A DNA stretch of 64,000 nt from Candidatus Poseidoniaceae archaeon (GTDB taxonomy: Archaea; Thermoplasmatota; Poseidoniia; Poseidoniales; Poseidoniaceae): positions 423,510 through 487,509 of the forward strand of contig CASIAI010000001.1 of NCBI GenBank assembly GCA_949372655.1, in the 5' to 3' direction. Positions 1-64,000 of this stretch are shown piece by piece. A program made the position numbers and the translations under genes. Numbering within the stretch: position 1 is the first letter of the stretch; the number at the start of each line of letters is the position of its first letter. The notes beneath the pieces were generated by a model. It saw nothing but the letters and a program-made list of their open reading frames with translations, made no database searches and was not told the DNA's origin.

Positions 1-1
1 A

Positions 2-424
2 GAGTGGCCTGATTTACTGCTTATTGATGGTGGTGAGACTCATTTGAAAACAATCAGTAAAGTCTTGGAAAGTAATGAGGTTCTAGGAGAATTTGAACTT
101 GCAGCAATTGCAAAACGTGAAGAGACATTATTCAGGCTAGAAAAGGAGCCAATCATCTTAGATAGAAAGGGACGAGTATTAGTTCACTCGAGAGATGAGG
201 CGCATCGTTTTGTCAATACTTTCCATAGAAAACAGAGAAACCGTGACAAGATAAAAGATCCATTACAGGAAGTCCTTGGACTCGGTGCAAAGAAGATGCA
301 AACTCTATTACGCTATTTTGGGGGTCGTAAAGGTATTGAGCACGCTAGCATCAAAGACCTTCAAACTGTTCCTGGGATAGGAAATTCATTAGCCAAACGA
401 ATACATGAAGCGATTAATAATTAA
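2..424 (+). CDS. uvrC: UvrABC excinuclease subunit C, C-terminal part (5' truncated by window edge)
   Basis: Open frame from base 2 reads EWPDLLLIDGGETHLK..., the UvrC RNase H-like 'LLIDGG' motif, then a C-terminal helix-hairpin-helix (VPGIGNSLAKRI). Confidence 0.85.
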   Translation, partial: EWPDLLLIDGGETHLKTISKVLESNEVLGEFELAAIAKREETLFRLEKEPIILDRKGRVLVHSRDEAHRFVNTFHRKQRNRDKIKDPLQEVLGLGAKKMQTLLRYFGGRKGIEHASIKDLQTVPGIGNSLAKRIHEAINN

Positions 425-3400
425 TCAAAACGTTCGTGGCCTATTTCGGGTATAGGCTTGGTGGGAGCATTAGAATAATCTTTGAATTGCTCTAGGTCAC
501 CATGCATTCCTCCACTATGGAATCCTTGTAAATCTGAGAACTCATTATCACCAATACCAACTTTACTTGCTTGGGCAGACTTCACTACAGCACGCTGTTT
601 CTTGGCTTTTTTCTTTCTCCTACGTCTTCGTATCATAAGGAATAAAAGGGAGATTACAAGAGTCGGATAAATCCAGAATTGAGTAAGAAGATAAACCCAA
701 GAAACTTTGACTCTAAATGAGATAGTGTCCTCAAATTCACCATTTGGTATTGTATAGGTGACTTTTTGTCTACCATCAATTTCTACAATATCTAGATTAC
801 CAGAGGTAGACTTTGCATTCTCCAGGGTAATTCCTTTAGGAAGAGTAATCGAAATCGGGCCACTTAGTTCTGCTCCAAATTCTTCATTAACAGAAGTGTT
901 TCCTGAAAAGGTATAACTCAATTCTGTTTGCTCAGGGTCTGGGAAAGTTACTCCTTCTCCCGAAACTAAACTATTTGATAGAGACGTACCCATTGCTTCA
1001 GCTACATCAGCCATAGGACCTAAAATTAAACTGGACATTGCATTGGCTAGGAAGGAAACCTCTAAGCTTTCCATGTCACCACTAATCATTTCCCCTAAAT
1101 TACCATCTATGTCCAATTTGAATTCGACCATTGGGATTTCCACACTTAGAGTAATTGGTTCATCATCACCGATACTTAGGTCAGGCGCTCCAATTCCTTT
1201 AACCTCAGTTTTAATCTTAAAACCACTCAAATCAACATTTGTTAATGGCGAATCTTCCTGATTTGGTAGTTCCTCTCCAATTTGCTGGATATACGCTGTC
1301 AATACATCGCCAACATTTTTAGAAAAGTCTGTTAATCCATCTTCGGTAAAACTAAAAGATAAATCCTCATCGCAAACATCCATATCTTGGTCTTCTGAAC
1401 AGATACTTTCTGGGCCATCGATAACATGAGGTTCACTCATTCTACTAGCAATATCCAGCCCTAAACGGATTAGGTCTGAAGGTAAAGCCTCCATGTGAAC
1501 TTGGGTTGAACCTGACTGTTCTAAACGATCTAGAGGTACTGTTATTCTGTGAATCGAAAGTTCAGCCTCTAATGCAAAATCAACTGAAACAGATTGTGTC
1601 CACTCATTTATTCTAAATGCTGAAATATCAAAGTCAATAGATGTTGAAATACAAGTTCTCTGCAATGTAGTACATACTACATCGCCTTCCTTGTTATTGA
1701 TTTGATTACGCCAATCATATGGACTAGTTCCAGCAAAAGAAATCTCAGAGTCGGAGTTATTACCAAGAGAATGGGTCAAAATGATACTGTTATTCCCATC
1801 CATAGTTGTAACCCAATTTGGTAAAACAATTTCTAAAGTCAATTCAGCAGGTGGTAAGTTAGCCGGTATTATATCTTTGAGATAATCAGAGGATAATGCA
1901 GTTTCAATAGACAAGCCACTGTTTAATACGCTTTTAAAATCGTTTTCTGTAATGACATCAAGGAACTTTGTTATATTATCATCTTCATTATTTTCTTTCA
2001 GGATATCGATAAGACGCATTGAAAATGGTTGACTAGTTGTTCTCAAGAACACAGGATATTCTTCAGTCATCGCTGAAGGTCCTTTTACACAGAAATGTCG
2101 AACTGCTCCTAATGATTCAGTACATCCCGGCGTTGAATGAGAATAATTCAAACCTCCTGGGGATGAGAGACCATCAGCTAGTGCATCAGAAACCCAATAC
2201 ATCTCATTCATCTCTATTTCTTCGATTCCACCGACTGTTGAAGATATTCCATCTGCAATTGAATCTACAGGGAATTTAGAAGTAAATTCGGTCAAATCTA
2301 CCAATCCATTATGATATGCAAGTCTAATACCATCGGAAGTGATAACAGGTATATTCGCCTTCTCTGTAACGCTCATAAGTGAAATATTCCATTCACTCAA
2401 TATTGAATCATCCAGATAAGCCATCTCAACAACAAAATCTAATGTTGCAGCGGACTCATCTGTTAAATCTAATTTTATCTTTAAATCAAGTGCTTTACTG
2501 GAATTGTCGATACTAACCGTGCTTGTTGATGTCCTTTCACGATTAGCCATAACTACGGAAATTGGAGTCTCTAAGTCGCTAGCTCCTTGAGGAGCATTTC
2601 TATGGTCAATACTCCATTCACCAGCAAAATATGCAGGTGTTCCGGCTCTAGCGGCTATAGTTCCATTATCATCAACAGCCATAATATCTGCATAATCGGG
2701 TGGAGCAAATGAGTAGTTCCCTTGATGACCAGGGATAGTCAATAATGAAAAGTCAGTAGTTATTTCTGCCCCCATAACCAATAAACCTTGATATGTACGT
2801 TCTAAATCAAATTCTGAAGAAGAATTGAGGCTAAATGCACTCTCTGTAAGTTTGATTGTTACAGAAGAGGAAATACAGATTGGAGGCATAAATACATTAT
2901 TTTCAGATGCTCCTTCTGAAGAATATACTGAATCGGAAGTATGGTCTATGGAACAAGGTTCAGTAACTCCCCCTTGGGTTATCGATGAGGTATAACCAGT
3001 ATCTAAATTTTCAACTACACCAAATCCTGATTCCAAAGAAGATTCTAAAGCAGTATTCACTTCTTGTACTAATTGATTTCTAACTGTATTTGTTCCAGCT
3101 CCGGCTGGGGTTTGATCAAAGTTATTTCTAATCAAGTCAGCAGGAATCCCGTCGTCAGAATCTAAACCGTCATTTGCCAACCCGGCATTGACTGAAGCGT
3201 TATTAAGACCTAAAGCAGCTCTATCAAATTCATAGATTGCCCATGTTAAGTCGAGTTTAATATTTCCTGTATCTAATAATTTGAAATCATAAGTTCCATT
3301 CACCCAATCAGGGTGATTTGGAGTTTGGTCATGAGCCGAATTATAATCATCGCAAGCACCACCTTGTGGGGAAAGTGAACAAGAAGTCATTCCATCTGCA

Positions 3401-3498
3401 CTAGCCAGTGGAGCCAAAATTTGCAAAAGTAAGATTGATTGGATTAAAAAAATCATCACTTTTGAACTTCTTCTACTGGTGATTTTCTTACTCGTCAT
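421..3498 (-). CDS. Large exported surface protein, N-terminal signal peptide, C-terminal TM plus poly-basic tail
   Basis: 1025-aa ORF; hydrophobic N-terminus ending ASADG; C-terminal hydrophobic segment followed by RRRRRKKKAKKQR. Confidence 0.75.
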   Translation of the reverse strand: MTSKKITSRRSSKVMIFLIQSILLLQILAPLASADGMTSCSLSPQGGACDDYNSAHDQTPNHPDWVNGTYDFKLLDTGNIKLDLTWAIYEFDRAALGLNNASVNAGLANDGLDSDDGIPADLIRNNFDQTPAGAGTNTVRNQLVQEVNTALESSLESGFGVVENLDTGYTSSITQGGVTEPCSIDHTSDSVYSSEGASENNVFMPPICISSSVTIKLTESAFSLNSSSEFDLERTYQGLLVMGAEITTDFSLLTIPGHQGNYSFAPPDYADIMAVDDNGTIAARAGTPAYFAGEWSIDHRNAPQGASDLETPISVVMANRERTSTSTVSIDNSSKALDLKIKLDLTDESAATLDFVVEMAYLDDSILSEWNISLMSVTEKANIPVITSDGIRLAYHNGLVDLTEFTSKFPVDSIADGISSTVGGIEEIEMNEMYWVSDALADGLSSPGGLNYSHSTPGCTESLGAVRHFCVKGPSAMTEEYPVFLRTTSQPFSMRLIDILKENNEDDNITKFLDVITENDFKSVLNSGLSIETALSSDYLKDIIPANLPPAELTLEIVLPNWVTTMDGNNSIILTHSLGNNSDSEISFAGTSPYDWRNQINNKEGDVVCTTLQRTCISTSIDFDISAFRINEWTQSVSVDFALEAELSIHRITVPLDRLEQSGSTQVHMEALPSDLIRLGLDIASRMSEPHVIDGPESICSEDQDMDVCDEDLSFSFTEDGLTDFSKNVGDVLTAYIQQIGEELPNQEDSPLTNVDLSGFKIKTEVKGIGAPDLSIGDDEPITLSVEIPMVEFKLDIDGNLGEMISGDMESLEVSFLANAMSSLILGPMADVAEAMGTSLSNSLVSGEGVTFPDPEQTELSYTFSGNTSVNEEFGAELSGPISITLPKGITLENAKSTSGNLDIVEIDGRQKVTYTIPNGEFEDTISFRVKVSWVYLLTQFWIYPTLVISLLFLMIRRRRRKKKAKKQRAVVKSAQASKVGIGDNEFSDLQGFHSGGMHGDLEQFKDYSNAPTKPIPEIGHERFD

Positions 3499-3549
3499 GT
3501 ACTACGCTAAGAGAGTGACATTCAAAGCAATTACCCTTGTGAGCACTAT

Positions 3550-4722
3550 ATGAGCGATTCCAAACAGGCCATTTCAAGTGGCATGGCCTTGTTGATTCCT
3601 CTAGAGTTTTCTCCTAAAGTTAAACAAATACTAATTGAAAAGAATCTCTATGAAAATAATCTCCGCCCAAAACGTATCTCTCAAAACTTAGCATTACCTC
3701 TTTGTGGAGATTTCGAAAATATTCGAGATGAGATATGCCAAACAATTCCTGAAATTAAAAATAAAATGATCATTGAGTTACATGCTCTTGAAGTTAATAA
3801 TCCTGATATGATACCTGCACAAATGGTTTTTCATAATGTATCTAGTTGGCTAGAACAAATAAATCACAATCATAAAAAAGAATTACTGTTAGAAAATATC
3901 CCCCAAAAATGGGAATTGCTAGGCGATTTAGCACTACTACCCTCAAACTCCTTTACTCAAAATGAGTGGGTTGTACTTCTATCTCAATGTGAACAATCGG
4001 AAATCCAAAATTTATGGAATTCTATTTGTGAGTCACTAAAGGTTAATCGCCTAGGGCGTCAGCAACCAATCTCTAAGGATTTGATGAGAACATCTCAAGT
4101 GGAATTATTAATTGGAGATCAAGGGTGGGTTGAACTAATTGACTATGGCGTTCATTTTGGATTTGATGCAACTAAAGTGATGTATTCATCTGGCAACGTT
4201 ACTGAACGACATCGTATTGGTAATATCAATATGGAAAATGAAGTTGTAGTAGACGCCTTTGCAGGAATTGGATACTATAGTTTACCGATGCTGGTTAGAA
4301 GTAATGTCAAGCATTTACATGCATGTGAAATAAATTCTAATTCTATCGAATCCTTATTGTGGGGTGCAAAAAAGAATAATGTTTCACAAAAACTTACGAT
4401 TCATGAAGGCGATAATCAAATCACTTTAGCCAAACTAAAAAATAAATCTGATCGTTGTCATCTTGGGATTCTGCCCTCTTCAGAAGGTGTATGGCAACTT
4501 GCATTAGGATGTTTGAAAAAGAAGGGAGGTTGGTTACATATTCATATGAATGTTGAAGAAAAGAAAATACCTTCTTGGATTGAAGAAACGATTTCTAAAC
4601 TAGAACTTATGTCTCAAAAGATGGGTCGTAATTGGACCATAGAAGCAAAACACCTAGAGAAAGTAAAATGGTTTTCACCTCGTATTAGGCACGTCGTTCT
4701 AGATGTTCACTGTACACAATAA
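3550..4722 (+). CDS. TYW2/Trm5-family tRNA methyltransferase or aminocarboxypropyltransferase-like protein
   Basis: VVDAFAGIGYYSLPML...HACEINSNSIESLLWGAKKNNV is a Met_10/TYW2-type SAM-binding core. Confidence 0.75.
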   Translation: MSDSKQAISSGMALLIPLEFSPKVKQILIEKNLYENNLRPKRISQNLALPLCGDFENIRDEICQTIPEIKNKMIIELHALEVNNPDMIPAQMVFHNVSSWLEQINHNHKKELLLENIPQKWELLGDLALLPSNSFTQNEWVVLLSQCEQSEIQNLWNSICESLKVNRLGRQQPISKDLMRTSQVELLIGDQGWVELIDYGVHFGFDATKVMYSSGNVTERHRIGNINMENEVVVDAFAGIGYYSLPMLVRSNVKHLHACEINSNSIESLLWGAKKNNVSQKLTIHEGDNQITLAKLKNKSDRCHLGILPSSEGVWQLALGCLKKKGGWLHIHMNVEEKKIPSWIEETISKLELMSQKMGRNWTIEAKHLEKVKWFSPRIRHVVLDVHCTQ

Positions 4723-4723
4723 T

Positions 4724-7444
4724 TCATTGGAAAGACCCTGGTGGTGGTGGCCCTGATGGCTTTTCAAGTGTAGAATCATCTCCCTCAGCTGCCTCTAATA
4801 TTTGTTCATCACTGTACTGCTGCCAAGGAATTGGTTGTTTGGTTTCTGATTTCTTTTTCACAGCCAAAAATATCGCACCAATAACTCCACCAACTAGGAT
4901 TATTCTGAAAATTAAATCAAACCAAGAGTCCATATTTTCATTATCAGGAAATGGGTCATAATAATTGGCAAGTCCGTCACCATCATCATCATATTTGGCT
5001 TTCGAATCCTTAGGAAATAAGTCTTCATTATCCCCTAGTCCATCACCATCGGTATCATTCCATTCTGACCTATCATCAGGGAATAAGTCGGTATTATCTC
5101 CTATACCATCTACATCTCTATCGAAACATTCTGAAGGGTCTAATGGCCATACATCAGCATTATCGCCACATCCATCACCATCACTATCCAACCACTCTGA
5201 GGGGTCTTGTGGAAAAACATCTGAATTATCTCCAACCGTATCTCCATCGGTATCATTCCATTCAGATGGGTCACTGGCAAACCGGTCACGATTATCTCCG
5301 TAGGAATCATTGTCTAAGTCTGCCCAATCTGTTTCGTCATTAGGGAATAAGTCGATATTATCACCATATCCATCACCATCTGAATCATACCAATCATCCG
5401 GGTTGCTAGGAAATAAATCTGTTTCATCAGAAAAACCATCGCCATCTCTATCAGGACAACCTTCTGGTGAAATTGAGTTCCCTGCTTTATTTGGACAAGC
5501 ATCTCGATTATTACCAAAACCGTCGCCATCAGAATCTAGCCACTCGGAAACATCACTAGGGAAGGCATCAATATTATCTCCAAAACTATCGTTATCTGAA
5601 TCACTACATTCACTAAAATCCATTGGGAAAGCATCGGAGTTATCTCCACAGCCGTCTTTATCACTATCATACCATTCAGTTGGGTCTAATGGGAATTCAT
5701 CTAATCCATCGATAAATCCATCATCATCGGTATCTTCATCAAGAGGATTACTACCTATCTCAGCTTCCTCAGGATTAGGCAGTAAATCGCCGTCCATATC
5801 GAGGTCCTCAATATCTCGACAACCATCTGAGTCATAATCTGCTGAATGGTTTCCAATCATTCCTCTAGGACAATTATCATCTACATCCAAAACGTAGTCG
5901 TTATCATCATCCAAGTCTACATCATCTGTACAACCATCCGAATCGTGGTCGTTTAATAGTTCACTAAATGGGCATGGGTCAATGGCATCATTAAGTCCAT
6001 CTTCATCTGAGTCTCTCTGTTCTTCAGAGCAGCCATCTAAGTCTACTATAGCCCCGGTTTTAGTTGAAGGACACTTGTCAATGCCGTTAGCAATATTATC
6101 TTGATCATCATCTAATTGTTCCCAAGAACATCCGTCTAAATCTACGGGTTTACCATTCTCAGTCCATGGGCATAAATCATAATTATCGATTACTCCATCA
6201 CCATCCGTTTCAGCAAAACCAATACTTTGTATGGCAAAAAAAGAGATGAACTTGTGCATAACTCTAGTTGGGTGGGCTTTATCAAAAAATAAGTATTCAT
6301 CAGGATTAGCTGCTAAAGTCGAAGCACTATTGCAAATTGGTAATGGAAGTAAAGTCGCTGAAGCTGAGCATGCTGAATCTTGAGTATTTAAAATTCCTAA
6401 TGCCATACTATTATCGACGATATCATTGAACAATGTCCAAGCATCGATAAAGTGAATTTCTAATCCTAATTCAAGTGAAATACTTCCTATCAGAGATAAT
6501 AGTTTTTGATTATATGAAATTACTTCGGAGGCTATTGTATTTTGTTGACTCTGACTTCTTCCTAAAATTTCAGGCGTTTTATCTAGTGGAGGTAGATTAG
6601 GCATGATAAATTCTGTAGCACCTGCCGCTGCTAATTCCCTAATGTGTGATTCCATATTGGCAACAATCGTATCGGAATTAGCAGTTCCATAAAGGAAATC
6701 ATTACCTCCTGCCCACAATGAAACTACATCGTTTGAAGGGATTGTTGATTGAACGTTAGCAAGATAATTTGTTATTTGCGTGCCAACATTAGGCAATAAT
6801 AGATAGGAATATCCTGCACCGGTTTGAGAACCACCAAATGCTCGATTATCTCCTTGTTCTAATCCAGAACCGAATGTTGTAGATAAACCATAAGCCTGTG
6901 AAACATATTCAATCCATACTTTTCCATTTGAAAATCTACCTTGCCAGTATGGTGGAACATCAGGTACATTTAGGATAGAGTTTTTGGCATTACCCATATC
7001 ACTTAATGAATCGCCAAATACCAGTAAATTGTTCCTTTGAGGCATTATAGAGTTCTGAAAAACCATGAAAGGAATATCACTATCGCCGACTATTGAGCCA
7101 GATGAATCTAAAATTTGAATAGAGAAAAAGTAAAAGTTTTCACCGCTGAAAAAATATTTAATTTCTAAATTAAACTGTGTTGTAGAGCCTAATACTTGAA
7201 AAATATGTGTACCATTAGCAACAATCTCATCATTGAAATCCTTGACTTCCCAATTACCATAAAGGTCAATACCGAATGGAGAATTAGAGACACTGACACT
7301 TATCGAAACAGATTCATTTGAAAACCAGTCATATTGTGGAACCGAAAGTTCAACATTCGCTGAACGACCACTATCTGCGTTAACAATAGGAGTATTAAGT
7401 TGCAATAGAAGCAACAATAATACCGTAATCACTGCCTTTCGCAT
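4724..7444 (-). CDS. Exported SGNH/GDSL-type lipase/esterase with long thrombospondin type-3 Ca-binding repeat stalk and C-terminal TM
   Basis: LLVFGDSLSDMGNAKN (block I), WAGGNDF (block III), DKAHPTRVMH (block V); then many DSDGDGxGDNxDxFPxDPSEW repeats; C-terminal TM. Confidence 0.85.
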   Translation of the reverse strand: MRKAVITVLLLLLLQLNTPIVNADSGRSANVELSVPQYDWFSNESVSISVSVSNSPFGIDLYGNWEVKDFNDEIVANGTHIFQVLGSTTQFNLEIKYFFSGENFYFFSIQILDSSGSIVGDSDIPFMVFQNSIMPQRNNLLVFGDSLSDMGNAKNSILNVPDVPPYWQGRFSNGKVWIEYVSQAYGLSTTFGSGLEQGDNRAFGGSQTGAGYSYLLLPNVGTQITNYLANVQSTIPSNDVVSLWAGGNDFLYGTANSDTIVANMESHIRELAAAGATEFIMPNLPPLDKTPEILGRSQSQQNTIASEVISYNQKLLSLIGSISLELGLEIHFIDAWTLFNDIVDNSMALGILNTQDSACSASATLLPLPICNSASTLAANPDEYLFFDKAHPTRVMHKFISFFAIQSIGFAETDGDGVIDNYDLCPWTENGKPVDLDGCSWEQLDDDQDNIANGIDKCPSTKTGAIVDLDGCSEEQRDSDEDGLNDAIDPCPFSELLNDHDSDGCTDDVDLDDDNDYVLDVDDNCPRGMIGNHSADYDSDGCRDIEDLDMDGDLLPNPEEAEIGSNPLDEDTDDDGFIDGLDEFPLDPTEWYDSDKDGCGDNSDAFPMDFSECSDSDNDSFGDNIDAFPSDVSEWLDSDGDGFGNNRDACPNKAGNSISPEGCPDRDGDGFSDETDLFPSNPDDWYDSDGDGYGDNIDLFPNDETDWADLDNDSYGDNRDRFASDPSEWNDTDGDTVGDNSDVFPQDPSEWLDSDGDGCGDNADVWPLDPSECFDRDVDGIGDNTDLFPDDRSEWNDTDGDGLGDNEDLFPKDSKAKYDDDGDGLANYYDPFPDNENMDSWFDLIFRIILVGGVIGAIFLAVKKKSETKQPIPWQQYSDEQILEAAEGDDSTLEKPSGPPPPGSFQ
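4965..6215 (-). repeat. Tandem thrombospondin type-3-like repeats (about 22 aa / 66 nt units) inside the GDSL hydrolase
   Basis: Repeated unit FPxDPSEWxDSDGDGxGDNxD; repeat composition also explains the long antisense ORFs here. Confidence 0.85.
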
Positions 7445-7488
7445 AAATGGCCTACAGTCTCAAACTTGAAAGCCCTTCCCCATTATTC

Positions 7489-8520
7489 TTAATCAAAACC
7501 TTCTTCTAAAATTGCAATATTATTACTCATTTCATATGGGTCATTGGTTTCATCAAATAAAACAGCATCTAAAATTATGTTTGACTGCTCATCTAGAGTC
7601 GATGGAGGGTCTATTTGAGTGAGATAAAGCAAAGCACCGATAAGTAAAATCGCCACAATGAAAGCAATTGAAGTAACTACTCTAGTATCAAAGTCATTGA
7701 TTGTATCATAACTTTGTGATTCCAATTCTTCCGAACTAATAGTTCCATATGGGTCTGAGACTCCAATCATTGATACAGATACAATTTGAGCCTCATATAT
7801 TGGCCTACCTGCTGATGAGGCTGGGTTTTGAATATCTTCATCACCGGTAGGGTCATCACTGGTCGGAGTAATTGCGATATTACGAATATGTTGCATACCA
7901 TCACGTACAATTCCAAAAGTCGCATATCCTCCATCATCACGATTTTCTGGGTCGAGGTTGTGTGCTTCTGTTTCTGCAATATACCACTGTGAATCCGCAG
8001 AATCTGGGTCCGCACCTCTAGCCATGCCAATCGCTCCATCAACATGTGATAATTTCTCATGATGTTCTAGGGGAATTGTAGTTCCTGCTCCCCCATTCCC
8101 ACATTCGAGACTGGTGAAGGGGTAAACACCTATTTTCTTACAGGTTGGGTCGCCTGCTTGAGTAACAAAGTCATCTATGACTCTGTGGAAAAATATTCCA
8201 TCATAAATCCCTGCTTCTACATTTTTTATCATGTTAGTAGTAGTAATAGGAGCCCACTGCTCGAATAATTCAAGAATTATAATTCCACTTTCTCTAGAGT
8301 CGCCATGTCCTGTAATATAAGATACTTCGATTGAAATAATTGCATTACCCTCATATGTCTCTTTCATTGGAGTCTCTTCTTCAACCGGACCATCAGTCCA
8401 GGTTTCAGGGTCAATTCCAATCGACCTCCATCCCGGTTCTTCGGTTTGGCCAATCGCTGAAGGGGCTAGGGAAAGCAACAGAAAGTTGAGTACAACTAGT
8501 GTGACAAAGCGGCCTTGCAT
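7489..8520 (-). CDS. Exported, membrane-anchored cyclophilin-type peptidyl-prolyl isomerase
   Basis: GIFFHRVIDDFVTQAGDPT, GAIGMARGADPDSADSQWYI, YATFGIVRDGM cyclophilin motifs; signal peptide; TM near C-terminus. Confidence 0.9.
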   Translation of the reverse strand: MQGRFVTLVVLNFLLLSLAPSAIGQTEEPGWRSIGIDPETWTDGPVEEETPMKETYEGNAIISIEVSYITGHGDSRESGIIILELFEQWAPITTTNMIKNVEAGIYDGIFFHRVIDDFVTQAGDPTCKKIGVYPFTSLECGNGGAGTTIPLEHHEKLSHVDGAIGMARGADPDSADSQWYIAETEAHNLDPENRDDGGYATFGIVRDGMQHIRNIAITPTSDDPTGDEDIQNPASSAGRPIYEAQIVSVSMIGVSDPYGTISSEELESQSYDTINDFDTRVVTSIAFIVAILLIGALLYLTQIDPPSTLDEQSNIILDAVLFDETNDPYEMSNNIAILEEGFD

Positions 8521-8600
8521 GTCGCGACGACAAGTTCCACATCAAAGAATTATATGCAAAAAAGCGTCATACTCTTGACCAAGTAACGATTGGTTCGTAC

Positions 8601-10487
8601 ATGGCAGGGGTTAATTCTGGTGTGGATAAAGAAATCCTAGTCGCAGAAATTGTCTCTGAAACTAACTCAAGTAGAAGAGATTTGAACTTCTCTGCTATTT
8701 CTACTATCGCTGTAGCCATCGTTTTCATACTGCTGGCGATGACTTTTGGTGAGGCGGTTTTCAATAGCATTGACGCTGAAGAAGAATATGAATGGTGGCA
8801 GACTCCACTGCAACTACGTCATGAAATGGATTTACCAATGGATACAATGCGTGCCCAATTACCAGTAAATGGAACTTATGAAGCACTACCATTCACCGAA
8901 TATTTTGTTGAAGTAGACCTACCTACAAGTGAACAAGATGCTGGTGTCCCTGGAGATGCTTTGATGCATGTTGCTCTGTGGCTACCCGATGTTCCTGAAG
9001 GAACAACTGTTCCGGTAATCATGACCATACACCCATACTATGACTTTGGTGGAGAAGGAATAGTTGGAGATGATTCATCGCCAAATACCGTGCCAGATGG
9101 TGGAGTTGGAAAGTGGGTGTATGATACCTTTGTACCTCATGGTTATGCTTTAGCCCAAGCTTCTACATTTGGAACTGGACAATCAACTCACTGCCAAGAT
9201 GTCAAAGGCTTGGGCGAACAGACAGGGATTCAAGCGGTTGTAGAATGGCTTGGAGAACAAGAATGGTCTAATGGCAATGTTGGCCTAATGGGTAAATCAT
9301 ATGCAGGTACAACCAATTGGGAGGCTGCTCAACAACCTTCGGATTATCTCAAAACAATAGTTCCGATCTCAGGGTCGATAGGTGTTCAAGAAATGTTCTA
9401 TCGTAATGGCTCTTCAGAAAGCCGAGCAATGTTGTATGATGCCCTTTATGAAGGCGCTACAACCGATGCTGGAACCGATGATATGAGGATGTGTTCAGAT
9501 GACCTAATTGGGCCACTTAACCCGTTTTCTACTTGGGCTGGAGCTGAATTTGGTGGTGCTGAGTGGAACGATTATTGGGAGGAGCGAAGACACCTTCCGG
9601 ATGTTCTAGAGAATTATCGAGGGAGTGTCTATCTTGTATGGGGTCTTCAGGATTGGAATGTCGACCCATACCATGCTTTTCCAACCTATCAACTGTTGAG
9701 AGATGCTGGAATTAATGCACGTGCAATATCTGGCCAATGGGCACATAATTATCCAGACCAACCAGATAGACATAGTGAATTAGAATCAGGATACGGCAAA
9801 GAAGCATATCCAAATATGAGTCGAATGGATTGGGCTGTTGAGTTATATGAATGGTTCAACTATTATCTCAAAGATATAGGAGAAGAACCTGAACCAATGG
9901 TACAAATTCAAACAAATGATGGAAGATGGCATGTTGAAGAAACATGGCCTCCAGAAGATATGACATGGCTATTACAAGACATTTCAAGTGACTGGAATGG
10001 TGCGAGTGGAACTGTAAACGGACTTGGCTCTTCAGTGACAATTACTAGTGGAATATTTGAAAATGAAACTCATATTTCTGGATTACCTACTCTACATCTT
10101 GATGTTACAACTCAAGCATGTCAAGGTGGACAAATATTTGCTACTATGTTTGATGATACTGCTAACCTGAGACTTGGACACGCTACTATGGACATAAGAT
10201 ATCGAGATGGTGGTTATACGGCAAAAGCAACCGCTCCAGTAAGTCAATACACTATGCTGATGGAGTTTAATCCACTAGATATTGTAATCCCTGCTGGGCA
10301 CTCTCTAAGAATTGAATTAACCGAAACTGGAGAAGATTATCTACCAAGCCCTTGTGCAACAAATCCCTTAGGTGGGCTTACGATAAATGGTGGTGTAATA
10401 GGACTTCCAATAATAGACCGTTCTCCATCTCATGAGGCTTGGTTTGAGGCTCCTCACTGGTGGGACCAACAGCCAATTCCAGCATAA
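8601..10487 (+). CDS. CocE/NonD-family hydrolase (X-Pro dipeptidyl-peptidase S15-like), membrane anchored
   Basis: GKSYAGTTNWEAA nucleophile region; S15-like C-terminal beta domain (ITSGIFENETHISGLPTLHLDVTT...); N-terminal TM. Confidence 0.85.
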   Translation: MAGVNSGVDKEILVAEIVSETNSSRRDLNFSAISTIAVAIVFILLAMTFGEAVFNSIDAEEEYEWWQTPLQLRHEMDLPMDTMRAQLPVNGTYEALPFTEYFVEVDLPTSEQDAGVPGDALMHVALWLPDVPEGTTVPVIMTIHPYYDFGGEGIVGDDSSPNTVPDGGVGKWVYDTFVPHGYALAQASTFGTGQSTHCQDVKGLGEQTGIQAVVEWLGEQEWSNGNVGLMGKSYAGTTNWEAAQQPSDYLKTIVPISGSIGVQEMFYRNGSSESRAMLYDALYEGATTDAGTDDMRMCSDDLIGPLNPFSTWAGAEFGGAEWNDYWEERRHLPDVLENYRGSVYLVWGLQDWNVDPYHAFPTYQLLRDAGINARAISGQWAHNYPDQPDRHSELESGYGKEAYPNMSRMDWAVELYEWFNYYLKDIGEEPEPMVQIQTNDGRWHVEETWPPEDMTWLLQDISSDWNGASGTVNGLGSSVTITSGIFENETHISGLPTLHLDVTTQACQGGQIFATMFDDTANLRLGHATMDIRYRDGGYTAKATAPVSQYTMLMEFNPLDIVIPAGHSLRIELTETGEDYLPSPCATNPLGGLTINGGVIGLPIIDRSPSHEAWFEAPHWWDQQPIPA

Positions 10488-10533
10488 TCTACCATTTAGG
10501 CAGGATTATATGATACTAATATGACGGAAAGTC

Positions 10534-11373
10534 ATGCACACAGTTGGTAAAGTTTTCATGGCTATTGGACTAGTAATTCTCATTGTTGGTGGGGTTCTCC
10601 TTGCAGTCGGTAGTAATAATATCGATGAAGGCGTAGAATCTTTGGAAGAAGATGAATGGGCATTAGAAGGGGTAACAGCGGGAACTGTAGAGATTATTGA
10701 TGATGACGGTGATGGTGAAATTGGTTTCACTATCTTCATTAAAGGTACATATGAAGATTCTAATGATGACGGAGTTTGGGATTTCTGTGAAGGATTCGAT
10801 CAAAGCGAAGGACAAACAGATTTTACTACCACTCATTCAGAAGATACAACCAATAGTTTCGTCTATGCATGTTCCACTGATTGGGACTGGGAAAACGAAC
10901 GTCAAGAAGGTTCTAAGATTCTCGTCAAGATTGGAGATAGTGCATATGAATATACAAATGGTACGGCAACGGTCACTTGTGCATCTGCCTGTTGGGTTCA
11001 ATATGATGATAAAGTGCTAGATGACGTTCTTGCTGATATTGGACAAGCAGCAGGTGGAATCTTACAAGGTTTAGGCGGAGGAATGCTACTATGTTGTGGT
11101 GGTGTTTTGTTAGTCTTTGGTTTAATTTTAGGACTTACAGTTGGCGAAAGTGGACAGAAAATTACAGTCATCCAAAATGGTGGAATGCCAATGGGTGGAC
11201 AAATGATGCAGGGTGGTCAAATGGTGCAAGGTGGTCAAATGGTGCAACAAACAACTATGCAGCAACCTGTTTACCAACAGGTTGCTCAAACACCGGTTCA
11301 GCCTCAAACTACAATGCAGCAACCTGCTGAGCAAACAGTTTGGGAACAAAAGTCTCCAGAAAATCCATTCTGA
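10534..11373 (+). CDS. Membrane protein with two TM segments and Gln/Met-rich cytoplasmic tail
   Basis: Hydrophobic segments near the N-terminus and residues 175-205; tail GGQMMQGGQMVQGGQMVQQTTMQQP. Confidence 0.7.
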   Translation: MHTVGKVFMAIGLVILIVGGVLLAVGSNNIDEGVESLEEDEWALEGVTAGTVEIIDDDGDGEIGFTIFIKGTYEDSNDDGVWDFCEGFDQSEGQTDFTTTHSEDTTNSFVYACSTDWDWENERQEGSKILVKIGDSAYEYTNGTATVTCASACWVQYDDKVLDDVLADIGQAAGGILQGLGGGMLLCCGGVLLVFGLILGLTVGESGQKITVIQNGGMPMGGQMMQGGQMVQGGQMVQQTTMQQPVYQQVAQTPVQPQTTMQQPAEQTVWEQKSPENPF

Positions 11374-11387
11374 ACAAATACTGTTGA

Positions 11388-12044
11388 TCAATAACCACTT
11401 GATGGTTCTTTGAGTAGTGTGTCTATATCATCTTTGATACCATCTACATCCCAGTTGCTTTCATCCCAACTTACCCGTTGCAATCCTTGCTTGTCAACTA
11501 TTACAATTCCATTGGTATGTTCTATTGAATAGTAAACTGTGTGCCCTCGCCCACTGACACTGGTACTATTTTCAGATTCGGTTAGTACAACACCAATCTC
11601 AAACTCAGTCCAAATTTGTTCTATCTCAGATAGATTTTCATCATTAAGAAATTCGATAGTTAAGTGTGGCCATGAAACATTAAAGAAATTCATGTAATCC
11701 TCTAGAGAACTTGATGCATCCCTCCAAGGATCTACAGTAATTGAAATAATACTCAAATTAATCCCAATTTGTGATTCATACTCCTGATATATTTGTTTTA
11801 AATCTGATGTCATAGTAGGGCAATGGTCAGGACAATTGGTATAGAAAAAGTTGAACAAAATTACTTCACCGTCTAAATTACTTGAATTGAAATATGAAGC
11901 ATTAGAGTCAGTCAGATTAAATGGAGAATAGCCATCACTGCCGTCTAAATCATTTCCTTCAAAGATATCTTTTTCAAGCGATGACGTACAACCCGATGTG
12001 GTCAATATCAAGCATACAAAAAATAGCGACAATAATCGCTTCAT
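11388..12044 (-). CDS. SCO1/SenC-family lipoprotein
   Basis: Lipobox-like LTTSGC; FFYTNCPDHCPTMTSDLKQIY matches the SCO1 CxxxCP motif; downstream His in GRGHTVYYS. Confidence 0.85.
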   Translation of the reverse strand: MKRLLSLFFVCLILTTSGCTSSLEKDIFEGNDLDGSDGYSPFNLTDSNASYFNSSNLDGEVILFNFFYTNCPDHCPTMTSDLKQIYQEYESQIGINLSIISITVDPWRDASSSLEDYMNFFNVSWPHLTIEFLNDENLSEIEQIWTEFEIGVVLTESENSTSVSGRGHTVYYSIEHTNGIVIVDKQGLQRVSWDESNWDVDGIKDDIDTLLKEPSSGY

Positions 12045-12053
12045 AGTAAGTCC

Positions 12054-14957
12054 TCAACTACGATGTTTTCTTATGAATACAAGAGAGATAATAGCGAGTA
12101 AAATCCAAGTTGTATCCCAAATTATATCTGAAATTTCAAACGAGTGACTTTTCTCATACAGTACTTCTGGCATATGTGAGTAGATTGTCTGGGTAGACAT
12201 TCCACCAGGTCCACCGCCGCCTTGACCGCCACCACCATTCGAATTGGTGTCAGCAATGCCATGGTAACATAACTGGAAATAAGGGAAACCAATCATCGGA
12301 ACTGTATCTCCATTGGTATCAACAACCGTTGTTGTAGAACCGCTGAGAGGTGTTGAAACATAGTAATAAGTTCCTTGAGGATATTCTGGGGTTGGACCAA
12401 ATCGGCCATTACATTCATCCAAATCTCCTAGACCTGCCACATAATTCCAATCATCAATTCCATTATAGCCTTGGTCTCCACCATCATTGGTACGCTCTAC
12501 TTGGTAAGATGATTTCATTCCCTTGACTACTCCATTATCATCCCAAGTATACATCCCGTATATTGGATAACCATCAAATGACCATCCTATAATCGGTGAA
12601 TGTTGGGTAGAATCGATTAATGTCCAATCATAGTCTTTCATTGTTTGGCCTGCTTCTGGTTCCCAATATTGACACATAGCATCCCAGTGGTAATGAACAC
12701 CAGTAGGCCCTGAATGCGCACCACAATATCCTAGATCTATGGGTTGTCTATCTTCATCGAAATAAAAGAAATCCAAAGCAACAGCATCTCCACCAGGACC
12801 TTCTTCTGGCCCAAATATTGGAACGCCATTAGCAGCTATTGCCACATTCCCTCTATCAGGTGCACATTCCCATCTAGCATTAGATGCTGGGCAGTTAGCC
12901 GAATTATGGCCACCATTTGTATCATTAGTCGGATTTAATGTTATTGACCAAGTGTGTGATTGTACGTCTCCTGGGCCGAATGTTGACATCCAATCATGGT
13001 TCGGAATACCATTCGAATTTACATTCATAGTATTGGATGATACCGAAACTGAAACGGCGCATTGGAACCAAGGACCTGAGCCTCCACCGCCACCTTCTTG
13101 TCCATCGCCTCTATTATTTGCATTGTAATTATTTCCATCACCATTATCGTCTTTTACCCAAGGTCCATTTCCATCTTGACAGTACCAAGAATCGGTCGGG
13201 TCATAGGGTTCAATTCCTTCGCGAATAAAAGTAATAATTTGATCGAAATGTTGGTCGCTCTCATACGGTAAGTGATGACCTGCTGTTTGACTATGCAAAT
13301 CTAGCGACCCGGTGAATTTCTGAGCAAGAGCAGGTGCAAGATCTTTGAAGGCTCCATCATTCTCACCCGAGAAAATCATAGCAGGAGTTGAGAACGGTGC
13401 AGCATTATCAATAGTATCCATCAAACCATGATGGGTTGTAGGCAAGTAACCATTGTAAAGCATTACTCTATCGAAAGTGTTCTGAGTATTCGCAAGATAA
13501 ACTGGAATCATTGCCGAACCTTGGGAGTAGCCAATCAAAGCATAAAATGGGCCATTATCTATCACCATTTGATCGAGATAAGAAATCGATAAATCTGCCC
13601 AATCAGGGTCTGTTGTCGGTTCTCCTTTACCACCAGGTGGGTCTTGATACCATACATTGCCACTTTCAGGAGTACTCGCAAATATAATTTCAAATTCAGG
13701 TAGGGCATCAACTAAATCTTGCATTCCTTGTTGTGAAGCCAATCCTGATGCTGAATCCCCTCCACCATGGAGAGCAAGAATTTTCATCGAGGTAGGGTTT
13801 GTTACAACGGTCGAACAACCTACTTCGTTAACCATTTCACCAGCCGGAGTATTAGGACATTGGTCAAGGTCATCTGTAACGCCGTCGCCGTCGGTATCTC
13901 TTTGCGAATCTGAGCAACCAACAGAATCTACTATTTCTCCTGCTGGAGTTGTAGGGCAAGTGTCAACTGCATCACTAACTCCATCTCCATCTGCATCCTT
14001 TTGCGACAATGAGCAACCGGTAAAATCAACTGTTTCTCCTTGAGGAGTATTTGGACATTGGTCATTACTATTCATCACACCATCCAAGTCATCATCTGTC
14101 TCTGAGTCTGAGCAACCAGTATCATAAACAGGTTCACCTGGCGGAGTTGAATCACATTGGTCTTCATCATCAAGTATACCATCTAAATCAGCATCACCAG
14201 CAGGTTCAGGAGGAACTGGTAAAATCACGTCAATCATTGAAGAAGAAACTGAAAATAACCCACAAGTAGCAAAAATTGTTCCATTCGCATTTACCACATC
14301 AGTATCCATTTCCATAAAATAAGAGCCTGTAGAATTATCCATCACTCCAATAACATCAAGTGTTGGGCTCTGATATTTTGGTCTATATTCTACAGAACAT
14401 GTTTCAGAGAATCTGTGAATCAAGACTCCACTTAATGCGCCAATTGAACTGTTTTCATCTGGCTCATCCCACAAGAAAGTAATTACAACAGTATTTTCTT
14501 GTGGTGCAATAATTTCCATTTCATTTACTGTAAGATTACTAGTTTGACCTGATGCATCACTAACAAACGACTTGACAAACCACTCTCCTGGATTGGAAAC
14601 TGCTAGTTCTGTACTCCAAGAACCATCTGATAAAACTGAAGTATTGAACGAATCAATTATAGTAACTAAATTCGAATCTAAGACTTCTATACTCACAATA
14701 CAAGTTGTAGGAGATTCGTCCGTAACAAATCCTGCAAGGGTTATATTTTCACCATCCCATGATTTAGAATAATTATTGAAAAGAAGGATTGGAAATTCAT
14801 CTATTGTTGGACTCAAATCAGATTGTTCTGTCGTTGAATCAGAATCATCTTTGCCATCATCATCTTGCTTTATATCGTCAGCAACCAGTGTTAAGAATCC
14901 GCCCCCAATAAGGATAAACGCAAGTATCCCTGTGAGCAAGGTTGTTTTACCATCCAT
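12054..14957 (-). CDS. Multidomain surface protein: TSP3 repeats, FSH1/phospholipase-carboxylesterase-type serine hydrolase, YHYH domain, C-terminal TM
   Basis: DSDGDGVxDxxDxCPxTPxGE repeats; LALHGGGDS...GYSQGSA hydrolase; GVHYHWDAMCQYWEP...GWSFDGYPIYG...PEYPQGTYYYVST YHYH-like region. Confidence 0.8.
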   Translation of the reverse strand: MDGKTTLLTGILAFILIGGGFLTLVADDIKQDDDGKDDSDSTTEQSDLSPTIDEFPILLFNNYSKSWDGENITLAGFVTDESPTTCIVSIEVLDSNLVTIIDSFNTSVLSDGSWSTELAVSNPGEWFVKSFVSDASGQTSNLTVNEMEIIAPQENTVVITFLWDEPDENSSIGALSGVLIHRFSETCSVEYRPKYQSPTLDVIGVMDNSTGSYFMEMDTDVVNANGTIFATCGLFSVSSSMIDVILPVPPEPAGDADLDGILDDEDQCDSTPPGEPVYDTGCSDSETDDDLDGVMNSNDQCPNTPQGETVDFTGCSLSQKDADGDGVSDAVDTCPTTPAGEIVDSVGCSDSQRDTDGDGVTDDLDQCPNTPAGEMVNEVGCSTVVTNPTSMKILALHGGGDSASGLASQQGMQDLVDALPEFEIIFASTPESGNVWYQDPPGGKGEPTTDPDWADLSISYLDQMVIDNGPFYALIGYSQGSAMIPVYLANTQNTFDRVMLYNGYLPTTHHGLMDTIDNAAPFSTPAMIFSGENDGAFKDLAPALAQKFTGSLDLHSQTAGHHLPYESDQHFDQIITFIREGIEPYDPTDSWYCQDGNGPWVKDDNGDGNNYNANNRGDGQEGGGGGSGPWFQCAVSVSVSSNTMNVNSNGIPNHDWMSTFGPGDVQSHTWSITLNPTNDTNGGHNSANCPASNARWECAPDRGNVAIAANGVPIFGPEEGPGGDAVALDFFYFDEDRQPIDLGYCGAHSGPTGVHYHWDAMCQYWEPEAGQTMKDYDWTLIDSTQHSPIIGWSFDGYPIYGMYTWDDNGVVKGMKSSYQVERTNDGGDQGYNGIDDWNYVAGLGDLDECNGRFGPTPEYPQGTYYYVSTPLSGSTTTVVDTNGDTVPMIGFPYFQLCYHGIADTNSNGGGGQGGGGPGGMSTQTIYSHMPEVLYEKSHSFEISDIIWDTTWILLAIISLVFIRKHRS

Positions 14958-14993
14958 AGATAAAGGTAATATTACAAGGGATATAATATATCT

Positions 14994-15464
14994 CTAATCA
15001 TGATTTATCAGTCTATCATTTACTTCCAATTTGAAATTATTAGAATCCCAAGTTGTGATTATTCCCAATAAGAATCCTAAAGGAGCAACCATCATCGAGA
15101 GGATTAGTATCGGAGTTGAGACATAAATGGGCCTATCCAAATTAATCATTCTTTGCCAAATATATCTACCAGCCAAAATATCAAAGGCCAAGAAATGAAG
15201 CCACCCAATTAGTATTACCTCATCTTCTTGAAAGAACTCTATGACCAATTCTGGGGTCGGCATTTCGCTACCTAGCGTGATGAAAATATCTAGTAGATTT
15301 GGTATAACCAATATTGCATATGGTATCAATAAAGGAAGAATACATATCCGTATATCATTCATCACTTTTGCAGTAATATCGTGTTTGGGTAAAAACCACA
15401 TTAAACTCCAAAGAGGGATTATCCAGATTGAGGAGAACCAAAACATCATTTCTACGAGTTGCAT
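14994..15464 (-). CDS. ABA4-like (DUF4281) membrane protein
   Basis: Start trimmed to MQLVEMMFWF (ATG at 15464); IPLWSLMWFLPKHDIT and GWLHFLAFDILAGRYIWQRMI are ABA4-like signatures. The longer 14994..15659 ORF is an overlap artefact. Confidence 0.7.
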   Translation of the reverse strand: MQLVEMMFWFSSIWIIPLWSLMWFLPKHDITAKVMNDIRICILPLLIPYAILVIPNLLDIFITLGSEMPTPELVIEFFQEDEVILIGWLHFLAFDILAGRYIWQRMINLDRPIYVSTPILILSMMVAPLGFLLGIITTWDSNNFKLEVNDRLINHD

Positions 15465-18250
15465 TATTGTCCCTCCATCAGCAATTTCTTTGAATCCCTC
15501 TCTAAAAACGGGGTATAGAATGCAGGAAGCAATATCAAACTTGAAAGAAGAGCTAAAGTAATGGCTACTACGAAAGCCTGTCCAAATAATCGCAGAGGTA
15601 ATAATGCTGAAAGATTTAGTACTGAAAATCCACCTGCAGTGGTTAATGCTGCACCCCACATGGCTCTACCAGTTGTCGCTGATGCATTTTCAACCCAAAC
15701 CTGTTGTCCCCCTGATGGATTATGCTCTACCTCTTCTTCTAATCGAATTGTGAAATGTACTGCATAGTCAACACCCAATCCCAAAGAAAGGGCACCAATA
15801 GTGACAGTTTGTGGATTTATTTGATAACCAGTATATCCCATTATGCCATAAACCCAACCTACAACCATCATCAAAGGAATCCAAGATACGAAGCCTCTAG
15901 CAAATCCTTGTTGCAAATCTTTCTGCCTAATTGTATGAATCGAAACCAGCATTACTAGAATAACAATAGCGACTATTGCTGTTGATTGAATAGATGATGC
16001 TGCAACATCCGAAGTTGTCTGAGCATTTATCAGACTTCTACCACTCAGCCTCAACTCCCCATCATCAGTAAACTGGACTTCAATTAGTTGTAATAATTCA
16101 TTTATTCTAGCATCTAAATCAACGGTTGCTTGCCAATCCAAAGTATTGGCTTGGAAAGATATCAACGTCTGCTGCCCATTGGAATGTAAAATTCCATTTG
16201 TCAAATCTCGACCAGATTCATTATTTAACAACCAATCAGAAAGTGCATTCCAACTATCTGAATTATTGTTGTCAATTCCAGTCATCAATTCGTCGAGTAA
16301 ATTATCTTGTAATCTTGACTCATCTAATACATTCCACAAGCCACTTGGAATACCGTTAGTATCAGGACTTTCACTTATTGCTGCTATTGTTAGATTCCAA
16401 GATTCTCGGCCAGCAGGTGAAATTATATCTCCATCATATACCACATATAGAGGTGAACGGCTACTTTGAAAATCATCTGAAAGCATTATGAAATCAGCCA
16501 CGACTTCTATGCTCGGGTCAAATTGGTCTCTCTGTTCAAATCCAACTTCGAGTTGCTGAAAACCGAAATACATCGGCATCAATAAAATCACTGCGATCAT
16601 ACCAACCTTCCAAGGTTTGGTCGATAATTCTCCTAGACCTTTGGCAATAGGTCCAACTTCGATTTTACTGGCTCTATCTATAGGAATTTTCTTTGGAGGT
16701 ATTAACGTCATCAATGCCGGTAAAGCAGAAATACTGAGTAAGTATATGAAAAATAATCCAATAGCAATTACTGTACCAAAGACTTGAAGGAATGATAGTG
16801 CTGAGAATCTAAAGGAAAGGAAACCCACCATATCCGTAAAAATGGCTATCAACAAGGCTATTGAGGTAAATATTGTACCTCTTCTTATTGCGGTTTTCCT
16901 TGCTTCGAGACTGAAGTCTCTAATCGTCTCTCGGGAAATTTCATCATTCGAATCTGCCACTTTCAGTTCTTCGCGTATCCTTAACACTACGTGTAAGCCA
17001 TAGTCTACACCTATCGCAAGTAACAAAACGGGAATAGAATTCATTGCGGCATTGAACGTCATGTTAACTCCCAAAGCTTGTAACCATCCAGACAATCCAT
17101 AAGTCGCAGCAATAGCAAATATTGTCAATGTCATAACGTATGCTGTTTCTCTTACACTCCTGAAATTAAACCATAAAATTATCGCTAAAAGCATGAATGC
17201 TGAGCCAGTTAAAATTCCAATTTCTTTACCAAGTGTCTCTGTAGAACCAACTCCAAATTGAGAAAAGGAGAAGGTTCGAAGTTCTAAATCTCCTGATGCT
17301 TCTTGTAAATCTTCAAGTAAAAGCGCCGACCAACTATTGATATTTCCTTCTACTATGGCAAATTTATTGGCTTCTAAGCCATATACTTCAGGATCAGAAC
17401 TTACCGCCAATGTAGTGATTACAGAACCTGACATATTCCATGGGTCATCTCTCTCTCCAACTGGAATACTTGATAGCGTAATGGCTCGATAATCAATTGA
17501 TTGTTGTCCCTTGAGTCCATAAAGGTCTGAAATCATAGAATCGAGTCTTTCAGTCATCAAATCCTTTTGAAAATCATTACGAGCGGAATTAAAGCCAAAC
17601 AGAGAATATGTTCTCCAAATTGTTTCATTGATTGAAAGAGTAAGGTTTTCCCCACTATCAAGACGGGATAGCCAGTCATTTGGATCGCCTGGTTGCCATG
17701 CAAGTAATCTTTCAGATGTTACTGGTTCTAATTGTGGAATCAATTTGGCTGTTTCCGTAAGGTTATCTAGAGAAGAATTAAACATAGTGTCATTTGAATT
17801 TCTCAATTCTTCTATAGCTGAAGTAACTTGAGAAATCCATATTTGAGCACTCAATGGGTCTTGGATAGATTGCCATTGTATTACAGAACTGGCCATTCCA
17901 AAATTAGCCTGGGAACCAAATATTGGATATTGATACTCTTTGAAATTAGAATCATTGAGCATCATTGCTTCTGTCAATGCTAACTGTTCCCAGGTATTTT
18001 CAACAAATAGTTCTCCTTCATCCATTTCATCAATAACTCTAACAAAATCTACCGATGCTTGATATTCATCTTCGATCTCATTAAGCAATGTTACAGTCTC
18101 ATTATCAGGGAAAAAACCATCTTCACTATTATCGAAAACTAATTGACTAGCACCAGAAGACAATGCTAAAATTATTACAAAAAGTATTGCCAGAGTAGAC
18201 TTTGGTTTGTCAACGCTTCTACTTGTCAACAAAAAAAATGGATTTCTCAT
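15464..18250 (-). CDS. RND-superfamily (MMPL/SSD-type) exporter
   Basis: 928 aa, two halves with GVDYGLHVVLRIREE and GVDYAVHFTIRLEEE motifs and TM clusters. Confidence 0.9.
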   Translation of the reverse strand: MRNPFFLLTSRSVDKPKSTLAILFVIILALSSGASQLVFDNSEDGFFPDNETVTLLNEIEDEYQASVDFVRVIDEMDEGELFVENTWEQLALTEAMMLNDSNFKEYQYPIFGSQANFGMASSVIQWQSIQDPLSAQIWISQVTSAIEELRNSNDTMFNSSLDNLTETAKLIPQLEPVTSERLLAWQPGDPNDWLSRLDSGENLTLSINETIWRTYSLFGFNSARNDFQKDLMTERLDSMISDLYGLKGQQSIDYRAITLSSIPVGERDDPWNMSGSVITTLAVSSDPEVYGLEANKFAIVEGNINSWSALLLEDLQEASGDLELRTFSFSQFGVGSTETLGKEIGILTGSAFMLLAIILWFNFRSVRETAYVMTLTIFAIAATYGLSGWLQALGVNMTFNAAMNSIPVLLLAIGVDYGLHVVLRIREELKVADSNDEISRETIRDFSLEARKTAIRRGTIFTSIALLIAIFTDMVGFLSFRFSALSFLQVFGTVIAIGLFFIYLLSISALPALMTLIPPKKIPIDRASKIEVGPIAKGLGELSTKPWKVGMIAVILLMPMYFGFQQLEVGFEQRDQFDPSIEVVADFIMLSDDFQSSRSPLYVVYDGDIISPAGRESWNLTIAAISESPDTNGIPSGLWNVLDESRLQDNLLDELMTGIDNNNSDSWNALSDWLLNNESGRDLTNGILHSNGQQTLISFQANTLDWQATVDLDARINELLQLIEVQFTDDGELRLSGRSLINAQTTSDVAASSIQSTAIVAIVILVMLVSIHTIRQKDLQQGFARGFVSWIPLMMVVGWVYGIMGYTGYQINPQTVTIGALSLGLGVDYAVHFTIRLEEEVEHNPSGGQQVWVENASATTGRAMWGAALTTAGGFSVLNLSALLPLRLFGQAFVVAITLALLSSLILLPAFYTPFLERDSKKLLMEGQ

Positions 18251-18382
18251 AACTTATTGTCATAATTTGGTGTTTATAGTAATGTGCTATAATCCATGAG
18301 TAAAACGATGTTAAATGTTAATCTGATTTTTGACGAAGCGTAAAAAATACAATACTATATATCATTTATTTTAGCGAGCAGC

Positions 18383-19303
18383 ATGGGAGAGATTTTTGAC
18401 TATGGTGAGAAAGACCAAGATAAATTGACATATTTTATTCTCCTCTTAGTAGGTGTTGGGAGTATGGTTTTTGTCAATTATTTTGAAGTTTTCGACCTCT
18501 TACAGACAACAATAATAAAATCTAATTCAGCATTAATTCCTGATTTGATTTTAACACTTTTCCGTACTGGTGCCGCTATCCTAGCATTCTACACAATCTT
18601 TGTTTTGATGATAATGGATAAAAAAGGTGGATTCATGAACCCATTATTTCGAAAAGAAAGAGAATCACTGCCACACAAGACGATGGGCATTGAGAGGATG
18701 GTCCCTTTTAGTAGCTGGAATCTAATCGTTTTTGGAATCTGTTTTCTTACTATGTCCTTGATTGGATGGTATGAATTATTTGACAAGTCGGCCCCCGAAA
18801 TTTTAAATTTACTTTCGGGAATATTGCTTCCAATGTCACTAGGAATGGCTATGCTAACCTCGACTGTAGTCACTTACGTAATTGTCCCTCAAGAAGTAAG
18901 GTCTGAACGTAATTATGACCATCTATTTGAAACACATGAGATGGTGATGCACAACTGGGCAATCATCCTCTTAGCAGTAGATATATTATTGACTAAACCT
19001 AACCTAACTTGGGAATTAGCCATATTTGGTTTAATAGTAGGGGTAATATACTGTATTTTCGCCTATATGTATGCCTATTTTGGTGGTGGGTACTATGTAT
19101 ATTCATTCATAGACCCAAGAATCAAGTTCGCACCGATAATAATGACAATTCTAGCTTTAGGAATCTCAATGTTTTACATATTTATTTGGATGATTAATTT
19201 ATTGATAGATTATAATCAATATTTAGGAGGGCTTATTCTCTCAGTTTGTGTGTATACAGTCGTTCTTTTCAAGCAACCTGAGAGAATTACTCATTCATCA
19301 TGA
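18383..19303 (+). CDS. Polytopic membrane protein of unknown function
   Basis: 306-aa ORF with multiple hydrophobic segments. Confidence 0.7.
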   Translation: MGEIFDYGEKDQDKLTYFILLLVGVGSMVFVNYFEVFDLLQTTIIKSNSALIPDLILTLFRTGAAILAFYTIFVLMIMDKKGGFMNPLFRKERESLPHKTMGIERMVPFSSWNLIVFGICFLTMSLIGWYELFDKSAPEILNLLSGILLPMSLGMAMLTSTVVTYVIVPQEVRSERNYDHLFETHEMVMHNWAIILLAVDILLTKPNLTWELAIFGLIVGVIYCIFAYMYAYFGGGYYVYSFIDPRIKFAPIIMTILALGISMFYIFIWMINLLIDYNQYLGGLILSVCVYTVVLFKQPERITHSS

Positions 19304-19986
19304 GCTAACCATTCCTCTTCGCCAGCGAGGCGATACCACCAGTATCCATCCTCGTCTTCGAACCATTCAGTGCCGTCTTCATCTATTGAGTAACCGTCTG
19401 GAAGGTCTTCTTCTGCATTCGGGTCTTCCATTCCAGTCTCTTGAGATATAGATTTTTTAAGTTGGTGAACTTCATCATCTGCATCCACAAATACTCGATT
19501 TACGGCTCCAATGTTCGCTGAATGATCACCTTCTCTAATCGCTTTATCTGATTCTTCTAGGAAGTCTTGAGTCATTTTATTACGGAACTCATTAAATTCC
19601 TCTCGACCATAACTTCCAGTAAATTCATTTCCTTTAGACTTCATCAACTGGTCAAGGTTCTTCCTCTTACCAAGATTCAAATCGGGTGCATCAGGGATAT
19701 CTCCCATGTAAAAAGAATCTTCATCCTCTGAAACCTTTCCAAAAACTCTACTTTGAGGGTCAACTTCCTCTATAGCTTCGATGATTAAGTCATGTTCTTC
19801 TTCATCAATCTTTTCTTCTTCATAATTTTGCCCAGTAATCTTGACAAGTTTTAGAAGATTTTTACCAAGAATGCTGTCATCGTCGCTGGTTTCGACTAAT
19901 TTGTCTACCTGCTTAGCCAGACGTTCATAAGGGCTACCAGTGATGGCTCCGAAGAGTCTCCCTAAGCGCCCTTTCTTCTTCGCCAT
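19291..19986 (-). CDS. Acidic protein with Trp/Tyr-rich C-terminal module
   Basis: 231-aa ORF ending YSIDEDGTEWFEDEDGYWWYRLAGEEEWLAHDE. Confidence 0.65.
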   Translation of the reverse strand: MAKKKGRLGRLFGAITGSPYERLAKQVDKLVETSDDDSILGKNLLKLVKITGQNYEEEKIDEEEHDLIIEAIEEVDPQSRVFGKVSEDEDSFYMGDIPDAPDLNLGKRKNLDQLMKSKGNEFTGSYGREEFNEFRNKMTQDFLEESDKAIREGDHSANIGAVNRVFVDADDEVHQLKKSISQETGMEDPNAEEDLPDGYSIDEDGTEWFEDEDGYWWYRLAGEEEWLAHDE

Positions 19987-20074
19987 GGTTAGCGGTTTCT
20001 ATCAAATATTATGAATTTAATCGTTATGATACATACTTTTCATCAATAAGAAAACCTTAGCATGTTTGATTGCG

Positions 20075-20818
20075 ATGGTTGAAGTGTGGTTAGAGAAACT
20101 TATGGCCTCATATAATCTCGACTCAATTAATTCGAAGAATTCTTATGCTGCCCAAATTCATATTAAAGGTGAATTATTTGAAAATTTGATTTGGTGGGGA
20201 CTTCAATCGCTCCCTGATGAAATATTAGTTGGAATGGATGTAGATCCCGATTCACCTCACCTAACTGAAGTAGAAGACTTATTTCGTAGTGAACAACATG
20301 TTGACGGATTATTTCAAAGTCAAGGTTACCAAATAAATGAGGCACATATAGTAAACCGAGGCAACTCATTCTCAGTACATCACCTACCTGAAGATTGGAC
20401 AGATGATATGTTTTCCTCCAACAGAGGTTCAAGAGCAGGGAGATTTACTCACTGGCTACATACTCACCCAAATGCACCAGCTATTCCTAGCGAGGCTGAT
20501 GCTGATGCTGCGCAAGAAACTCCAGGAATAGATATGATACTGGGATTGAGATTCTCTCCCGAAGGTCCAATGCCTTGGTTCAATGATGTTGAAGGAACTA
20601 GAAGACGCCTCGGTGAAGAAGCAAAACCTGTAAAGTCAAAAAAGTCTAAGCGGAGAAAGTTTGGCGCAAGTAAAAACCTCTCTGTAATTGGTGTTGCCCC
20701 AAGTGGACACAAAATACATGAGATTCAACTGATCGCATTTCATAAATCGGGATTAGCGATAAATGTGGTACTAGTGGATAATGAAGGAATGCCATATGGT
20801 TGGAAAGATTTGAAATAA
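20075..20818 (+). CDS. JAMM/MPN+ (JAB1-like) metalloprotease-like protein
   Basis: HTHPNAPAIPSEAD matches HxHx(7)SxxD exactly. First ATG of the ORF is at 20075 (TTG at 20066 also possible). Confidence 0.7.
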   Translation: MVEVWLEKLMASYNLDSINSKNSYAAQIHIKGELFENLIWWGLQSLPDEILVGMDVDPDSPHLTEVEDLFRSEQHVDGLFQSQGYQINEAHIVNRGNSFSVHHLPEDWTDDMFSSNRGSRAGRFTHWLHTHPNAPAIPSEADADAAQETPGIDMILGLRFSPEGPMPWFNDVEGTRRRLGEEAKPVKSKKSKRRKFGASKNLSVIGVAPSGHKIHEIQLIAFHKSGLAINVVLVDNEGMPYGWKDLK

Positions 20819-20819
20819 A

Positions 20820-21314
20820 TCAGTTGACTAGTACGTCATAGATACCATTCAACCTATCGGGATTAACTCCAATATCGCCCTTGCCCAATCTTGAATGTGA
20901 ATGCATTTCTATGGAACAACTTCCATTATAATCTGTAATCTCAATAACCACGTCGTCAGGAAAGTTCCAAAATGGGGTTTTCTCAACAAAATGGATATAA
21001 TAATTGGAATCTGTGATAGTCTCTACCAAAATTGTACCATCGTTATCTTCGATATAATCGAGTAGGTTTTGCCAAATTGTTGTCGAATTAAATTCTAAAA
21101 GTGTTGCCATTGAAGATTCCATTCGATATGTTTCACCTCCACCAAGGTGAGCACAATTGCCACTATCTTTTTCACAAGTAGGCATTATTTCGATTTTTTC
21201 ATCTGGGGCCAAAATAGCGATTCCAACTTGCGTAAAGAGCCATGGCGAAATCAATAATCCCACTACTGCTAGTAGTTTTATCGGATTTGATGCTTCGCTT
21301 AGAGGCATTCGCAT
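20820..21314 (-). CDS. DUF1499-family protein
   Basis: YYIHFVEKTPFWNFPDDVVIEI...SRLGKGDIGVNPDRLN resembles the DUF1499 signature. Confidence 0.7.
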   Translation of the reverse strand: MRMPLSEASNPIKLLAVVGLLISPWLFTQVGIAILAPDEKIEIMPTCEKDSGNCAHLGGGETYRMESSMATLLEFNSTTIWQNLLDYIEDNDGTILVETITDSNYYIHFVEKTPFWNFPDDVVIEITDYNGSCSIEMHSHSRLGKGDIGVNPDRLNGIYDVLVN

Positions 21315-21358
21315 AATATCAACTAAAAGTTCTAAGTTAAAAAATAGAGTTTTTCTAT

Positions 21359-22069
21359 TCAGTCTAATTTAGTCCATTTTGAATCTTCTAATCTATAGAT
21401 AATTGGAACTCCAGTTGGTACTTCTAAAGAAAGAACCTGCTCTCTAGACAAGCCTTCTAAATCCATGATAATACTTCGAAGAGAGTTACCGTGAGCAGCG
21501 ATAAAAATATTCTTACCTGCTTCCATCTTTGGAATTATCGAGGATTTAAGATATGGTAAAGTTCTCTCCGCAGTCAGTTCAAGAGATTCCCCGTTAGGAG
21601 GTGGCACATCATATGAACGGCGCCAAATATGTACCTGTTCATCTCCATACTTGTCTCTAGTTGCATCTTTATTCAAACCTTGAAGGTCCCCATACATTCT
21701 TTCATTGAGTTGCCAAGAAACATATACTGGCAAGATGCTCTCTTGGTTAATATCGCCCTTGATTTGTGACCATTCAACCATTTTTGCTTCATTTTCTGAA
21801 ATATTCTCAAGACCATTTTCTGGAACTGTATATTGAAAGACTGGAGTTTTACCACCTTCGTGCTGAGATAATGCGAGCATTGCAGTCATTTGTGCACGGA
21901 TCAAAGTTGAAACATGTACTTCATCAATAGGTAACTTTGAGATTTCTTTACCGCCAGTAAGCGCTTCTTGAATCCCTTTATCGGTTAATGGAACATCTAC
22001 CCAGCCCGTGAAAAGTTTAGCAGCATTCCACATAGATTGGCCGTGACGCATCAAAATGAGTAGTGACAA
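21359..22069 (-). CDS. gpmA: 2,3-bisphosphoglycerate-dependent phosphoglycerate mutase
   Basis: LILMRHGQSMWNAAKLFTGWVDVPLTDKG...AAHGNSLRSIIMDLEGLS. Confidence 0.92.
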   Translation of the reverse strand: MSLLILMRHGQSMWNAAKLFTGWVDVPLTDKGIQEALTGGKEISKLPIDEVHVSTLIRAQMTAMLALSQHEGGKTPVFQYTVPENGLENISENEAKMVEWSQIKGDINQESILPVYVSWQLNERMYGDLQGLNKDATRDKYGDEQVHIWRRSYDVPPPNGESLELTAERTLPYLKSSIIPKMEAGKNIFIAAHGNSLRSIIMDLEGLSREQVLSLEVPTGVPIIYRLEDSKWTKLD

Positions 22070-22123
22070 AGAGTTCCCCTAAAACGATGCAGAAGTCGAA
22101 TGGACATCAATATAATGGATGAA

Positions 22124-22957
22124 TCACAATATTTTTGGCAAGAACCAAAGGATAACAATTGGAATTAGCCCCATTGCCAAATCTCTCGAAAAGAGTAGGA
22201 TAAGGGTTTTAGAATTAATATTAGCTAACTTATCAAATTCTTCTTGCATTTTCTTATCTACTAAGTCAGATGCTCTTTCAGCACCACTTCTAGCAACTTC
22301 AACTGCTGCACCATAAGCAAGGCTTGACAGTAATCCTGCTGGGGTTAAGCGTCGTGCAAGTAGTATTCTAGCACCCCAGAGTTTCAAGCTAGATTTTGCA
22401 ACCCTGCTTCCTGTTTGCTTTGCCAATGTGTTATTGTCTTTAGGCTCTTCATCATCTTTTTTACGTCCAAACCTCCTCAACCAGCCTCTTAGAGAAAGGC
22501 CTGTTTCAGCGACTTTACGTAACTTATCCACATCATGTTTTTCTATCGCTTTGAGCATTCTTCTAACTCTAGCAATTCTCAACATATCTAATGCGATCCA
22601 TATGAAAAGACAGAGTAGTAGTACTGAGCCTCCTAAATTCGAAACATCGGACCATTCTTGCCAACCGATCGGGTCAGTAATCACTCGAAGCATAAGAACC
22701 AGTAATGGTGGAATTAAAAATGCTAAAACCTCATTGAGAGCAAGTAGTCCAAAGCCTCGCACTGGAAGGCTTTTTAGTTGTTTTAAAGCCCACCCTGTAT
22801 GTGGTGCTAATTTGGCAATCGCCTTTCTAAAAGGAACTATTAAGAATAAAATTCTTAGAATTAAAGGTAACCAAATTATCACTAAAACATACGAATCCCA
22901 AGGCCCTGAAGGCGGGATTTCTGGCATTCCAATTGCCTTAGTAGCCATGGCTTTCAT
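22124..22957 (-). CDS. Membrane protein of unknown function
   Basis: Multi-TM ORF; start trimmed to MKAMATKAIGM because the longer form runs into the divergent cupin gene. Confidence 0.6.
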   Translation of the reverse strand: MKAMATKAIGMPEIPPSGPWDSYVLVIIWLPLILRILFLIVPFRKAIAKLAPHTGWALKQLKSLPVRGFGLLALNEVLAFLIPPLLVLMLRVITDPIGWQEWSDVSNLGGSVLLLCLFIWIALDMLRIARVRRMLKAIEKHDVDKLRKVAETGLSLRGWLRRFGRKKDDEEPKDNNTLAKQTGSRVAKSSLKLWGARILLARRLTPAGLLSSLAYGAAVEVARSGAERASDLVDKKMQEEFDKLANINSKTLILLFSRDLAMGLIPIVILWFLPKIL

Positions 22958-23038
22958 ACTCTGCTGGCTGATTAAGACTTCAAACCTACTGTCATAATGT
23001 TCCGAATTAATCATGAAGTAGATGGTAATGGGAGTTAC

Positions 23039-23401
23039 ATGGTCTTCACTCATGATATGTCAGACTGGCTTAGTTTCAACATCGACCGAGAATGGTTAGA
23101 TAATAATATTTCTTGGAGAGACTTTGAAACCGGAGTAAAACTTGGAAAACTAAAGAGAGAGGAAAAGACATCTCTTGTTCTTTATGAGGCTGATACAGAA
23201 GTTACTGTTGATGCATTTATGCCACACATGCACCCCGGTGGAGAGGCTTATCTTGTCCTAGAAGGAGAAGTATGGGATGAAGATGGAACATATCCTACTG
23301 GCTCGATAGTATGGATGAATAGAGAAACAACACATACGCCAAAAACGCGTGGAAAAACTCTGATTTTAGTTCTATGGCCCGAAGGCGTAAAGTCTGCTTG
23401 A
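23039..23401 (+). CDS. Cupin-domain protein
   Basis: HMHPGGEAYLVLEGEVWDEDGTYPTGSIVWMNRETTHTPKT cupin motifs. Confidence 0.75.
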   Translation: MVFTHDMSDWLSFNIDREWLDNNISWRDFETGVKLGKLKREEKTSLVLYEADTEVTVDAFMPHMHPGGEAYLVLEGEVWDEDGTYPTGSIVWMNRETTHTPKTRGKTLILVLWPEGVKSA

Positions 23402-23473
23402 ATGACTAATTTAATTAGAAATTAATCATGCTAAGATACGATTCTTTTTGAGTAGTAAATACTTGCTTGTTGT

Positions 23474-25132
23474 ATGGACGACGAAGGATACTCTCTTGGA
23501 GTTAAACCTCTCAAGTCTAAATTACTGCCAATTGGAGTAGTTTCATCTGGCTTCCTTGCTTCGGTAATTCAACCCGTCATACTACTACTTTCAGGGAAAG
23601 ATGTCAATGATGCTGTTTGGCCACATGCCTTTCGAGCCCTACAAGCTACAATGTGGCTTAGAAGTAATTTGACACTGATGTTCTTTTTCGTATTATTGAT
23701 GTTATTTTCATCTCTTGTCGCTCTAAATAATAGATTTAAAGGAAAGGAACTCGGTGAAATACACCAAAGTATCTTACTTTTTGTGATCGGTTTATTTAGC
23801 GGGTTTACTGTACTTTATTTCCTGCTTGACATATTCTATTTGAGAGGGGCTTTTCTTCTCTTACCTACAATGTATGGAGTGATTCTACTATCTAGTATTC
23901 TTACTGTAAGTGGACTACCGACTTTACCAATGCGGAATCCTGAAAAGTCGATATTTGGAAGTTTCGTTCATTTAGTAACAATATTTTTTGCTGCATGGTT
24001 AGTTATGCCAGGGATTCCTGCAATGGTTGGGTTTGCACCTTCACCGCCTGATGCCCCTAAGATAGGGTATGGGGCTGAACCTGGACCATTTGATACAACT
24101 ATGACAACTCATCCATATCAAATGCCAAGTAATGTTGAAGAAATAATAATGGATAGGGAAGAAGATATTGAATTCTCAGTCTATCTTACACTACCAACTC
24201 TTTCTCCCGAACTTCCCTTAGAATCTATCCCACTCGCTCTTTTGAGCCACGGCTGGGGTTATCCAGTTTATGAAGAATATACCGATTGGATAACACATCT
24301 ATCTGCCCGAGGAATGGCTGTTGCTTTCATTCAATATCCATCTCATATCGACCCGACTATTCCTGACGGACTTGTAGGGGAAGATATTGAAGGAGCATCT
24401 AATTATCCTCATCATGAATACAGAGCGCAAGCAATTGCTTCTGCCCTAAATACACTAGAGGAAGTAGCCCTTGGAGAACAAAGGCATTCGAGTGTAGATT
24501 TAGCTATCAACAATGTCTCAATTGACCCAAGCCACCTATGGATTGGTGGACATAGTCTTGGGGGAGCATACACTTTCGTTCAATTGTATGAATCAATGGA
24601 AAGAGGTTGGGGTAATCAAACATTATTTATCGATATTGAGTCCGGGTGGACTCGTCCAAATCAAAATTATTTACAACCTAACTTTTCCCGTATGCCGGCA
24701 GATACTATGGTGCACATAGCACGTGGAGTCGATGATATGACTGTCGATGCATGTTATAGCGTTCACCATCAGCAAGCCTTCAGCAACCTACCCAATGAGC
24801 ATGTTCTTTACATCGAGTTACAAAGTGACCTGTATGGTTTCCCTCGATTGGTAGGTACCCATTATCTACCTACAAACTCAGTTCATGATAGACTTGCGGA
24901 TTTCGGCGTATATCGAAGGATTGATGCACAGGCAGATTGGGTTATCGCTAGAAGCCGTGGAGATAACATAACTGAAGATTGGGCTTACCAGCATCTAATC
25001 GATAGTGAATTACTACGTTCGATGGGTGAATGGTCAGATGGTACTGAAGTCTTACCTCTACTGGTTTATGAAGACGCTCTCAACAATTATAGCAAATTCA
25101 ATTATTGTCATACCTTTGAGGGTACTTTGTGA
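23474..25132 (+). CDS. Polytopic membrane domain fused to alpha/beta hydrolase
   Basis: About five N-terminal hydrophobic segments then LLSHGWGYPVYEEY...IGGHSLGGAY (GHSLGG nucleophile elbow). Confidence 0.75.
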   Translation: MDDEGYSLGVKPLKSKLLPIGVVSSGFLASVIQPVILLLSGKDVNDAVWPHAFRALQATMWLRSNLTLMFFFVLLMLFSSLVALNNRFKGKELGEIHQSILLFVIGLFSGFTVLYFLLDIFYLRGAFLLLPTMYGVILLSSILTVSGLPTLPMRNPEKSIFGSFVHLVTIFFAAWLVMPGIPAMVGFAPSPPDAPKIGYGAEPGPFDTTMTTHPYQMPSNVEEIIMDREEDIEFSVYLTLPTLSPELPLESIPLALLSHGWGYPVYEEYTDWITHLSARGMAVAFIQYPSHIDPTIPDGLVGEDIEGASNYPHHEYRAQAIASALNTLEEVALGEQRHSSVDLAINNVSIDPSHLWIGGHSLGGAYTFVQLYESMERGWGNQTLFIDIESGWTRPNQNYLQPNFSRMPADTMVHIARGVDDMTVDACYSVHHQQAFSNLPNEHVLYIELQSDLYGFPRLVGTHYLPTNSVHDRLADFGVYRRIDAQADWVIARSRGDNITEDWAYQHLIDSELLRSMGEWSDGTEVLPLLVYEDALNNYSKFNYCHTFEGTL

Positions 25133-25180
25133 TAATCAAAATATAGAAAAACCGATAAATAGATTCTTTCCCGCACAAAT

Positions 25181-25783
25181 GTGGAATCACATACAAAACT
25201 GGCCAAATCCATTCATTGGAGTTTCGTGATTCTGTATGTTTATGGGATTTTCAAACAAGTGAATAATTTAGATGACCTTGATGATAAAGGACTTCTTATT
25301 TCCGAGATAATTTTTGCTAGTGCCTTTATTGTCATTGTAATTTTAAGGTATTCTTACATGAGGCGTTTCAAGACTTTCTTGGGCGCTCAAGTTCCAGTGC
25401 ACATCGTTCATTATTACTTTGCACGTTCAATCCACAAAGCCATGTATGCTTGTTTCATTCTCCTTCCATTGACTGGCTTGATGATCGCCGGATTGTATAG
25501 TCAAGGATATACGGTAAATGCAACACCTGATGAAGAACAAACCGTTATGGATGTAGTACTAGATTTACATGGATTGGTGGCTGAAACCAGTTACTTACTC
25601 ATTCTAATTCATATTGCTGCAGCGATCTATTCTCGCATTAAAGGTGAAGGCGTTTGGTCGTCAATGGTTCCTATACTAAAGGAAGACAAACCAACAAGTA
25701 ATAAATTTATAATTAAAATCTCAAAGGTCGAAGAGAATATTTATGATAAAGTAGGAACATTCTTCTCTTCAAGGAAAAAGTAG
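25181..25783 (+). CDS. Cytochrome b561-like membrane protein
   Basis: Four-TM arrangement with paired His: SIHWSF, VHIVHYYFARSIHKAMY, DLHGLVAETSYLLILIHIAAAIYS. Confidence 0.7.
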   Translation: MESHTKLAKSIHWSFVILYVYGIFKQVNNLDDLDDKGLLISEIIFASAFIVIVILRYSYMRRFKTFLGAQVPVHIVHYYFARSIHKAMYACFILLPLTGLMIAGLYSQGYTVNATPDEEQTVMDVVLDLHGLVAETSYLLILIHIAAAIYSRIKGEGVWSSMVPILKEDKPTSNKFIIKISKVEENIYDKVGTFFSSRKK

Positions 25784-25852
25784 TCTAAATATTTCTAATA
25801 AATATATAATTTGAGAACCACATTTGAAGTCATGTAAGACTTCCCACCAATT

Positions 25853-26731
25853 ATGGTCGAGTGGTTACAAGTTCAATCCCACTCTCCTTTTGAGATTCAT
25901 CACATTTTGACTGGGCTGGAAAAAACGCCAGAAGTTACCGTTGAATCTGAACTATTCATACCTGAAGGAGAGGGGCCGTTTGGATGTATAATCGCCCTTC
26001 ATGGAAGTATCGGTTGGGCGCCCCACCATCAAGACCATTTCAACAATTGGCTGGATGCGGGGCTCGCTGTTTGCAAAGTAAATTCATTCATTTCAAGGTC
26101 GATTGACTCCACGGTTGACGACCAACTTTCAGTAACTCATTCGATGATGCTAGTTGATGCTTTTAGAACTCGTTCTATATTGGAGCAGGACCCTAGAATT
26201 GGCAAGATTGGAATTAGTGGATGGAGTCTTGGTGGAACCGTAGCGCTATATTCAGCATGGACGCCAATCAACGAAATTCTAGGCAAGCCTTTCGATGCTC
26301 ATCTCCCATTTTATCCAGCAGCCCACCTTCGTCCGGATGTCCAAAAATGGTCGAGTTCACCGATTTTGATTCTTCATGGGGATGCTGATGATTGGACTCC
26401 TGTTCATTTTGTTGAAGAACTGATGCCTCAATTACCAAATGCCACCCTTCACGTTTACCAAGGAGCACAACATTCCTTCGATAGTGACAAAGAACTCACC
26501 TTACTCCCTAAGGCAGTTCGTTTGAAGAAGCGAACTGTTCGTATCGACAAGAATGGCTACATGTCAGGGGAATTATTTCTCGGCATTCGGCTACCTTTGA
26601 ACCAGCGCTGGCAACGAAGATGGATTATCCGTATCTTGCGCAATAGAGGAGCCCATATGGAAGGTAATCCAAACGCTCGAGAAGATTCTCTAATTCGGGC
26701 TAGAGATTTCTTCATAGAGCAACTATGCTAG
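25853..26731 (+). CDS. Dienelactone hydrolase-family protein
   Basis: IALHGSIGWAPHHQDH...GISGWSLGGTVALYS...ILHGDADDWTPV...GAQHSFDS. Confidence 0.8.
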   Translation: MVEWLQVQSHSPFEIHHILTGLEKTPEVTVESELFIPEGEGPFGCIIALHGSIGWAPHHQDHFNNWLDAGLAVCKVNSFISRSIDSTVDDQLSVTHSMMLVDAFRTRSILEQDPRIGKIGISGWSLGGTVALYSAWTPINEILGKPFDAHLPFYPAAHLRPDVQKWSSSPILILHGDADDWTPVHFVEELMPQLPNATLHVYQGAQHSFDSDKELTLLPKAVRLKKRTVRIDKNGYMSGELFLGIRLPLNQRWQRRWIIRILRNRGAHMEGNPNAREDSLIRARDFFIEQLC

Positions 26732-26844
26732 AATCGTTCACCTGCAATTGAAGGAACAAAAATTAATATTTTTTCTAAATTTTAGCAAAGTTGACTAAAA
26801 TTGCTAATGATTAAAATTGAATAGTACTATTTGGTAGTAAAACT

Positions 26845-27273
26845 ATGCAGCCTGATGTTGATCCAAATCAACAGAATCAAACTATGCTGTATGGACGACC
26901 ACAAATCCAACAAACAGAAGATGGTTTCCCTCAACAACAAATAATTATAATCGATGAAAAGTTCAAACCTGAGTTTAATTTTAGATATCTCTCTTTCCTA
27001 GTATTTGTCTTAGGAGTCATTGTATCTATGATATCCGGTAATGTTGTTGTAGAAGGTGATATGAAACCATATTTACGGTTACTAAGCGAGAGTGCTTGTT
27101 GTCTCTCAATAATTTTGCTCTTTAGTTTGGATGCCATCTTTTACAAACAAAAAGCAGATTGGCAGCAATTAAACGGGCAGCCCAACTCAAGTTCCATAAT
27201 TGGAATGAGTTTGGAGATATTTTTTGCATTTATTGTTGTGTTATTTGGATATTTATGGTTCATCGGTAATTGA
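26845..27273 (+). CDS. Small membrane protein of unknown function
   Basis: 142-aa ORF with three hydrophobic segments and a Gln/Asn-rich N-terminus. Confidence 0.55.
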   Translation: MQPDVDPNQQNQTMLYGRPQIQQTEDGFPQQQIIIIDEKFKPEFNFRYLSFLVFVLGVIVSMISGNVVVEGDMKPYLRLLSESACCLSIILLFSLDAIFYKQKADWQQLNGQPNSSSIIGMSLEIFFAFIVVLFGYLWFIGN

Positions 27274-27516
27274 GTAAAATTATAGTAATAAATTAATAAT
27301 TCAATTATTCTAGTTTTAATTTTGAATCCATAGCAAGATTGGACAATGTCCCCCATCTGTGGAAGCGTAGCATCAACTAATTTATTCAAAATCAATATAC
27401 TGTATTTTTGAAATTATATCACTAACTCTTTGCCATTGACTAACAACTTCTTGTGGAGGAATTACTTGCCGTGTATCGAAAGTATTCTTGGGACCTTAGA
27501 AGCCTTAATGTCAAAC

Positions 27517-28181
27517 TTATTCAGACTCATATACCTTATCGACAAAATCTTCATGATTGGCTTTTCTGATAAATAATAGAGCCAATAATAAAACAGATGA
27601 AATCCCAGTAAAGAGTCCAACATAGAGTAGTATTTTCTCAGGAGTTAATTCCTCATCACTCTCTGAAGTCTCGTCACCCTCTTCCTCGAAAACACCAAAT
27701 GTACTACCAATATTCGGTAAATTCTCCTCCATATGAGAGCCATTATCGGCAAATAACTTAATTGTCGCATTGACAATAGAACCGTCAGAACGAATATCTT
27801 GATATGAATAATTTCCAACTGTCCAGTTCATATCAAAAATAACCATGAAACCCGTCGAACAATTTGAGTCAATCTTAGTATTGTTTTCATCAGTTTCACA
27901 ATATGCGTATAATTCTCCTGAATCCCAGTCAAAAGTTCCGTTATACAAGCCATCACCGTCATGATCATACACTAATCGATGAGTTAGATTGGATTCATTA
28001 TCCACATTATACCATATGATGGAATCATTTTGAATAATTCAGGACTATTTTGAGAAAATCCATTTTCTCGTACTAAAACTGTGAATGAACTGGCAGTATG
28101 CCCTTGTACTGAAAAGATAAGTGGGCTAGCGATTAGAGAAAATAAAACAACAAAAACCAAAGCCCGAGTTCTAACTGCCAT
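27517..28181 (-). pseudogene. Exported, C-terminally anchored cupredoxin-like protein interrupted by a 1-nt frameshift
   Basis: Signal-peptide ORF (27984..28181) and body ORF (27517..28005) become one continuous reading frame (...NGFSQNSPELFK-NDSIIWYNVDNESNLTHRLVYDHDGDG...) if one A is added to the AAAA run in TTCAAAATG. Confidence 0.6.
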
Positions 28182-28268
28182 AACCTACAACCAAAGCCCC
28201 CCATAAATAAATAATCCCAAGATACGATTACAGCATGAATTCAAATAACACCGCTCTCACACCCCGCC

Positions 28269-30278
28269 ATGCGTAACCAAGGCTTGATTAGAGATTCTAA
28301 TGCAGCAGACCAATTAATCATCTATGCAATAGTCGGACTAGTTACAATCAGTTTGCTCTCTATCGGTGCATATGTAGCCATGTCTGGAAGTGATGAGGAC
28401 TCAACATCTCCTGTTGAAATGGAAAACTGGATCGACCCGACTATTGAAATCGAGGATGAAAATCATAGCCATACAGATTTGTTGGCTCATCGTCTTCAAA
28501 CCAACAACATGCAACTAATAGATTATCATAATTTGAATTGTGATGGTAATGTTGCACCTCCAGCTGAATTGGATAATGTGGCGGGAAGACCGTGTTACCC
28601 TGAATACAAAAATGTCGGACCTACCCCGGGAGATTCTTCTGAAATTGCAATTGAAGGTAATTTCATGGAAGATTGTGTCAAAAACCCTGATGGGTCTGGC
28701 GGCTGCTACGCTTACGTTTCATCATACAACCAGTTTGAAATCCTAGATATTTCAAAACCCAATAATATCGTCTTACTTTCGACGTATTATGCTGAAATTG
28801 GTCGTATGATCGACATTAAAGTAACGCCAGATAATAACTGGGTTTTAGTTAACCACGAACTTACCAATAGTGATTTAGACCCAATTCCAAATGATGATGA
28901 TGCTAATAGCGGTGCAAACCGCCTAGACGTTATATCTGTGGTTAACAAGAACGAACCAATCAAGGTTGCAGAGTGGAACAACCCTCCAGCCGGATTCCAC
29001 AATCAAGATATGCATGTGGATTGTGACTGGGAGCCAGCAAATCCACTATGGGCGGTTGAAGAATGTCACCTCTTCCTCTACGGTGCTGACCCATATCCAG
29101 AAATGGTTGAGGGAGATTCAGGAACTTTTTACAAAGGGACTCAAATTTTCTATGTCCCTCTAGGGTTTGAATCTTGGGTCGACCCTACAGCAACTGATGA
29201 GGAGCAAAACAACAGCAGACAAATTCTGCGCTGGGGAGGATATTCTCCTGAACCAGATACCACTTGTGGAGGTTCAATATTTAATCACGACAATGTATTT
29301 AACATTCATCCGATAACTGGACAAAAACTCCTCTACATCTCATACTGGGATGCAGGTCTAAGGATTGTTGATGTTTCAAATCCACCAGAAGTCCCTGACC
29401 CAGAAGGAATATCTTGGCCACAAGATAACGAAGTTGGAAGATGGCTAGGATGTCCTAGTGCTAATGATGGCTGGTATGGCCCAGATGGTGGCGGGCATGC
29501 TAATATGACCTCTGAAGAATGGGGCGGCAGTAGCGGTGCTCTAAACGGAAATGGATGGATACACTATGCAGTTCCATACGAACATCTTCTATGTAATGGT
29601 GCAGCAGAATTTGACCCTGTAGATACTTGGGATGACGAGTGCGGAACAGGACCAGAAGACCCAATTTTTGGAATCAACTGGAGACATTTGACTCTAATCG
29701 CTCCTGAATATGGAACCAATACTAATCACACCGGATATATTTGGACAATCGATACTACCGACCCAGCAAATCCATTCTTACTCAGTAAGTGGAAGTTACC
29801 AGGAACAAGTATTCTACCAGACGGAAGCGAACACCCGCATCACTACATCCCAGGCGGATATATTTACAGTCCACACAACGGCGATACTGGAACCAATGGT
29901 CACGTCTATTGGACTCACTACCATGCTGGTAACTGGGTAACAGACCATAGCCAAATTTGGCAAGATGTTCAATGGGTCAATGATGTGCCAGCGCCCGAAA
30001 TAGGATTCCCGGCAATTGAACAACTTGCAGAAACTCTCACCATGGGATATTATTCTCCTGCAGGACCTACATGGATTGAAGACCCCAAGGAAACTTTAGG
30101 TTATGATATGGCTGATTGTTGGGCATCCTGTATGATTCCATTTGATTGGGGATTACAATACGACCCACGTGGCTATTTATTCATCTCCGAAATGGTATCA
30201 GGGATATACGTAGTTCAAATGGATGAAGATGTGAATGATAACTATCTATATCCTCCATTGTATGCTACTGATGAGTAA
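28269..30278 (+). CDS. Membrane-anchored LVIVD-repeat-like (beta-propeller-like) protein
   Basis: N-terminal TM; repeats such as YNQFEILDISKPNNIVLLSTY, LRIVDVSNPPEVP, IWTIDTTDPANPFLLSKWKLPG. Confidence 0.7.
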   Translation: MRNQGLIRDSNAADQLIIYAIVGLVTISLLSIGAYVAMSGSDEDSTSPVEMENWIDPTIEIEDENHSHTDLLAHRLQTNNMQLIDYHNLNCDGNVAPPAELDNVAGRPCYPEYKNVGPTPGDSSEIAIEGNFMEDCVKNPDGSGGCYAYVSSYNQFEILDISKPNNIVLLSTYYAEIGRMIDIKVTPDNNWVLVNHELTNSDLDPIPNDDDANSGANRLDVISVVNKNEPIKVAEWNNPPAGFHNQDMHVDCDWEPANPLWAVEECHLFLYGADPYPEMVEGDSGTFYKGTQIFYVPLGFESWVDPTATDEEQNNSRQILRWGGYSPEPDTTCGGSIFNHDNVFNIHPITGQKLLYISYWDAGLRIVDVSNPPEVPDPEGISWPQDNEVGRWLGCPSANDGWYGPDGGGHANMTSEEWGGSSGALNGNGWIHYAVPYEHLLCNGAAEFDPVDTWDDECGTGPEDPIFGINWRHLTLIAPEYGTNTNHTGYIWTIDTTDPANPFLLSKWKLPGTSILPDGSEHPHHYIPGGYIYSPHNGDTGTNGHVYWTHYHAGNWVTDHSQIWQDVQWVNDVPAPEIGFPAIEQLAETLTMGYYSPAGPTWIEDPKETLGYDMADCWASCMIPFDWGLQYDPRGYLFISEMVSGIYVVQMDEDVNDNYLYPPLYATDE

Positions 30279-30496
30279 TATTAATTCTCAGATTAGAAGA
30301 TTGTTTCTGCAAAGAAATTAATCATACTTTATTCTGTTAATACTACATTAGATTATTTTCCGCTATTAAAAAAAGGATTAAGGATACCTCTTACTGAAGT
30401 GAAAGTAACCAATCTTGTTTAAGGTTAGAGTCCGGACGGTCTGATGTTAGGGAAGAAAATTATCCATCAGTTCTAATTAAAATCGGAGATAATATA

Positions 30497-31888
30497 ATGA
30501 CTAATTTTGAATCACTCGGTTTATCCGAAAAACTTCTAGAAGCCGTTGAAGCGGAAGGATACACAACTCCGACTCCTGTTCAAGAACAATCCATTCCACC
30601 TTTACTCGCTGGAAGAGATGTTCTAGGTGTCGCACAAACAGGAACAGGGAAAACAGCGGCGTTTGCACTACCTGTTCTTCAGATTATGAGTCGCTCTAAA
30701 AACCAAGGTAGAAGATATATTAGAGCCCTAATTCTCTCGCCTACTAGAGAATTAGCAGCACAGATTGGTGACCGGTTTTCAGCATACGGAGAAAATTTGA
30801 ATATTAAGCATAAAGTAATCTTTGGAGGAGTAAATCAAAATCCGCAAGTAAGAGCTTTGCAAAAAGGAATAGATGTATTAGTCGCTACCCCTGGTCGTTT
30901 ACTCGACCTGATTAATCAAGGTCATATAGATATAACAAGAGTTGAGTTCTTTGTTTTAGATGAAGCAGATCGAATGCTAGATATGGGATTCATCAGAGAT
31001 ATTAAGAAAGTTCTAAAATTACTACCAAATAAAAGGCAGAATCTTCTTTTCAGCGCCACTATGCCAAAATCTATTGCTGACTTAGCTGGTTCTTTCCTTC
31101 ATAATGCCATAATGATTGATGTCAGTCCGAAAGAAATTACAGTGGACCGTATCAAACAGAAAATTATGTTTGTTAGAAAGGCAGATAAACGCAGATTATT
31201 AGTCAATCTTATCAAAGAAGAAAAAGTCAGTTGTGGTATTATATTCACTCGAACTAAACATGGTGCAAATAGATTGGTTAAACAACTTGACCAAAGTAGA
31301 ATAAATGCTGCAGCGATTCATGGAAATAAAAGTCAAGGTGCTAGGACTAAGGCTCTGGCAGGATTCAAAAATGGAAGTATTCCCATATTAGTAGCAACAG
31401 ATATTGCAAGTAGAGGGATAGATGTAGAAGGTATTACTCATGTTTTCAACTATGACCTCCCCAATGAACCTGAAAGTTATGTTCACCGAATCGGTCGAAC
31501 CGCAAGAGCAGGTCGTTCTGGTATTGCTTACGGTTTCTGTGATGAATCAGAATCCGGTTATTTAGTTGGAATACAGCAATTAATTGGGCATGAAATTGAT
31601 ACTGATATAGATCATGAATTCCATTTTTCGGGAGCAATCCCCAAGCCAGATCAAAAACCAGGAAAAATCAAAGAAAATAAGTCTTCAAAGAAAAAATCTC
31701 AAAATAGACCTCGGAACAAAAAAGACTCCACTCAAAATCGTTCAAACCAAAGTGGACGCTCGAACTCTGATAATAACCAAAGGCCGCGACAAAATAATAG
31801 AAATTCAAGCCGAAATAGTAGTACACGAAGTTCAAACAATAATCACTCACGAGGAAATAATAGATCTCGCGACTCTAATAACCGTTAA
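30497..31888 (+). CDS. DEAD-box RNA helicase with basic Asn/Ser/Arg-rich tail
   Basis: AQTGTGKTAAFALPVL, PTRELAAQI, DEAD, SAT, HRIGRTARAG; tail RSNQSGRSNSDNNQRPRQNNRNSSRNSS. Confidence 0.95.
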   Translation: MTNFESLGLSEKLLEAVEAEGYTTPTPVQEQSIPPLLAGRDVLGVAQTGTGKTAAFALPVLQIMSRSKNQGRRYIRALILSPTRELAAQIGDRFSAYGENLNIKHKVIFGGVNQNPQVRALQKGIDVLVATPGRLLDLINQGHIDITRVEFFVLDEADRMLDMGFIRDIKKVLKLLPNKRQNLLFSATMPKSIADLAGSFLHNAIMIDVSPKEITVDRIKQKIMFVRKADKRRLLVNLIKEEKVSCGIIFTRTKHGANRLVKQLDQSRINAAAIHGNKSQGARTKALAGFKNGSIPILVATDIASRGIDVEGITHVFNYDLPNEPESYVHRIGRTARAGRSGIAYGFCDESESGYLVGIQQLIGHEIDTDIDHEFHFSGAIPKPDQKPGKIKENKSSKKKSQNRPRNKKDSTQNRSNQSGRSNSDNNQRPRQNNRNSSRNSSTRSSNNNHSRGNNRSRDSNNR

Positions 31889-31899
31889 TTCGTTTTGAA

Positions 31900-32325
31900 T
31901 CAGCAACATCCATCTTCACGCATTGGAGCACCAACAAAAGATACTTTGTCTACAGACGGAGTATCTTGAAGTTGTTCGATAACTTGTCGGAAATTGGATG
32001 CTGTACCAATTGCCTGCATAACATCAACACATGTATGGCTATGCTTTAAGCAACTGTGATTATATGTTGCGACATCAAGCTGATGGGAATGCCTAATATC
32101 TAATAATTTTCTTTCTATACCATGCTGATAATAAACTATCAGATGTCCTTCGATAACTTGGTCATCTGCCATGTTTTTTAGTTCACCACGTTGTTGTATT
32201 TCTGCGAAAAATAAGGCTGCATCACGTAAAAATCTACTACGGTTTTGATATCCCGAATCTTTGATTAAATCTTCTAAGATATTAGCAAACTCTTTGTCAG
32301 CACTGAAAGAGATAATTTGGCTCAT
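31900..32325 (-). CDS. NikR-like ribbon-helix-helix metalloregulator
   Basis: RHH N-terminus (ISFSADKEFANILEDLIKDSGYQNRSRFLRDAA) and ACT-like C-terminus with RHSHQLDVATYNHSCLKHSHTC; ends GCC. Confidence 0.8.
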   Translation of the reverse strand: MSQIISFSADKEFANILEDLIKDSGYQNRSRFLRDAALFFAEIQQRGELKNMADDQVIEGHLIVYYQHGIERKLLDIRHSHQLDVATYNHSCLKHSHTCVDVMQAIGTASNFRQVIEQLQDTPSVDKVSFVGAPMREDGCC

Positions 32326-32371
32326 AATCAGTGCTCTCGCCCCTACTAATAATAATTATCGCATACCTAAT

Positions 32372-32397
32372 TATTAACTTATATTAAATAGTTAATA
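32372..32397. promoter_or_regulatory. Perfect 8-bp inverted repeat TATTAACT-N10-AGTTAATA between nikR-like and znuA-like genes
   Basis: Arms are exact reverse complements in the divergent intergenic region. Confidence 0.55.
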
Positions 32398-32411
32398 GCA
32401 AACGGCGCTGC

Positions 32412-34829
32412 ATGAAGACCAATTGGCATAGAGCTGTTTTGCTGAGTTTATTGATGATTTTTTCTAGCCTTGCAGGATGTTTAGAAGATGAGACAACCAC
32501 AGAAGAACCGTCCAGTAGTGATTCGGAAAATAATACCGATAATAGTAACAACACTGGAAATATTTCCGTCAATGAAACTATTATAGCAGATTATGGTAAC
32601 ATAATGGTCTCTACTTACCACGTTGCTCAACTCGTTTCAGCAATAGTCGGGCCTACTGCAAATGTAGAGCTTATGAGTACATCTAACATACCAGTTCATG
32701 ACTATACACCTTCACTTCAAGACACCTTGAGGCTTGCCAACAGTGATATCTTTTTCTACCATGGATTAGACCTAGAGCCGTGGGTTGCTGATACATTATC
32801 TGTCTTAGGCAGCGATGCACCCCCAGCTTATGCTACCCACACCATGCCAACTGGAGAAACAACTCCTGATTTCCAATCACTCCTGGTCAGCGACCTTTGT
32901 AAGCAACTATCTGAAGGTACAAGAGAATCTAACACCTTGATGAGTTATGAGAGCCAGGCACCTCAACTTGAGATCCACTTGGAAAGAGGAGTTCAAAGTT
33001 TAACTTTCCCTGCTGCAGATACCAGTCATGAAGGTCACGACCACGGTGACGAACACGATGATGACCACGGTGACGAACACGATGACGACCATGATGACCA
33101 CGGTGACGAACACGATGACGACCATGATGACCACGGTGACGAACACGATGAAGAGCACCACATTGTTGCAGTGTTGTTCCCTAATAATACTTCGATGATG
33201 TTTGAAACCGACCACGATATGTTGCCTGAAAATGCGACTGGATGGAATCTTACGACAGTCGCTATGTATGAAAACAACGTCATACTAAACTATTCTCTAT
33301 CTACCTGGGGCAACTACTTGACCGGAATTAACGGTGTTGAAGCAACAAGTGATTGGTGGTGGTCGTTGTATGTATGGAACGAGACAGGTGAAACATGGGA
33401 TTACAGTAATTTAGGAATAGATTCTGTGATGATGAATGAAACAGAACATATTGCATGGGCTGCATCTAACTCAAGACTATCTATGTTACCTACTCCTGAA
33501 GACCATCACGATGAAGATGGGCATGATGATGAGCATGGTGACGATCACGATGACCATGATAATCACGAAGGCCACAACCATGCAGAGCCAGAGAAAGTTA
33601 TCGAAAATCCTACGGGTTGCCCTGTAGACACTATAATTTCCATATTACATCTCGAAAAGGGTGAATATGTCGTCGAATTTGAGACAAATTCTTCTAATAT
33701 CACTACTTTTGATATTGCAGCTCTTCCAATGCTAGGTGGACACGCCCATCATGACCATGAAGGCCATGGCGATGAAGCAGGACATGATGACCACTCTGAT
33801 GAATCGGGGCATGATGACCATACTGGTGAAGAAGGACATGATAACCACTCTGATGAATCAGGGCATGATGACCATACTGGTGAAGAAGGACATGATAACC
33901 ACTCTGATGAATCAGGGCATGATGACCATGGCGACCATGAGGAGTACCCATTTTGCCATAATACAGAAACTCATGAAAATACTGAACATACCAACAGGTC
34001 TGACTGTGAAACAGCCGGGCATTTGTGGATGGAAGGAGAACCAAATGATGGTAAACTTGGTTTCTTAACAATACATGTTGAGAATGAAGGTGACTATGGA
34101 TTTGCATTACCGTCTTACATTACAGCACATATTCTATTGGGCGAAGGTGGACATGATGACCACGCAGGGCATGACGACCACGCTGATGAAGCAGGACATG
34201 ATGACCACACAGGGCATGACGACCACGCTGATGAAGCAGGACATGATGACCATGAAGGAGAATCCAATCTCGCAGCAAATCAAGATGAGGAAGAATTCCA
34301 ATATGACCCACACAGCTGGCTAGACCCTGTGTCTTTCAAGGCTCAAACAAACTTGGTTCTTGAAGCATTGATTGAACAATTCCCAGAAGGAAATGAAACC
34401 TTTACTGCTAATGCACAAGAATTCATGCTAGAATTAGATAGAATACATCTTGGTTATACTGCTGCATTTGGACCTACAAGTACATGTACTACCAATTTAG
34501 TTTCAGCTAACCATAATGCATACTCATACATCACAGTACGCTATGGAATAGAATTCGTTACAGTTCACGGCTTGGATCCTGAAGGAGAACCATCAATAGC
34601 AGACATTACTGAAGTGATAAATAAAATCAATGAAGAGCAAATCAATGTGCTATACATAGAGGAATATACACAACGCAGTGCGGTAGATAGTATCGTAGAA
34701 GCGACTGGCGTTGAAGTTCTATATCTGTATACAATGGAAATGGCACCTTCTGATGATAATGATAATTATATAACAATGATGAATAAGAATCTCGAAAACT
34801 TGAAAACCGGTATGGGATGCACTGCTTGA
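32412..34829 (+). CDS. znuA: ZnuA-like metal ABC transporter substrate-binding lipoprotein with very large His/Asp-rich insertions
   Basis: Lipobox SSLAGC; N-half TYHVAQLVSAIVG...PVHDYTPS; C-half DPHSWLDPVSFKAQTNLV...VSANHNAYSYI...IEEYTQRSAVDSI; next to ZnuC/ZnuB. Confidence 0.85.
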   Translation: MKTNWHRAVLLSLLMIFSSLAGCLEDETTTEEPSSSDSENNTDNSNNTGNISVNETIIADYGNIMVSTYHVAQLVSAIVGPTANVELMSTSNIPVHDYTPSLQDTLRLANSDIFFYHGLDLEPWVADTLSVLGSDAPPAYATHTMPTGETTPDFQSLLVSDLCKQLSEGTRESNTLMSYESQAPQLEIHLERGVQSLTFPAADTSHEGHDHGDEHDDDHGDEHDDDHDDHGDEHDDDHDDHGDEHDEEHHIVAVLFPNNTSMMFETDHDMLPENATGWNLTTVAMYENNVILNYSLSTWGNYLTGINGVEATSDWWWSLYVWNETGETWDYSNLGIDSVMMNETEHIAWAASNSRLSMLPTPEDHHDEDGHDDEHGDDHDDHDNHEGHNHAEPEKVIENPTGCPVDTIISILHLEKGEYVVEFETNSSNITTFDIAALPMLGGHAHHDHEGHGDEAGHDDHSDESGHDDHTGEEGHDNHSDESGHDDHTGEEGHDNHSDESGHDDHGDHEEYPFCHNTETHENTEHTNRSDCETAGHLWMEGEPNDGKLGFLTIHVENEGDYGFALPSYITAHILLGEGGHDDHAGHDDHADEAGHDDHTGHDDHADEAGHDDHEGESNLAANQDEEEFQYDPHSWLDPVSFKAQTNLVLEALIEQFPEGNETFTANAQEFMLELDRIHLGYTAAFGPTSTCTTNLVSANHNAYSYITVRYGIEFVTVHGLDPEGEPSIADITEVINKINEEQINVLYIEEYTQRSAVDSIVEATGVEVLYLYTMEMAPSDDNDNYITMMNKNLENLKTGMGCTA
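33025..33162 (+). repeat. Tandem repeat encoding HDDDHDDHGDE units (33-nt core)
   Basis: gacgaacacgatgacgaccatgatgaccacggt repeated. Confidence 0.85.
33776..33935 (+). repeat. 54-nt tandem repeat encoding GHDDHSDES/GHDDHTGEE units
   Basis: tctgatgaatcagggcatgatgaccatactggtgaagaaggacatgataaccac repeats about 2.5 times. Confidence 0.85.
34149..34251 (+). repeat. 45-nt tandem repeat encoding GHDDHxGHDDHADEA units
   Basis: ggacatgatgaccacgcagggcatgacgaccacgctgatgaagca repeated. Confidence 0.8.
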
Positions 34830-34879
34830 TAAAATAATTATCACAATACATTTATGTTAATCAATATGAGGCATGATTA

Positions 34880-35725
34880 GTGGAAACTTTGCAGCGAAGT
34901 CCTATTTTGAATTGTCAAGAAGAGATTCTTAACGTTTCAGCTTTATCTGTTTTCCGTTCAGGCAGTAAAGTAATTGAGGATATTAATCTATCAGTTAACT
35001 GTGGAGAGTTTATCGGAATTGTAGGGCCTAACGGTGGCGGTAAGAGTACGTTAATCCTAACAATACTTGGAGTGCTCAAACCAAAAACTGGTTCTGTGAA
35101 AATATATGATGAGTCACCACTGTCTAAAAACGTCATTGGTAAAGTCGGGTGGGTTCCTCAAACCGCATCTAAATTACCTACTAATGTTCAGATTACTGTG
35201 AAGGAGTTTATCCGATTAGGAGTAATTACTAAAAGATCTTTTTATCAATTAGGTAAGCAACAAAAGGAAAAGGTTGAAAAAATAATTAAGGTTGTTGGAC
35301 TTGAAGAATACGCCAATACTAGAATTACCCATTTATCAGGCGGTCAACGGCAACGTGCAGCGATAGGTAAAGCATTAGTATCTGATGCAGATTTGATTTT
35401 GATGGATGAACCTATGGTAGGTGTTGACCGTGAATCTAGAAATTCAATAATGAAATTACTCGGTGGATTGTGCCATCAACAAAATAAAACAATAGTAATG
35501 ATTTCTCATGATTTAGCAGGCATGAAGCAAACCGTTCATCGTATGATTTACCTTGAAGAAAAAATAAGATTTGATGGTCCAACCTCAGAGTTCCCAGAAC
35601 TATCAAGCCTTGCACAGTTGAGAGGAATCGAATATACTATTGGTGAGATAGAAACATCTGAACAAAAAAGTTCAGATAATGAAGCGCAAATAATTCTTGT
35701 TCCAGGGAGCAGAGGTGAGAAATAA
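34880..35725 (+). CDS. znuC: Zinc/manganese-type ABC transporter ATPase (GTG start)
   Basis: GPNGGGKST Walker A, LSGGQRQR signature, LILMDEP Walker B. Confidence 0.9.
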   Translation: METLQRSPILNCQEEILNVSALSVFRSGSKVIEDINLSVNCGEFIGIVGPNGGGKSTLILTILGVLKPKTGSVKIYDESPLSKNVIGKVGWVPQTASKLPTNVQITVKEFIRLGVITKRSFYQLGKQQKEKVEKIIKVVGLEEYANTRITHLSGGQRQRAAIGKALVSDADLILMDEPMVGVDRESRNSIMKLLGGLCHQQNKTIVMISHDLAGMKQTVHRMIYLEEKIRFDGPTSEFPELSSLAQLRGIEYTIGEIETSEQKSSDNEAQIILVPGSRGEK

Positions 35726-36642
35726 TGGGGTTAGGCACCTGGATAATTGAATTGATAAGTCCATTTTTAGAGTTTTTAGGACCATACCTACCTGGAGATT
35801 TCTTCCCATCGTATTTTCTTTATGGATGGTTACATCGACCGTTAATGGCTTCTTTAATAGTGGCCATAGTTGCTGGCTTTCTTGGTACTTTCTTACTCAT
35901 TAAAAATTTGGCTTTGATCGGTGATGGATTAGCGCACGTATCATTTGGAGGTATTGCTATAGGATTGGTTTATGGTGGCCTAGGCCCACTTTGGTATGCT
36001 TTGATCTTTAGTATTCTTGCTGCGGTTTTAATCGACCAATTACAGACACGCGGAATTATAACTGGGGATGCTGCAATCGCTATTTTCTTAACAGGTATGC
36101 TTGGACTTGGATTGGTCGTTATGCGGATTTGGGGGGGAGCCGCAAATGCAACTATTGATGGATATCTTTATGGTAATATCAACATAGTTGATGAACAAAG
36201 TTTTGACCTTATTGCTACTATCTGTATTATCGGTTATGTTTCGATGCTTGCATTGTATCAAAGTTTGTTATCAATAGCAATTGACCCGATTGCAGCTAAA
36301 GTGCAAGGATTACCAGTTCGTTCAATCAGTCTTTATTTTAGCGTATTAACTGCTGCTATTGTAGTTAGTATGGTACAAATTGTGGGTGTCTTACTGGTTA
36401 CTGCTTTGCTAGTAGCACCTGCTGCTACAGCGCAGTTAATCGGTAAAAGTTTCCGTTCATGTACAATTCTAGCCCAAGTAATAGGGGTAATAACTGTACT
36501 ACTTGGATTATACTTTTCTGCAGAATACGATACAGGAAGTGGTTCTATGATCGCCTTAGTTGCAGCGGCAATCTTTGCTATAGTTGCTATCTTTATGATG
36601 GTTGTAAGAAATTTGTTTAATCCAGAAGACAACGCCAGCTAA
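35725..36642 (+). CDS. znuB: Zinc/manganese-type ABC transporter permease
   Basis: ABC-3 family: LALIGDGLAHVSFGGIAIG...VVSMVQIVGVLLVTALLVAPAATA; start overlaps znuC stop (taATG). Confidence 0.9.
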   Translation: MGLGTWIIELISPFLEFLGPYLPGDFFPSYFLYGWLHRPLMASLIVAIVAGFLGTFLLIKNLALIGDGLAHVSFGGIAIGLVYGGLGPLWYALIFSILAAVLIDQLQTRGIITGDAAIAIFLTGMLGLGLVVMRIWGGAANATIDGYLYGNINIVDEQSFDLIATICIIGYVSMLALYQSLLSIAIDPIAAKVQGLPVRSISLYFSVLTAAIVVSMVQIVGVLLVTALLVAPAATAQLIGKSFRSCTILAQVIGVITVLLGLYFSAEYDTGSGSMIALVAAAIFAIVAIFMMVVRNLFNPEDNAS

Positions 36643-36835
36643 TCTTCTTAAAAGTTCAGATTAGTTGAATCCTACAAAATTATGAAAGTTGTTATCACTC
36701 TTCGAATATCGATTTATTAGCCAAATAATTAGATTATAGATTACACTAATGCTTAATTTATAGAAAGGCTATAATTAACCTCGATTCTTTTCGGAATTTA
36801 TTATTCCAAAGAAATTGGAACTGAAACTAGTTCAA

Positions 36836-37006
36836 TTAGTCCTCATTCCAGTTTTCAATTGCTTGGGTTGCAAGAATCAAAGTTGGGGCCCATAGACCTA
36901 CGAAGATTCCTAAATCTTTTTCTTCACTAATGAAGTAAATATACAACGATAGTGCTACTGATAACATGCTTGCTATAAATCCGATTTTTGATATTTGTCC
37001 ACTCAT
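36836..37006 (-). CDS. 56-aa small membrane protein (not in supplied ORF track)
   Basis: MSGQISKIGFIASMLSVALSLYIYFISEEKDLGIFVGLWAPTLILATQAIENWNED*; ATG start, two hydrophobic segments. Confidence 0.6.
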   Translation of the reverse strand: MSGQISKIGFIASMLSVALSLYIYFISEEKDLGIFVGLWAPTLILATQAIENWNED

Positions 37007-37105
37007 AATGTTTCACCTTGTCTGATTTAAGCAGCCAAGTACTATTAATATGATGTATCTCTAAGAGAACAATATTACTATAATCACTGTTTAAATTGTA
37101 AACCG

Positions 37106-38086
37106 CTATACTTCTACCATAGGTCTGCTTGAACCACAAGATGGACACAACTGTTCCTCGCTATCGCCATAATCATGCTTACAAGCAGGACACTTTGAAG
37201 CAAGTTCTAATTTGCCCATACTTTCAACACTTTCACCTTGTAGTGAAATATACCCACTATCGATATTTCCAATCATGTATTTACCAGCACCACCGATTCG
37301 AAGCAGTACATCTGGAGGTAATGTTACCGTCCCAGTATCATCTATGATTAATTCTCTTCCTTCTGAAAGGTCTTCAACGTCAACTCCTTCACCATGTTCA
37401 GCAACAAATCTACCGTCTCTTAATTCTAAAGAACGATTAGCAAATGCAGCCACTTCTTTAGAGTGAGTAACAATCAAGAACGAAACACCATCGTTTTCAT
37501 GTAAGTCTTTGAATAAAGCCAGTACTTCTCGACTAGTAATTGGATCTAGTGCACCTGTAGGCTCATCTGCTAGAATCAGTCTTGGTTTGGTAATCAATGC
37601 TCTAGCGATCGCAACCCTTTGTTGTTCTCCACCACTAAGTCGCATTGGTAATGCTTTAGCGCGGTGCAGAATTCCTAACTTATCTAACATCGCATCCGCT
37701 AATTTTAGGGCTTTTCTAGATGATATTCCTTGGTGCCTTAATGGCTGAGCAACATTGTCTCTAGCATTCATATTAGGAAGTAAATTTCCATCTTGGAATA
37801 TGAAGGAGACCGTTTTCTGCCTAAGATGAACTAATTCAGGCCCACTAAGACGTGTCATATTCTTACCCGCAAGGAATACTGAACCGGCACTTGCTTTCAT
37901 CAGTCCGCCAAGACACTTCATAAGAGTAGATTTTCCTGAACCTGAAGGTCCAACTACTGCTATTGCTTCTCCTGCTTTAACATCGATATGCAAACCCCTT
38001 AGAGCAACTACGTTACCATCCTCGGCTTTAGATTCATATACATGATACAATGCTTGGGCTTTTAGGATACTATCAACCACTTTCAT
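37106..38086 (-). CDS. LolD/MacB-type ABC ATPase with C-terminal zinc ribbon
   Basis: GPSGSGKST, LSGGEQQRVAIARAL, LILADEPTGALD; C-terminal CPACKHDYGDSEEQLCPSCG. Confidence 0.9.
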   Translation of the reverse strand: MKVVDSILKAQALYHVYESKAEDGNVVALRGLHIDVKAGEAIAVVGPSGSGKSTLMKCLGGLMKASAGSVFLAGKNMTRLSGPELVHLRQKTVSFIFQDGNLLPNMNARDNVAQPLRHQGISSRKALKLADAMLDKLGILHRAKALPMRLSGGEQQRVAIARALITKPRLILADEPTGALDPITSREVLALFKDLHENDGVSFLIVTHSKEVAAFANRSLELRDGRFVAEHGEGVDVEDLSEGRELIIDDTGTVTLPPDVLLRIGGAGKYMIGNIDSGYISLQGESVESMGKLELASKCPACKHDYGDSEEQLCPSCGSSRPMVEV

Positions 38087-41000
38087 TCCCCCTTCAAGAC
38101 CATTGCAAGGTCAGACTTCAACGCTCTGCGTGTAGTGACAAGTAATGCCATTACTACTGCAGCAAAAACGGATAGTGAGACAAATCCAAGTTGTAACCAA
38201 GGATAAACCAATTCTCTCCGAATACTTGTTGATGTACCACCAAATATTCCGAAAATAAATCCAAATACATCAAAGAATCCATTGAAAGAAAAGGCTAGAC
38301 CAATTCCAAGAACCAAACCTAATACCATTGAGACCACAATAATAGATAAAATCTCAAACAGTACTAATCGTAAGATTTGGTTTGGACTGGCTCCAATTGC
38401 TTGAAGAACTGCCAACTCTTTCTTTCTTTGATTTAGAACTAGAGACAAGAATACGAAACTGGAGGCAACTGCTGCTATACTAGCAACTACAAATTGCAAG
38501 GAAAGAAGACCCGGTGTTCCAAATATCAAACCTCCATTTCGTTCTACGGTTTTATGTTCACTTGCCCAATCAATTACTCCAGCAACTCTAGAATCCGCTT
38601 CAATGTTTGAACCGAGTGTTTCCAAGTCTTCGTCTTCAACTCCATCAACCTGGAAAATCCATGTTGTAGAATTATGATTAGATGAACGATTTTCTCCAAC
38701 TAAAGACCTCCATGCTGATTCACCAATTATCAACTCACTATCAATAGTAGTAGTTGAAATCCCTGGAATATACTTGTGAAGCCCCATGTATTCTAATGTT
38801 ATATTATGAGGGGTTACAATGAATTCTACCTCTACTCCATCAGCAAAAATCGGAGCTGCTAATGGAGTTGGAATAAATGAACCTCCAGAGGCACATTCAG
38901 TATCATTAGCCATAGTTTCGTCTGGGCAAGTAGCATTACCAAGAATCGCTTGTGAAAAGTCAACTTCACCGAATAATCCAGCCATATTGGCACCACTAAG
39001 GTTTGCTTGAATCATAGATCCTTCTGTAAGTTCAACGATGATTGTATTAATTAAATTAGCATCTTGAAGATTAGCATTATCTAAATTAGTGCCTACTAAT
39101 ATTGACTCACTTAGATTTGAACCTTGGAGATTTGCTCCAGAAAGATTCGCTCCGCTGAAGTCTAGGCGACTGAGATTTCTATAACTCAAATCTTGTCCTG
39201 AAAAATCAACGTCGCTCAAATCTAGATTCATCAGTTCTGTATATTCCAAGAATAATTCGAATGGGTCAATATCATCTGTACTATTTACGAATCTAAAGGA
39301 AACCTCATCCCAGGTAAATTCTAATATCTCAAATTGTTTATCACCTTCTTCCAAGAGAACATCATCTAAATTGTCCCCTTTACCGCCATCAGAACCTGCA
39401 AGTTTCAAAGTATAGGATGAGTCCTCACCTGCAGTAAAACCAACATTAGAATATGCGTCTAAAGCATCTGAAACATCGGTTCCCGGGATAGATTGTTCAT
39501 TCCATTTCAATACTTCATCACTATCGTCAAGAATAACCCATGTTCGAAGTGTATCTCCACCTTCTGATGGTTTTAACAAAATACTTGGGACTGTCGTAGC
39601 AATAGCAGTTGCACTACCATCATATATTTCATTGAATATAGAAAGAGCCTGTGACTGGTTTTGAGGATTCTCATAAGTCACTTGTATATCAGAACCAACT
39701 GTAGCATCTACAGTTCTTTCATCAACAAGTGTGCCGGTATATCCTTGAACTGCGGCCAAGGTTACAATTGAGAGAGTCAAAAGCATGATTACTGCTAATC
39801 GATTTACTGATTCAGTCGAACCAGAGCCTTTCAAACCTCTCTTAACATCTTTCAAAAGTGGTGAACGTCCGAATAATAATTGCATTATTTTAGGCCCTTT
39901 GGCTCCAATTCTTCCAAGTAGTAATGCGCCTCCAATCCAAAGGAGGAATGGTCCAAATATACCTAGAAGACCTTCGAAGAAGAAATTAGAAACTATTCCA
40001 TCTTCACTACCGTTCATTTCCAGCCAAGTGTCTATCACAGAGACAAGTCCGAAAAGGAAACATAGCCAATGAAGCCACCTCTTAGGTTCATTTTCTTGAA
40101 TAAAACTCTTGACCCCTTCTTCAATCTCTAATTCGATGAATTTCTGAGAGCGCTTACGGCCGAAAAGAAGAGCGAGACCAAGTGTCGAAAGGGCGGTAAA
40201 CATAGTTGCACCAAAACTTAGGGCAGGGTCAATATCATACTCACCTGTTCTAAATTCCATGAAACCAACTGCTGAAAGAACAACAGGTACAGAGAACATA
40301 GCCAAAAGATAACCTGCAATCCAAGCAACAGTAGAGAATACTGCTAGTTCCAAAAGTACCATGCCTTGAAGTCCTGAACTATTAGCACCTATAACACGAT
40401 GTATACTGATCTCTTTACGACGTTGCTCTAGCGATAATATCAATCCATAAACAAGGACTGCCAAAGACATTACGACAATTGGAACCATGATGATATAGTC
40501 AAATATCTGAATTAGACCAAGGAAAATGTTTAGGAAAATTATAGTCCCTCCAACTATATCTGTGTAAAATAAATCTACTCCCTCTGATGTGTAATTCTCA
40601 GACATAATATCGCTCTTGAGAACATTTAGCCAATCTTGAGCATCATCGGTTGAAGTTGTAGGCAACTGACTTCTATCGATAGTCAACCCGAGGTACATAT
40701 GGTCATAATCCATCAAAGTGGCTCTTTCACCTTCGCTTAGAGCGGTCCAAGTAGTGAATATCGGGTTTGGTCCCAAAGTTGGATTTCCAAGGTCCCAAGG
40801 CTGATAAATACCAACAACGGTCATATTTGTCATTATAATAGATTGACGACAGTATATCTTACCATTCGGTGATGCAGATGCCACCCCTGGACATGATTCA
40901 ACTAATTCTACTCCGCCTGTATCGAAAAATTCGCTATCCACCACGTATACAAATTCTACTGCTTCTAAGACATCTCCGACTTCTGCTTTGGCTTGAGAAG

Positions 41001-41715
41001 CAATATTAGACGGAAGAATCACCCCTCTTTGCGAAGACATATTTTCTGGGTCCGGCCATTCTCCTTGCCCTTGGATAATTCTTTCTCCATACCTGCTTGC
41101 TAATTCTCCATCGAAGGCTTGTGGGCCCATTAATCGTATAGAGCGCATATCAGAAATTGGTGGGCCTCCTTCATCAAGTTCAGGATAATTGAAAGTAACA
41201 TTAAGCCAATATGGATTTTCATCATCTGAAATCGACCTCATTTCGAGTGGTTGTGCAAAAACGAAATCTTCATTAAAAAATCCACCACTATGAATTCCTT
41301 GTCGCCCAAATATAAGAGCGCAGTCACTTAGTTCTTCAGAATAAGATTCCATCAATTCACTACAGACATTTTGCATAGTAGTTGTATTATTTGACCAACC
41401 TTTAGCTCCTTCAACAGGTTCTCTAGCATACTCTACTTTAGCATCGATGGGTTCACCGCTCAAGGATTCATCAAAGAAAATCTGTGAAAGTCCTACACCA
41501 TATGACAATACGGTAGTGATTACCAATGATGCAAGAAATACCCCTGCTACAACAGCAAGTCCTCTCTCTCTACCACGCCATGCGCTTTGAGAGGCGAGCC
41601 TTACATTTTCAGGAGCATCACGAACTCTTCTACGCCATCTTTCCATGAAATTGACTTTAGGGATTTCATCTACTGAGAAAGCATCGAAGTCTTTCTGTTC
41701 AGGTTTTGAATTCAT
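38083..41715 (-). CDS. Giant FtsX/MacB-type ABC permease with internal pentapeptide-repeat domain
   Basis: 1210 aa; FtsX-like TM segments mid-protein and at the C-terminus (LNQRKKELAVLQAIGASPNQILRL); flanked by two ABC ATPases. Confidence 0.85.
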   Translation of the reverse strand: MNSKPEQKDFDAFSVDEIPKVNFMERWRRRVRDAPENVRLASQSAWRGRERGLAVVAGVFLASLVITTVLSYGVGLSQIFFDESLSGEPIDAKVEYAREPVEGAKGWSNNTTTMQNVCSELMESYSEELSDCALIFGRQGIHSGGFFNEDFVFAQPLEMRSISDDENPYWLNVTFNYPELDEGGPPISDMRSIRLMGPQAFDGELASRYGERIIQGQGEWPDPENMSSQRGVILPSNIASQAKAEVGDVLEAVEFVYVVDSEFFDTGGVELVESCPGVASASPNGKIYCRQSIIMTNMTVVGIYQPWDLGNPTLGPNPIFTTWTALSEGERATLMDYDHMYLGLTIDRSQLPTTSTDDAQDWLNVLKSDIMSENYTSEGVDLFYTDIVGGTIIFLNIFLGLIQIFDYIIMVPIVVMSLAVLVYGLILSLEQRRKEISIHRVIGANSSGLQGMVLLELAVFSTVAWIAGYLLAMFSVPVVLSAVGFMEFRTGEYDIDPALSFGATMFTALSTLGLALLFGRKRSQKFIELEIEEGVKSFIQENEPKRWLHWLCFLFGLVSVIDTWLEMNGSEDGIVSNFFFEGLLGIFGPFLLWIGGALLLGRIGAKGPKIMQLLFGRSPLLKDVKRGLKGSGSTESVNRLAVIMLLTLSIVTLAAVQGYTGTLVDERTVDATVGSDIQVTYENPQNQSQALSIFNEIYDGSATAIATTVPSILLKPSEGGDTLRTWVILDDSDEVLKWNEQSIPGTDVSDALDAYSNVGFTAGEDSSYTLKLAGSDGGKGDNLDDVLLEEGDKQFEILEFTWDEVSFRFVNSTDDIDPFELFLEYTELMNLDLSDVDFSGQDLSYRNLSRLDFSGANLSGANLQGSNLSESILVGTNLDNANLQDANLINTIIVELTEGSMIQANLSGANMAGLFGEVDFSQAILGNATCPDETMANDTECASGGSFIPTPLAAPIFADGVEVEFIVTPHNITLEYMGLHKYIPGISTTTIDSELIIGESAWRSLVGENRSSNHNSTTWIFQVDGVEDEDLETLGSNIEADSRVAGVIDWASEHKTVERNGGLIFGTPGLLSLQFVVASIAAVASSFVFLSLVLNQRKKELAVLQAIGASPNQILRLVLFEILSIIVVSMVLGLVLGIGLAFSFNGFFDVFGFIFGIFGGTSTSIRRELVYPWLQLGFVSLSVFAAVVMALLVTTRRALKSDLAMVLKGE
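38930..39231 (-). repeat. Pentapeptide repeats within the permease extracytoplasmic region
   Basis: LDLSDVDFSGQDLSYRNLSRLDFSGANLSGANLQGSNLSESILVGTNLDNANLQDANL...ANLSGANMAG. Confidence 0.9.
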
Positions 41716-42443
41716 TCTTCTTCACCTTCTAAATCATCTAGTCCCCAAGCACTTCGAATATCCGAAGCCTTGGTTTTTCCATCGGTTAGCAGTAACATTC
41801 TATCGGCATTAGAAGCAAGTTCAGGGTCGTGAGTAACCATTAGAATAGAAATAGGATTCTCTTCATTGTGGCACAGATCTTTGAAAAGTTGTAATACTTC
41901 TTTTCCACTTGCTATGTCTAAATTACCAGTAGGCTCATCAGCTAGTAGAAGAGGGCGATTTCCAGCAATCGCTCTAGCGATTGCAACTCTTTGTTGTTGA
42001 CCACCAGATAGTTGTTCAGGGATGTGGTGCATTCTATCACCGAGACCTACTCTTTCAAGAGCCTCTGCTGCTCTAACCTCTGCTTCTTTAGATTCTATTC
42101 CTGATAATTCAAGAGCCATTGCAACATTGTCCATGGCTGAAAGGTTATTCAATAAATGGAAGTCTTGGAAAATCCAGCCAACTAATTCTCGGCGGACATC
42201 AACAACACCAGAGGGCCCTTTTAGTCCATAATCTCGCGATTTTAGTGTGATTTTTCCTCCATCGCCAGGTAATAAACCCCCAATGATGTTTAGAAGTGTA
42301 GACTTACCACAACCTGACGGACCCATCAAAGCAACAAGTTCTCCATTCTTCATTTCCATATCTATTCCTTTCAAGACTTTGAGTTTATTAGAACCCATCC
42401 CAAAGGACTTTGTTAGGCCATCAATTTTTAGCATTACAACCAC
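41712..42443 (-). CDS. LolD/MacB-type ABC transporter ATPase
   Basis: GPSGCGKST, LSGGQQQRVAIARAIAG, LLLADEPTGNLD. Confidence 0.93.
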   Translation of the reverse strand: MVVMLKIDGLTKSFGMGSNKLKVLKGIDMEMKNGELVALMGPSGCGKSTLLNIIGGLLPGDGGKITLKSRDYGLKGPSGVVDVRRELVGWIFQDFHLLNNLSAMDNVAMALELSGIESKEAEVRAAEALERVGLGDRMHHIPEQLSGGQQQRVAIARAIAGNRPLLLADEPTGNLDIASGKEVLQLFKDLCHNEENPISILMVTHDPELASNADRMLLLTDGKTKASDIRSAWGLDDLEGEEE

Positions 42444-42491
42444 TATATTCTATGGCTCAAGTTTTGTTATTTATATCCATGTTTAGAATGG

Positions 42492-43442
42492 TTACTTGAG
42501 AGCATTATTCATTCGATGATGAAATAAGGGGGGGATTAAGGCCGTCCAGAACATTATATAATATCCATTAGGTAATTGTGGGGCTTCATCATGCATCTGT
42601 AAGTTATGGTATGGACTACTAGATTTAAGATGATGAGATGGATGAAGTGGTAGTTCCATCAAAGTCCACCTAGACCAGCGATGGCGACTTTCCCATGCAT
42701 GAGTTGCATTTGCTCTTTCATCCATACCTCTTGATAGACCATAATGCTGTAAATAATTAACAAACTCGAGAAGAAAAATTGCTATTATGGACTGTACAAG
42801 AAAAGCTAAAAATAAATCCATAGAAAATAATAATAAAATAGCCAATACTAATGCTTCAATAAAAAAAGATATCTTGACATCTTTTGGCCTTGCTCGATAA
42901 GCCCCGATTACTTGCAGCGGTATTGTACGAATGAAATGAGAGTAAATACTTCGACCTAACGGAGCGGATGTTGGGTCTACTGAGCGAGCCCAATGCTTGT
43001 GATGGGTGTGGTTGTGTTCAACAGTGAAATGTAGATAATTAACACATAAAAGATCTAGCCTAGCAAGCCACCAACTGAAAGACTTCGGCTTTCTATGGCC
43101 AAGTTCATGAGCCGTAATTATACCAGAAGCCCCTGAACTTAATCCTACAGAAAGGACACCTAGAATCATAAAATTATCAAATGGGGTTGTTAATAATTTC
43201 CAAAACAAAATACCAATTATAACGGGAACTAGTAAACCATGAATATGAATAATTAAATCAAATTGAAACCTACTACTAGGTAGACCAATCTTCTCACTCT
43301 TACCAGCGAATATATCAATCAATGGATAGATGATCAGTGCAAGGAAAATAGTAGAACCCATCCACCAGTTACCAAGTAGTAGTCCAGCAATTGTGACAAG
43401 CGGAGTCAGCAATCCCAAAGTGTGTGGAAGCCACCGACGCAT
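42492..43442 (-). CDS. AlkB-like / membrane fatty-acid desaturase-superfamily di-iron monooxygenase
   Basis: HELGHR, VEHNHTHHKHWARSVDPTSAP, NYLQHYGL, LHPSHHLKSSSPYHNL histidine boxes in a polytopic protein. Confidence 0.8.
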   Translation of the reverse strand: MRRWLPHTLGLLTPLVTIAGLLLGNWWMGSTIFLALIIYPLIDIFAGKSEKIGLPSSRFQFDLIIHIHGLLVPVIIGILFWKLLTTPFDNFMILGVLSVGLSSGASGIITAHELGHRKPKSFSWWLARLDLLCVNYLHFTVEHNHTHHKHWARSVDPTSAPLGRSIYSHFIRTIPLQVIGAYRARPKDVKISFFIEALVLAILLLFSMDLFLAFLVQSIIAIFLLEFVNYLQHYGLSRGMDERANATHAWESRHRWSRWTLMELPLHPSHHLKSSSPYHNLQMHDEAPQLPNGYYIMFWTALIPPLFHHRMNNALK

Positions 43443-43478
43443 AGACTGCTATCGAGGGGGGCATTAAGGAACTTAGCA

Positions 43479-43604
43479 TTACTCGGATTTAGATTTGCGG
43501 TTAAAAAACCTAAAAATCCATGACGGGGAAAAGTTGATCCCATTACGATATTCTTGTGACTCCATGACGGAATCGACATATGATTCTAGATAACTATCCA
43601 TCAT
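43479..43604 (-). CDS. 41-aa microprotein B (not in ORF track)
   Basis: MMDSYLESYVDSVMESQEYRNGINFSPSWIFRFFNRKSKSE*; start overlaps upstream microprotein stop (ATGA); paralogous N-terminus. Confidence 0.6.
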   Translation of the reverse strand: MMDSYLESYVDSVMESQEYRNGINFSPSWIFRFFNRKSKSE

Positions 43605-43762
43605 TCATCACTCCTGATACCGTACATCCCACGAGAATCGGGAGATGCTCTAAAATCGGCCATAGATTGAATCACAGCATCAATCCAATCCGAAAATATT
43701 CCATTTCGATATACTTGTTTTTCCATTACTTGTTCTACAAAACTTTCTAATTCATTATCCAT
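43601..43762 (-). CDS. 53-aa microprotein A (not in ORF track)
   Basis: MDNELESFVEQVMEKQVYRNGIFSDWIDAVIQSMADFRASPDSRGMYGIRSDE*; shares LES[FY]Vxx VMExQxYRNGI with microprotein B. Confidence 0.6.
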   Translation of the reverse strand: MDNELESFVEQVMEKQVYRNGIFSDWIDAVIQSMADFRASPDSRGMYGIRSDE

Positions 43763-43874
43763 ATGTGTCGCCTCGTTTATTGTTACTTGCTTCAGTGTAA
43801 ATTAAGCATCCAACCTATATTAATAAGTGGTAATAAAGCCAACACAAAGGTGTAATAAATAAACTAAGTGTTTT

Positions 43875-44933
43875 TTAGAATACCTTTTTATCTGCACTCA
43901 TATTACTGAATACTAGCATATTTAGTAAGATCTCACCAAAGTCACGCGCATAAGCACACAGTCTTCTAACCGATTCCGAAAGGCTGAGGTCGAATGCCAT
44001 CCACTCATTATGTCTATGATTATCGAGAAGGTCTTTTTCATGGCTTTTCAATATCTGTTGACATTGTTTCAATTCTCCGCGCGCTATTTCAATTCTTGTT
44101 GAATCTCTGGTTCTAATATTGATCATCAATTCTTTCAAAGCCAACTGCCATTTGGGAAGTTGCTCTAATGGGGCCATATCAATCATATTGGTGGTCAAAC
44201 TTGGATTGAGCTTTACTAATTCCGAGAGAGTGAAGGCATGGTCCATCATTCGCTCTAAAGAACGTGCTAAATTAGCAAACTCTACAGCTTGCGTCCTACT
44301 CAGATTTAGACTAGATGCGACTTTATGTGAGTCAAGTGAAATCCTAACTTGTCTTTCTATGAGATATAGTAGCGCATCCACCTCATTTTCACGGTCTGCT
44401 GCATCTTCAATGAATTCTTTACCTTCTCCCTCAAAAACAGATAATAAGTCTCTTATCAATGAGGTCAAAAGAAGGTACATCCTATTCAAACTAGCATGAA
44501 TCGGCATATCTCCTGGATTCAATAAACATTTTAAAATCAATAAATCATCCATTTCTTCAAATATTTCGAACCCTCTTGTATTTCTCAAAAAACGACGGAT
44601 TTGAAGGTTTGACTGACGGCTTTCCCCTGCCTTGACTTCTATATGAATTAGGTCGGCCCCTGAAATGTAGGCTCCCATCAAATGGTCAAATAAACTATTT
44701 TCGGGCAACTTATTCATTGAAAAAAATACACTTTTCTGTAAGACCTCTACAGCATCTAAAGGAGTTATTCGCAATGCTCCGCTAGGACGCCAGTCTATTT
44801 TCAGAACATCTCTAGAATTGAGTTTGTGTTGAACAACCCACGGTTTAGGAAGACTGAGTGTGAAGGTGCTGCCTCCTGTACTTTGCAATCTTCTAACATC
44901 TTGTCCACCTGGGCCTATTGACATAATATTCAT
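43875..44933 (-). CDS. PhoU-like phosphate uptake regulator with N-terminal AbrB/SpoVT-like domain
   Basis: RRLQSTGGSTFTLSLPKPWVVQHKLNSRDVLKI (archaeal PhoU N-terminal DNA-binding fold) and helical PhoU repeats. Confidence 0.85.
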   Translation of the reverse strand: MNIMSIGPGGQDVRRLQSTGGSTFTLSLPKPWVVQHKLNSRDVLKIDWRPSGALRITPLDAVEVLQKSVFFSMNKLPENSLFDHLMGAYISGADLIHIEVKAGESRQSNLQIRRFLRNTRGFEIFEEMDDLLILKCLLNPGDMPIHASLNRMYLLLTSLIRDLLSVFEGEGKEFIEDAADRENEVDALLYLIERQVRISLDSHKVASSLNLSRTQAVEFANLARSLERMMDHAFTLSELVKLNPSLTTNMIDMAPLEQLPKWQLALKELMINIRTRDSTRIEIARGELKQCQQILKSHEKDLLDNHRHNEWMAFDLSLSESVRRLCAYARDFGEILLNMLVFSNMSADKKVF

Positions 44934-45005
44934 TACTCCCTGTAAATAGTACTATATAGATTATATCTAAGTTAAGTAATATACTTATTGTTGATAGAGC
45001 ATAAT

Positions 45006-47135
45006 ATGGAAGCTACAACTTTGATTCTAATCGGCTTAGCCTTAGTAGTATGTGCATACATGGCTTGGAATATCGGTGCTAATGATGTTGCTAATGCAAT
45101 GGGTACATCAGTTGGTTCCCGTGCACTGACTCTAAAACAAGCCGTCATTATCGCTGCAATATTCGAATTCTGCGGTGCTTTCTTCGCTGGTGATGCTGTA
45201 ACGGATACTGTCCGTAAAGGAATATTAGCAGTGGATTTTTCTGCTGATTATGTAGACGAAGAATTTTCACAAGATTTGGCATTTGGCTTCATTGCAGCAA
45301 TGATGGCTGCTGCAACTTGGCTAACTGTAGCCACTAGATTTGGCCTACCTGTATCAACTACCCACTCAATTATTGGAGGGATTCTGGGTGTAGGACTAGT
45401 TCTTGAAGTGAAGCATCCTGATGCTGGTGGCCTCATCGATTGGGATGTCGTTGGTAAAGTTGTGATGTCATGGGTTGCAAGTCCGTTAATGGGCGCTCTA
45501 CTCGCTTTCTTCTCTTATATGTTAATCAAGAAAACTATTCTTGATTCTGAAACGCCAATTCAAAGATCTAAATGGTTGGCTCCGATTCTAGCATTCCCAA
45601 CATTCTTTATTTTGGGACTTGCCCTACAATTTAAGGCTCTGAAAGGATTCTTCGGAAAGGCTGAATCCAATGGTTGGATTTCAGATAAATATGACTGGTT
45701 ACCAGTAAAAGAAGATGGTGTGTTCAATCCATTTGCGGATAATGCCTGGTTTCCAATTAATTCTCTAATTTTGGCTGCAATCATCGGAATAATTGCAAGT
45801 ATGTGCCTTTATCTAGTACTTAAGAAAACCAATATCGAAGAAGAACACCGTGGCTTTAGAGGGGTAGAAAGAATATTTGTTTGGTTACAAATTATTACTG
45901 CAGCTTATGTTGCATTCGCGCACGGAGCAAACGACCGTTCTAATGCTATTGGCCCTATGGCAGCCGTTTGGCAAGTTCTTTCTTCAGATAGCCAACAATT
46001 ACTAGACAAGGCACCCATTCCTATTTGGCTAATTTTACTTGGTTCTGCTGGTATAGCCATAGGTGTAATGACCTGGGGTTGGAGAGTTATGGAAACCATT
46101 GGTAAGAAGATTACCGATATTACCCCCACACGTGGTTTTGCTGCAGAATTTGGTGCCGCTACTACAATTCTAATTTTCTCAATGCCTTTCCTAGCGGTGC
46201 CTGTTTCGACAACCCATACCTTGGTTGGCGCAGTTGTAGGAGTTGGCCTAGCAGGTGGAGCGAAAGCAGTAGACTTCAGAGTATTTGGTAAAATTGCTAT
46301 GTCCTGGGTTGCAAGTGTACCTGTAGCAGCCTTTGGCGCTGTGGTACTATTCGTTGCATCTGGTGGAGAGGACTTGAACATGATAGTACTCTTACCTCTC
46401 TCCTTCATAGCCGTAGGATTGGCAATCTGGAAGAGTGGAAATGAAATACATGTTGAAGAGGCTCTTTCTGATGTTGGAGGAAAGGGTCATTCTGTAACTC
46501 CATTCGAATTATTCCACCAACATGCACAAGAAGTGGAGAAGACTGTTGAACATATGCTGGATGCGGTAAATCAAGCATGTGACGGCGAAGACTCTTCTGA
46601 ATCTGTACAGAATACTATTGATGCGGAACTGGAAGCGGATAATGTCAAATCAGAAATTAGAAAGATGGCTCTTAATGATATGAGGTTTGGTCTGCATGTA
46701 AGTTTAGATGACTTCCTCTACATGGTCACTAGGCAGGATAGAATCGCAGACTATGCTCAAAATGTTGCTGAACAAATTAAGTTTAGACCATTATTTGATG
46801 ATGAAAAAGCCAAACAACTGCTCAAAGGAATGGCTAAATCTGTGGCTGAAACTGTCGCTAAATATGAAGATACAGTTGAAGCACTGCGTGATTTCACCAT
46901 ATCTGGACAAACCAAGGCTGCAGAAATAAAATTAGCAGAATTGATCCGTGAAGTAAATATCAAAGAGCATGAAGCTGATATGGTTGAAGCAGAGGCTGCT
47001 GGTTATGTATTCTCTAATGGTGATGACCAACCGTTGGCTGCAATGCACATGTATAGAGTTCTGCAAAGGCTTGATGATGTTGCTAATGCTTGTGAAAAGG
47101 CAGCAAATGCTTTCTTACCAATTCTCAATAAGTAA
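45006..47135 (+). CDS. PiT-family phosphate transporter with C-terminal DUF47/PhoU-like domain
   Basis: NIGANDVANAMGTSVGSRALT, AFAHGANDRSNAIGP, PVSTTHTLVGAVVGVG; C-terminal helical DUF47-like region. ATG at 45006. Confidence 0.92.
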   Translation: MEATTLILIGLALVVCAYMAWNIGANDVANAMGTSVGSRALTLKQAVIIAAIFEFCGAFFAGDAVTDTVRKGILAVDFSADYVDEEFSQDLAFGFIAAMMAAATWLTVATRFGLPVSTTHSIIGGILGVGLVLEVKHPDAGGLIDWDVVGKVVMSWVASPLMGALLAFFSYMLIKKTILDSETPIQRSKWLAPILAFPTFFILGLALQFKALKGFFGKAESNGWISDKYDWLPVKEDGVFNPFADNAWFPINSLILAAIIGIIASMCLYLVLKKTNIEEEHRGFRGVERIFVWLQIITAAYVAFAHGANDRSNAIGPMAAVWQVLSSDSQQLLDKAPIPIWLILLGSAGIAIGVMTWGWRVMETIGKKITDITPTRGFAAEFGAATTILIFSMPFLAVPVSTTHTLVGAVVGVGLAGGAKAVDFRVFGKIAMSWVASVPVAAFGAVVLFVASGGEDLNMIVLLPLSFIAVGLAIWKSGNEIHVEEALSDVGGKGHSVTPFELFHQHAQEVEKTVEHMLDAVNQACDGEDSSESVQNTIDAELEADNVKSEIRKMALNDMRFGLHVSLDDFLYMVTRQDRIADYAQNVAEQIKFRPLFDDEKAKQLLKGMAKSVAETVAKYEDTVEALRDFTISGQTKAAEIKLAELIREVNIKEHEADMVEAEAAGYVFSNGDDQPLAAMHMYRVLQRLDDVANACEKAANAFLPILNK

Positions 47136-47236
47136 GCGCGCCATTGATAATCAGGAAGGATTTCGGATGTATGTCCGAGCCTAACCCAACCCCACATGCG
47201 TGGAACAGTGGCTGACGGCTCAGGAGCGTGAACTCA
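47136..47236 (+). other. Candidate structured 5' leader/ncRNA upstream of the TYW1 gene
   Basis: GC-rich relative to neighbouring intergenic DNA; hairpins TCGGA-tgtatg-TCCGA (47163-47178) and CCAC-atgc-GTGG (47192-47203); alternative pairing GAGCC/GGCTC. Confidence 0.3.
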
Positions 47237-48244
47237 ATGGGTATGGATTTAGCATTAAAGGCAAAATTACAGAAGCAAAGATATCATATTGTTGGCGAAC
47301 ATGGCGGGGTGAAAACTTGCCATTGGACTAAAGAATCACTGCTAAGAGATAGACAATGCTACAAAGGAAAATTCTACGGAATTCAAAGTCATAATTGTAT
47401 GCAAACTTCACCTGTTGTCGACCAGTGTAATCTGGCTTGTACCTACTGTTGGAGAGAACCGCACATGGATACTCTAGAATTGACTGACCAAGACCCTATG
47501 GAATTACTGTATGAATCGGTAAGAGCACAACGTCGGCTTCTTTCTGGATTTGGTGGAAACCCTAAAGTTCCAAGAGAAAAGTGGCTTGATGCTCAAAACC
47601 CGAAACACGTGGCAATATCTCTAAATGGAGAACCCACTCTTTACACAAGACTCGGGGAATATATGGATTTGTGCCACAAACATGGGATGACTACAATGCT
47701 AGTTACCAATGGAACATTCCCTAAAGTTTTAGAAAAGCTTGATACTTTACCTACTCAACTTTATGTTTCTGTAGATGCGCCCAATAAGGAGGTTTTCGAT
47801 AATGTATGTAAACCAAAATGGAATACTAGAGCTTGGGAACAATTTGAGAAAACTATAGATTTGCTTCCATCTTTAGATACCCGAATTGTTTGCCGCCATA
47901 CATTGATGAAAGGCATCAATATGAGTGATAAACACATAGAGCAATTTGCTGCCCTTGACAACAGAGCAGACCCTGACTTTATTGAAAATAAAGGGTATGT
48001 TTTTGTCGGCCATAGCAGAGAAAACTTGAGTGCAGAAAATATGCCAAGTCATGATGATATAATGGACTTCTCGGCAAAGATTGCTCCACTTACTGGAAGG
48101 AAGATATTATCTGATTCAAAGCCTAGTCGAGTGGCTCTAGTAGGTCAGCAAATTACACCTATTCCAATTCCTGAAGCAACTATGTTTTTCCCTGATGATT
48201 TGGGCATTGCCCCGTCGGTTAAGCATCTTCCAATTATTCAGTAA
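47237..48244 (+). CDS. taw1: S-adenosylmethionine-dependent tRNA 4-demethylwyosine synthase
   Basis: Radical-SAM CNLACTYCWREP; TYW1-type SLNGEPTLYTRLGEYMDLCHKHGMTTMLVTNGT. GTG at 47228 is an alternative start. Confidence 0.92.
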   Translation: MGMDLALKAKLQKQRYHIVGEHGGVKTCHWTKESLLRDRQCYKGKFYGIQSHNCMQTSPVVDQCNLACTYCWREPHMDTLELTDQDPMELLYESVRAQRRLLSGFGGNPKVPREKWLDAQNPKHVAISLNGEPTLYTRLGEYMDLCHKHGMTTMLVTNGTFPKVLEKLDTLPTQLYVSVDAPNKEVFDNVCKPKWNTRAWEQFEKTIDLLPSLDTRIVCRHTLMKGINMSDKHIEQFAALDNRADPDFIENKGYVFVGHSRENLSAENMPSHDDIMDFSAKIAPLTGRKILSDSKPSRVALVGQQITPIPIPEATMFFPDDLGIAPSVKHLPIIQ

Positions 48245-48842
48245 TAGGAAAATAAACTGGCTCATCTGCTTGATGCCATTGCTTATTCTTCCTCATACAG
48301 ATAAGGAACTCATCGCTCTCTAGGTTCGATGATAACCAATCATGAATATTAGTCCAATCTTGTGCATCAAACCAATCTCTATCATGATTAGCAAATTGTC
48401 TAACAAAGGGAAATAATGCATCACTAAGAGATGTTTCAATATTATTTTGGCTAAGATAACTATCAAGGTCTTTTAGATAATTTGAAGCCTCTATTCTATG
48501 GTGTAAACTATCGGTATTTTCATAACGATTTGGATACTTATATCTATCAAGATGATACTTAAATTCATCATCGTTTCGAGAAATCCAATGGCTTTCAGTC
48601 TCTTCAAGTTGCCAATCTAGAACATATTGCATTATCTCTAGACTTTCTTCAATAACTGTTCCGTCGGGTAGAAATAGAACTGGAACGGTACCTTTTGGTG
48701 ATATCTCCATCATATGAGAAGGCCTGTCACGAAGAATTACCTCTCGATGTTCTACTTCAAATGAAGTTCTTACAATCGACATTCTCGCCCTCATGGCATA
48801 CGGGCATCTTCTAAAGCTGTACAGAATTGGTCTATCTGCCAT
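48234..48842 (-). CDS. Glutathione S-transferase-like (thioredoxin-fold N-domain) protein
   Basis: LYSFRRCPYAMRARMSI...PKGTVPVLFLPDGTVIEESLEIMQYV. Confidence 0.8.
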   Translation of the reverse strand: MADRPILYSFRRCPYAMRARMSIVRTSFEVEHREVILRDRPSHMMEISPKGTVPVLFLPDGTVIEESLEIMQYVLDWQLEETESHWISRNDDEFKYHLDRYKYPNRYENTDSLHHRIEASNYLKDLDSYLSQNNIETSLSDALFPFVRQFANHDRDWFDAQDWTNIHDWLSSNLESDEFLICMRKNKQWHQADEPVYFPITE

Positions 48843-48855
48843 AAAGAACTCTCCA

Positions 48856-49920
48856 TCATTCTGGAGGAGTTGGAGGTGTATATCCCCCATCTACGGCTTC
48901 TTGCACTATCTTCATATCTGAATCTACCATCATGGCTACCAATTGTTCAAAAGATGTTTCTGGAACCCAACCTAGTTCTTTTTCTGATAATGATGCATCA
49001 CCGATTAGCAAATCTACTTCTGCTGGACGGAAAAACTTCGGATTAGTTCTTACTCTAACCTCACCTTCTTGGTCAGTCGCTATTGTGTCCACACCTTCAC
49101 CAGACCATGTTAGAGACATTCCCACGTGTGAGAAGGCTAGAGAGATCATATCGCGAACACTATGAGTTCTTCCAGTTGCTACAACAAAGTCATCTGGAGT
49201 ATCTTGTTGCAACATTCTCCATTGCATCTCAACATAATCTCCAGCATAGCCCCAGTCTCGCTTTGCTTCTACATTCCCAATCCATAAGCATTGGTCAAAC
49301 CCATGCGCAATTCTAGCAGCTGTCATAGTAACCTTTCTAGTTACAAATTCAAGACCTCTTCGAGGGCTTTCGTGATTGAACAAGATACCTGTGCAAGCAA
49401 ACATATCATATGATTCTCGATAATTCCTGGTTATCTCAAAGGCGAATACCTTAGCACAACCATAAGGCGACCTCGGGTGGAATGGTGTTTCTTCATTTTG
49501 TGGTACATCTCTAACTTTACCATATTGTTCAGAAGAACCTGCTTGGTAAAACTTACACTTAGGAGCATGCTTACGAATTGCTTCAAGGCATCGCAAAGCA
49601 CCTAATCCGGTGATATCAGCAGTCATCATTGGAGACCTCCAAGATTCTGGAACAAAAGACATGGCTCCTAAGTTGTAAAACTCATCAGGTTGAGCGGTAG
49701 ATACAGCATTATCTATCGAGTTTTGGTCTGCTAAGTCACCATTGATCAAATGGAAGTTTTCGTGTTCCATTAAATGATTTATCAGGCTACGGCCAAGTGT
49801 TGGTTGTGAAACTCTACGCACTAAACCATATACGATATATCCTTTTTCAAGCAATAACTCTGCCAAATAAGAACCATCCTGACCTGTCACGCCTGTGATT
49901 ACTGCCACTTTGTCGCCCAT
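48856..49920 (-). CDS. gmd: GDP-mannose 4,6-dehydratase
   Basis: ITGVTGQDGSYLAELLLEKGYIVYGLVRR, NHESPRRGLEFVTRKVT, GNVEAKRDWGYAGDYVEMQW. Confidence 0.95.
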   Translation of the reverse strand: MGDKVAVITGVTGQDGSYLAELLLEKGYIVYGLVRRVSQPTLGRSLINHLMEHENFHLINGDLADQNSIDNAVSTAQPDEFYNLGAMSFVPESWRSPMMTADITGLGALRCLEAIRKHAPKCKFYQAGSSEQYGKVRDVPQNEETPFHPRSPYGCAKVFAFEITRNYRESYDMFACTGILFNHESPRRGLEFVTRKVTMTAARIAHGFDQCLWIGNVEAKRDWGYAGDYVEMQWRMLQQDTPDDFVVATGRTHSVRDMISLAFSHVGMSLTWSGEGVDTIATDQEGEVRVRTNPKFFRPAEVDLLIGDASLSEKELGWVPETSFEQLVAMMVDSDMKIVQEAVDGGYTPPTPPE

Positions 49921-50028
49921 GAACCTGCGTAGGCATTCACCTTTTCAAATGTCGGCGCAAATAATCACTATTAGCCACTAGATGAAACATGATTAATTGT
50001 TTAAAAGGTGTTGAATTGATTATTTGGC

Positions 50029-50682
50029 ATGTCAATGAAACATAGTCGCCCAATACTGACAATTATTGGAGCGGGAGGGATAGGCAGTCAAACTGTAGAT
50101 TTACTCATACCTGCACTTAGAAGAATTAAGGCTCAATGTCAGATAGTTCTAATGGATGCTGACCTTGTAGAAGATAGAAATCTAGGTCATCAAAAGTATA
50201 CTAATGCAGATATTGGTAAAGCAAAAGTTGATTGTTTAACCTCAAAATACACTTCACAAGGTGATGATTTTGTTTCAATAAAAGGCATAAGTGAAAACTT
50301 TACGTCACTTGAACAATTAAGAAATTCAGATTATGTAATCGTCTGTGTCGATAGACCAGAGCCAAGAAGGTTGGTTCATACCCTCGAGATTCCATGGATA
50401 GACCTCAGATGCGGCGGCGATGGTTACCTAGTTCTATCATCGGATTCAGAAAAACAGCTTGTAGCACAAATGACTCCCGACCATGAACCTAAAAGTTGTC
50501 AGCACGAAGGAGCCTTAGATATTGGTAATCTAGAGTTTGGTTTTGCTATTGCTGCCTCATATGGAGCACAATGGGCATTACAACAAATCCGAGATAGTTC
50601 TTCACCAATACAGGCGATGGGTTCGATGAATTTTGGACAGCTCAGTTTCCCTAAAATGAACACAAAGGTGGAGGCAATATAA
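50029..50682 (+). CDS. E1/ThiF/MoeB-like adenylating enzyme
   Basis: IIGAGGIGSQTVDLL nucleotide-binding loop, VLMDADLVEDRNLGHQKYTNADIGKAKVD, VICVDRPEPRR-type strand; possible catalytic Cys in KSCQHEGALDIG. Confidence 0.8.
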   Translation: MSMKHSRPILTIIGAGGIGSQTVDLLIPALRRIKAQCQIVLMDADLVEDRNLGHQKYTNADIGKAKVDCLTSKYTSQGDDFVSIKGISENFTSLEQLRNSDYVIVCVDRPEPRRLVHTLEIPWIDLRCGGDGYLVLSSDSEKQLVAQMTPDHEPKSCQHEGALDIGNLEFGFAIAASYGAQWALQQIRDSSSPIQAMGSMNFGQLSFPKMNTKVEAI

Positions 50683-51239
50683 TGATAGAAATCCCACATA
50701 TTGAACAATTAGAAATCAATACAGATGAATGGTTTGATATTTGTCAACTGGCCAAACAGCAGGATGTAGAAAATCCTTTACTCTTAGAATTACAAAGAAA
50801 AGGAGCCTCTTTAGGAAGATGGGATGTGGTATATTCTTTATCGCTTCTAGCAGGACTTGAAACATCTGTATTAATCGATAGTGAAAATAATATTTCTTTA
50901 GATTGGGGTGAACCTGGAAGGGTGATTCTCAAAGCACCTCATGGGTTTATGGCTCCATTCAAGTTGTGGGTTCATACACACCCTGGGTTCATGGCTTATT
51001 GGAGTTCAACTGATACCAATAGCCTATCCATTGGTTCCTCTATCATAGAAAAAGCACTGGTACTTGGTTCACCCGGGATCAAACAAGCACAAAACTCTGC
51101 TTTTTGTGAACTTGATGAGATTGAAGAGCGAATTGAAGATAATGGAAGTTTAAGTCAGTGGAGTAATGAAGATATCGTAAATTGGCAAGATTGGTACCAA
51201 GAACTGAATCAAAAAGTAGTGATGGAGGAGTCTATATGA
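50682..51239 (+). CDS. JAMM/MPN+ metalloprotease-like protein
   Basis: VHTHPGFMAYWSSTD matches HxHx(7)SxxD; start overlaps E1-like stop (taATG). Confidence 0.75.
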   Translation: MIEIPHIEQLEINTDEWFDICQLAKQQDVENPLLLELQRKGASLGRWDVVYSLSLLAGLETSVLIDSENNISLDWGEPGRVILKAPHGFMAPFKLWVHTHPGFMAYWSSTDTNSLSIGSSIIEKALVLGSPGIKQAQNSAFCELDEIEERIEDNGSLSQWSNEDIVNWQDWYQELNQKVVMEESI

Positions 51240-51475
51240 GCGGAGTAAGAGAACCAAAAGATGAAGAAGAACTAGCGAAGGCTAGACTAGCAATTTTACA
51301 TGGTAAAGGGCAAAGTATTGAGCAAGTAATTGCGAATATTATCCGAGACAAACCGAATACTGAACTAGTGGAAGCTGTAACTAGTAGAATCAAATTCGCA
51401 CAAGAAAGTGAAGAAGTTTTGAACCTTGAAGAGTTAATTCAAAGTCTGGTCACAATGCAAGAGAAGTGGGCCTAA
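51236..51475 (+). CDS. 79-aa helical protein, third gene of E1-JAMM operon
   Basis: MSGVREPKDEEELAKARLAILHGKGQSIEQVIANIIRDKPNTELVEAVTSRIKFAQESEEVLNLEELIQSLVTMQEKWA*; ATGA overlap with the JAMM gene. Confidence 0.7.
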   Translation: MSGVREPKDEEELAKARLAILHGKGQSIEQVIANIIRDKPNTELVEAVTSRIKFAQESEEVLNLEELIQSLVTMQEKWA

Positions 51476-53566
51476 TTAGGAATTATTGTAAGTCGGCCTA
51501 CGGCCTTCGATTAAAGCGGAAAGACCCTCTAGTGCATCCTTGGTTGCAAATATCTCATGCAGTTTAGATAATTCCATTTCTAATCCATCGCTAAGAGAAT
51601 TTGTTGCTGTAGCATCGATCAAATCACTAGCCATTGAAAGGGCAATAGGTGCAGTGAATTTGAGATTCTTTAACTGGCGGGATACTGTTTTCTCCTCGCT
51701 ATCAAAACCTTCTGGACATTGACCATCAAGTAGTGATTTCATGTTATTATCACTATAAAATTCTAATGCGAACTTCACTACTGGACTATCTAATTGAGCA
51801 GGAGTACCTGGATATTTATTACTAGGTTTACCATCTTTAGCACAAGATAAGATACATGAATCAACTGCGGAAACCTCTACTAAATGGGTTAGTAATCCTA
51901 AATCTGAAGCAACTTGAGAAGTCATAAAATTACCACCTAATACCGCCCATCTTGCAGCAGGAATACCACATATTTTAGCAGGTCTTTGTGAACCACCAAG
52001 TCCTGGATAAATTCCAATCGAGGTCTCTGGGAATCTAAACTGTGTCCTCTTAGTACCGATTCTATAATCGCAACTCAAGGCTAATTCTAATCCGCCCCCT
52101 AGTGCTAGGCCAGTAGTCAAAGCGATAGTAGTCTTACTTGAGTTCTCAATAGAATTCAATACTTTATGTCCATTTGCCGTAAACTCGTAAATATCATCTA
52201 TTGATTCTGCTTTTATTTTATCGACAAAGAATTTGACATCAGCCCCTGCAACAAATGCTTTTCCAGCCCCATCAAGGACAATTGTATGCACTGAATTGTT
52301 ATCATTTACTTGATTAATTGCTTCACCTAATTGTGATACTACTGTTTCGTTTAGAGCATTCATTGCTTCGGGGCGATTAATAGTTAGAGTCGCAACTCCT
52401 TCAGAGATGGTAGTATCAACATAAGAAAAGTCCCATGGAGTTTTTGATTCCGCTTGATGCTTAAAAAATTCTGGAACTTTCCAAGACTTACTTCCGTCAT
52501 CTAAGACACATAGTTGACTATAACTTTCAGCCATCATATGGGCTTTTTCTACTCCTATTCTATTCATCAATTCGAAAGGACCTTTAGCCCATCTTAGACC
52601 CACTTTAGCACCCCTATCCACATCTTCCATAGAGCATATTCCTTCATCGACAATTTGTGCAGCAACACCAAAAACAACACCATACAACCGGTTAGAAATC
52701 AAATCATACTGATCTTGGTTGTAATCCTGTTCCCCTGAAACATCCCAATGTGCATTAGCATCTATCAAATCACGAAGGTTTTGAGCACCATCATACCTTG
52801 GAGTAGCAAGTTGTTCTGCAAGATAATCTGTAGAATGTAAAGCGATCGGCGGACCGGTTAAATTCATCAGTCCAAACGGACCAAGTCCGATTCTAAATGC
52901 CTTACAGGCAGCGGCATCAATTTGTGCTGCACTAGCAACTCCTTCTTGTAGAAGTAAACAAGCCTCATTCAACCATGGTACGAAGAATCTATTGACAACA
53001 AAGCCTGGCCTATCTGAACAAACAATTACTACTTTCCCAAGCATCTTACAATACTGAACAACCTTGTCAATTGTCTCTTGGCTTGAAGATTCAGCAGGAA
53101 TTACTTCAATCAAACGATTCTTAGCTGGATGAAAAAAGAAATGGAGGCCAACAAAGCGGTCTGCTCTTCCTGTGGCTTCAGCCAAAGCATTTACTGAAAG
53201 GGAAGATGTATTAGAGGCAAGAATCGTATCTGGGCCACAAACTGCATCTAAGGTTTGAAAAACTGCGGTTTTGATATCGAAGTCTTCAAACACTGCTTCT
53301 ATTACTAAATCAGTATTTGCTGCAGTTTTTTCAACACCAACAACACCTGTTATCCGGTTCTTAATATCTTCAACCTGTTTTGGGGAAAATATTCGTCGCT
53401 CAACTGCTTCTGAAAGGAAATCTACAATAATGGCTTGGCCTCTATCGACCCATTGTTGCTCTCTATCTACCATTTGAACATCAAATTCTTCTTGCGCGGT
53501 TTTCTGGGCAATTCCTGAACCCATGTTTCCTGCGCCGACAATTGCTACACTTTGAATCGGTTGCAT
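51476..53566 (-). CDS. Fused 3-hydroxyacyl-CoA dehydrogenase (N) / enoyl-CoA hydratase (C)
   Basis: VAIVGAGNMGSGIAQ NAD-binding; C-terminal crotonase LNRPEAMNALNE, GAGKAFVAGADVK, GLALGGGLELALSCDYRIG. Confidence 0.92.
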   Translation of the reverse strand: MQPIQSVAIVGAGNMGSGIAQKTAQEEFDVQMVDREQQWVDRGQAIIVDFLSEAVERRIFSPKQVEDIKNRITGVVGVEKTAANTDLVIEAVFEDFDIKTAVFQTLDAVCGPDTILASNTSSLSVNALAEATGRADRFVGLHFFFHPAKNRLIEVIPAESSSQETIDKVVQYCKMLGKVVIVCSDRPGFVVNRFFVPWLNEACLLLQEGVASAAQIDAAACKAFRIGLGPFGLMNLTGPPIALHSTDYLAEQLATPRYDGAQNLRDLIDANAHWDVSGEQDYNQDQYDLISNRLYGVVFGVAAQIVDEGICSMEDVDRGAKVGLRWAKGPFELMNRIGVEKAHMMAESYSQLCVLDDGSKSWKVPEFFKHQAESKTPWDFSYVDTTISEGVATLTINRPEAMNALNETVVSQLGEAINQVNDNNSVHTIVLDGAGKAFVAGADVKFFVDKIKAESIDDIYEFTANGHKVLNSIENSSKTTIALTTGLALGGGLELALSCDYRIGTKRTQFRFPETSIGIYPGLGGSQRPAKICGIPAARWAVLGGNFMTSQVASDLGLLTHLVEVSAVDSCILSCAKDGKPSNKYPGTPAQLDSPVVKFALEFYSDNNMKSLLDGQCPEGFDSEEKTVSRQLKNLKFTAPIALSMASDLIDATATNSLSDGLEMELSKLHEIFATKDALEGLSALIEGRRPTYNNS

Positions 53567-53659
53567 GAACTGGCGAAATAAACCATGCACATGAATAATG
53601 CGGATGATTGCACATGACAATGAGCAACGCTTTATTTAGGAAATTGTAAAGGCCACACT

Positions 53660-54211
53660 ATGGAAATCACTCGAAAGTTCATTAGAACCTTTGTCATGAT
53701 ACTCGGTATATTCATCTTATTGTCATATGTTTATGGTGTTTCAAAATCAAATGATGCAACTGCACTATGGGGTGGAATACCCCTTAGTTGGACTAAATTC
53801 ATTATTCCATGGATGTTTGTTGCAGCCATAGGATTCTTGATGTATTGGTGGACTATTCTGTATAGTGTTGACGTCTCTGTGATTGAAAATTTAAGATGGC
53901 CTTGGGGAGAATCTGACGGCAAAGGTGCAAATAGACTATTACTGACCTTTTGTACCTTCATGATTCCATCTATGCTATGGCTTGAAAGTACTCTATTCCA
54001 TATGAATAATGAATACTCTTGGACACCGTTTCTAGTAATTGGTATTCTGGTACTTGTCTCAATTGGCAATATTATGTTTGGACTGCTGGCATACTCAGCA
54101 TATCAAGATGGAGTAGAAGGTTCGAAAACAATGATCGCAGGCTCAATTATGCTCAGTATTCAATGTATATTCTTCGACGCAATATTATGGAATGTTAAAT
54201 TTCCTTGGTGA
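53660..54211 (+). CDS. Polytopic membrane protein of unknown function
   Basis: 183-aa ORF with about five hydrophobic segments. Confidence 0.65.
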   Translation: MEITRKFIRTFVMILGIFILLSYVYGVSKSNDATALWGGIPLSWTKFIIPWMFVAAIGFLMYWWTILYSVDVSVIENLRWPWGESDGKGANRLLLTFCTFMIPSMLWLESTLFHMNNEYSWTPFLVIGILVLVSIGNIMFGLLAYSAYQDGVEGSKTMIAGSIMLSIQCIFFDAILWNVKFPW

Positions 54212-55402
54212 TTATTCCACTACTTTTCCAAAAGAGAATAGGTTGATATCCGAGCTTAAAGAGTTGTATGCATCTGCTATTCTAGAACTAAATTCTTTAT
54301 TATCAAACTTTAGAGCATGCTCAATCAGAGTTTGATCTAATTCTCTTGGCTCGCCATTGCGAGATTTCCAATCATAGTAAACAGAAAGAATCGCCCTCTT
54401 CCAAGTATCTTCATCATCTGCAGCAAGGCAATAGTTTTCTGGCATTAGTTCATTGTGGGAAGGTAAATCAGAGCATAGAACAGGAAGTCCACTGGCTAGT
54501 GCTTCCAATGGAGGATAACCAAACCCTTCACTGGCCGATGGAAATAGCAAACACTCGGAAGAATTCCTTAAGTCCATTAATTTAGAATCGCTAACCAATG
54601 GACCATGGACTGTCCAATTTTTGATATTATTTTTAATTGCTAATTCGATTACTGCTGGACTTCCATACTCACTCTCTCCTTGACCAACATGATTAATTTG
54701 CAACTCATTTAACACTGAGGCATCCAATGAACCTAGTACTTGACAGATAAACTCCATTCTCTTTCTTGGGTCATGACTACCGACTATCAAAAGATTACAT
54801 CTATCGTTTAGAGGTGGAGAAGGAGTAATTTGTTCATTAGGCGAATAAGAAGATACCTCAATTCCTAAAGGTACACAAATTGATTTAACGTCAGGAAAAT
54901 GTTTCTGACAATCTTTCAGAGTAGCCTTAGAATCACAAAGCAATAAACTAGCACGGGATAAACCTCTTTTCAATTTCTTAATATCTCTACGACGATAACT
55001 TGGTGGATTTTGCTCACCAATATCAATTTCTTGTCCACCTATTTTCATCTTTGCAGGGAATAGGTGGAATAAATCATGCACTGTTACTACGACTGGTAAT
55101 TTGCATTTCTTTGGAATCAGATGTGCTTGCTCTTGGTCTGTAATATGAACGACGTCACAGTTTCCATTAGAGATTGATCTATTGATGGCTTTCTTCACCG
55201 TCTTAGGGTGTGAAAACCAGCGTTTCCAAAGACGGTTGAACGGGGATGCTCTAGGGGGCAAATCATATTCACTAATTGCCTCAATCACCCACCCTGGGAC
55301 GCTGCCTGAACTAAGCAGGTCTGCTAAATTATGGTGAGCAGAGCCAAGACCGGAGTTACGGCCAAGAATGCCTCCCCTAACTAGCAGAACCCGCTTGGCC
55401 AT
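54212..55402 (-). CDS. GT4-like glycosyltransferase (group 1)
   Basis: VVTVHDLFHLFP, LLIVGSHDPRKRMEF, LFPSASEGFGYPPLEALASGLPVLCSDLPSHNEL. Confidence 0.9.
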   Translation of the reverse strand: MAKRVLLVRGGILGRNSGLGSAHHNLADLLSSGSVPGWVIEAISEYDLPPRASPFNRLWKRWFSHPKTVKKAINRSISNGNCDVVHITDQEQAHLIPKKCKLPVVVTVHDLFHLFPAKMKIGGQEIDIGEQNPPSYRRRDIKKLKRGLSRASLLLCDSKATLKDCQKHFPDVKSICVPLGIEVSSYSPNEQITPSPPLNDRCNLLIVGSHDPRKRMEFICQVLGSLDASVLNELQINHVGQGESEYGSPAVIELAIKNNIKNWTVHGPLVSDSKLMDLRNSSECLLFPSASEGFGYPPLEALASGLPVLCSDLPSHNELMPENYCLAADDEDTWKRAILSVYYDWKSRNGEPRELDQTLIEHALKFDNKEFSSRIADAYNSLSSDINLFSFGKVVE

Positions 55403-55455
55403 AGCCCGACGAGGTGCTCTCACCTATTGAAAGATGAGTCGCTTTGAACAGTTGT

Positions 55456-58188
55456 TCACTCTTCTTCTTTGTTCATACCCATGACTGCAAGTACTAAACA
55501 AGCAGCTGCACCAAGGTACAATATTAGAGCAATGTAATCTGTTGGAACATCAAAGTTAGTCCAGTAACTCAAACCGTTTTGGTTTTGAACGATTGAACTT
55601 TCCATATCTTCTGCATCACTATCTCCAATCTCCGAAGATTGAGTGATTTGGAATACCGGTTGCAAGTCTGTCAAAGCAGGAGCAGTTGCTCTGTCATATT
55701 GACCTCTAGTATCTAAGTAGAAAGTAGAAGTTGATTCTCCAGCGATTATAAGACCTGATAGTTCTTCAGATTGCATTGTGATCTCAGTACCGAAGTAGAC
55801 TGGAAGAGCAGGTGTCATTGAATCTAATAGTGTAAGGGATTCGATTAATTTTGCAGTGATTGGCCTTGTAGTTGGGTCAACAGAAGCAGAACAGTCGTCA
55901 ACTGGAATACCCTTTACTTCACTTGTACCTGAACATGTTATTGCGGCTATTGCATAACCTCCAGCATCAACTTTGTCGCCATCACCGGTTAGGAATCCAC
56001 CAGTAGTTTCGTTAAGTAACTCTACACCAACTGCACCATAAGTAGCCATTGCCATAGCAGTATTATGCCAAGCAAGTTCATTGGAACCATCTTCAAGGAT
56101 GGTTTCGCCCTTATCACAATATGAGTTGTGTCCAGTACAAACTGTGTAGGTTGTTGCTGGTCCAGTAGATACATTATCAGAGCCATAGTATGTTAGGTTA
56201 GTTTCCAGTTTTGCCCAGCCAGCAGATGCTGCAGTAGGATCTTCAGCCACAGCGTGACTTACCGGGTCATACCAACCAAATAGCCATTGATTTACTGTTT
56301 GAGTTTTGTAAGCACCATCGCTACCAAGTCCAGCCAGGAAAGTTGGTACAAACCCAGCATAGATTGCGTCTCTAACCATTACTCTAAGTGCAGCGGCCGT
56401 ATTATTATCAACGCCATATAGCGCTTGAACCGTTGCATCAGACCAAGGTGTTGGTGCACCAGCACCCATTGTTGAGAAGTTAATCGGTGGTGTTTCTCCC
56501 ATTAATTCTCCATGCATGAATAATGTTGCACCATTACGAGTTGCAACTCCTAATGGACCATACAACATATTTCCAGCAAGTTCAGGTGATAATGAAACAT
56601 AATCAGCACCTTGCGGTGATGTTGGTGCAAGAGCAGTTCCCCAAGCGCCTCCAAGGTTTAGACTGTTAGTGAGATATCCGCCATTAATTGGGTCTAATCC
56701 ACCTAGAGTTTGATTTACGAACTGTTCAGCAGTAATTGTTCCCGAGCCACCGAGAAGTATCAGATTTAGAGAAGTTTCACTGGTTAACCAGTCGCCAACC
56801 CACATTGCGATAGGCCCGTATTGTGCCTCAGTTATGCCGTAGGTAGCCATTGCAGTAACGTTATCCATTGTAGCAAATGCTGCAACTCCAAATGAAGTAC
56901 TATCAGCATTGGTTGCAAGAAGACCAATTGGAGCCTCAGTACCTTGTTCACCAAGTAGTAGATTCATTGCAACTGTGTTGTCAAGTTCAACCCCAATGAG
57001 ATTTTTAATACGTGTAGCAGCATTTACTGCTGTACCTGTTTGGTCTTGCATCCAATCTGAGTCACCGCCACCATGGGTCATAGAAAAGGCACCGCCAACA
57101 CCGAAACAAACTGCGAAATCAGTTGCTATTGTTGCATTGATGTCTGCAGATGCATATCCCCAGATCCCAGCTCTTTGCATAGTTCCAGTAGTAAATGCTG
57201 GAGCATTTACTGCATCGGCAGCAACAGTACTATAATTATAATCTTCAGTAGGTAGAGCACTACAGTGTGCAGATAGTATCAATACACCTTGCATACTTGT
57301 CAAAGAAGCATCTTCACCAGTAGGCATCATTGCTGAATCAAAAGCGTATGAAAGGTTTCCAATGGACGCATTACCTGCAAATGTCACTCCAGCACTGTTA
57401 GTACCTAGTGCTGCTTCCCTTGCTTGTAATCCTTGAATTGCTTGAGTATAGGTAATCATTTCTTCATTGCCAGTCATGTTATTCATTTCTGAACCGTTGA
57501 TTGAAGCAAAGAATGCATCATATGCGTCATACCATCCAACTCCAAGCTTCATCGAAGCAGTGCCAGCATCAACAGGAGAACCCATGGTTCCATCCGCTTG
57601 AACACCCATTTGGATTGCACCATAACTTGTTGCTATTCCTTCTGCTGTGACTTTACCAGCACCAAAAGATTCTATCTCTTTAGCAATCAATCCTGCAGCA
57701 AATCCTGCCTTGGTTACTTCCATGATTCCATTAATGGCAAGGCCTGTTGCTCCAACTACTTGTGGTTGGAAGGGAATATTTGTTGTTGTGACCATAGTGT
57801 CACAAGGGTTTCTTGTGTCTTCAGCACAGGTGAATACTTTGGATTCGCTGTATTGCATGGTACCTGCAGCCTCGTTATAATCAAGGATTTCACGGGTATA
57901 TGTGATATCATAATCAAAAGGTCCTACTTTTTCATAGACCGGTTCTGCTGCACCAGGATTGGTTAGATTCCAAGCATAATAGCTACGCTCAGAGGTAGAA
58001 GTCGACCAATCGGATTCGGCTTCTGTACAATCACTATTAGCACAGGCCTCATCGGCAGGGAAGGTCTCGAAATTCTCTTCCACTGCCGCTTCAACACCTG
58101 CTGTCGAAAGCATCGACAAAGGGGCACTCAGGACTAAAAGTGCCAAAGCGGCACCCAACATCATTTTACTGTTATTTAACATACTCAT
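55456..58188 (-). CDS. CD36/LIMP-2-like large ectodomain protein with N- and C-terminal TM segments
   Basis: N-terminus YYAWNLTNPGAAEPVYEKVGPFDYDITYTREI resembles CD36 'NPxE...xGPYxYR'; C-terminus LPVYFGTEITMQSEELSGLI...FYLDTRGQYDRATAPALTDLQPVFQI then TM. Confidence 0.6.
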   Translation of the reverse strand: MSMLNNSKMMLGAALALLVLSAPLSMLSTAGVEAAVEENFETFPADEACANSDCTEAESDWSTSTSERSYYAWNLTNPGAAEPVYEKVGPFDYDITYTREILDYNEAAGTMQYSESKVFTCAEDTRNPCDTMVTTTNIPFQPQVVGATGLAINGIMEVTKAGFAAGLIAKEIESFGAGKVTAEGIATSYGAIQMGVQADGTMGSPVDAGTASMKLGVGWYDAYDAFFASINGSEMNNMTGNEEMITYTQAIQGLQAREAALGTNSAGVTFAGNASIGNLSYAFDSAMMPTGEDASLTSMQGVLILSAHCSALPTEDYNYSTVAADAVNAPAFTTGTMQRAGIWGYASADINATIATDFAVCFGVGGAFSMTHGGGDSDWMQDQTGTAVNAATRIKNLIGVELDNTVAMNLLLGEQGTEAPIGLLATNADSTSFGVAAFATMDNVTAMATYGITEAQYGPIAMWVGDWLTSETSLNLILLGGSGTITAEQFVNQTLGGLDPINGGYLTNSLNLGGAWGTALAPTSPQGADYVSLSPELAGNMLYGPLGVATRNGATLFMHGELMGETPPINFSTMGAGAPTPWSDATVQALYGVDNNTAAALRVMVRDAIYAGFVPTFLAGLGSDGAYKTQTVNQWLFGWYDPVSHAVAEDPTAASAGWAKLETNLTYYGSDNVSTGPATTYTVCTGHNSYCDKGETILEDGSNELAWHNTAMAMATYGAVGVELLNETTGGFLTGDGDKVDAGGYAIAAITCSGTSEVKGIPVDDCSASVDPTTRPITAKLIESLTLLDSMTPALPVYFGTEITMQSEELSGLIIAGESTSTFYLDTRGQYDRATAPALTDLQPVFQITQSSEIGDSDAEDMESSIVQNQNGLSYWTNFDVPTDYIALILYLGAAACLVLAVMGMNKEEE

Positions 58189-58207
58189 CAGCCATCGTCA
58201 ACGCACC

Positions 58208-58229
58208 TAGGTGTTAAACATTACACCTA
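58208..58229. promoter_or_regulatory. Perfect inverted repeat TAGGTGT-N8-ACACCTA upstream of the CD36-like gene
   Basis: 7-bp arms exactly complementary, in the region between the CD36-like gene and the divergent HxlR regulator. Confidence 0.5.
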
Positions 58230-58385
58230 ATGTTGGAAAGAATATCGCTTTATTGCTAAAAATGGAAAAAGTCAATAAAAATCAGATTAAATCTATTCTA
58301 TACCTCGAAATGTAATTTTTTTGTTAGCCAAGTGTAAAAAAGGAAGTGCTTTTAGGTCGCGTCATAGTAGGAATGAGATGATAAA

Positions 58386-58844
58386 ATGCCGGAACCAATT
58401 CAAAGAATCTCTCACGAATCATACTCGTTTTTACAAGATAATATCGAATCTACAATCGCCATAGGAACTTCGATCCGAGATACTTTAGCACCATATTCTA
58501 ATCAAGTTCCTTATGATACAAATTGGGAAGTTCAAGCGGCTGTTGAGGCTTTGCATGTATTTGGTTCCAGGTGGACTATCGAAATACTTTCTACACTATA
58601 TATCGCTGGACCTAGAAGATTTAATGAAATGAAAAACCTTCTCGAAGGAATTTCCTCTCGGACTTTATCGGATAAATTAAGACTTTTAGCCGATGAAGGG
58701 CTGATTGTTAGACGTGTAGATGACGGTCCCCCTGTTAGAGTTAATTATGCACTAAGTGAACATGGTAAAACCTGTGGAAGGCTTCTTTCACCATTAGTGG
58801 CCCATCTAAAGATCTACACCGGCTCAGTACAAGTTGGTGAATAA
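58386..58844 (+). CDS. HxlR-family winged-helix transcriptional regulator
   Basis: FGSRWTIEILSTLYIAGPRRFNEMKNLLEGISSRTLSDKLRLLADEGLIVRR. Confidence 0.93.
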   Translation: MPEPIQRISHESYSFLQDNIESTIAIGTSIRDTLAPYSNQVPYDTNWEVQAAVEALHVFGSRWTIEILSTLYIAGPRRFNEMKNLLEGISSRTLSDKLRLLADEGLIVRRVDDGPPVRVNYALSEHGKTCGRLLSPLVAHLKIYTGSVQVGE

Positions 58845-58909
58845 ATTACTAGTATCCTTCAGAGATGTTGGTGAAAAGGTTATGTATTTCTTTAGTCTCA
58901 ATCATAATT

Positions 58910-60373
58910 ATGCGTAAGAATGTATTACTGCTATTGACTTTAACTTTGATTTTTGCCTTGCCCAATGTTTCTGCAGATTTCCCTCCTGAGCCTGAAGGAG
59001 ATTGGTACTTGAACGATTATGGAAATGTACTATCAGATAATGAAGAAGTTGAAATGATAAGTAAATTGATGGATGTGCATAATTCTACCGGGGCTTTAGT
59101 GAGAGTTGTTACAATTAACTCAATGTATGATTTAGGTATAGATAGGTATGACACTTATTTCGATGAAGATAATGGATACGCAAGAGAAATGTATCAACAT
59201 TATGATATGGAAGGTGGAGAAAATGAAACTATTCTAATCGCACTATCTGCGGAGGATAGGCGCTTCAAATTCGTCATGCCAGGACATTCATTGTTTGCTC
59301 AAGAGCAATCTCAAGTTGTCTTTGATGATGATGTCGCGCCATACCTAGGTGCAAATCAGTGGAATAAAGGATTGAATAATGCAATAGATGGGATTGAACC
59401 TTATGCTGCTGATGACATTACTACACTTCCTAAAATTATCTTTTGGGGGTTGTTGGTATTTGCAATTCTTTGTATTCCAGTAGTTTTTAAGAAAGCAAAG
59501 AATGATTTTAATAAGACGAATTACAATGGTGTTGAATCTAGAGTCTCTTATAATCGGCTGGTAAAAGAGTCTCTTATTCAACGCGGTGAATTAGCTCTGA
59601 ATGCTATGGACGGTTCTGAAGATTCTAAAGCAAAGTGGGAATTATTAGAAGACATCGATACGATTAAGAAATTTGACGAGCATGGTGAACAACCATTAAT
59701 TGGTTCACAAAAGAATCATTTGGCCATGGTTAGACTTACCAAGAGAGCTGATGACCTAAATATTGAAGAAGATAACATCCTCGAGTTAGAAAGTATTGAT
59801 GAAGATATTGAAAATATCAATAAACACGTTTCAACCAAAGATTCTATCGGTTTTGGAGCATATGTTTTCCCGGCAATGTTCTTCATTGTGGCAATGCTTC
59901 TGTTTAACCTTGGATTAAAGAGTGTGGGACTAAGCATTGATGAAATAATAACTAATTTCGAAACTATCAACGGTTTTTACATGATCTTAATTCCAATTCT
60001 ACTTACTACTATATTCACCCTTGCCATAACATTTGTAAAACCGCTTAAATTTGCTCTTTCAATGATCTTAGCTGCCATTCTATTCCCTAATTATGCTAGA
60101 AATATGATGATTATTTCTCCTACACTCAAGCCCATAAGCAAGACTACAAATGCCTCGGGTGCAGTTCTAATTCCCGGTTTCTTAGGCGTCACCGGTATGC
60201 TGAGTATGGATGGATTCCATGTTTTTTCAACTGGAAGAGATGAATATGGAAACGAAATGTATGATGTTCAAAGGGATTACAGTTCATCTGATAGTGGCGG
60301 AAGTAGTTGTGGCGGCGGCTGTGGCGGCGGCGGCTGTGGCGGCGGCGGCTGTGGCGGTGGCGGCGGTTTTTGA
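58910..60373 (+). CDS. TPM-domain (YgcG-like) membrane protein with Cys/Gly-rich C-terminal tail
   Basis: WYLNDYGNVLSDNEEVEMISKLMDVHNSTGALVRVVTINS...; tail SSCGGGCGGGGCGGGGCGGGGGF. Confidence 0.8.
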   Translation: MRKNVLLLLTLTLIFALPNVSADFPPEPEGDWYLNDYGNVLSDNEEVEMISKLMDVHNSTGALVRVVTINSMYDLGIDRYDTYFDEDNGYAREMYQHYDMEGGENETILIALSAEDRRFKFVMPGHSLFAQEQSQVVFDDDVAPYLGANQWNKGLNNAIDGIEPYAADDITTLPKIIFWGLLVFAILCIPVVFKKAKNDFNKTNYNGVESRVSYNRLVKESLIQRGELALNAMDGSEDSKAKWELLEDIDTIKKFDEHGEQPLIGSQKNHLAMVRLTKRADDLNIEEDNILELESIDEDIENINKHVSTKDSIGFGAYVFPAMFFIVAMLLFNLGLKSVGLSIDEIITNFETINGFYMILIPILLTTIFTLAITFVKPLKFALSMILAAILFPNYARNMMIISPTLKPISKTTNASGAVLIPGFLGVTGMLSMDGFHVFSTGRDEYGNEMYDVQRDYSSSDSGGSSCGGGCGGGGCGGGGCGGGGGF

Positions 60374-60382
60374 GGACTAGAA

Positions 60383-60976
60383 ATGGAAATATCAACATTA
60401 GAATCTCTTGATGAAGGAAAGATTCCTATAGAATCTCATCGAAGATTATTATCTTATACAGTTGGTTCTGATGATGTTGAATTACCTTTCACACTAAGAT
60501 TAGCACAAGAAAATGGTTGGCCATTGGTTTATTCTAAACGTGTCTTTGAAGAATATAAACGGTTTTGTTACATGTGCATGCACTCAAAAATAGCATGTAC
60601 TCCATCTTTAGATGTTGACCAAGCATGGCACTTACACCTAACTTATTCTCATGATTATTGGAAAAGATTCTGTCCCGAACTGCTCGGCAAACCACTTCAC
60701 CATGGTCCAACTCTTGGAGGAAACGATGAAGATATCAAATTCTTAGAACAATACAATGAAACATTGCAGTTCTACGAACAAGTATTCGGCGTTGTACCGC
60801 CAAAGGATATTTGGACAAATGCAAATATTAGATTCTCTAATACCCTCAGATTGAGGTGGGTAGATTTATCCAAAGTTTATGCAATTGAAAAGAAAAAATT
60901 ATACTGGTTGGTTCCATTGATGATTTCTTTTACTGGGATAATTACTATTTTTGGCATGAAGTTTTTAGGCACCTAG
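60383..60976 (+). CDS. Glycine-rich-domain-protein-like (GRDP/DUF1399-type) protein with C-terminal TM
   Basis: LDVDQAWHLHLTYSHDYWKRFCPELLGKPLHHGPT...FLEQYNETLQFYEQVFGVVPPKDIW. Confidence 0.7.
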   Translation: MEISTLESLDEGKIPIESHRRLLSYTVGSDDVELPFTLRLAQENGWPLVYSKRVFEEYKRFCYMCMHSKIACTPSLDVDQAWHLHLTYSHDYWKRFCPELLGKPLHHGPTLGGNDEDIKFLEQYNETLQFYEQVFGVVPPKDIWTNANIRFSNTLRLRWVDLSKVYAIEKKKLYWLVPLMISFTGIITIFGMKFLGT

Positions 60977-61027
60977 AATCGAACAAATACGGGATGCTTT
61001 AACAAAGGAGAACGATAAGCGGATTGT

Positions 61028-61690
61028 ATGCCTTTGTTAGCACAGTGGGTTAGACAGCGTCCTTGGTTGGCTGCTGGAATCGCTAGTGCTGCAGGTGGTA
61101 TCGCAGGTGTCGCTGGTACAATGGCAGCCGCTGCTAGTGCTGTAGGTGCACTAGCATGGGGTGGGGTTTCCTCTAAGTCAAGAGATAATGACCATCCACT
61201 AAGAAGAAGAATTCTAACTACCCTAGAAAAACATCCTGGCCTTTGTTACCGTGAATTGCAATCAACACTGAATGCCGCTAATGGAACTCTTCGCCATCAC
61301 CTTGATGTCTTACAATCCCGACGTAGTGTAACTGTAATGCCTGTCAATGGAAGAACCTGTTATTTTGCTGGCGCTCCTACTCAAATTGAAGTTCTAAAAG
61401 GTATATCGGTAAATGAACAAAGAGCTGCAAGGTCGCTTCCTATCGGCCTCTCTCTGGTTCAAAGACTAATCATCGAAGATATCGTAAAAGAGGGTGTCCC
61501 ACGCTCTCAGTCCGACCTAGCCAGAAGAATCGGTAGAACGAGAGCAACTGTACACTCTGCTATCAAAGTATTAAGACGAAGAGGCATACTTAGGGAAGAT
61601 AGAATCGAATTAATGCCTCATATAGACATGGACATAAAGTGGCATGGAACTCATGGTGTCGATTATGATTGGGTCGATGAGCGTCGTTGA
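61028..61690 (+). CDS. Membrane-anchored winged-helix transcriptional regulator
   Basis: N-terminal Ala/Gly-rich hydrophobic region, then two wHTH-like segments (ILTTLEKHPGLCYRELQSTLNAANGTLRHHLDVL; SQSDLARRIGRTRATVHSAIKVLRRRGIL). Confidence 0.75.
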   Translation: MPLLAQWVRQRPWLAAGIASAAGGIAGVAGTMAAAASAVGALAWGGVSSKSRDNDHPLRRRILTTLEKHPGLCYRELQSTLNAANGTLRHHLDVLQSRRSVTVMPVNGRTCYFAGAPTQIEVLKGISVNEQRAARSLPIGLSLVQRLIIEDIVKEGVPRSQSDLARRIGRTRATVHSAIKVLRRRGILREDRIELMPHIDMDIKWHGTHGVDYDWVDERR

Positions 61691-61774
61691 AATTCTACTA
61701 GAATTTTCGCCTCTTGAGAGCCAATTAATACATAGCCTTCAAAGACCTTCGCCATACCCTAATATTTGAGCAAG

Positions 61775-62890
61775 ATGTTTAGAGTTCGAATTCAAGAGGT
61801 CGCACTGCCTACCAGTGAAAGAGACCTAGATAGTTTGGTTTCCTGGTTTATTGAATCACTTTGCCTAATTAGGAAAAAAGGCGAAGAAATGGCTGACGGA
61901 GGAAAAGCCAATCCCGTTCATAGGCTTCTACGTGATTATCTATTTGCACAGCCGGAAATTGGTTGGGATGCACAAATGCTGGCTGATGAATTAGCCCTAA
62001 CCCCTGCCTCTCTAAACCATCACCTCACCCGTTTGGTTCAGGCTGGAATAATCGGCTATACCAATGAAGGCAAAGGATGGCGTCGCTACTATCTTAGGGG
62101 AGGAACAATCACCAATGCAATCGAATTATTTTCTTTACAATGCAAAACTATTGTCTCTCAAAGACTTGATTTGGTTGAAAAAATGTGGGGTCGAGAAAAT
62201 CCAAGATTAGTCCTTGAAATTCCAGAAAATGATTCACCTCCATTGACCCTTGGGATAGCTGACCATCGCCCACTAGTAAGTGATAGCGATGAGAGTGTTT
62301 TGTCTCAATGGATGGGTGATTTCGGACTTCTTGGGGAAAGACCTGGTAAGGAAATCAAAGCGGATTCTGTTTCAGCACAGTTATTCGAATTACTACTCAT
62401 AAGAAATGCCCCCCTCTCACTTGATGAAGCGGTCGAACATGTAGGTGGTCAAAAACCTCGAATTGGAAGAATCATGGAGCGCTTTCGGAGTAGTTCAATG
62501 ATTGAACGAATTCCAAGAACCGATCGTTTAGCAATCGCTCTTTGGACTGCTATGACAACTCAATACCAAAGAAGAGGAGAAGATTGGATGCTGAAGAAGG
62601 GCGGGTTTCAACGGATTTTGAATACTAAAAGACAATCTTCTGTATTGATGAAACTCAAGAAGAGTAAATTGACAATTGAAGAAGTGGAAAGTGAAATGAA
62701 AGGAATTGAACCAAAACAGCAGATGCTACTTCTAAATTTACTCGGAGGTAGACTCCCTATGGGACATAGAATGTCTGGAGAAGATGCGGTTCAGACCATC
62801 CGTAAAGTTCAGGACCAACTCGATAGAGTCCTAAGAAGAATGAGAAGAGTCGCAGAAATGCTTGAGTCAAACCTTACTGAATCACAATAA
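61775..62890 (+). CDS. Winged-helix transcriptional regulator-like protein
   Basis: WDAQMLADELALTPASLNHHLTRLVQAGIIGYTNEGKGWRRYYLR; long helical C-terminal region. Confidence 0.7.
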   Translation: MFRVRIQEVALPTSERDLDSLVSWFIESLCLIRKKGEEMADGGKANPVHRLLRDYLFAQPEIGWDAQMLADELALTPASLNHHLTRLVQAGIIGYTNEGKGWRRYYLRGGTITNAIELFSLQCKTIVSQRLDLVEKMWGRENPRLVLEIPENDSPPLTLGIADHRPLVSDSDESVLSQWMGDFGLLGERPGKEIKADSVSAQLFELLLIRNAPLSLDEAVEHVGGQKPRIGRIMERFRSSSMIERIPRTDRLAIALWTAMTTQYQRRGEDWMLKKGGFQRILNTKRQSSVLMKLKKSKLTIEEVESEMKGIEPKQQMLLLNLLGGRLPMGHRMSGEDAVQTIRKVQDQLDRVLRRMRRVAEMLESNLTESQ

Positions 62891-62931
62891 ATTGTCCAAT
62901 CCTTGAAAAACAAGATACTCAAGCATTAGAT

Positions 62932-63960
62932 GTGAGCGAGTTTATTGGAAACAAGCCTGGAGTGTGGGATGGTGAGCCACGCCCACTCTTCCTTGCCCCA
63001 ATGTCTGGAGTCACGGACCTTCCTTATCGCTTGCTTGCTAAGCAATGTGGCGCAGATGTTACGATTACAGAATTCACTAATAGTACTGCCCTAAGTAGAG
63101 AAGCAGCTGTTTCATGGAGAAAAATGGAATCTCATGAGACAGAAATACCGTTTATTCCCCAAATCTTTGGTGGAGATGCTAAAGATATGGCGACTGCTGC
63201 CGAAATGTTGGCACCAAATGCTGATTTAATCGACCTAAACTTTGGCTGCCCTGCACCTAAAGTGACCAAAATTTGTGCTGGGGCTGCGCTGATGGGAGAG
63301 CCAGATAATCTAGTTTCAATGGTCGAGGGGATAGTGGATACTGTAGATATTCCAGTCACAGCTAAGATGAGACTTGGAACTGGCTCTAAGGAACATAATG
63401 CCATGGAGATTTGCAAACGCTTGGAAGAGGTTGGAACTCAACGACTCTGCGTACATGGAAGAACTTTGAAACAGCGATACTCGGGTGAAGCAGATTGGAA
63501 TTATATCAAGAAAGTCGTTGATTCAGTCGAAGTTCCTGTTATTGCAAATGGTGATGTCGTTGATGCTAAAAGTGCTACTGAGTGCCTTAATCTCACTAAC
63601 GCGGGAGGATTAATGATAGGACGTGGAGCAATTGGAAGACCTTCGATGTTTGGTGAAATGAAAGTCGGACTCGGTTGGATGAAAGAAGAGGAATTACCTT
63701 GGGTTATTGCAAACCAAGAAAGTTGGTTTGAACTGGATGAAATAGGCAAAGCATTCGCTACCCGCAAATGGTGTTGGGACAAATATATCGAATTATCAAA
63801 ACAAACCACTGGCATTCAAGATAAATGGATGCAAAGACATGCTGTGGCATTTAGTAAAGGCTTGCCTGGTGCCAAGAAAGTTAGAGGTTTGATGCATGTA
63901 CAGCCTACGCCTGAAGACTTCGCTCAGTCGATTAGTGAATTCCTTATTGGTAGCCTCTGA
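62932..63960 (+). CDS. dus: tRNA-dihydrouridine synthase (GTG start)
   Basis: LAPMSGVTDLPYRLLAKQCGADVTITEF, DLNFGCPAPKV, TAKMRLG, VHGRTLKQRYSGEADW, VIANGDV. Confidence 0.93.
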   Translation: MSEFIGNKPGVWDGEPRPLFLAPMSGVTDLPYRLLAKQCGADVTITEFTNSTALSREAAVSWRKMESHETEIPFIPQIFGGDAKDMATAAEMLAPNADLIDLNFGCPAPKVTKICAGAALMGEPDNLVSMVEGIVDTVDIPVTAKMRLGTGSKEHNAMEICKRLEEVGTQRLCVHGRTLKQRYSGEADWNYIKKVVDSVEVPVIANGDVVDAKSATECLNLTNAGGLMIGRGAIGRPSMFGEMKVGLGWMKEEELPWVIANQESWFELDEIGKAFATRKWCWDKYIELSKQTTGIQDKWMQRHAVAFSKGLPGAKKVRGLMHVQPTPEDFAQSISEFLIGSL

Positions 63961-64000
63961 AGTAACCAACTGATAACTCTTTGATTTACCAATACCTAAG

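Follow-up and report, generated by a model that had tools for sequence, protein, structure and literature searches.

The window, that is, the whole stretch of 64,000 nucleotides analysed here, belongs to a 1.58 Mb archaeal assembly (G000, 75% complete) of a Poseidoniales (Marine Group II) archaeon, whose nearest named relatives are Candidatus Poseidoniales and Poseidonia. The three overlapping open reading frames that an earlier note on this DNA had claimed, encoding an E1/ThiF-like enzyme, a JAMM protease and a protein of 79 amino acids, were recovered in the same order and at the same positions. The genes and their main features are as follows.

50029..50682, + strand: E1/ThiF-like adenylating enzyme, 217 aa (Pfam ThiF match above the cut-off; PDB profile matches)
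50068..50085, + strand: GAGGIG nucleotide-binding loop, residues 14-19 (G14, G16, G17, I18 and G19 invariant in 17 homologs)
50497..50499, + strand: Cys157 (PKSCQHEG), candidate E1 active-site cysteine (invariant in 17 homologs)
50682..51239, + strand: JAMM/JAB metalloprotease, 185 aa (exact motif; profile alignment to Rpn11/AMSH-LP and PRTRC protein A)
50859..50861, + strand: Glu60, predicted JAMM catalytic glutamate (invariant in 15 homologs)
50973..51014, + strand: HTHPGFMAYWSSTD, exact HxHx7SxxD metal site (H98, H100, S108, D111; invariant in 15 homologs)
51236..51475, + strand: conserved accessory protein of 79 aa, probably helical and ending in KWA (16 relatives aligned)

The final A of the E1 stop codon TAA is the first base of the JAMM ATG at 50682 (an overlap of one base), and the 79-aa gene starts within an ATGA at 51236-51239, overlapping the JAMM gene by four bases. 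In comparison with the relative L031, purifying selection is seen on each of the three genes; the dN/dS of the E1 gene is 0.062, and the pN/pS values of the JAMM and 79-aa genes, for which dS is saturated in this comparison, are 0.154 and 0.111, respectively. The earlier note had staked its reading on these genes being kept together in relatives, and they are: JAMM lies next to E1 in 68 of 72 loci, the other four reaching contig ends, and the 79-aa gene adjoins JAMM in 46 of the 72 (loci from two partly redundant collections, with some genomes represented twice).

The operon or a close homolog is found in about 24 of 60 relatives. Within the genus it occupies a single site, 3' of a GDP-mannose-dehydratase-like gene and 5' of a convergent fadB-like gene, and in many genomes a glycosyltransferase gene lies between the former and the operon. 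A clean empty site was found in the genome G020, where the flanking genes are intact, the three genes are gone and 34 bases are left between the flanks. In one genome the whole operon occurs twice with similar neighbours (G003:C7 and G003:C6; loci L039 and L043), possibly through duplication or strain mixing. Close homologs also occur on contigs labelled Acidiferrobacter, Verrucomicrobia and Acidimicrobiaceae (L117, L119, L126 and L128), which are possibly mis-binned archaeal contigs.

The E1-like protein matches Pfam ThiF at an E-value of 4.3e-14 (52.7 bits against a cut-off of 28.1), and its profile matches in the PDB include MccB, UBA1, NEDD8-E1, ThiF, MoeB and Cap2, the best being MccB (4.3e-12). 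The glycine-rich loop and DxD-type block described earlier are both present, as GAGGIG and DADLVEDRNLGHQ; together with the match above the curated cut-off, they assign the protein by sequence to the E1/ThiF superfamily. The reported absence of CxxC zinc pairs holds as well: there are zero CxxC motifs in this E1, and such structural zinc pairs are found in many, though not all, E1/ThiF members. In the alignment, Cys157 falls in the same column as the cysteine of the SC in the MoeB-like E1 of the same genome and in two PRTRC ThiF proteins. This is the position of the conserved ThiF/MoeB cysteine before the C-terminal helix, and Cys157 is a candidate for a catalytic role.

The exact JAMM motif of the second protein was borne out as H98-x-H100-x7-S108-xx-D111, a pattern that arose in only 29 of 100,000 trials when the residues of the protein were shuffled. 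These four residues and E60 are unchanged across the 15 homologs, and the signature of a glutamate plus HxHx7SxxD predicts a JAMM/JAB metalloprotease. The profile aligns weakly with Rpn11 and AMSH-LP (E-value = 0.04) and with PRTRC protein A over Glu...HxH...SxTD (P = 5.5e-4). The protein as a whole is divergent and stays below the Pfam cut-off for Prok-JAB (12.8 against 25 bits). Within the Thermoplasmatota the family is confined to the Poseidoniales (39 of 293 genomes). The window holds a second JAMM-like protein of 250 aa (20066-20818, + strand; HTHPNAPAIPSEAD), which matches Prok-JAB at 1e-4, slightly under the cut-off. Because 36 of 40 relatives have its gene, among them some that lack the operon, it is regarded as a separate, near-universal Poseidoniales gene.

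The 79-aa protein looks like a small helical bundle. Its family is marked by an N-terminal R-x-PKD-x2-E and one invariant glycine, and it returned zero PDB or family matches. We rejected it as a ubiquitin-like modifier (Ubl), as it has neither a terminal GG nor a beta-grasp pattern and a better Ubl was found; the view that the third protein is not a classical Ubl is thus upheld. Of the two roles proposed for it, adaptor or novel substrate, the former agrees with the accessory reading, and the latter is not needed, the likely modifier being encoded by a tandem gene elsewhere. Given its conservation beside JAMM, the simplest reading of the protein is as a cofactor of either E1 or JAMM.

That tandem gene was found outside the window. 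No recognisable Ubl adjoins the operon, as the earlier note had stated; what it missed is the likely modifier, which sits elsewhere in the same genome. In divergent relatives the cassette includes a protein of 73-102 aa ending in LPGL(V/I)GG plus a tail, and the profile of this small protein identified three consecutive in-frame repeats at G000:C8:74667-75293 (E-value = 1.8e-15), a gene on another contig of the window genome with a product of 215 aa. All three units carry a C-terminal GG: they end in MPGIIGG, MPGLVGG and MPGLVGG-LY, the last with the two-residue tail LY. The predicted product has the layout of a eukaryotic polyubiquitin precursor. Other Poseidoniales mostly have 1-4 units, the last of which is followed by a short tail of at least one residue (F, N, IC, RC, Q or MASEVC). 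In one Poseidonia clade the units end in VPALxAG, with AG replacing GG (L075, L077 and L083); two genomes from this clade, G003 and G027, retain the operon.

An AlphaFold model of the Ubl (pLDDT 85) has the element order of ubiquitin, b-b-a-b-b-(3-10)-b, and the top PDB structure matches are mostly ubiquitin-fold proteins (SUMO, ISG15 and the UBLs of ubiquilin and Dsk2; probability 0.90-0.98), at E-values of about 0.01 and never below 0.001. The modelled order and these matches point to a beta-grasp fold. A profile from the broader Ubl alignment is in register with ubiquitin up to the terminal GG; its E-value of 2.4e-8 to ubiquitin adds up nine identical repeats and so overstates the match, the similarity to a single repeat being negligible (2.5 bits), and a profile from the divergent sequences alone had no match in the PDB. 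Among 390 Thermoplasmatota genomes the Ubl occurs in 66, all of them Poseidoniales.

Since the E1 and Ubl genes are unlinked within the genus, it is their co-occurrence, together with linked versions in relatives, that argues for a partnership in the window genome. Among 60 genomes, both are present in 22, only one of the two in 2 and 2, and neither in 34 (Fisher p = 5e-12); within the genus the counts are 15/2/2/15 (p = 1.6e-5). Both tests ignore shared ancestry, and incomplete genomes account for several of the single cases. Linked versions are of two kinds. In L109, L110 and L130, two Ubl units are fused N-terminally to E1, and the JAMM and 79-aa genes come next; in L118, L127 and L291, one Ubl lies directly upstream of an E1-JAMM fusion, a protein of about 400 aa. 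In G074, assembled as one contig of 2.06 Mb, all parts lie on one chromosome, the operon at about 506-508 kb, the poly-Ubl gene at 111 kb and genes of the cysteine family described below at 316, 506 and 625 kb.

A domain of roughly 110 residues recurs in proteins of 230-1000 aa encoded in the cassettes or elsewhere in these genomes, a family that the earlier note had missed. Its cysteine, mostly in the context I-C-I and with P-x-G-D and a helix after it, is invariant in the 23 domains aligned. One type lies directly 3' of the 79-aa gene (L036, L095 and L097), and in L107 the domain is fused to Ubl. The family is present in all 24 E1-positive and 5 of 36 E1-negative genomes (24/0/5/31; Fisher p = 3e-12 over the 60 genomes, ancestry ignored), and its co-occurrence with E1 and Ubl is almost perfect (p about 1e-11, likewise uncorrected for ancestry); the 75%-complete window genome has one short member at C1:322599-323039. 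Sequence searches gave zero Pfam, NCBIfam or PDB matches. The AlphaFold model is alpha-4 beta-(Cys)-alpha, the same element order as in E2 enzymes, and Foldseek returned no significant E2 match for it, the best match being frataxin (E-value = 0.19). With its catalytic-type cysteine and a modelled fold of similar order, the family is a candidate E2, and a candidate new group of E2 enzymes; this is the most interesting point of the analysis.

An operon of E1, JAMM and a helical partner, together with a tandem Ubl in the same genome, makes it probable that this group of archaea has its own, undescribed ubiquitin-style tagging pathway. We therefore read the operon, with a probability of roughly 0.8, as the E1, JAMM and helical accessory of a dedicated polyubiquitin-like conjugation/deconjugation pathway in Poseidoniales, within which conjugation itself is the inferred part. 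The compact E1 and JAMM module proposed earlier is in this respect supported and is conserved as a unit. In such a pathway, JAMM would cut after each GG to free mature Ubl, and could also strip Ubl from targets; E1 would adenylate the terminal glycine and may hold the Ubl on Cys157 as a thioester; the cysteine family might then hand it to targets in the manner of an E2, which is the weakest step; and the 79-aa protein may bridge or regulate E1 and JAMM. A 20S proteasome is present in these genomes and is a possible destination of tagged proteins. A more tentative extension, to which we give somewhat less than an even chance, is that Poseidoniales run a complete polyubiquitin-based conjugation with a tandem Ubl precursor, a dedicated short E1, a JAMM deconjugase, a helical cofactor and an E2 family not described before, which has a conserved cysteine and no sequence relationship to known E2s; the pathway might feed the 20S proteasome.

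Among other explanations, anti-virus defence, in which the Ubl system would tag viral proteins as bacterial Bil or CBASS Cap2/Cap3 do, survives best and is still unlikely. The patchy presence and absence of the operon, a generic likeness of the E1 to CBASS E1-E2 models and four Poseidoniales loci in which a related cassette adjoins a phage-type RNA polymerase would fit it. However, PADLOC recognised just the generic fold of the E1; it gave mere noise for the Ubl and no match for JAMM, the E2 candidate or the 79-aa protein. The parts occupy separate conserved sites on the chromosome and do not form a defence island, and no effector was found. Sulfur transfer, suggested in the earlier note, in which E1 and Ubl would deliver sulfur for tRNA thiolation or cofactor synthesis and JAMM would merely mature the carrier, is improbable. 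E1 enzymes of this size do resemble ThiF/MoeB, and bacterial operons of JAB plus ThiS/MoaD tied to sulfur metabolism exist (PMC1779556). This role became less likely because 20 of the 21 genomes scanned, including genomes without the operon system, carry a separate MoeB-type E1 (388 aa in the window genome) with a C-terminal extension, probably the ordinary enzyme kept for the sulfur carriers and other duties. In addition, the window E1 has no rhodanese domain, sulfur genes were not found near the operon, and a tandem GG-ended precursor with a cysteine family is a poor fit to sulfur delivery. Small-molecule or peptide chemistry, with E1 adenylating peptide termini like its best PDB profile match MccB and JAMM trimming them, is very improbable, since MccB acts on short peptides and is accompanied by transport and resistance genes, none of which were seen at the locus, and since the fusion of E1 to Ubl units points to a protein modifier.

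The RNA polymerase noted above is a T7-type single-subunit enzyme of 1,280 aa (PF00940, 3.8e-46; phage RNA polymerase family, 4.8e-80), which is unexpected in archaea.

L046 249-4115, L112 1774-5622 and L113 2460-6302: T7-type RNA polymerase, directly upstream of a cassette of E2 candidate, Ubl, E1 and JAMM

These cassettes may belong to a virus, a plasmid or an integrated island. A viral origin is weakened by L113, whose cassette lies among ordinary cellular-looking genes on a 61 kb contig, and IMG/VR contained zero Ubl matches and only distant E1s (at most 34% identity). An AAA+ ATPase is encoded near two divergent cassettes (L049 1362-2798 and L053 4070-5473), and L053 also has a TFB-like transcription factor (5498-6517).

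If the pathway of polyubiquitin-like conjugation is real, the few known archaeal ubiquitin-like pathways would gain an independent member, in uncultured archaea that rank among the most abundant of the surface ocean, and its compact, expressible set of E1, JAMM, helical protein and Ubl would allow the origin of polyubiquitin genes and E2 enzymes to be tested. Text searches covering 5.39 million open-access papers found no such system in Marine Group II; in a 2014 survey, the entries for one single-cell genome of Marine Group II were limited to a UCH protease and RING proteins (PMC4327156).

Among named families, the E1 comes closest to the ThiF of the PRTRC plasmid cassette (NCBIfam TIGR03736, with proteins A-F; 2e-11 for the window protein and 2.9e-19 for L110), and the JAB protein A of that cassette aligns across the JAMM site. 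Membership was rejected: the E1 scores 43.7 bits against a cut-off of 144.75, ParB is absent and the partner proteins fail, with no profile match of PRTRC proteins C and B to the Ubl and cysteine family, nor of protein F to the 79-aa family by hhalign. The archaeal SAMP/UbaA and Urm1 pathways share the logic of E1, Ubl and JAMM; as a UbaA-type E1, however, the window protein scores 19.4 bits against a cut-off of 450, and the MoeB-type E1 exists separately. CBASS Cap2/Cap3 and Bil were rejected on finding neither an E1-E2 fusion with a linked effector nor a defence context. By these tests, the Poseidoniales system is not PRTRC, SAMP/UbaA, CBASS or Bil. The Caldiarchaeum operon of E1, E2, RING and Ub, with CsRpn11 (PMC5654768, PMC6043591), is alike in having an archaeal Ub precursor, an E1 and a JAMM, whereas here the modifier is tandem, the genes are unlinked, the E1 is of the short ThiF type and, unlike in Caldiarchaeum, no E2 or RING was detected by Pfam in the Poseidoniales proteins scanned.

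E1-Ubl-JAB systems were predicted in bacteria in 2006, among them one type with tandem Ubl (6e) and another that combines a helical protein with an E2 carrying a cysteine (6d) (Iyer, Burroughs and Aravind; PMC1779556). The type 6e polyUbl operons have 1-3 tandem Ubl domains, an E1, a JAB and an E2-fold partner, and are in this respect alike; but they are exclusively bacterial, their JAB is mostly N-terminal to E1 and their E2-like domain is without the cysteine, whereas the present host is archaeal, JAMM is separate or a C-terminal fusion and the E2 candidate has an invariant cysteine. Accordingly, neither the N-terminal JAB-E1 fusion nor the cysteine-less E2/RWD partner of 6e was found in the Poseidoniales system. 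Type 6d operons, which are bacterial and have a single Ubl, match the parts list by description: E1, JAB, a small Ubl, a mostly helical protein and a cysteine-bearing E2-like protein (PMC1779556). In short, the system is best read as an archaeal variant of the prokaryotic E1-Ubl-JAB systems, those known being mainly from bacteria.
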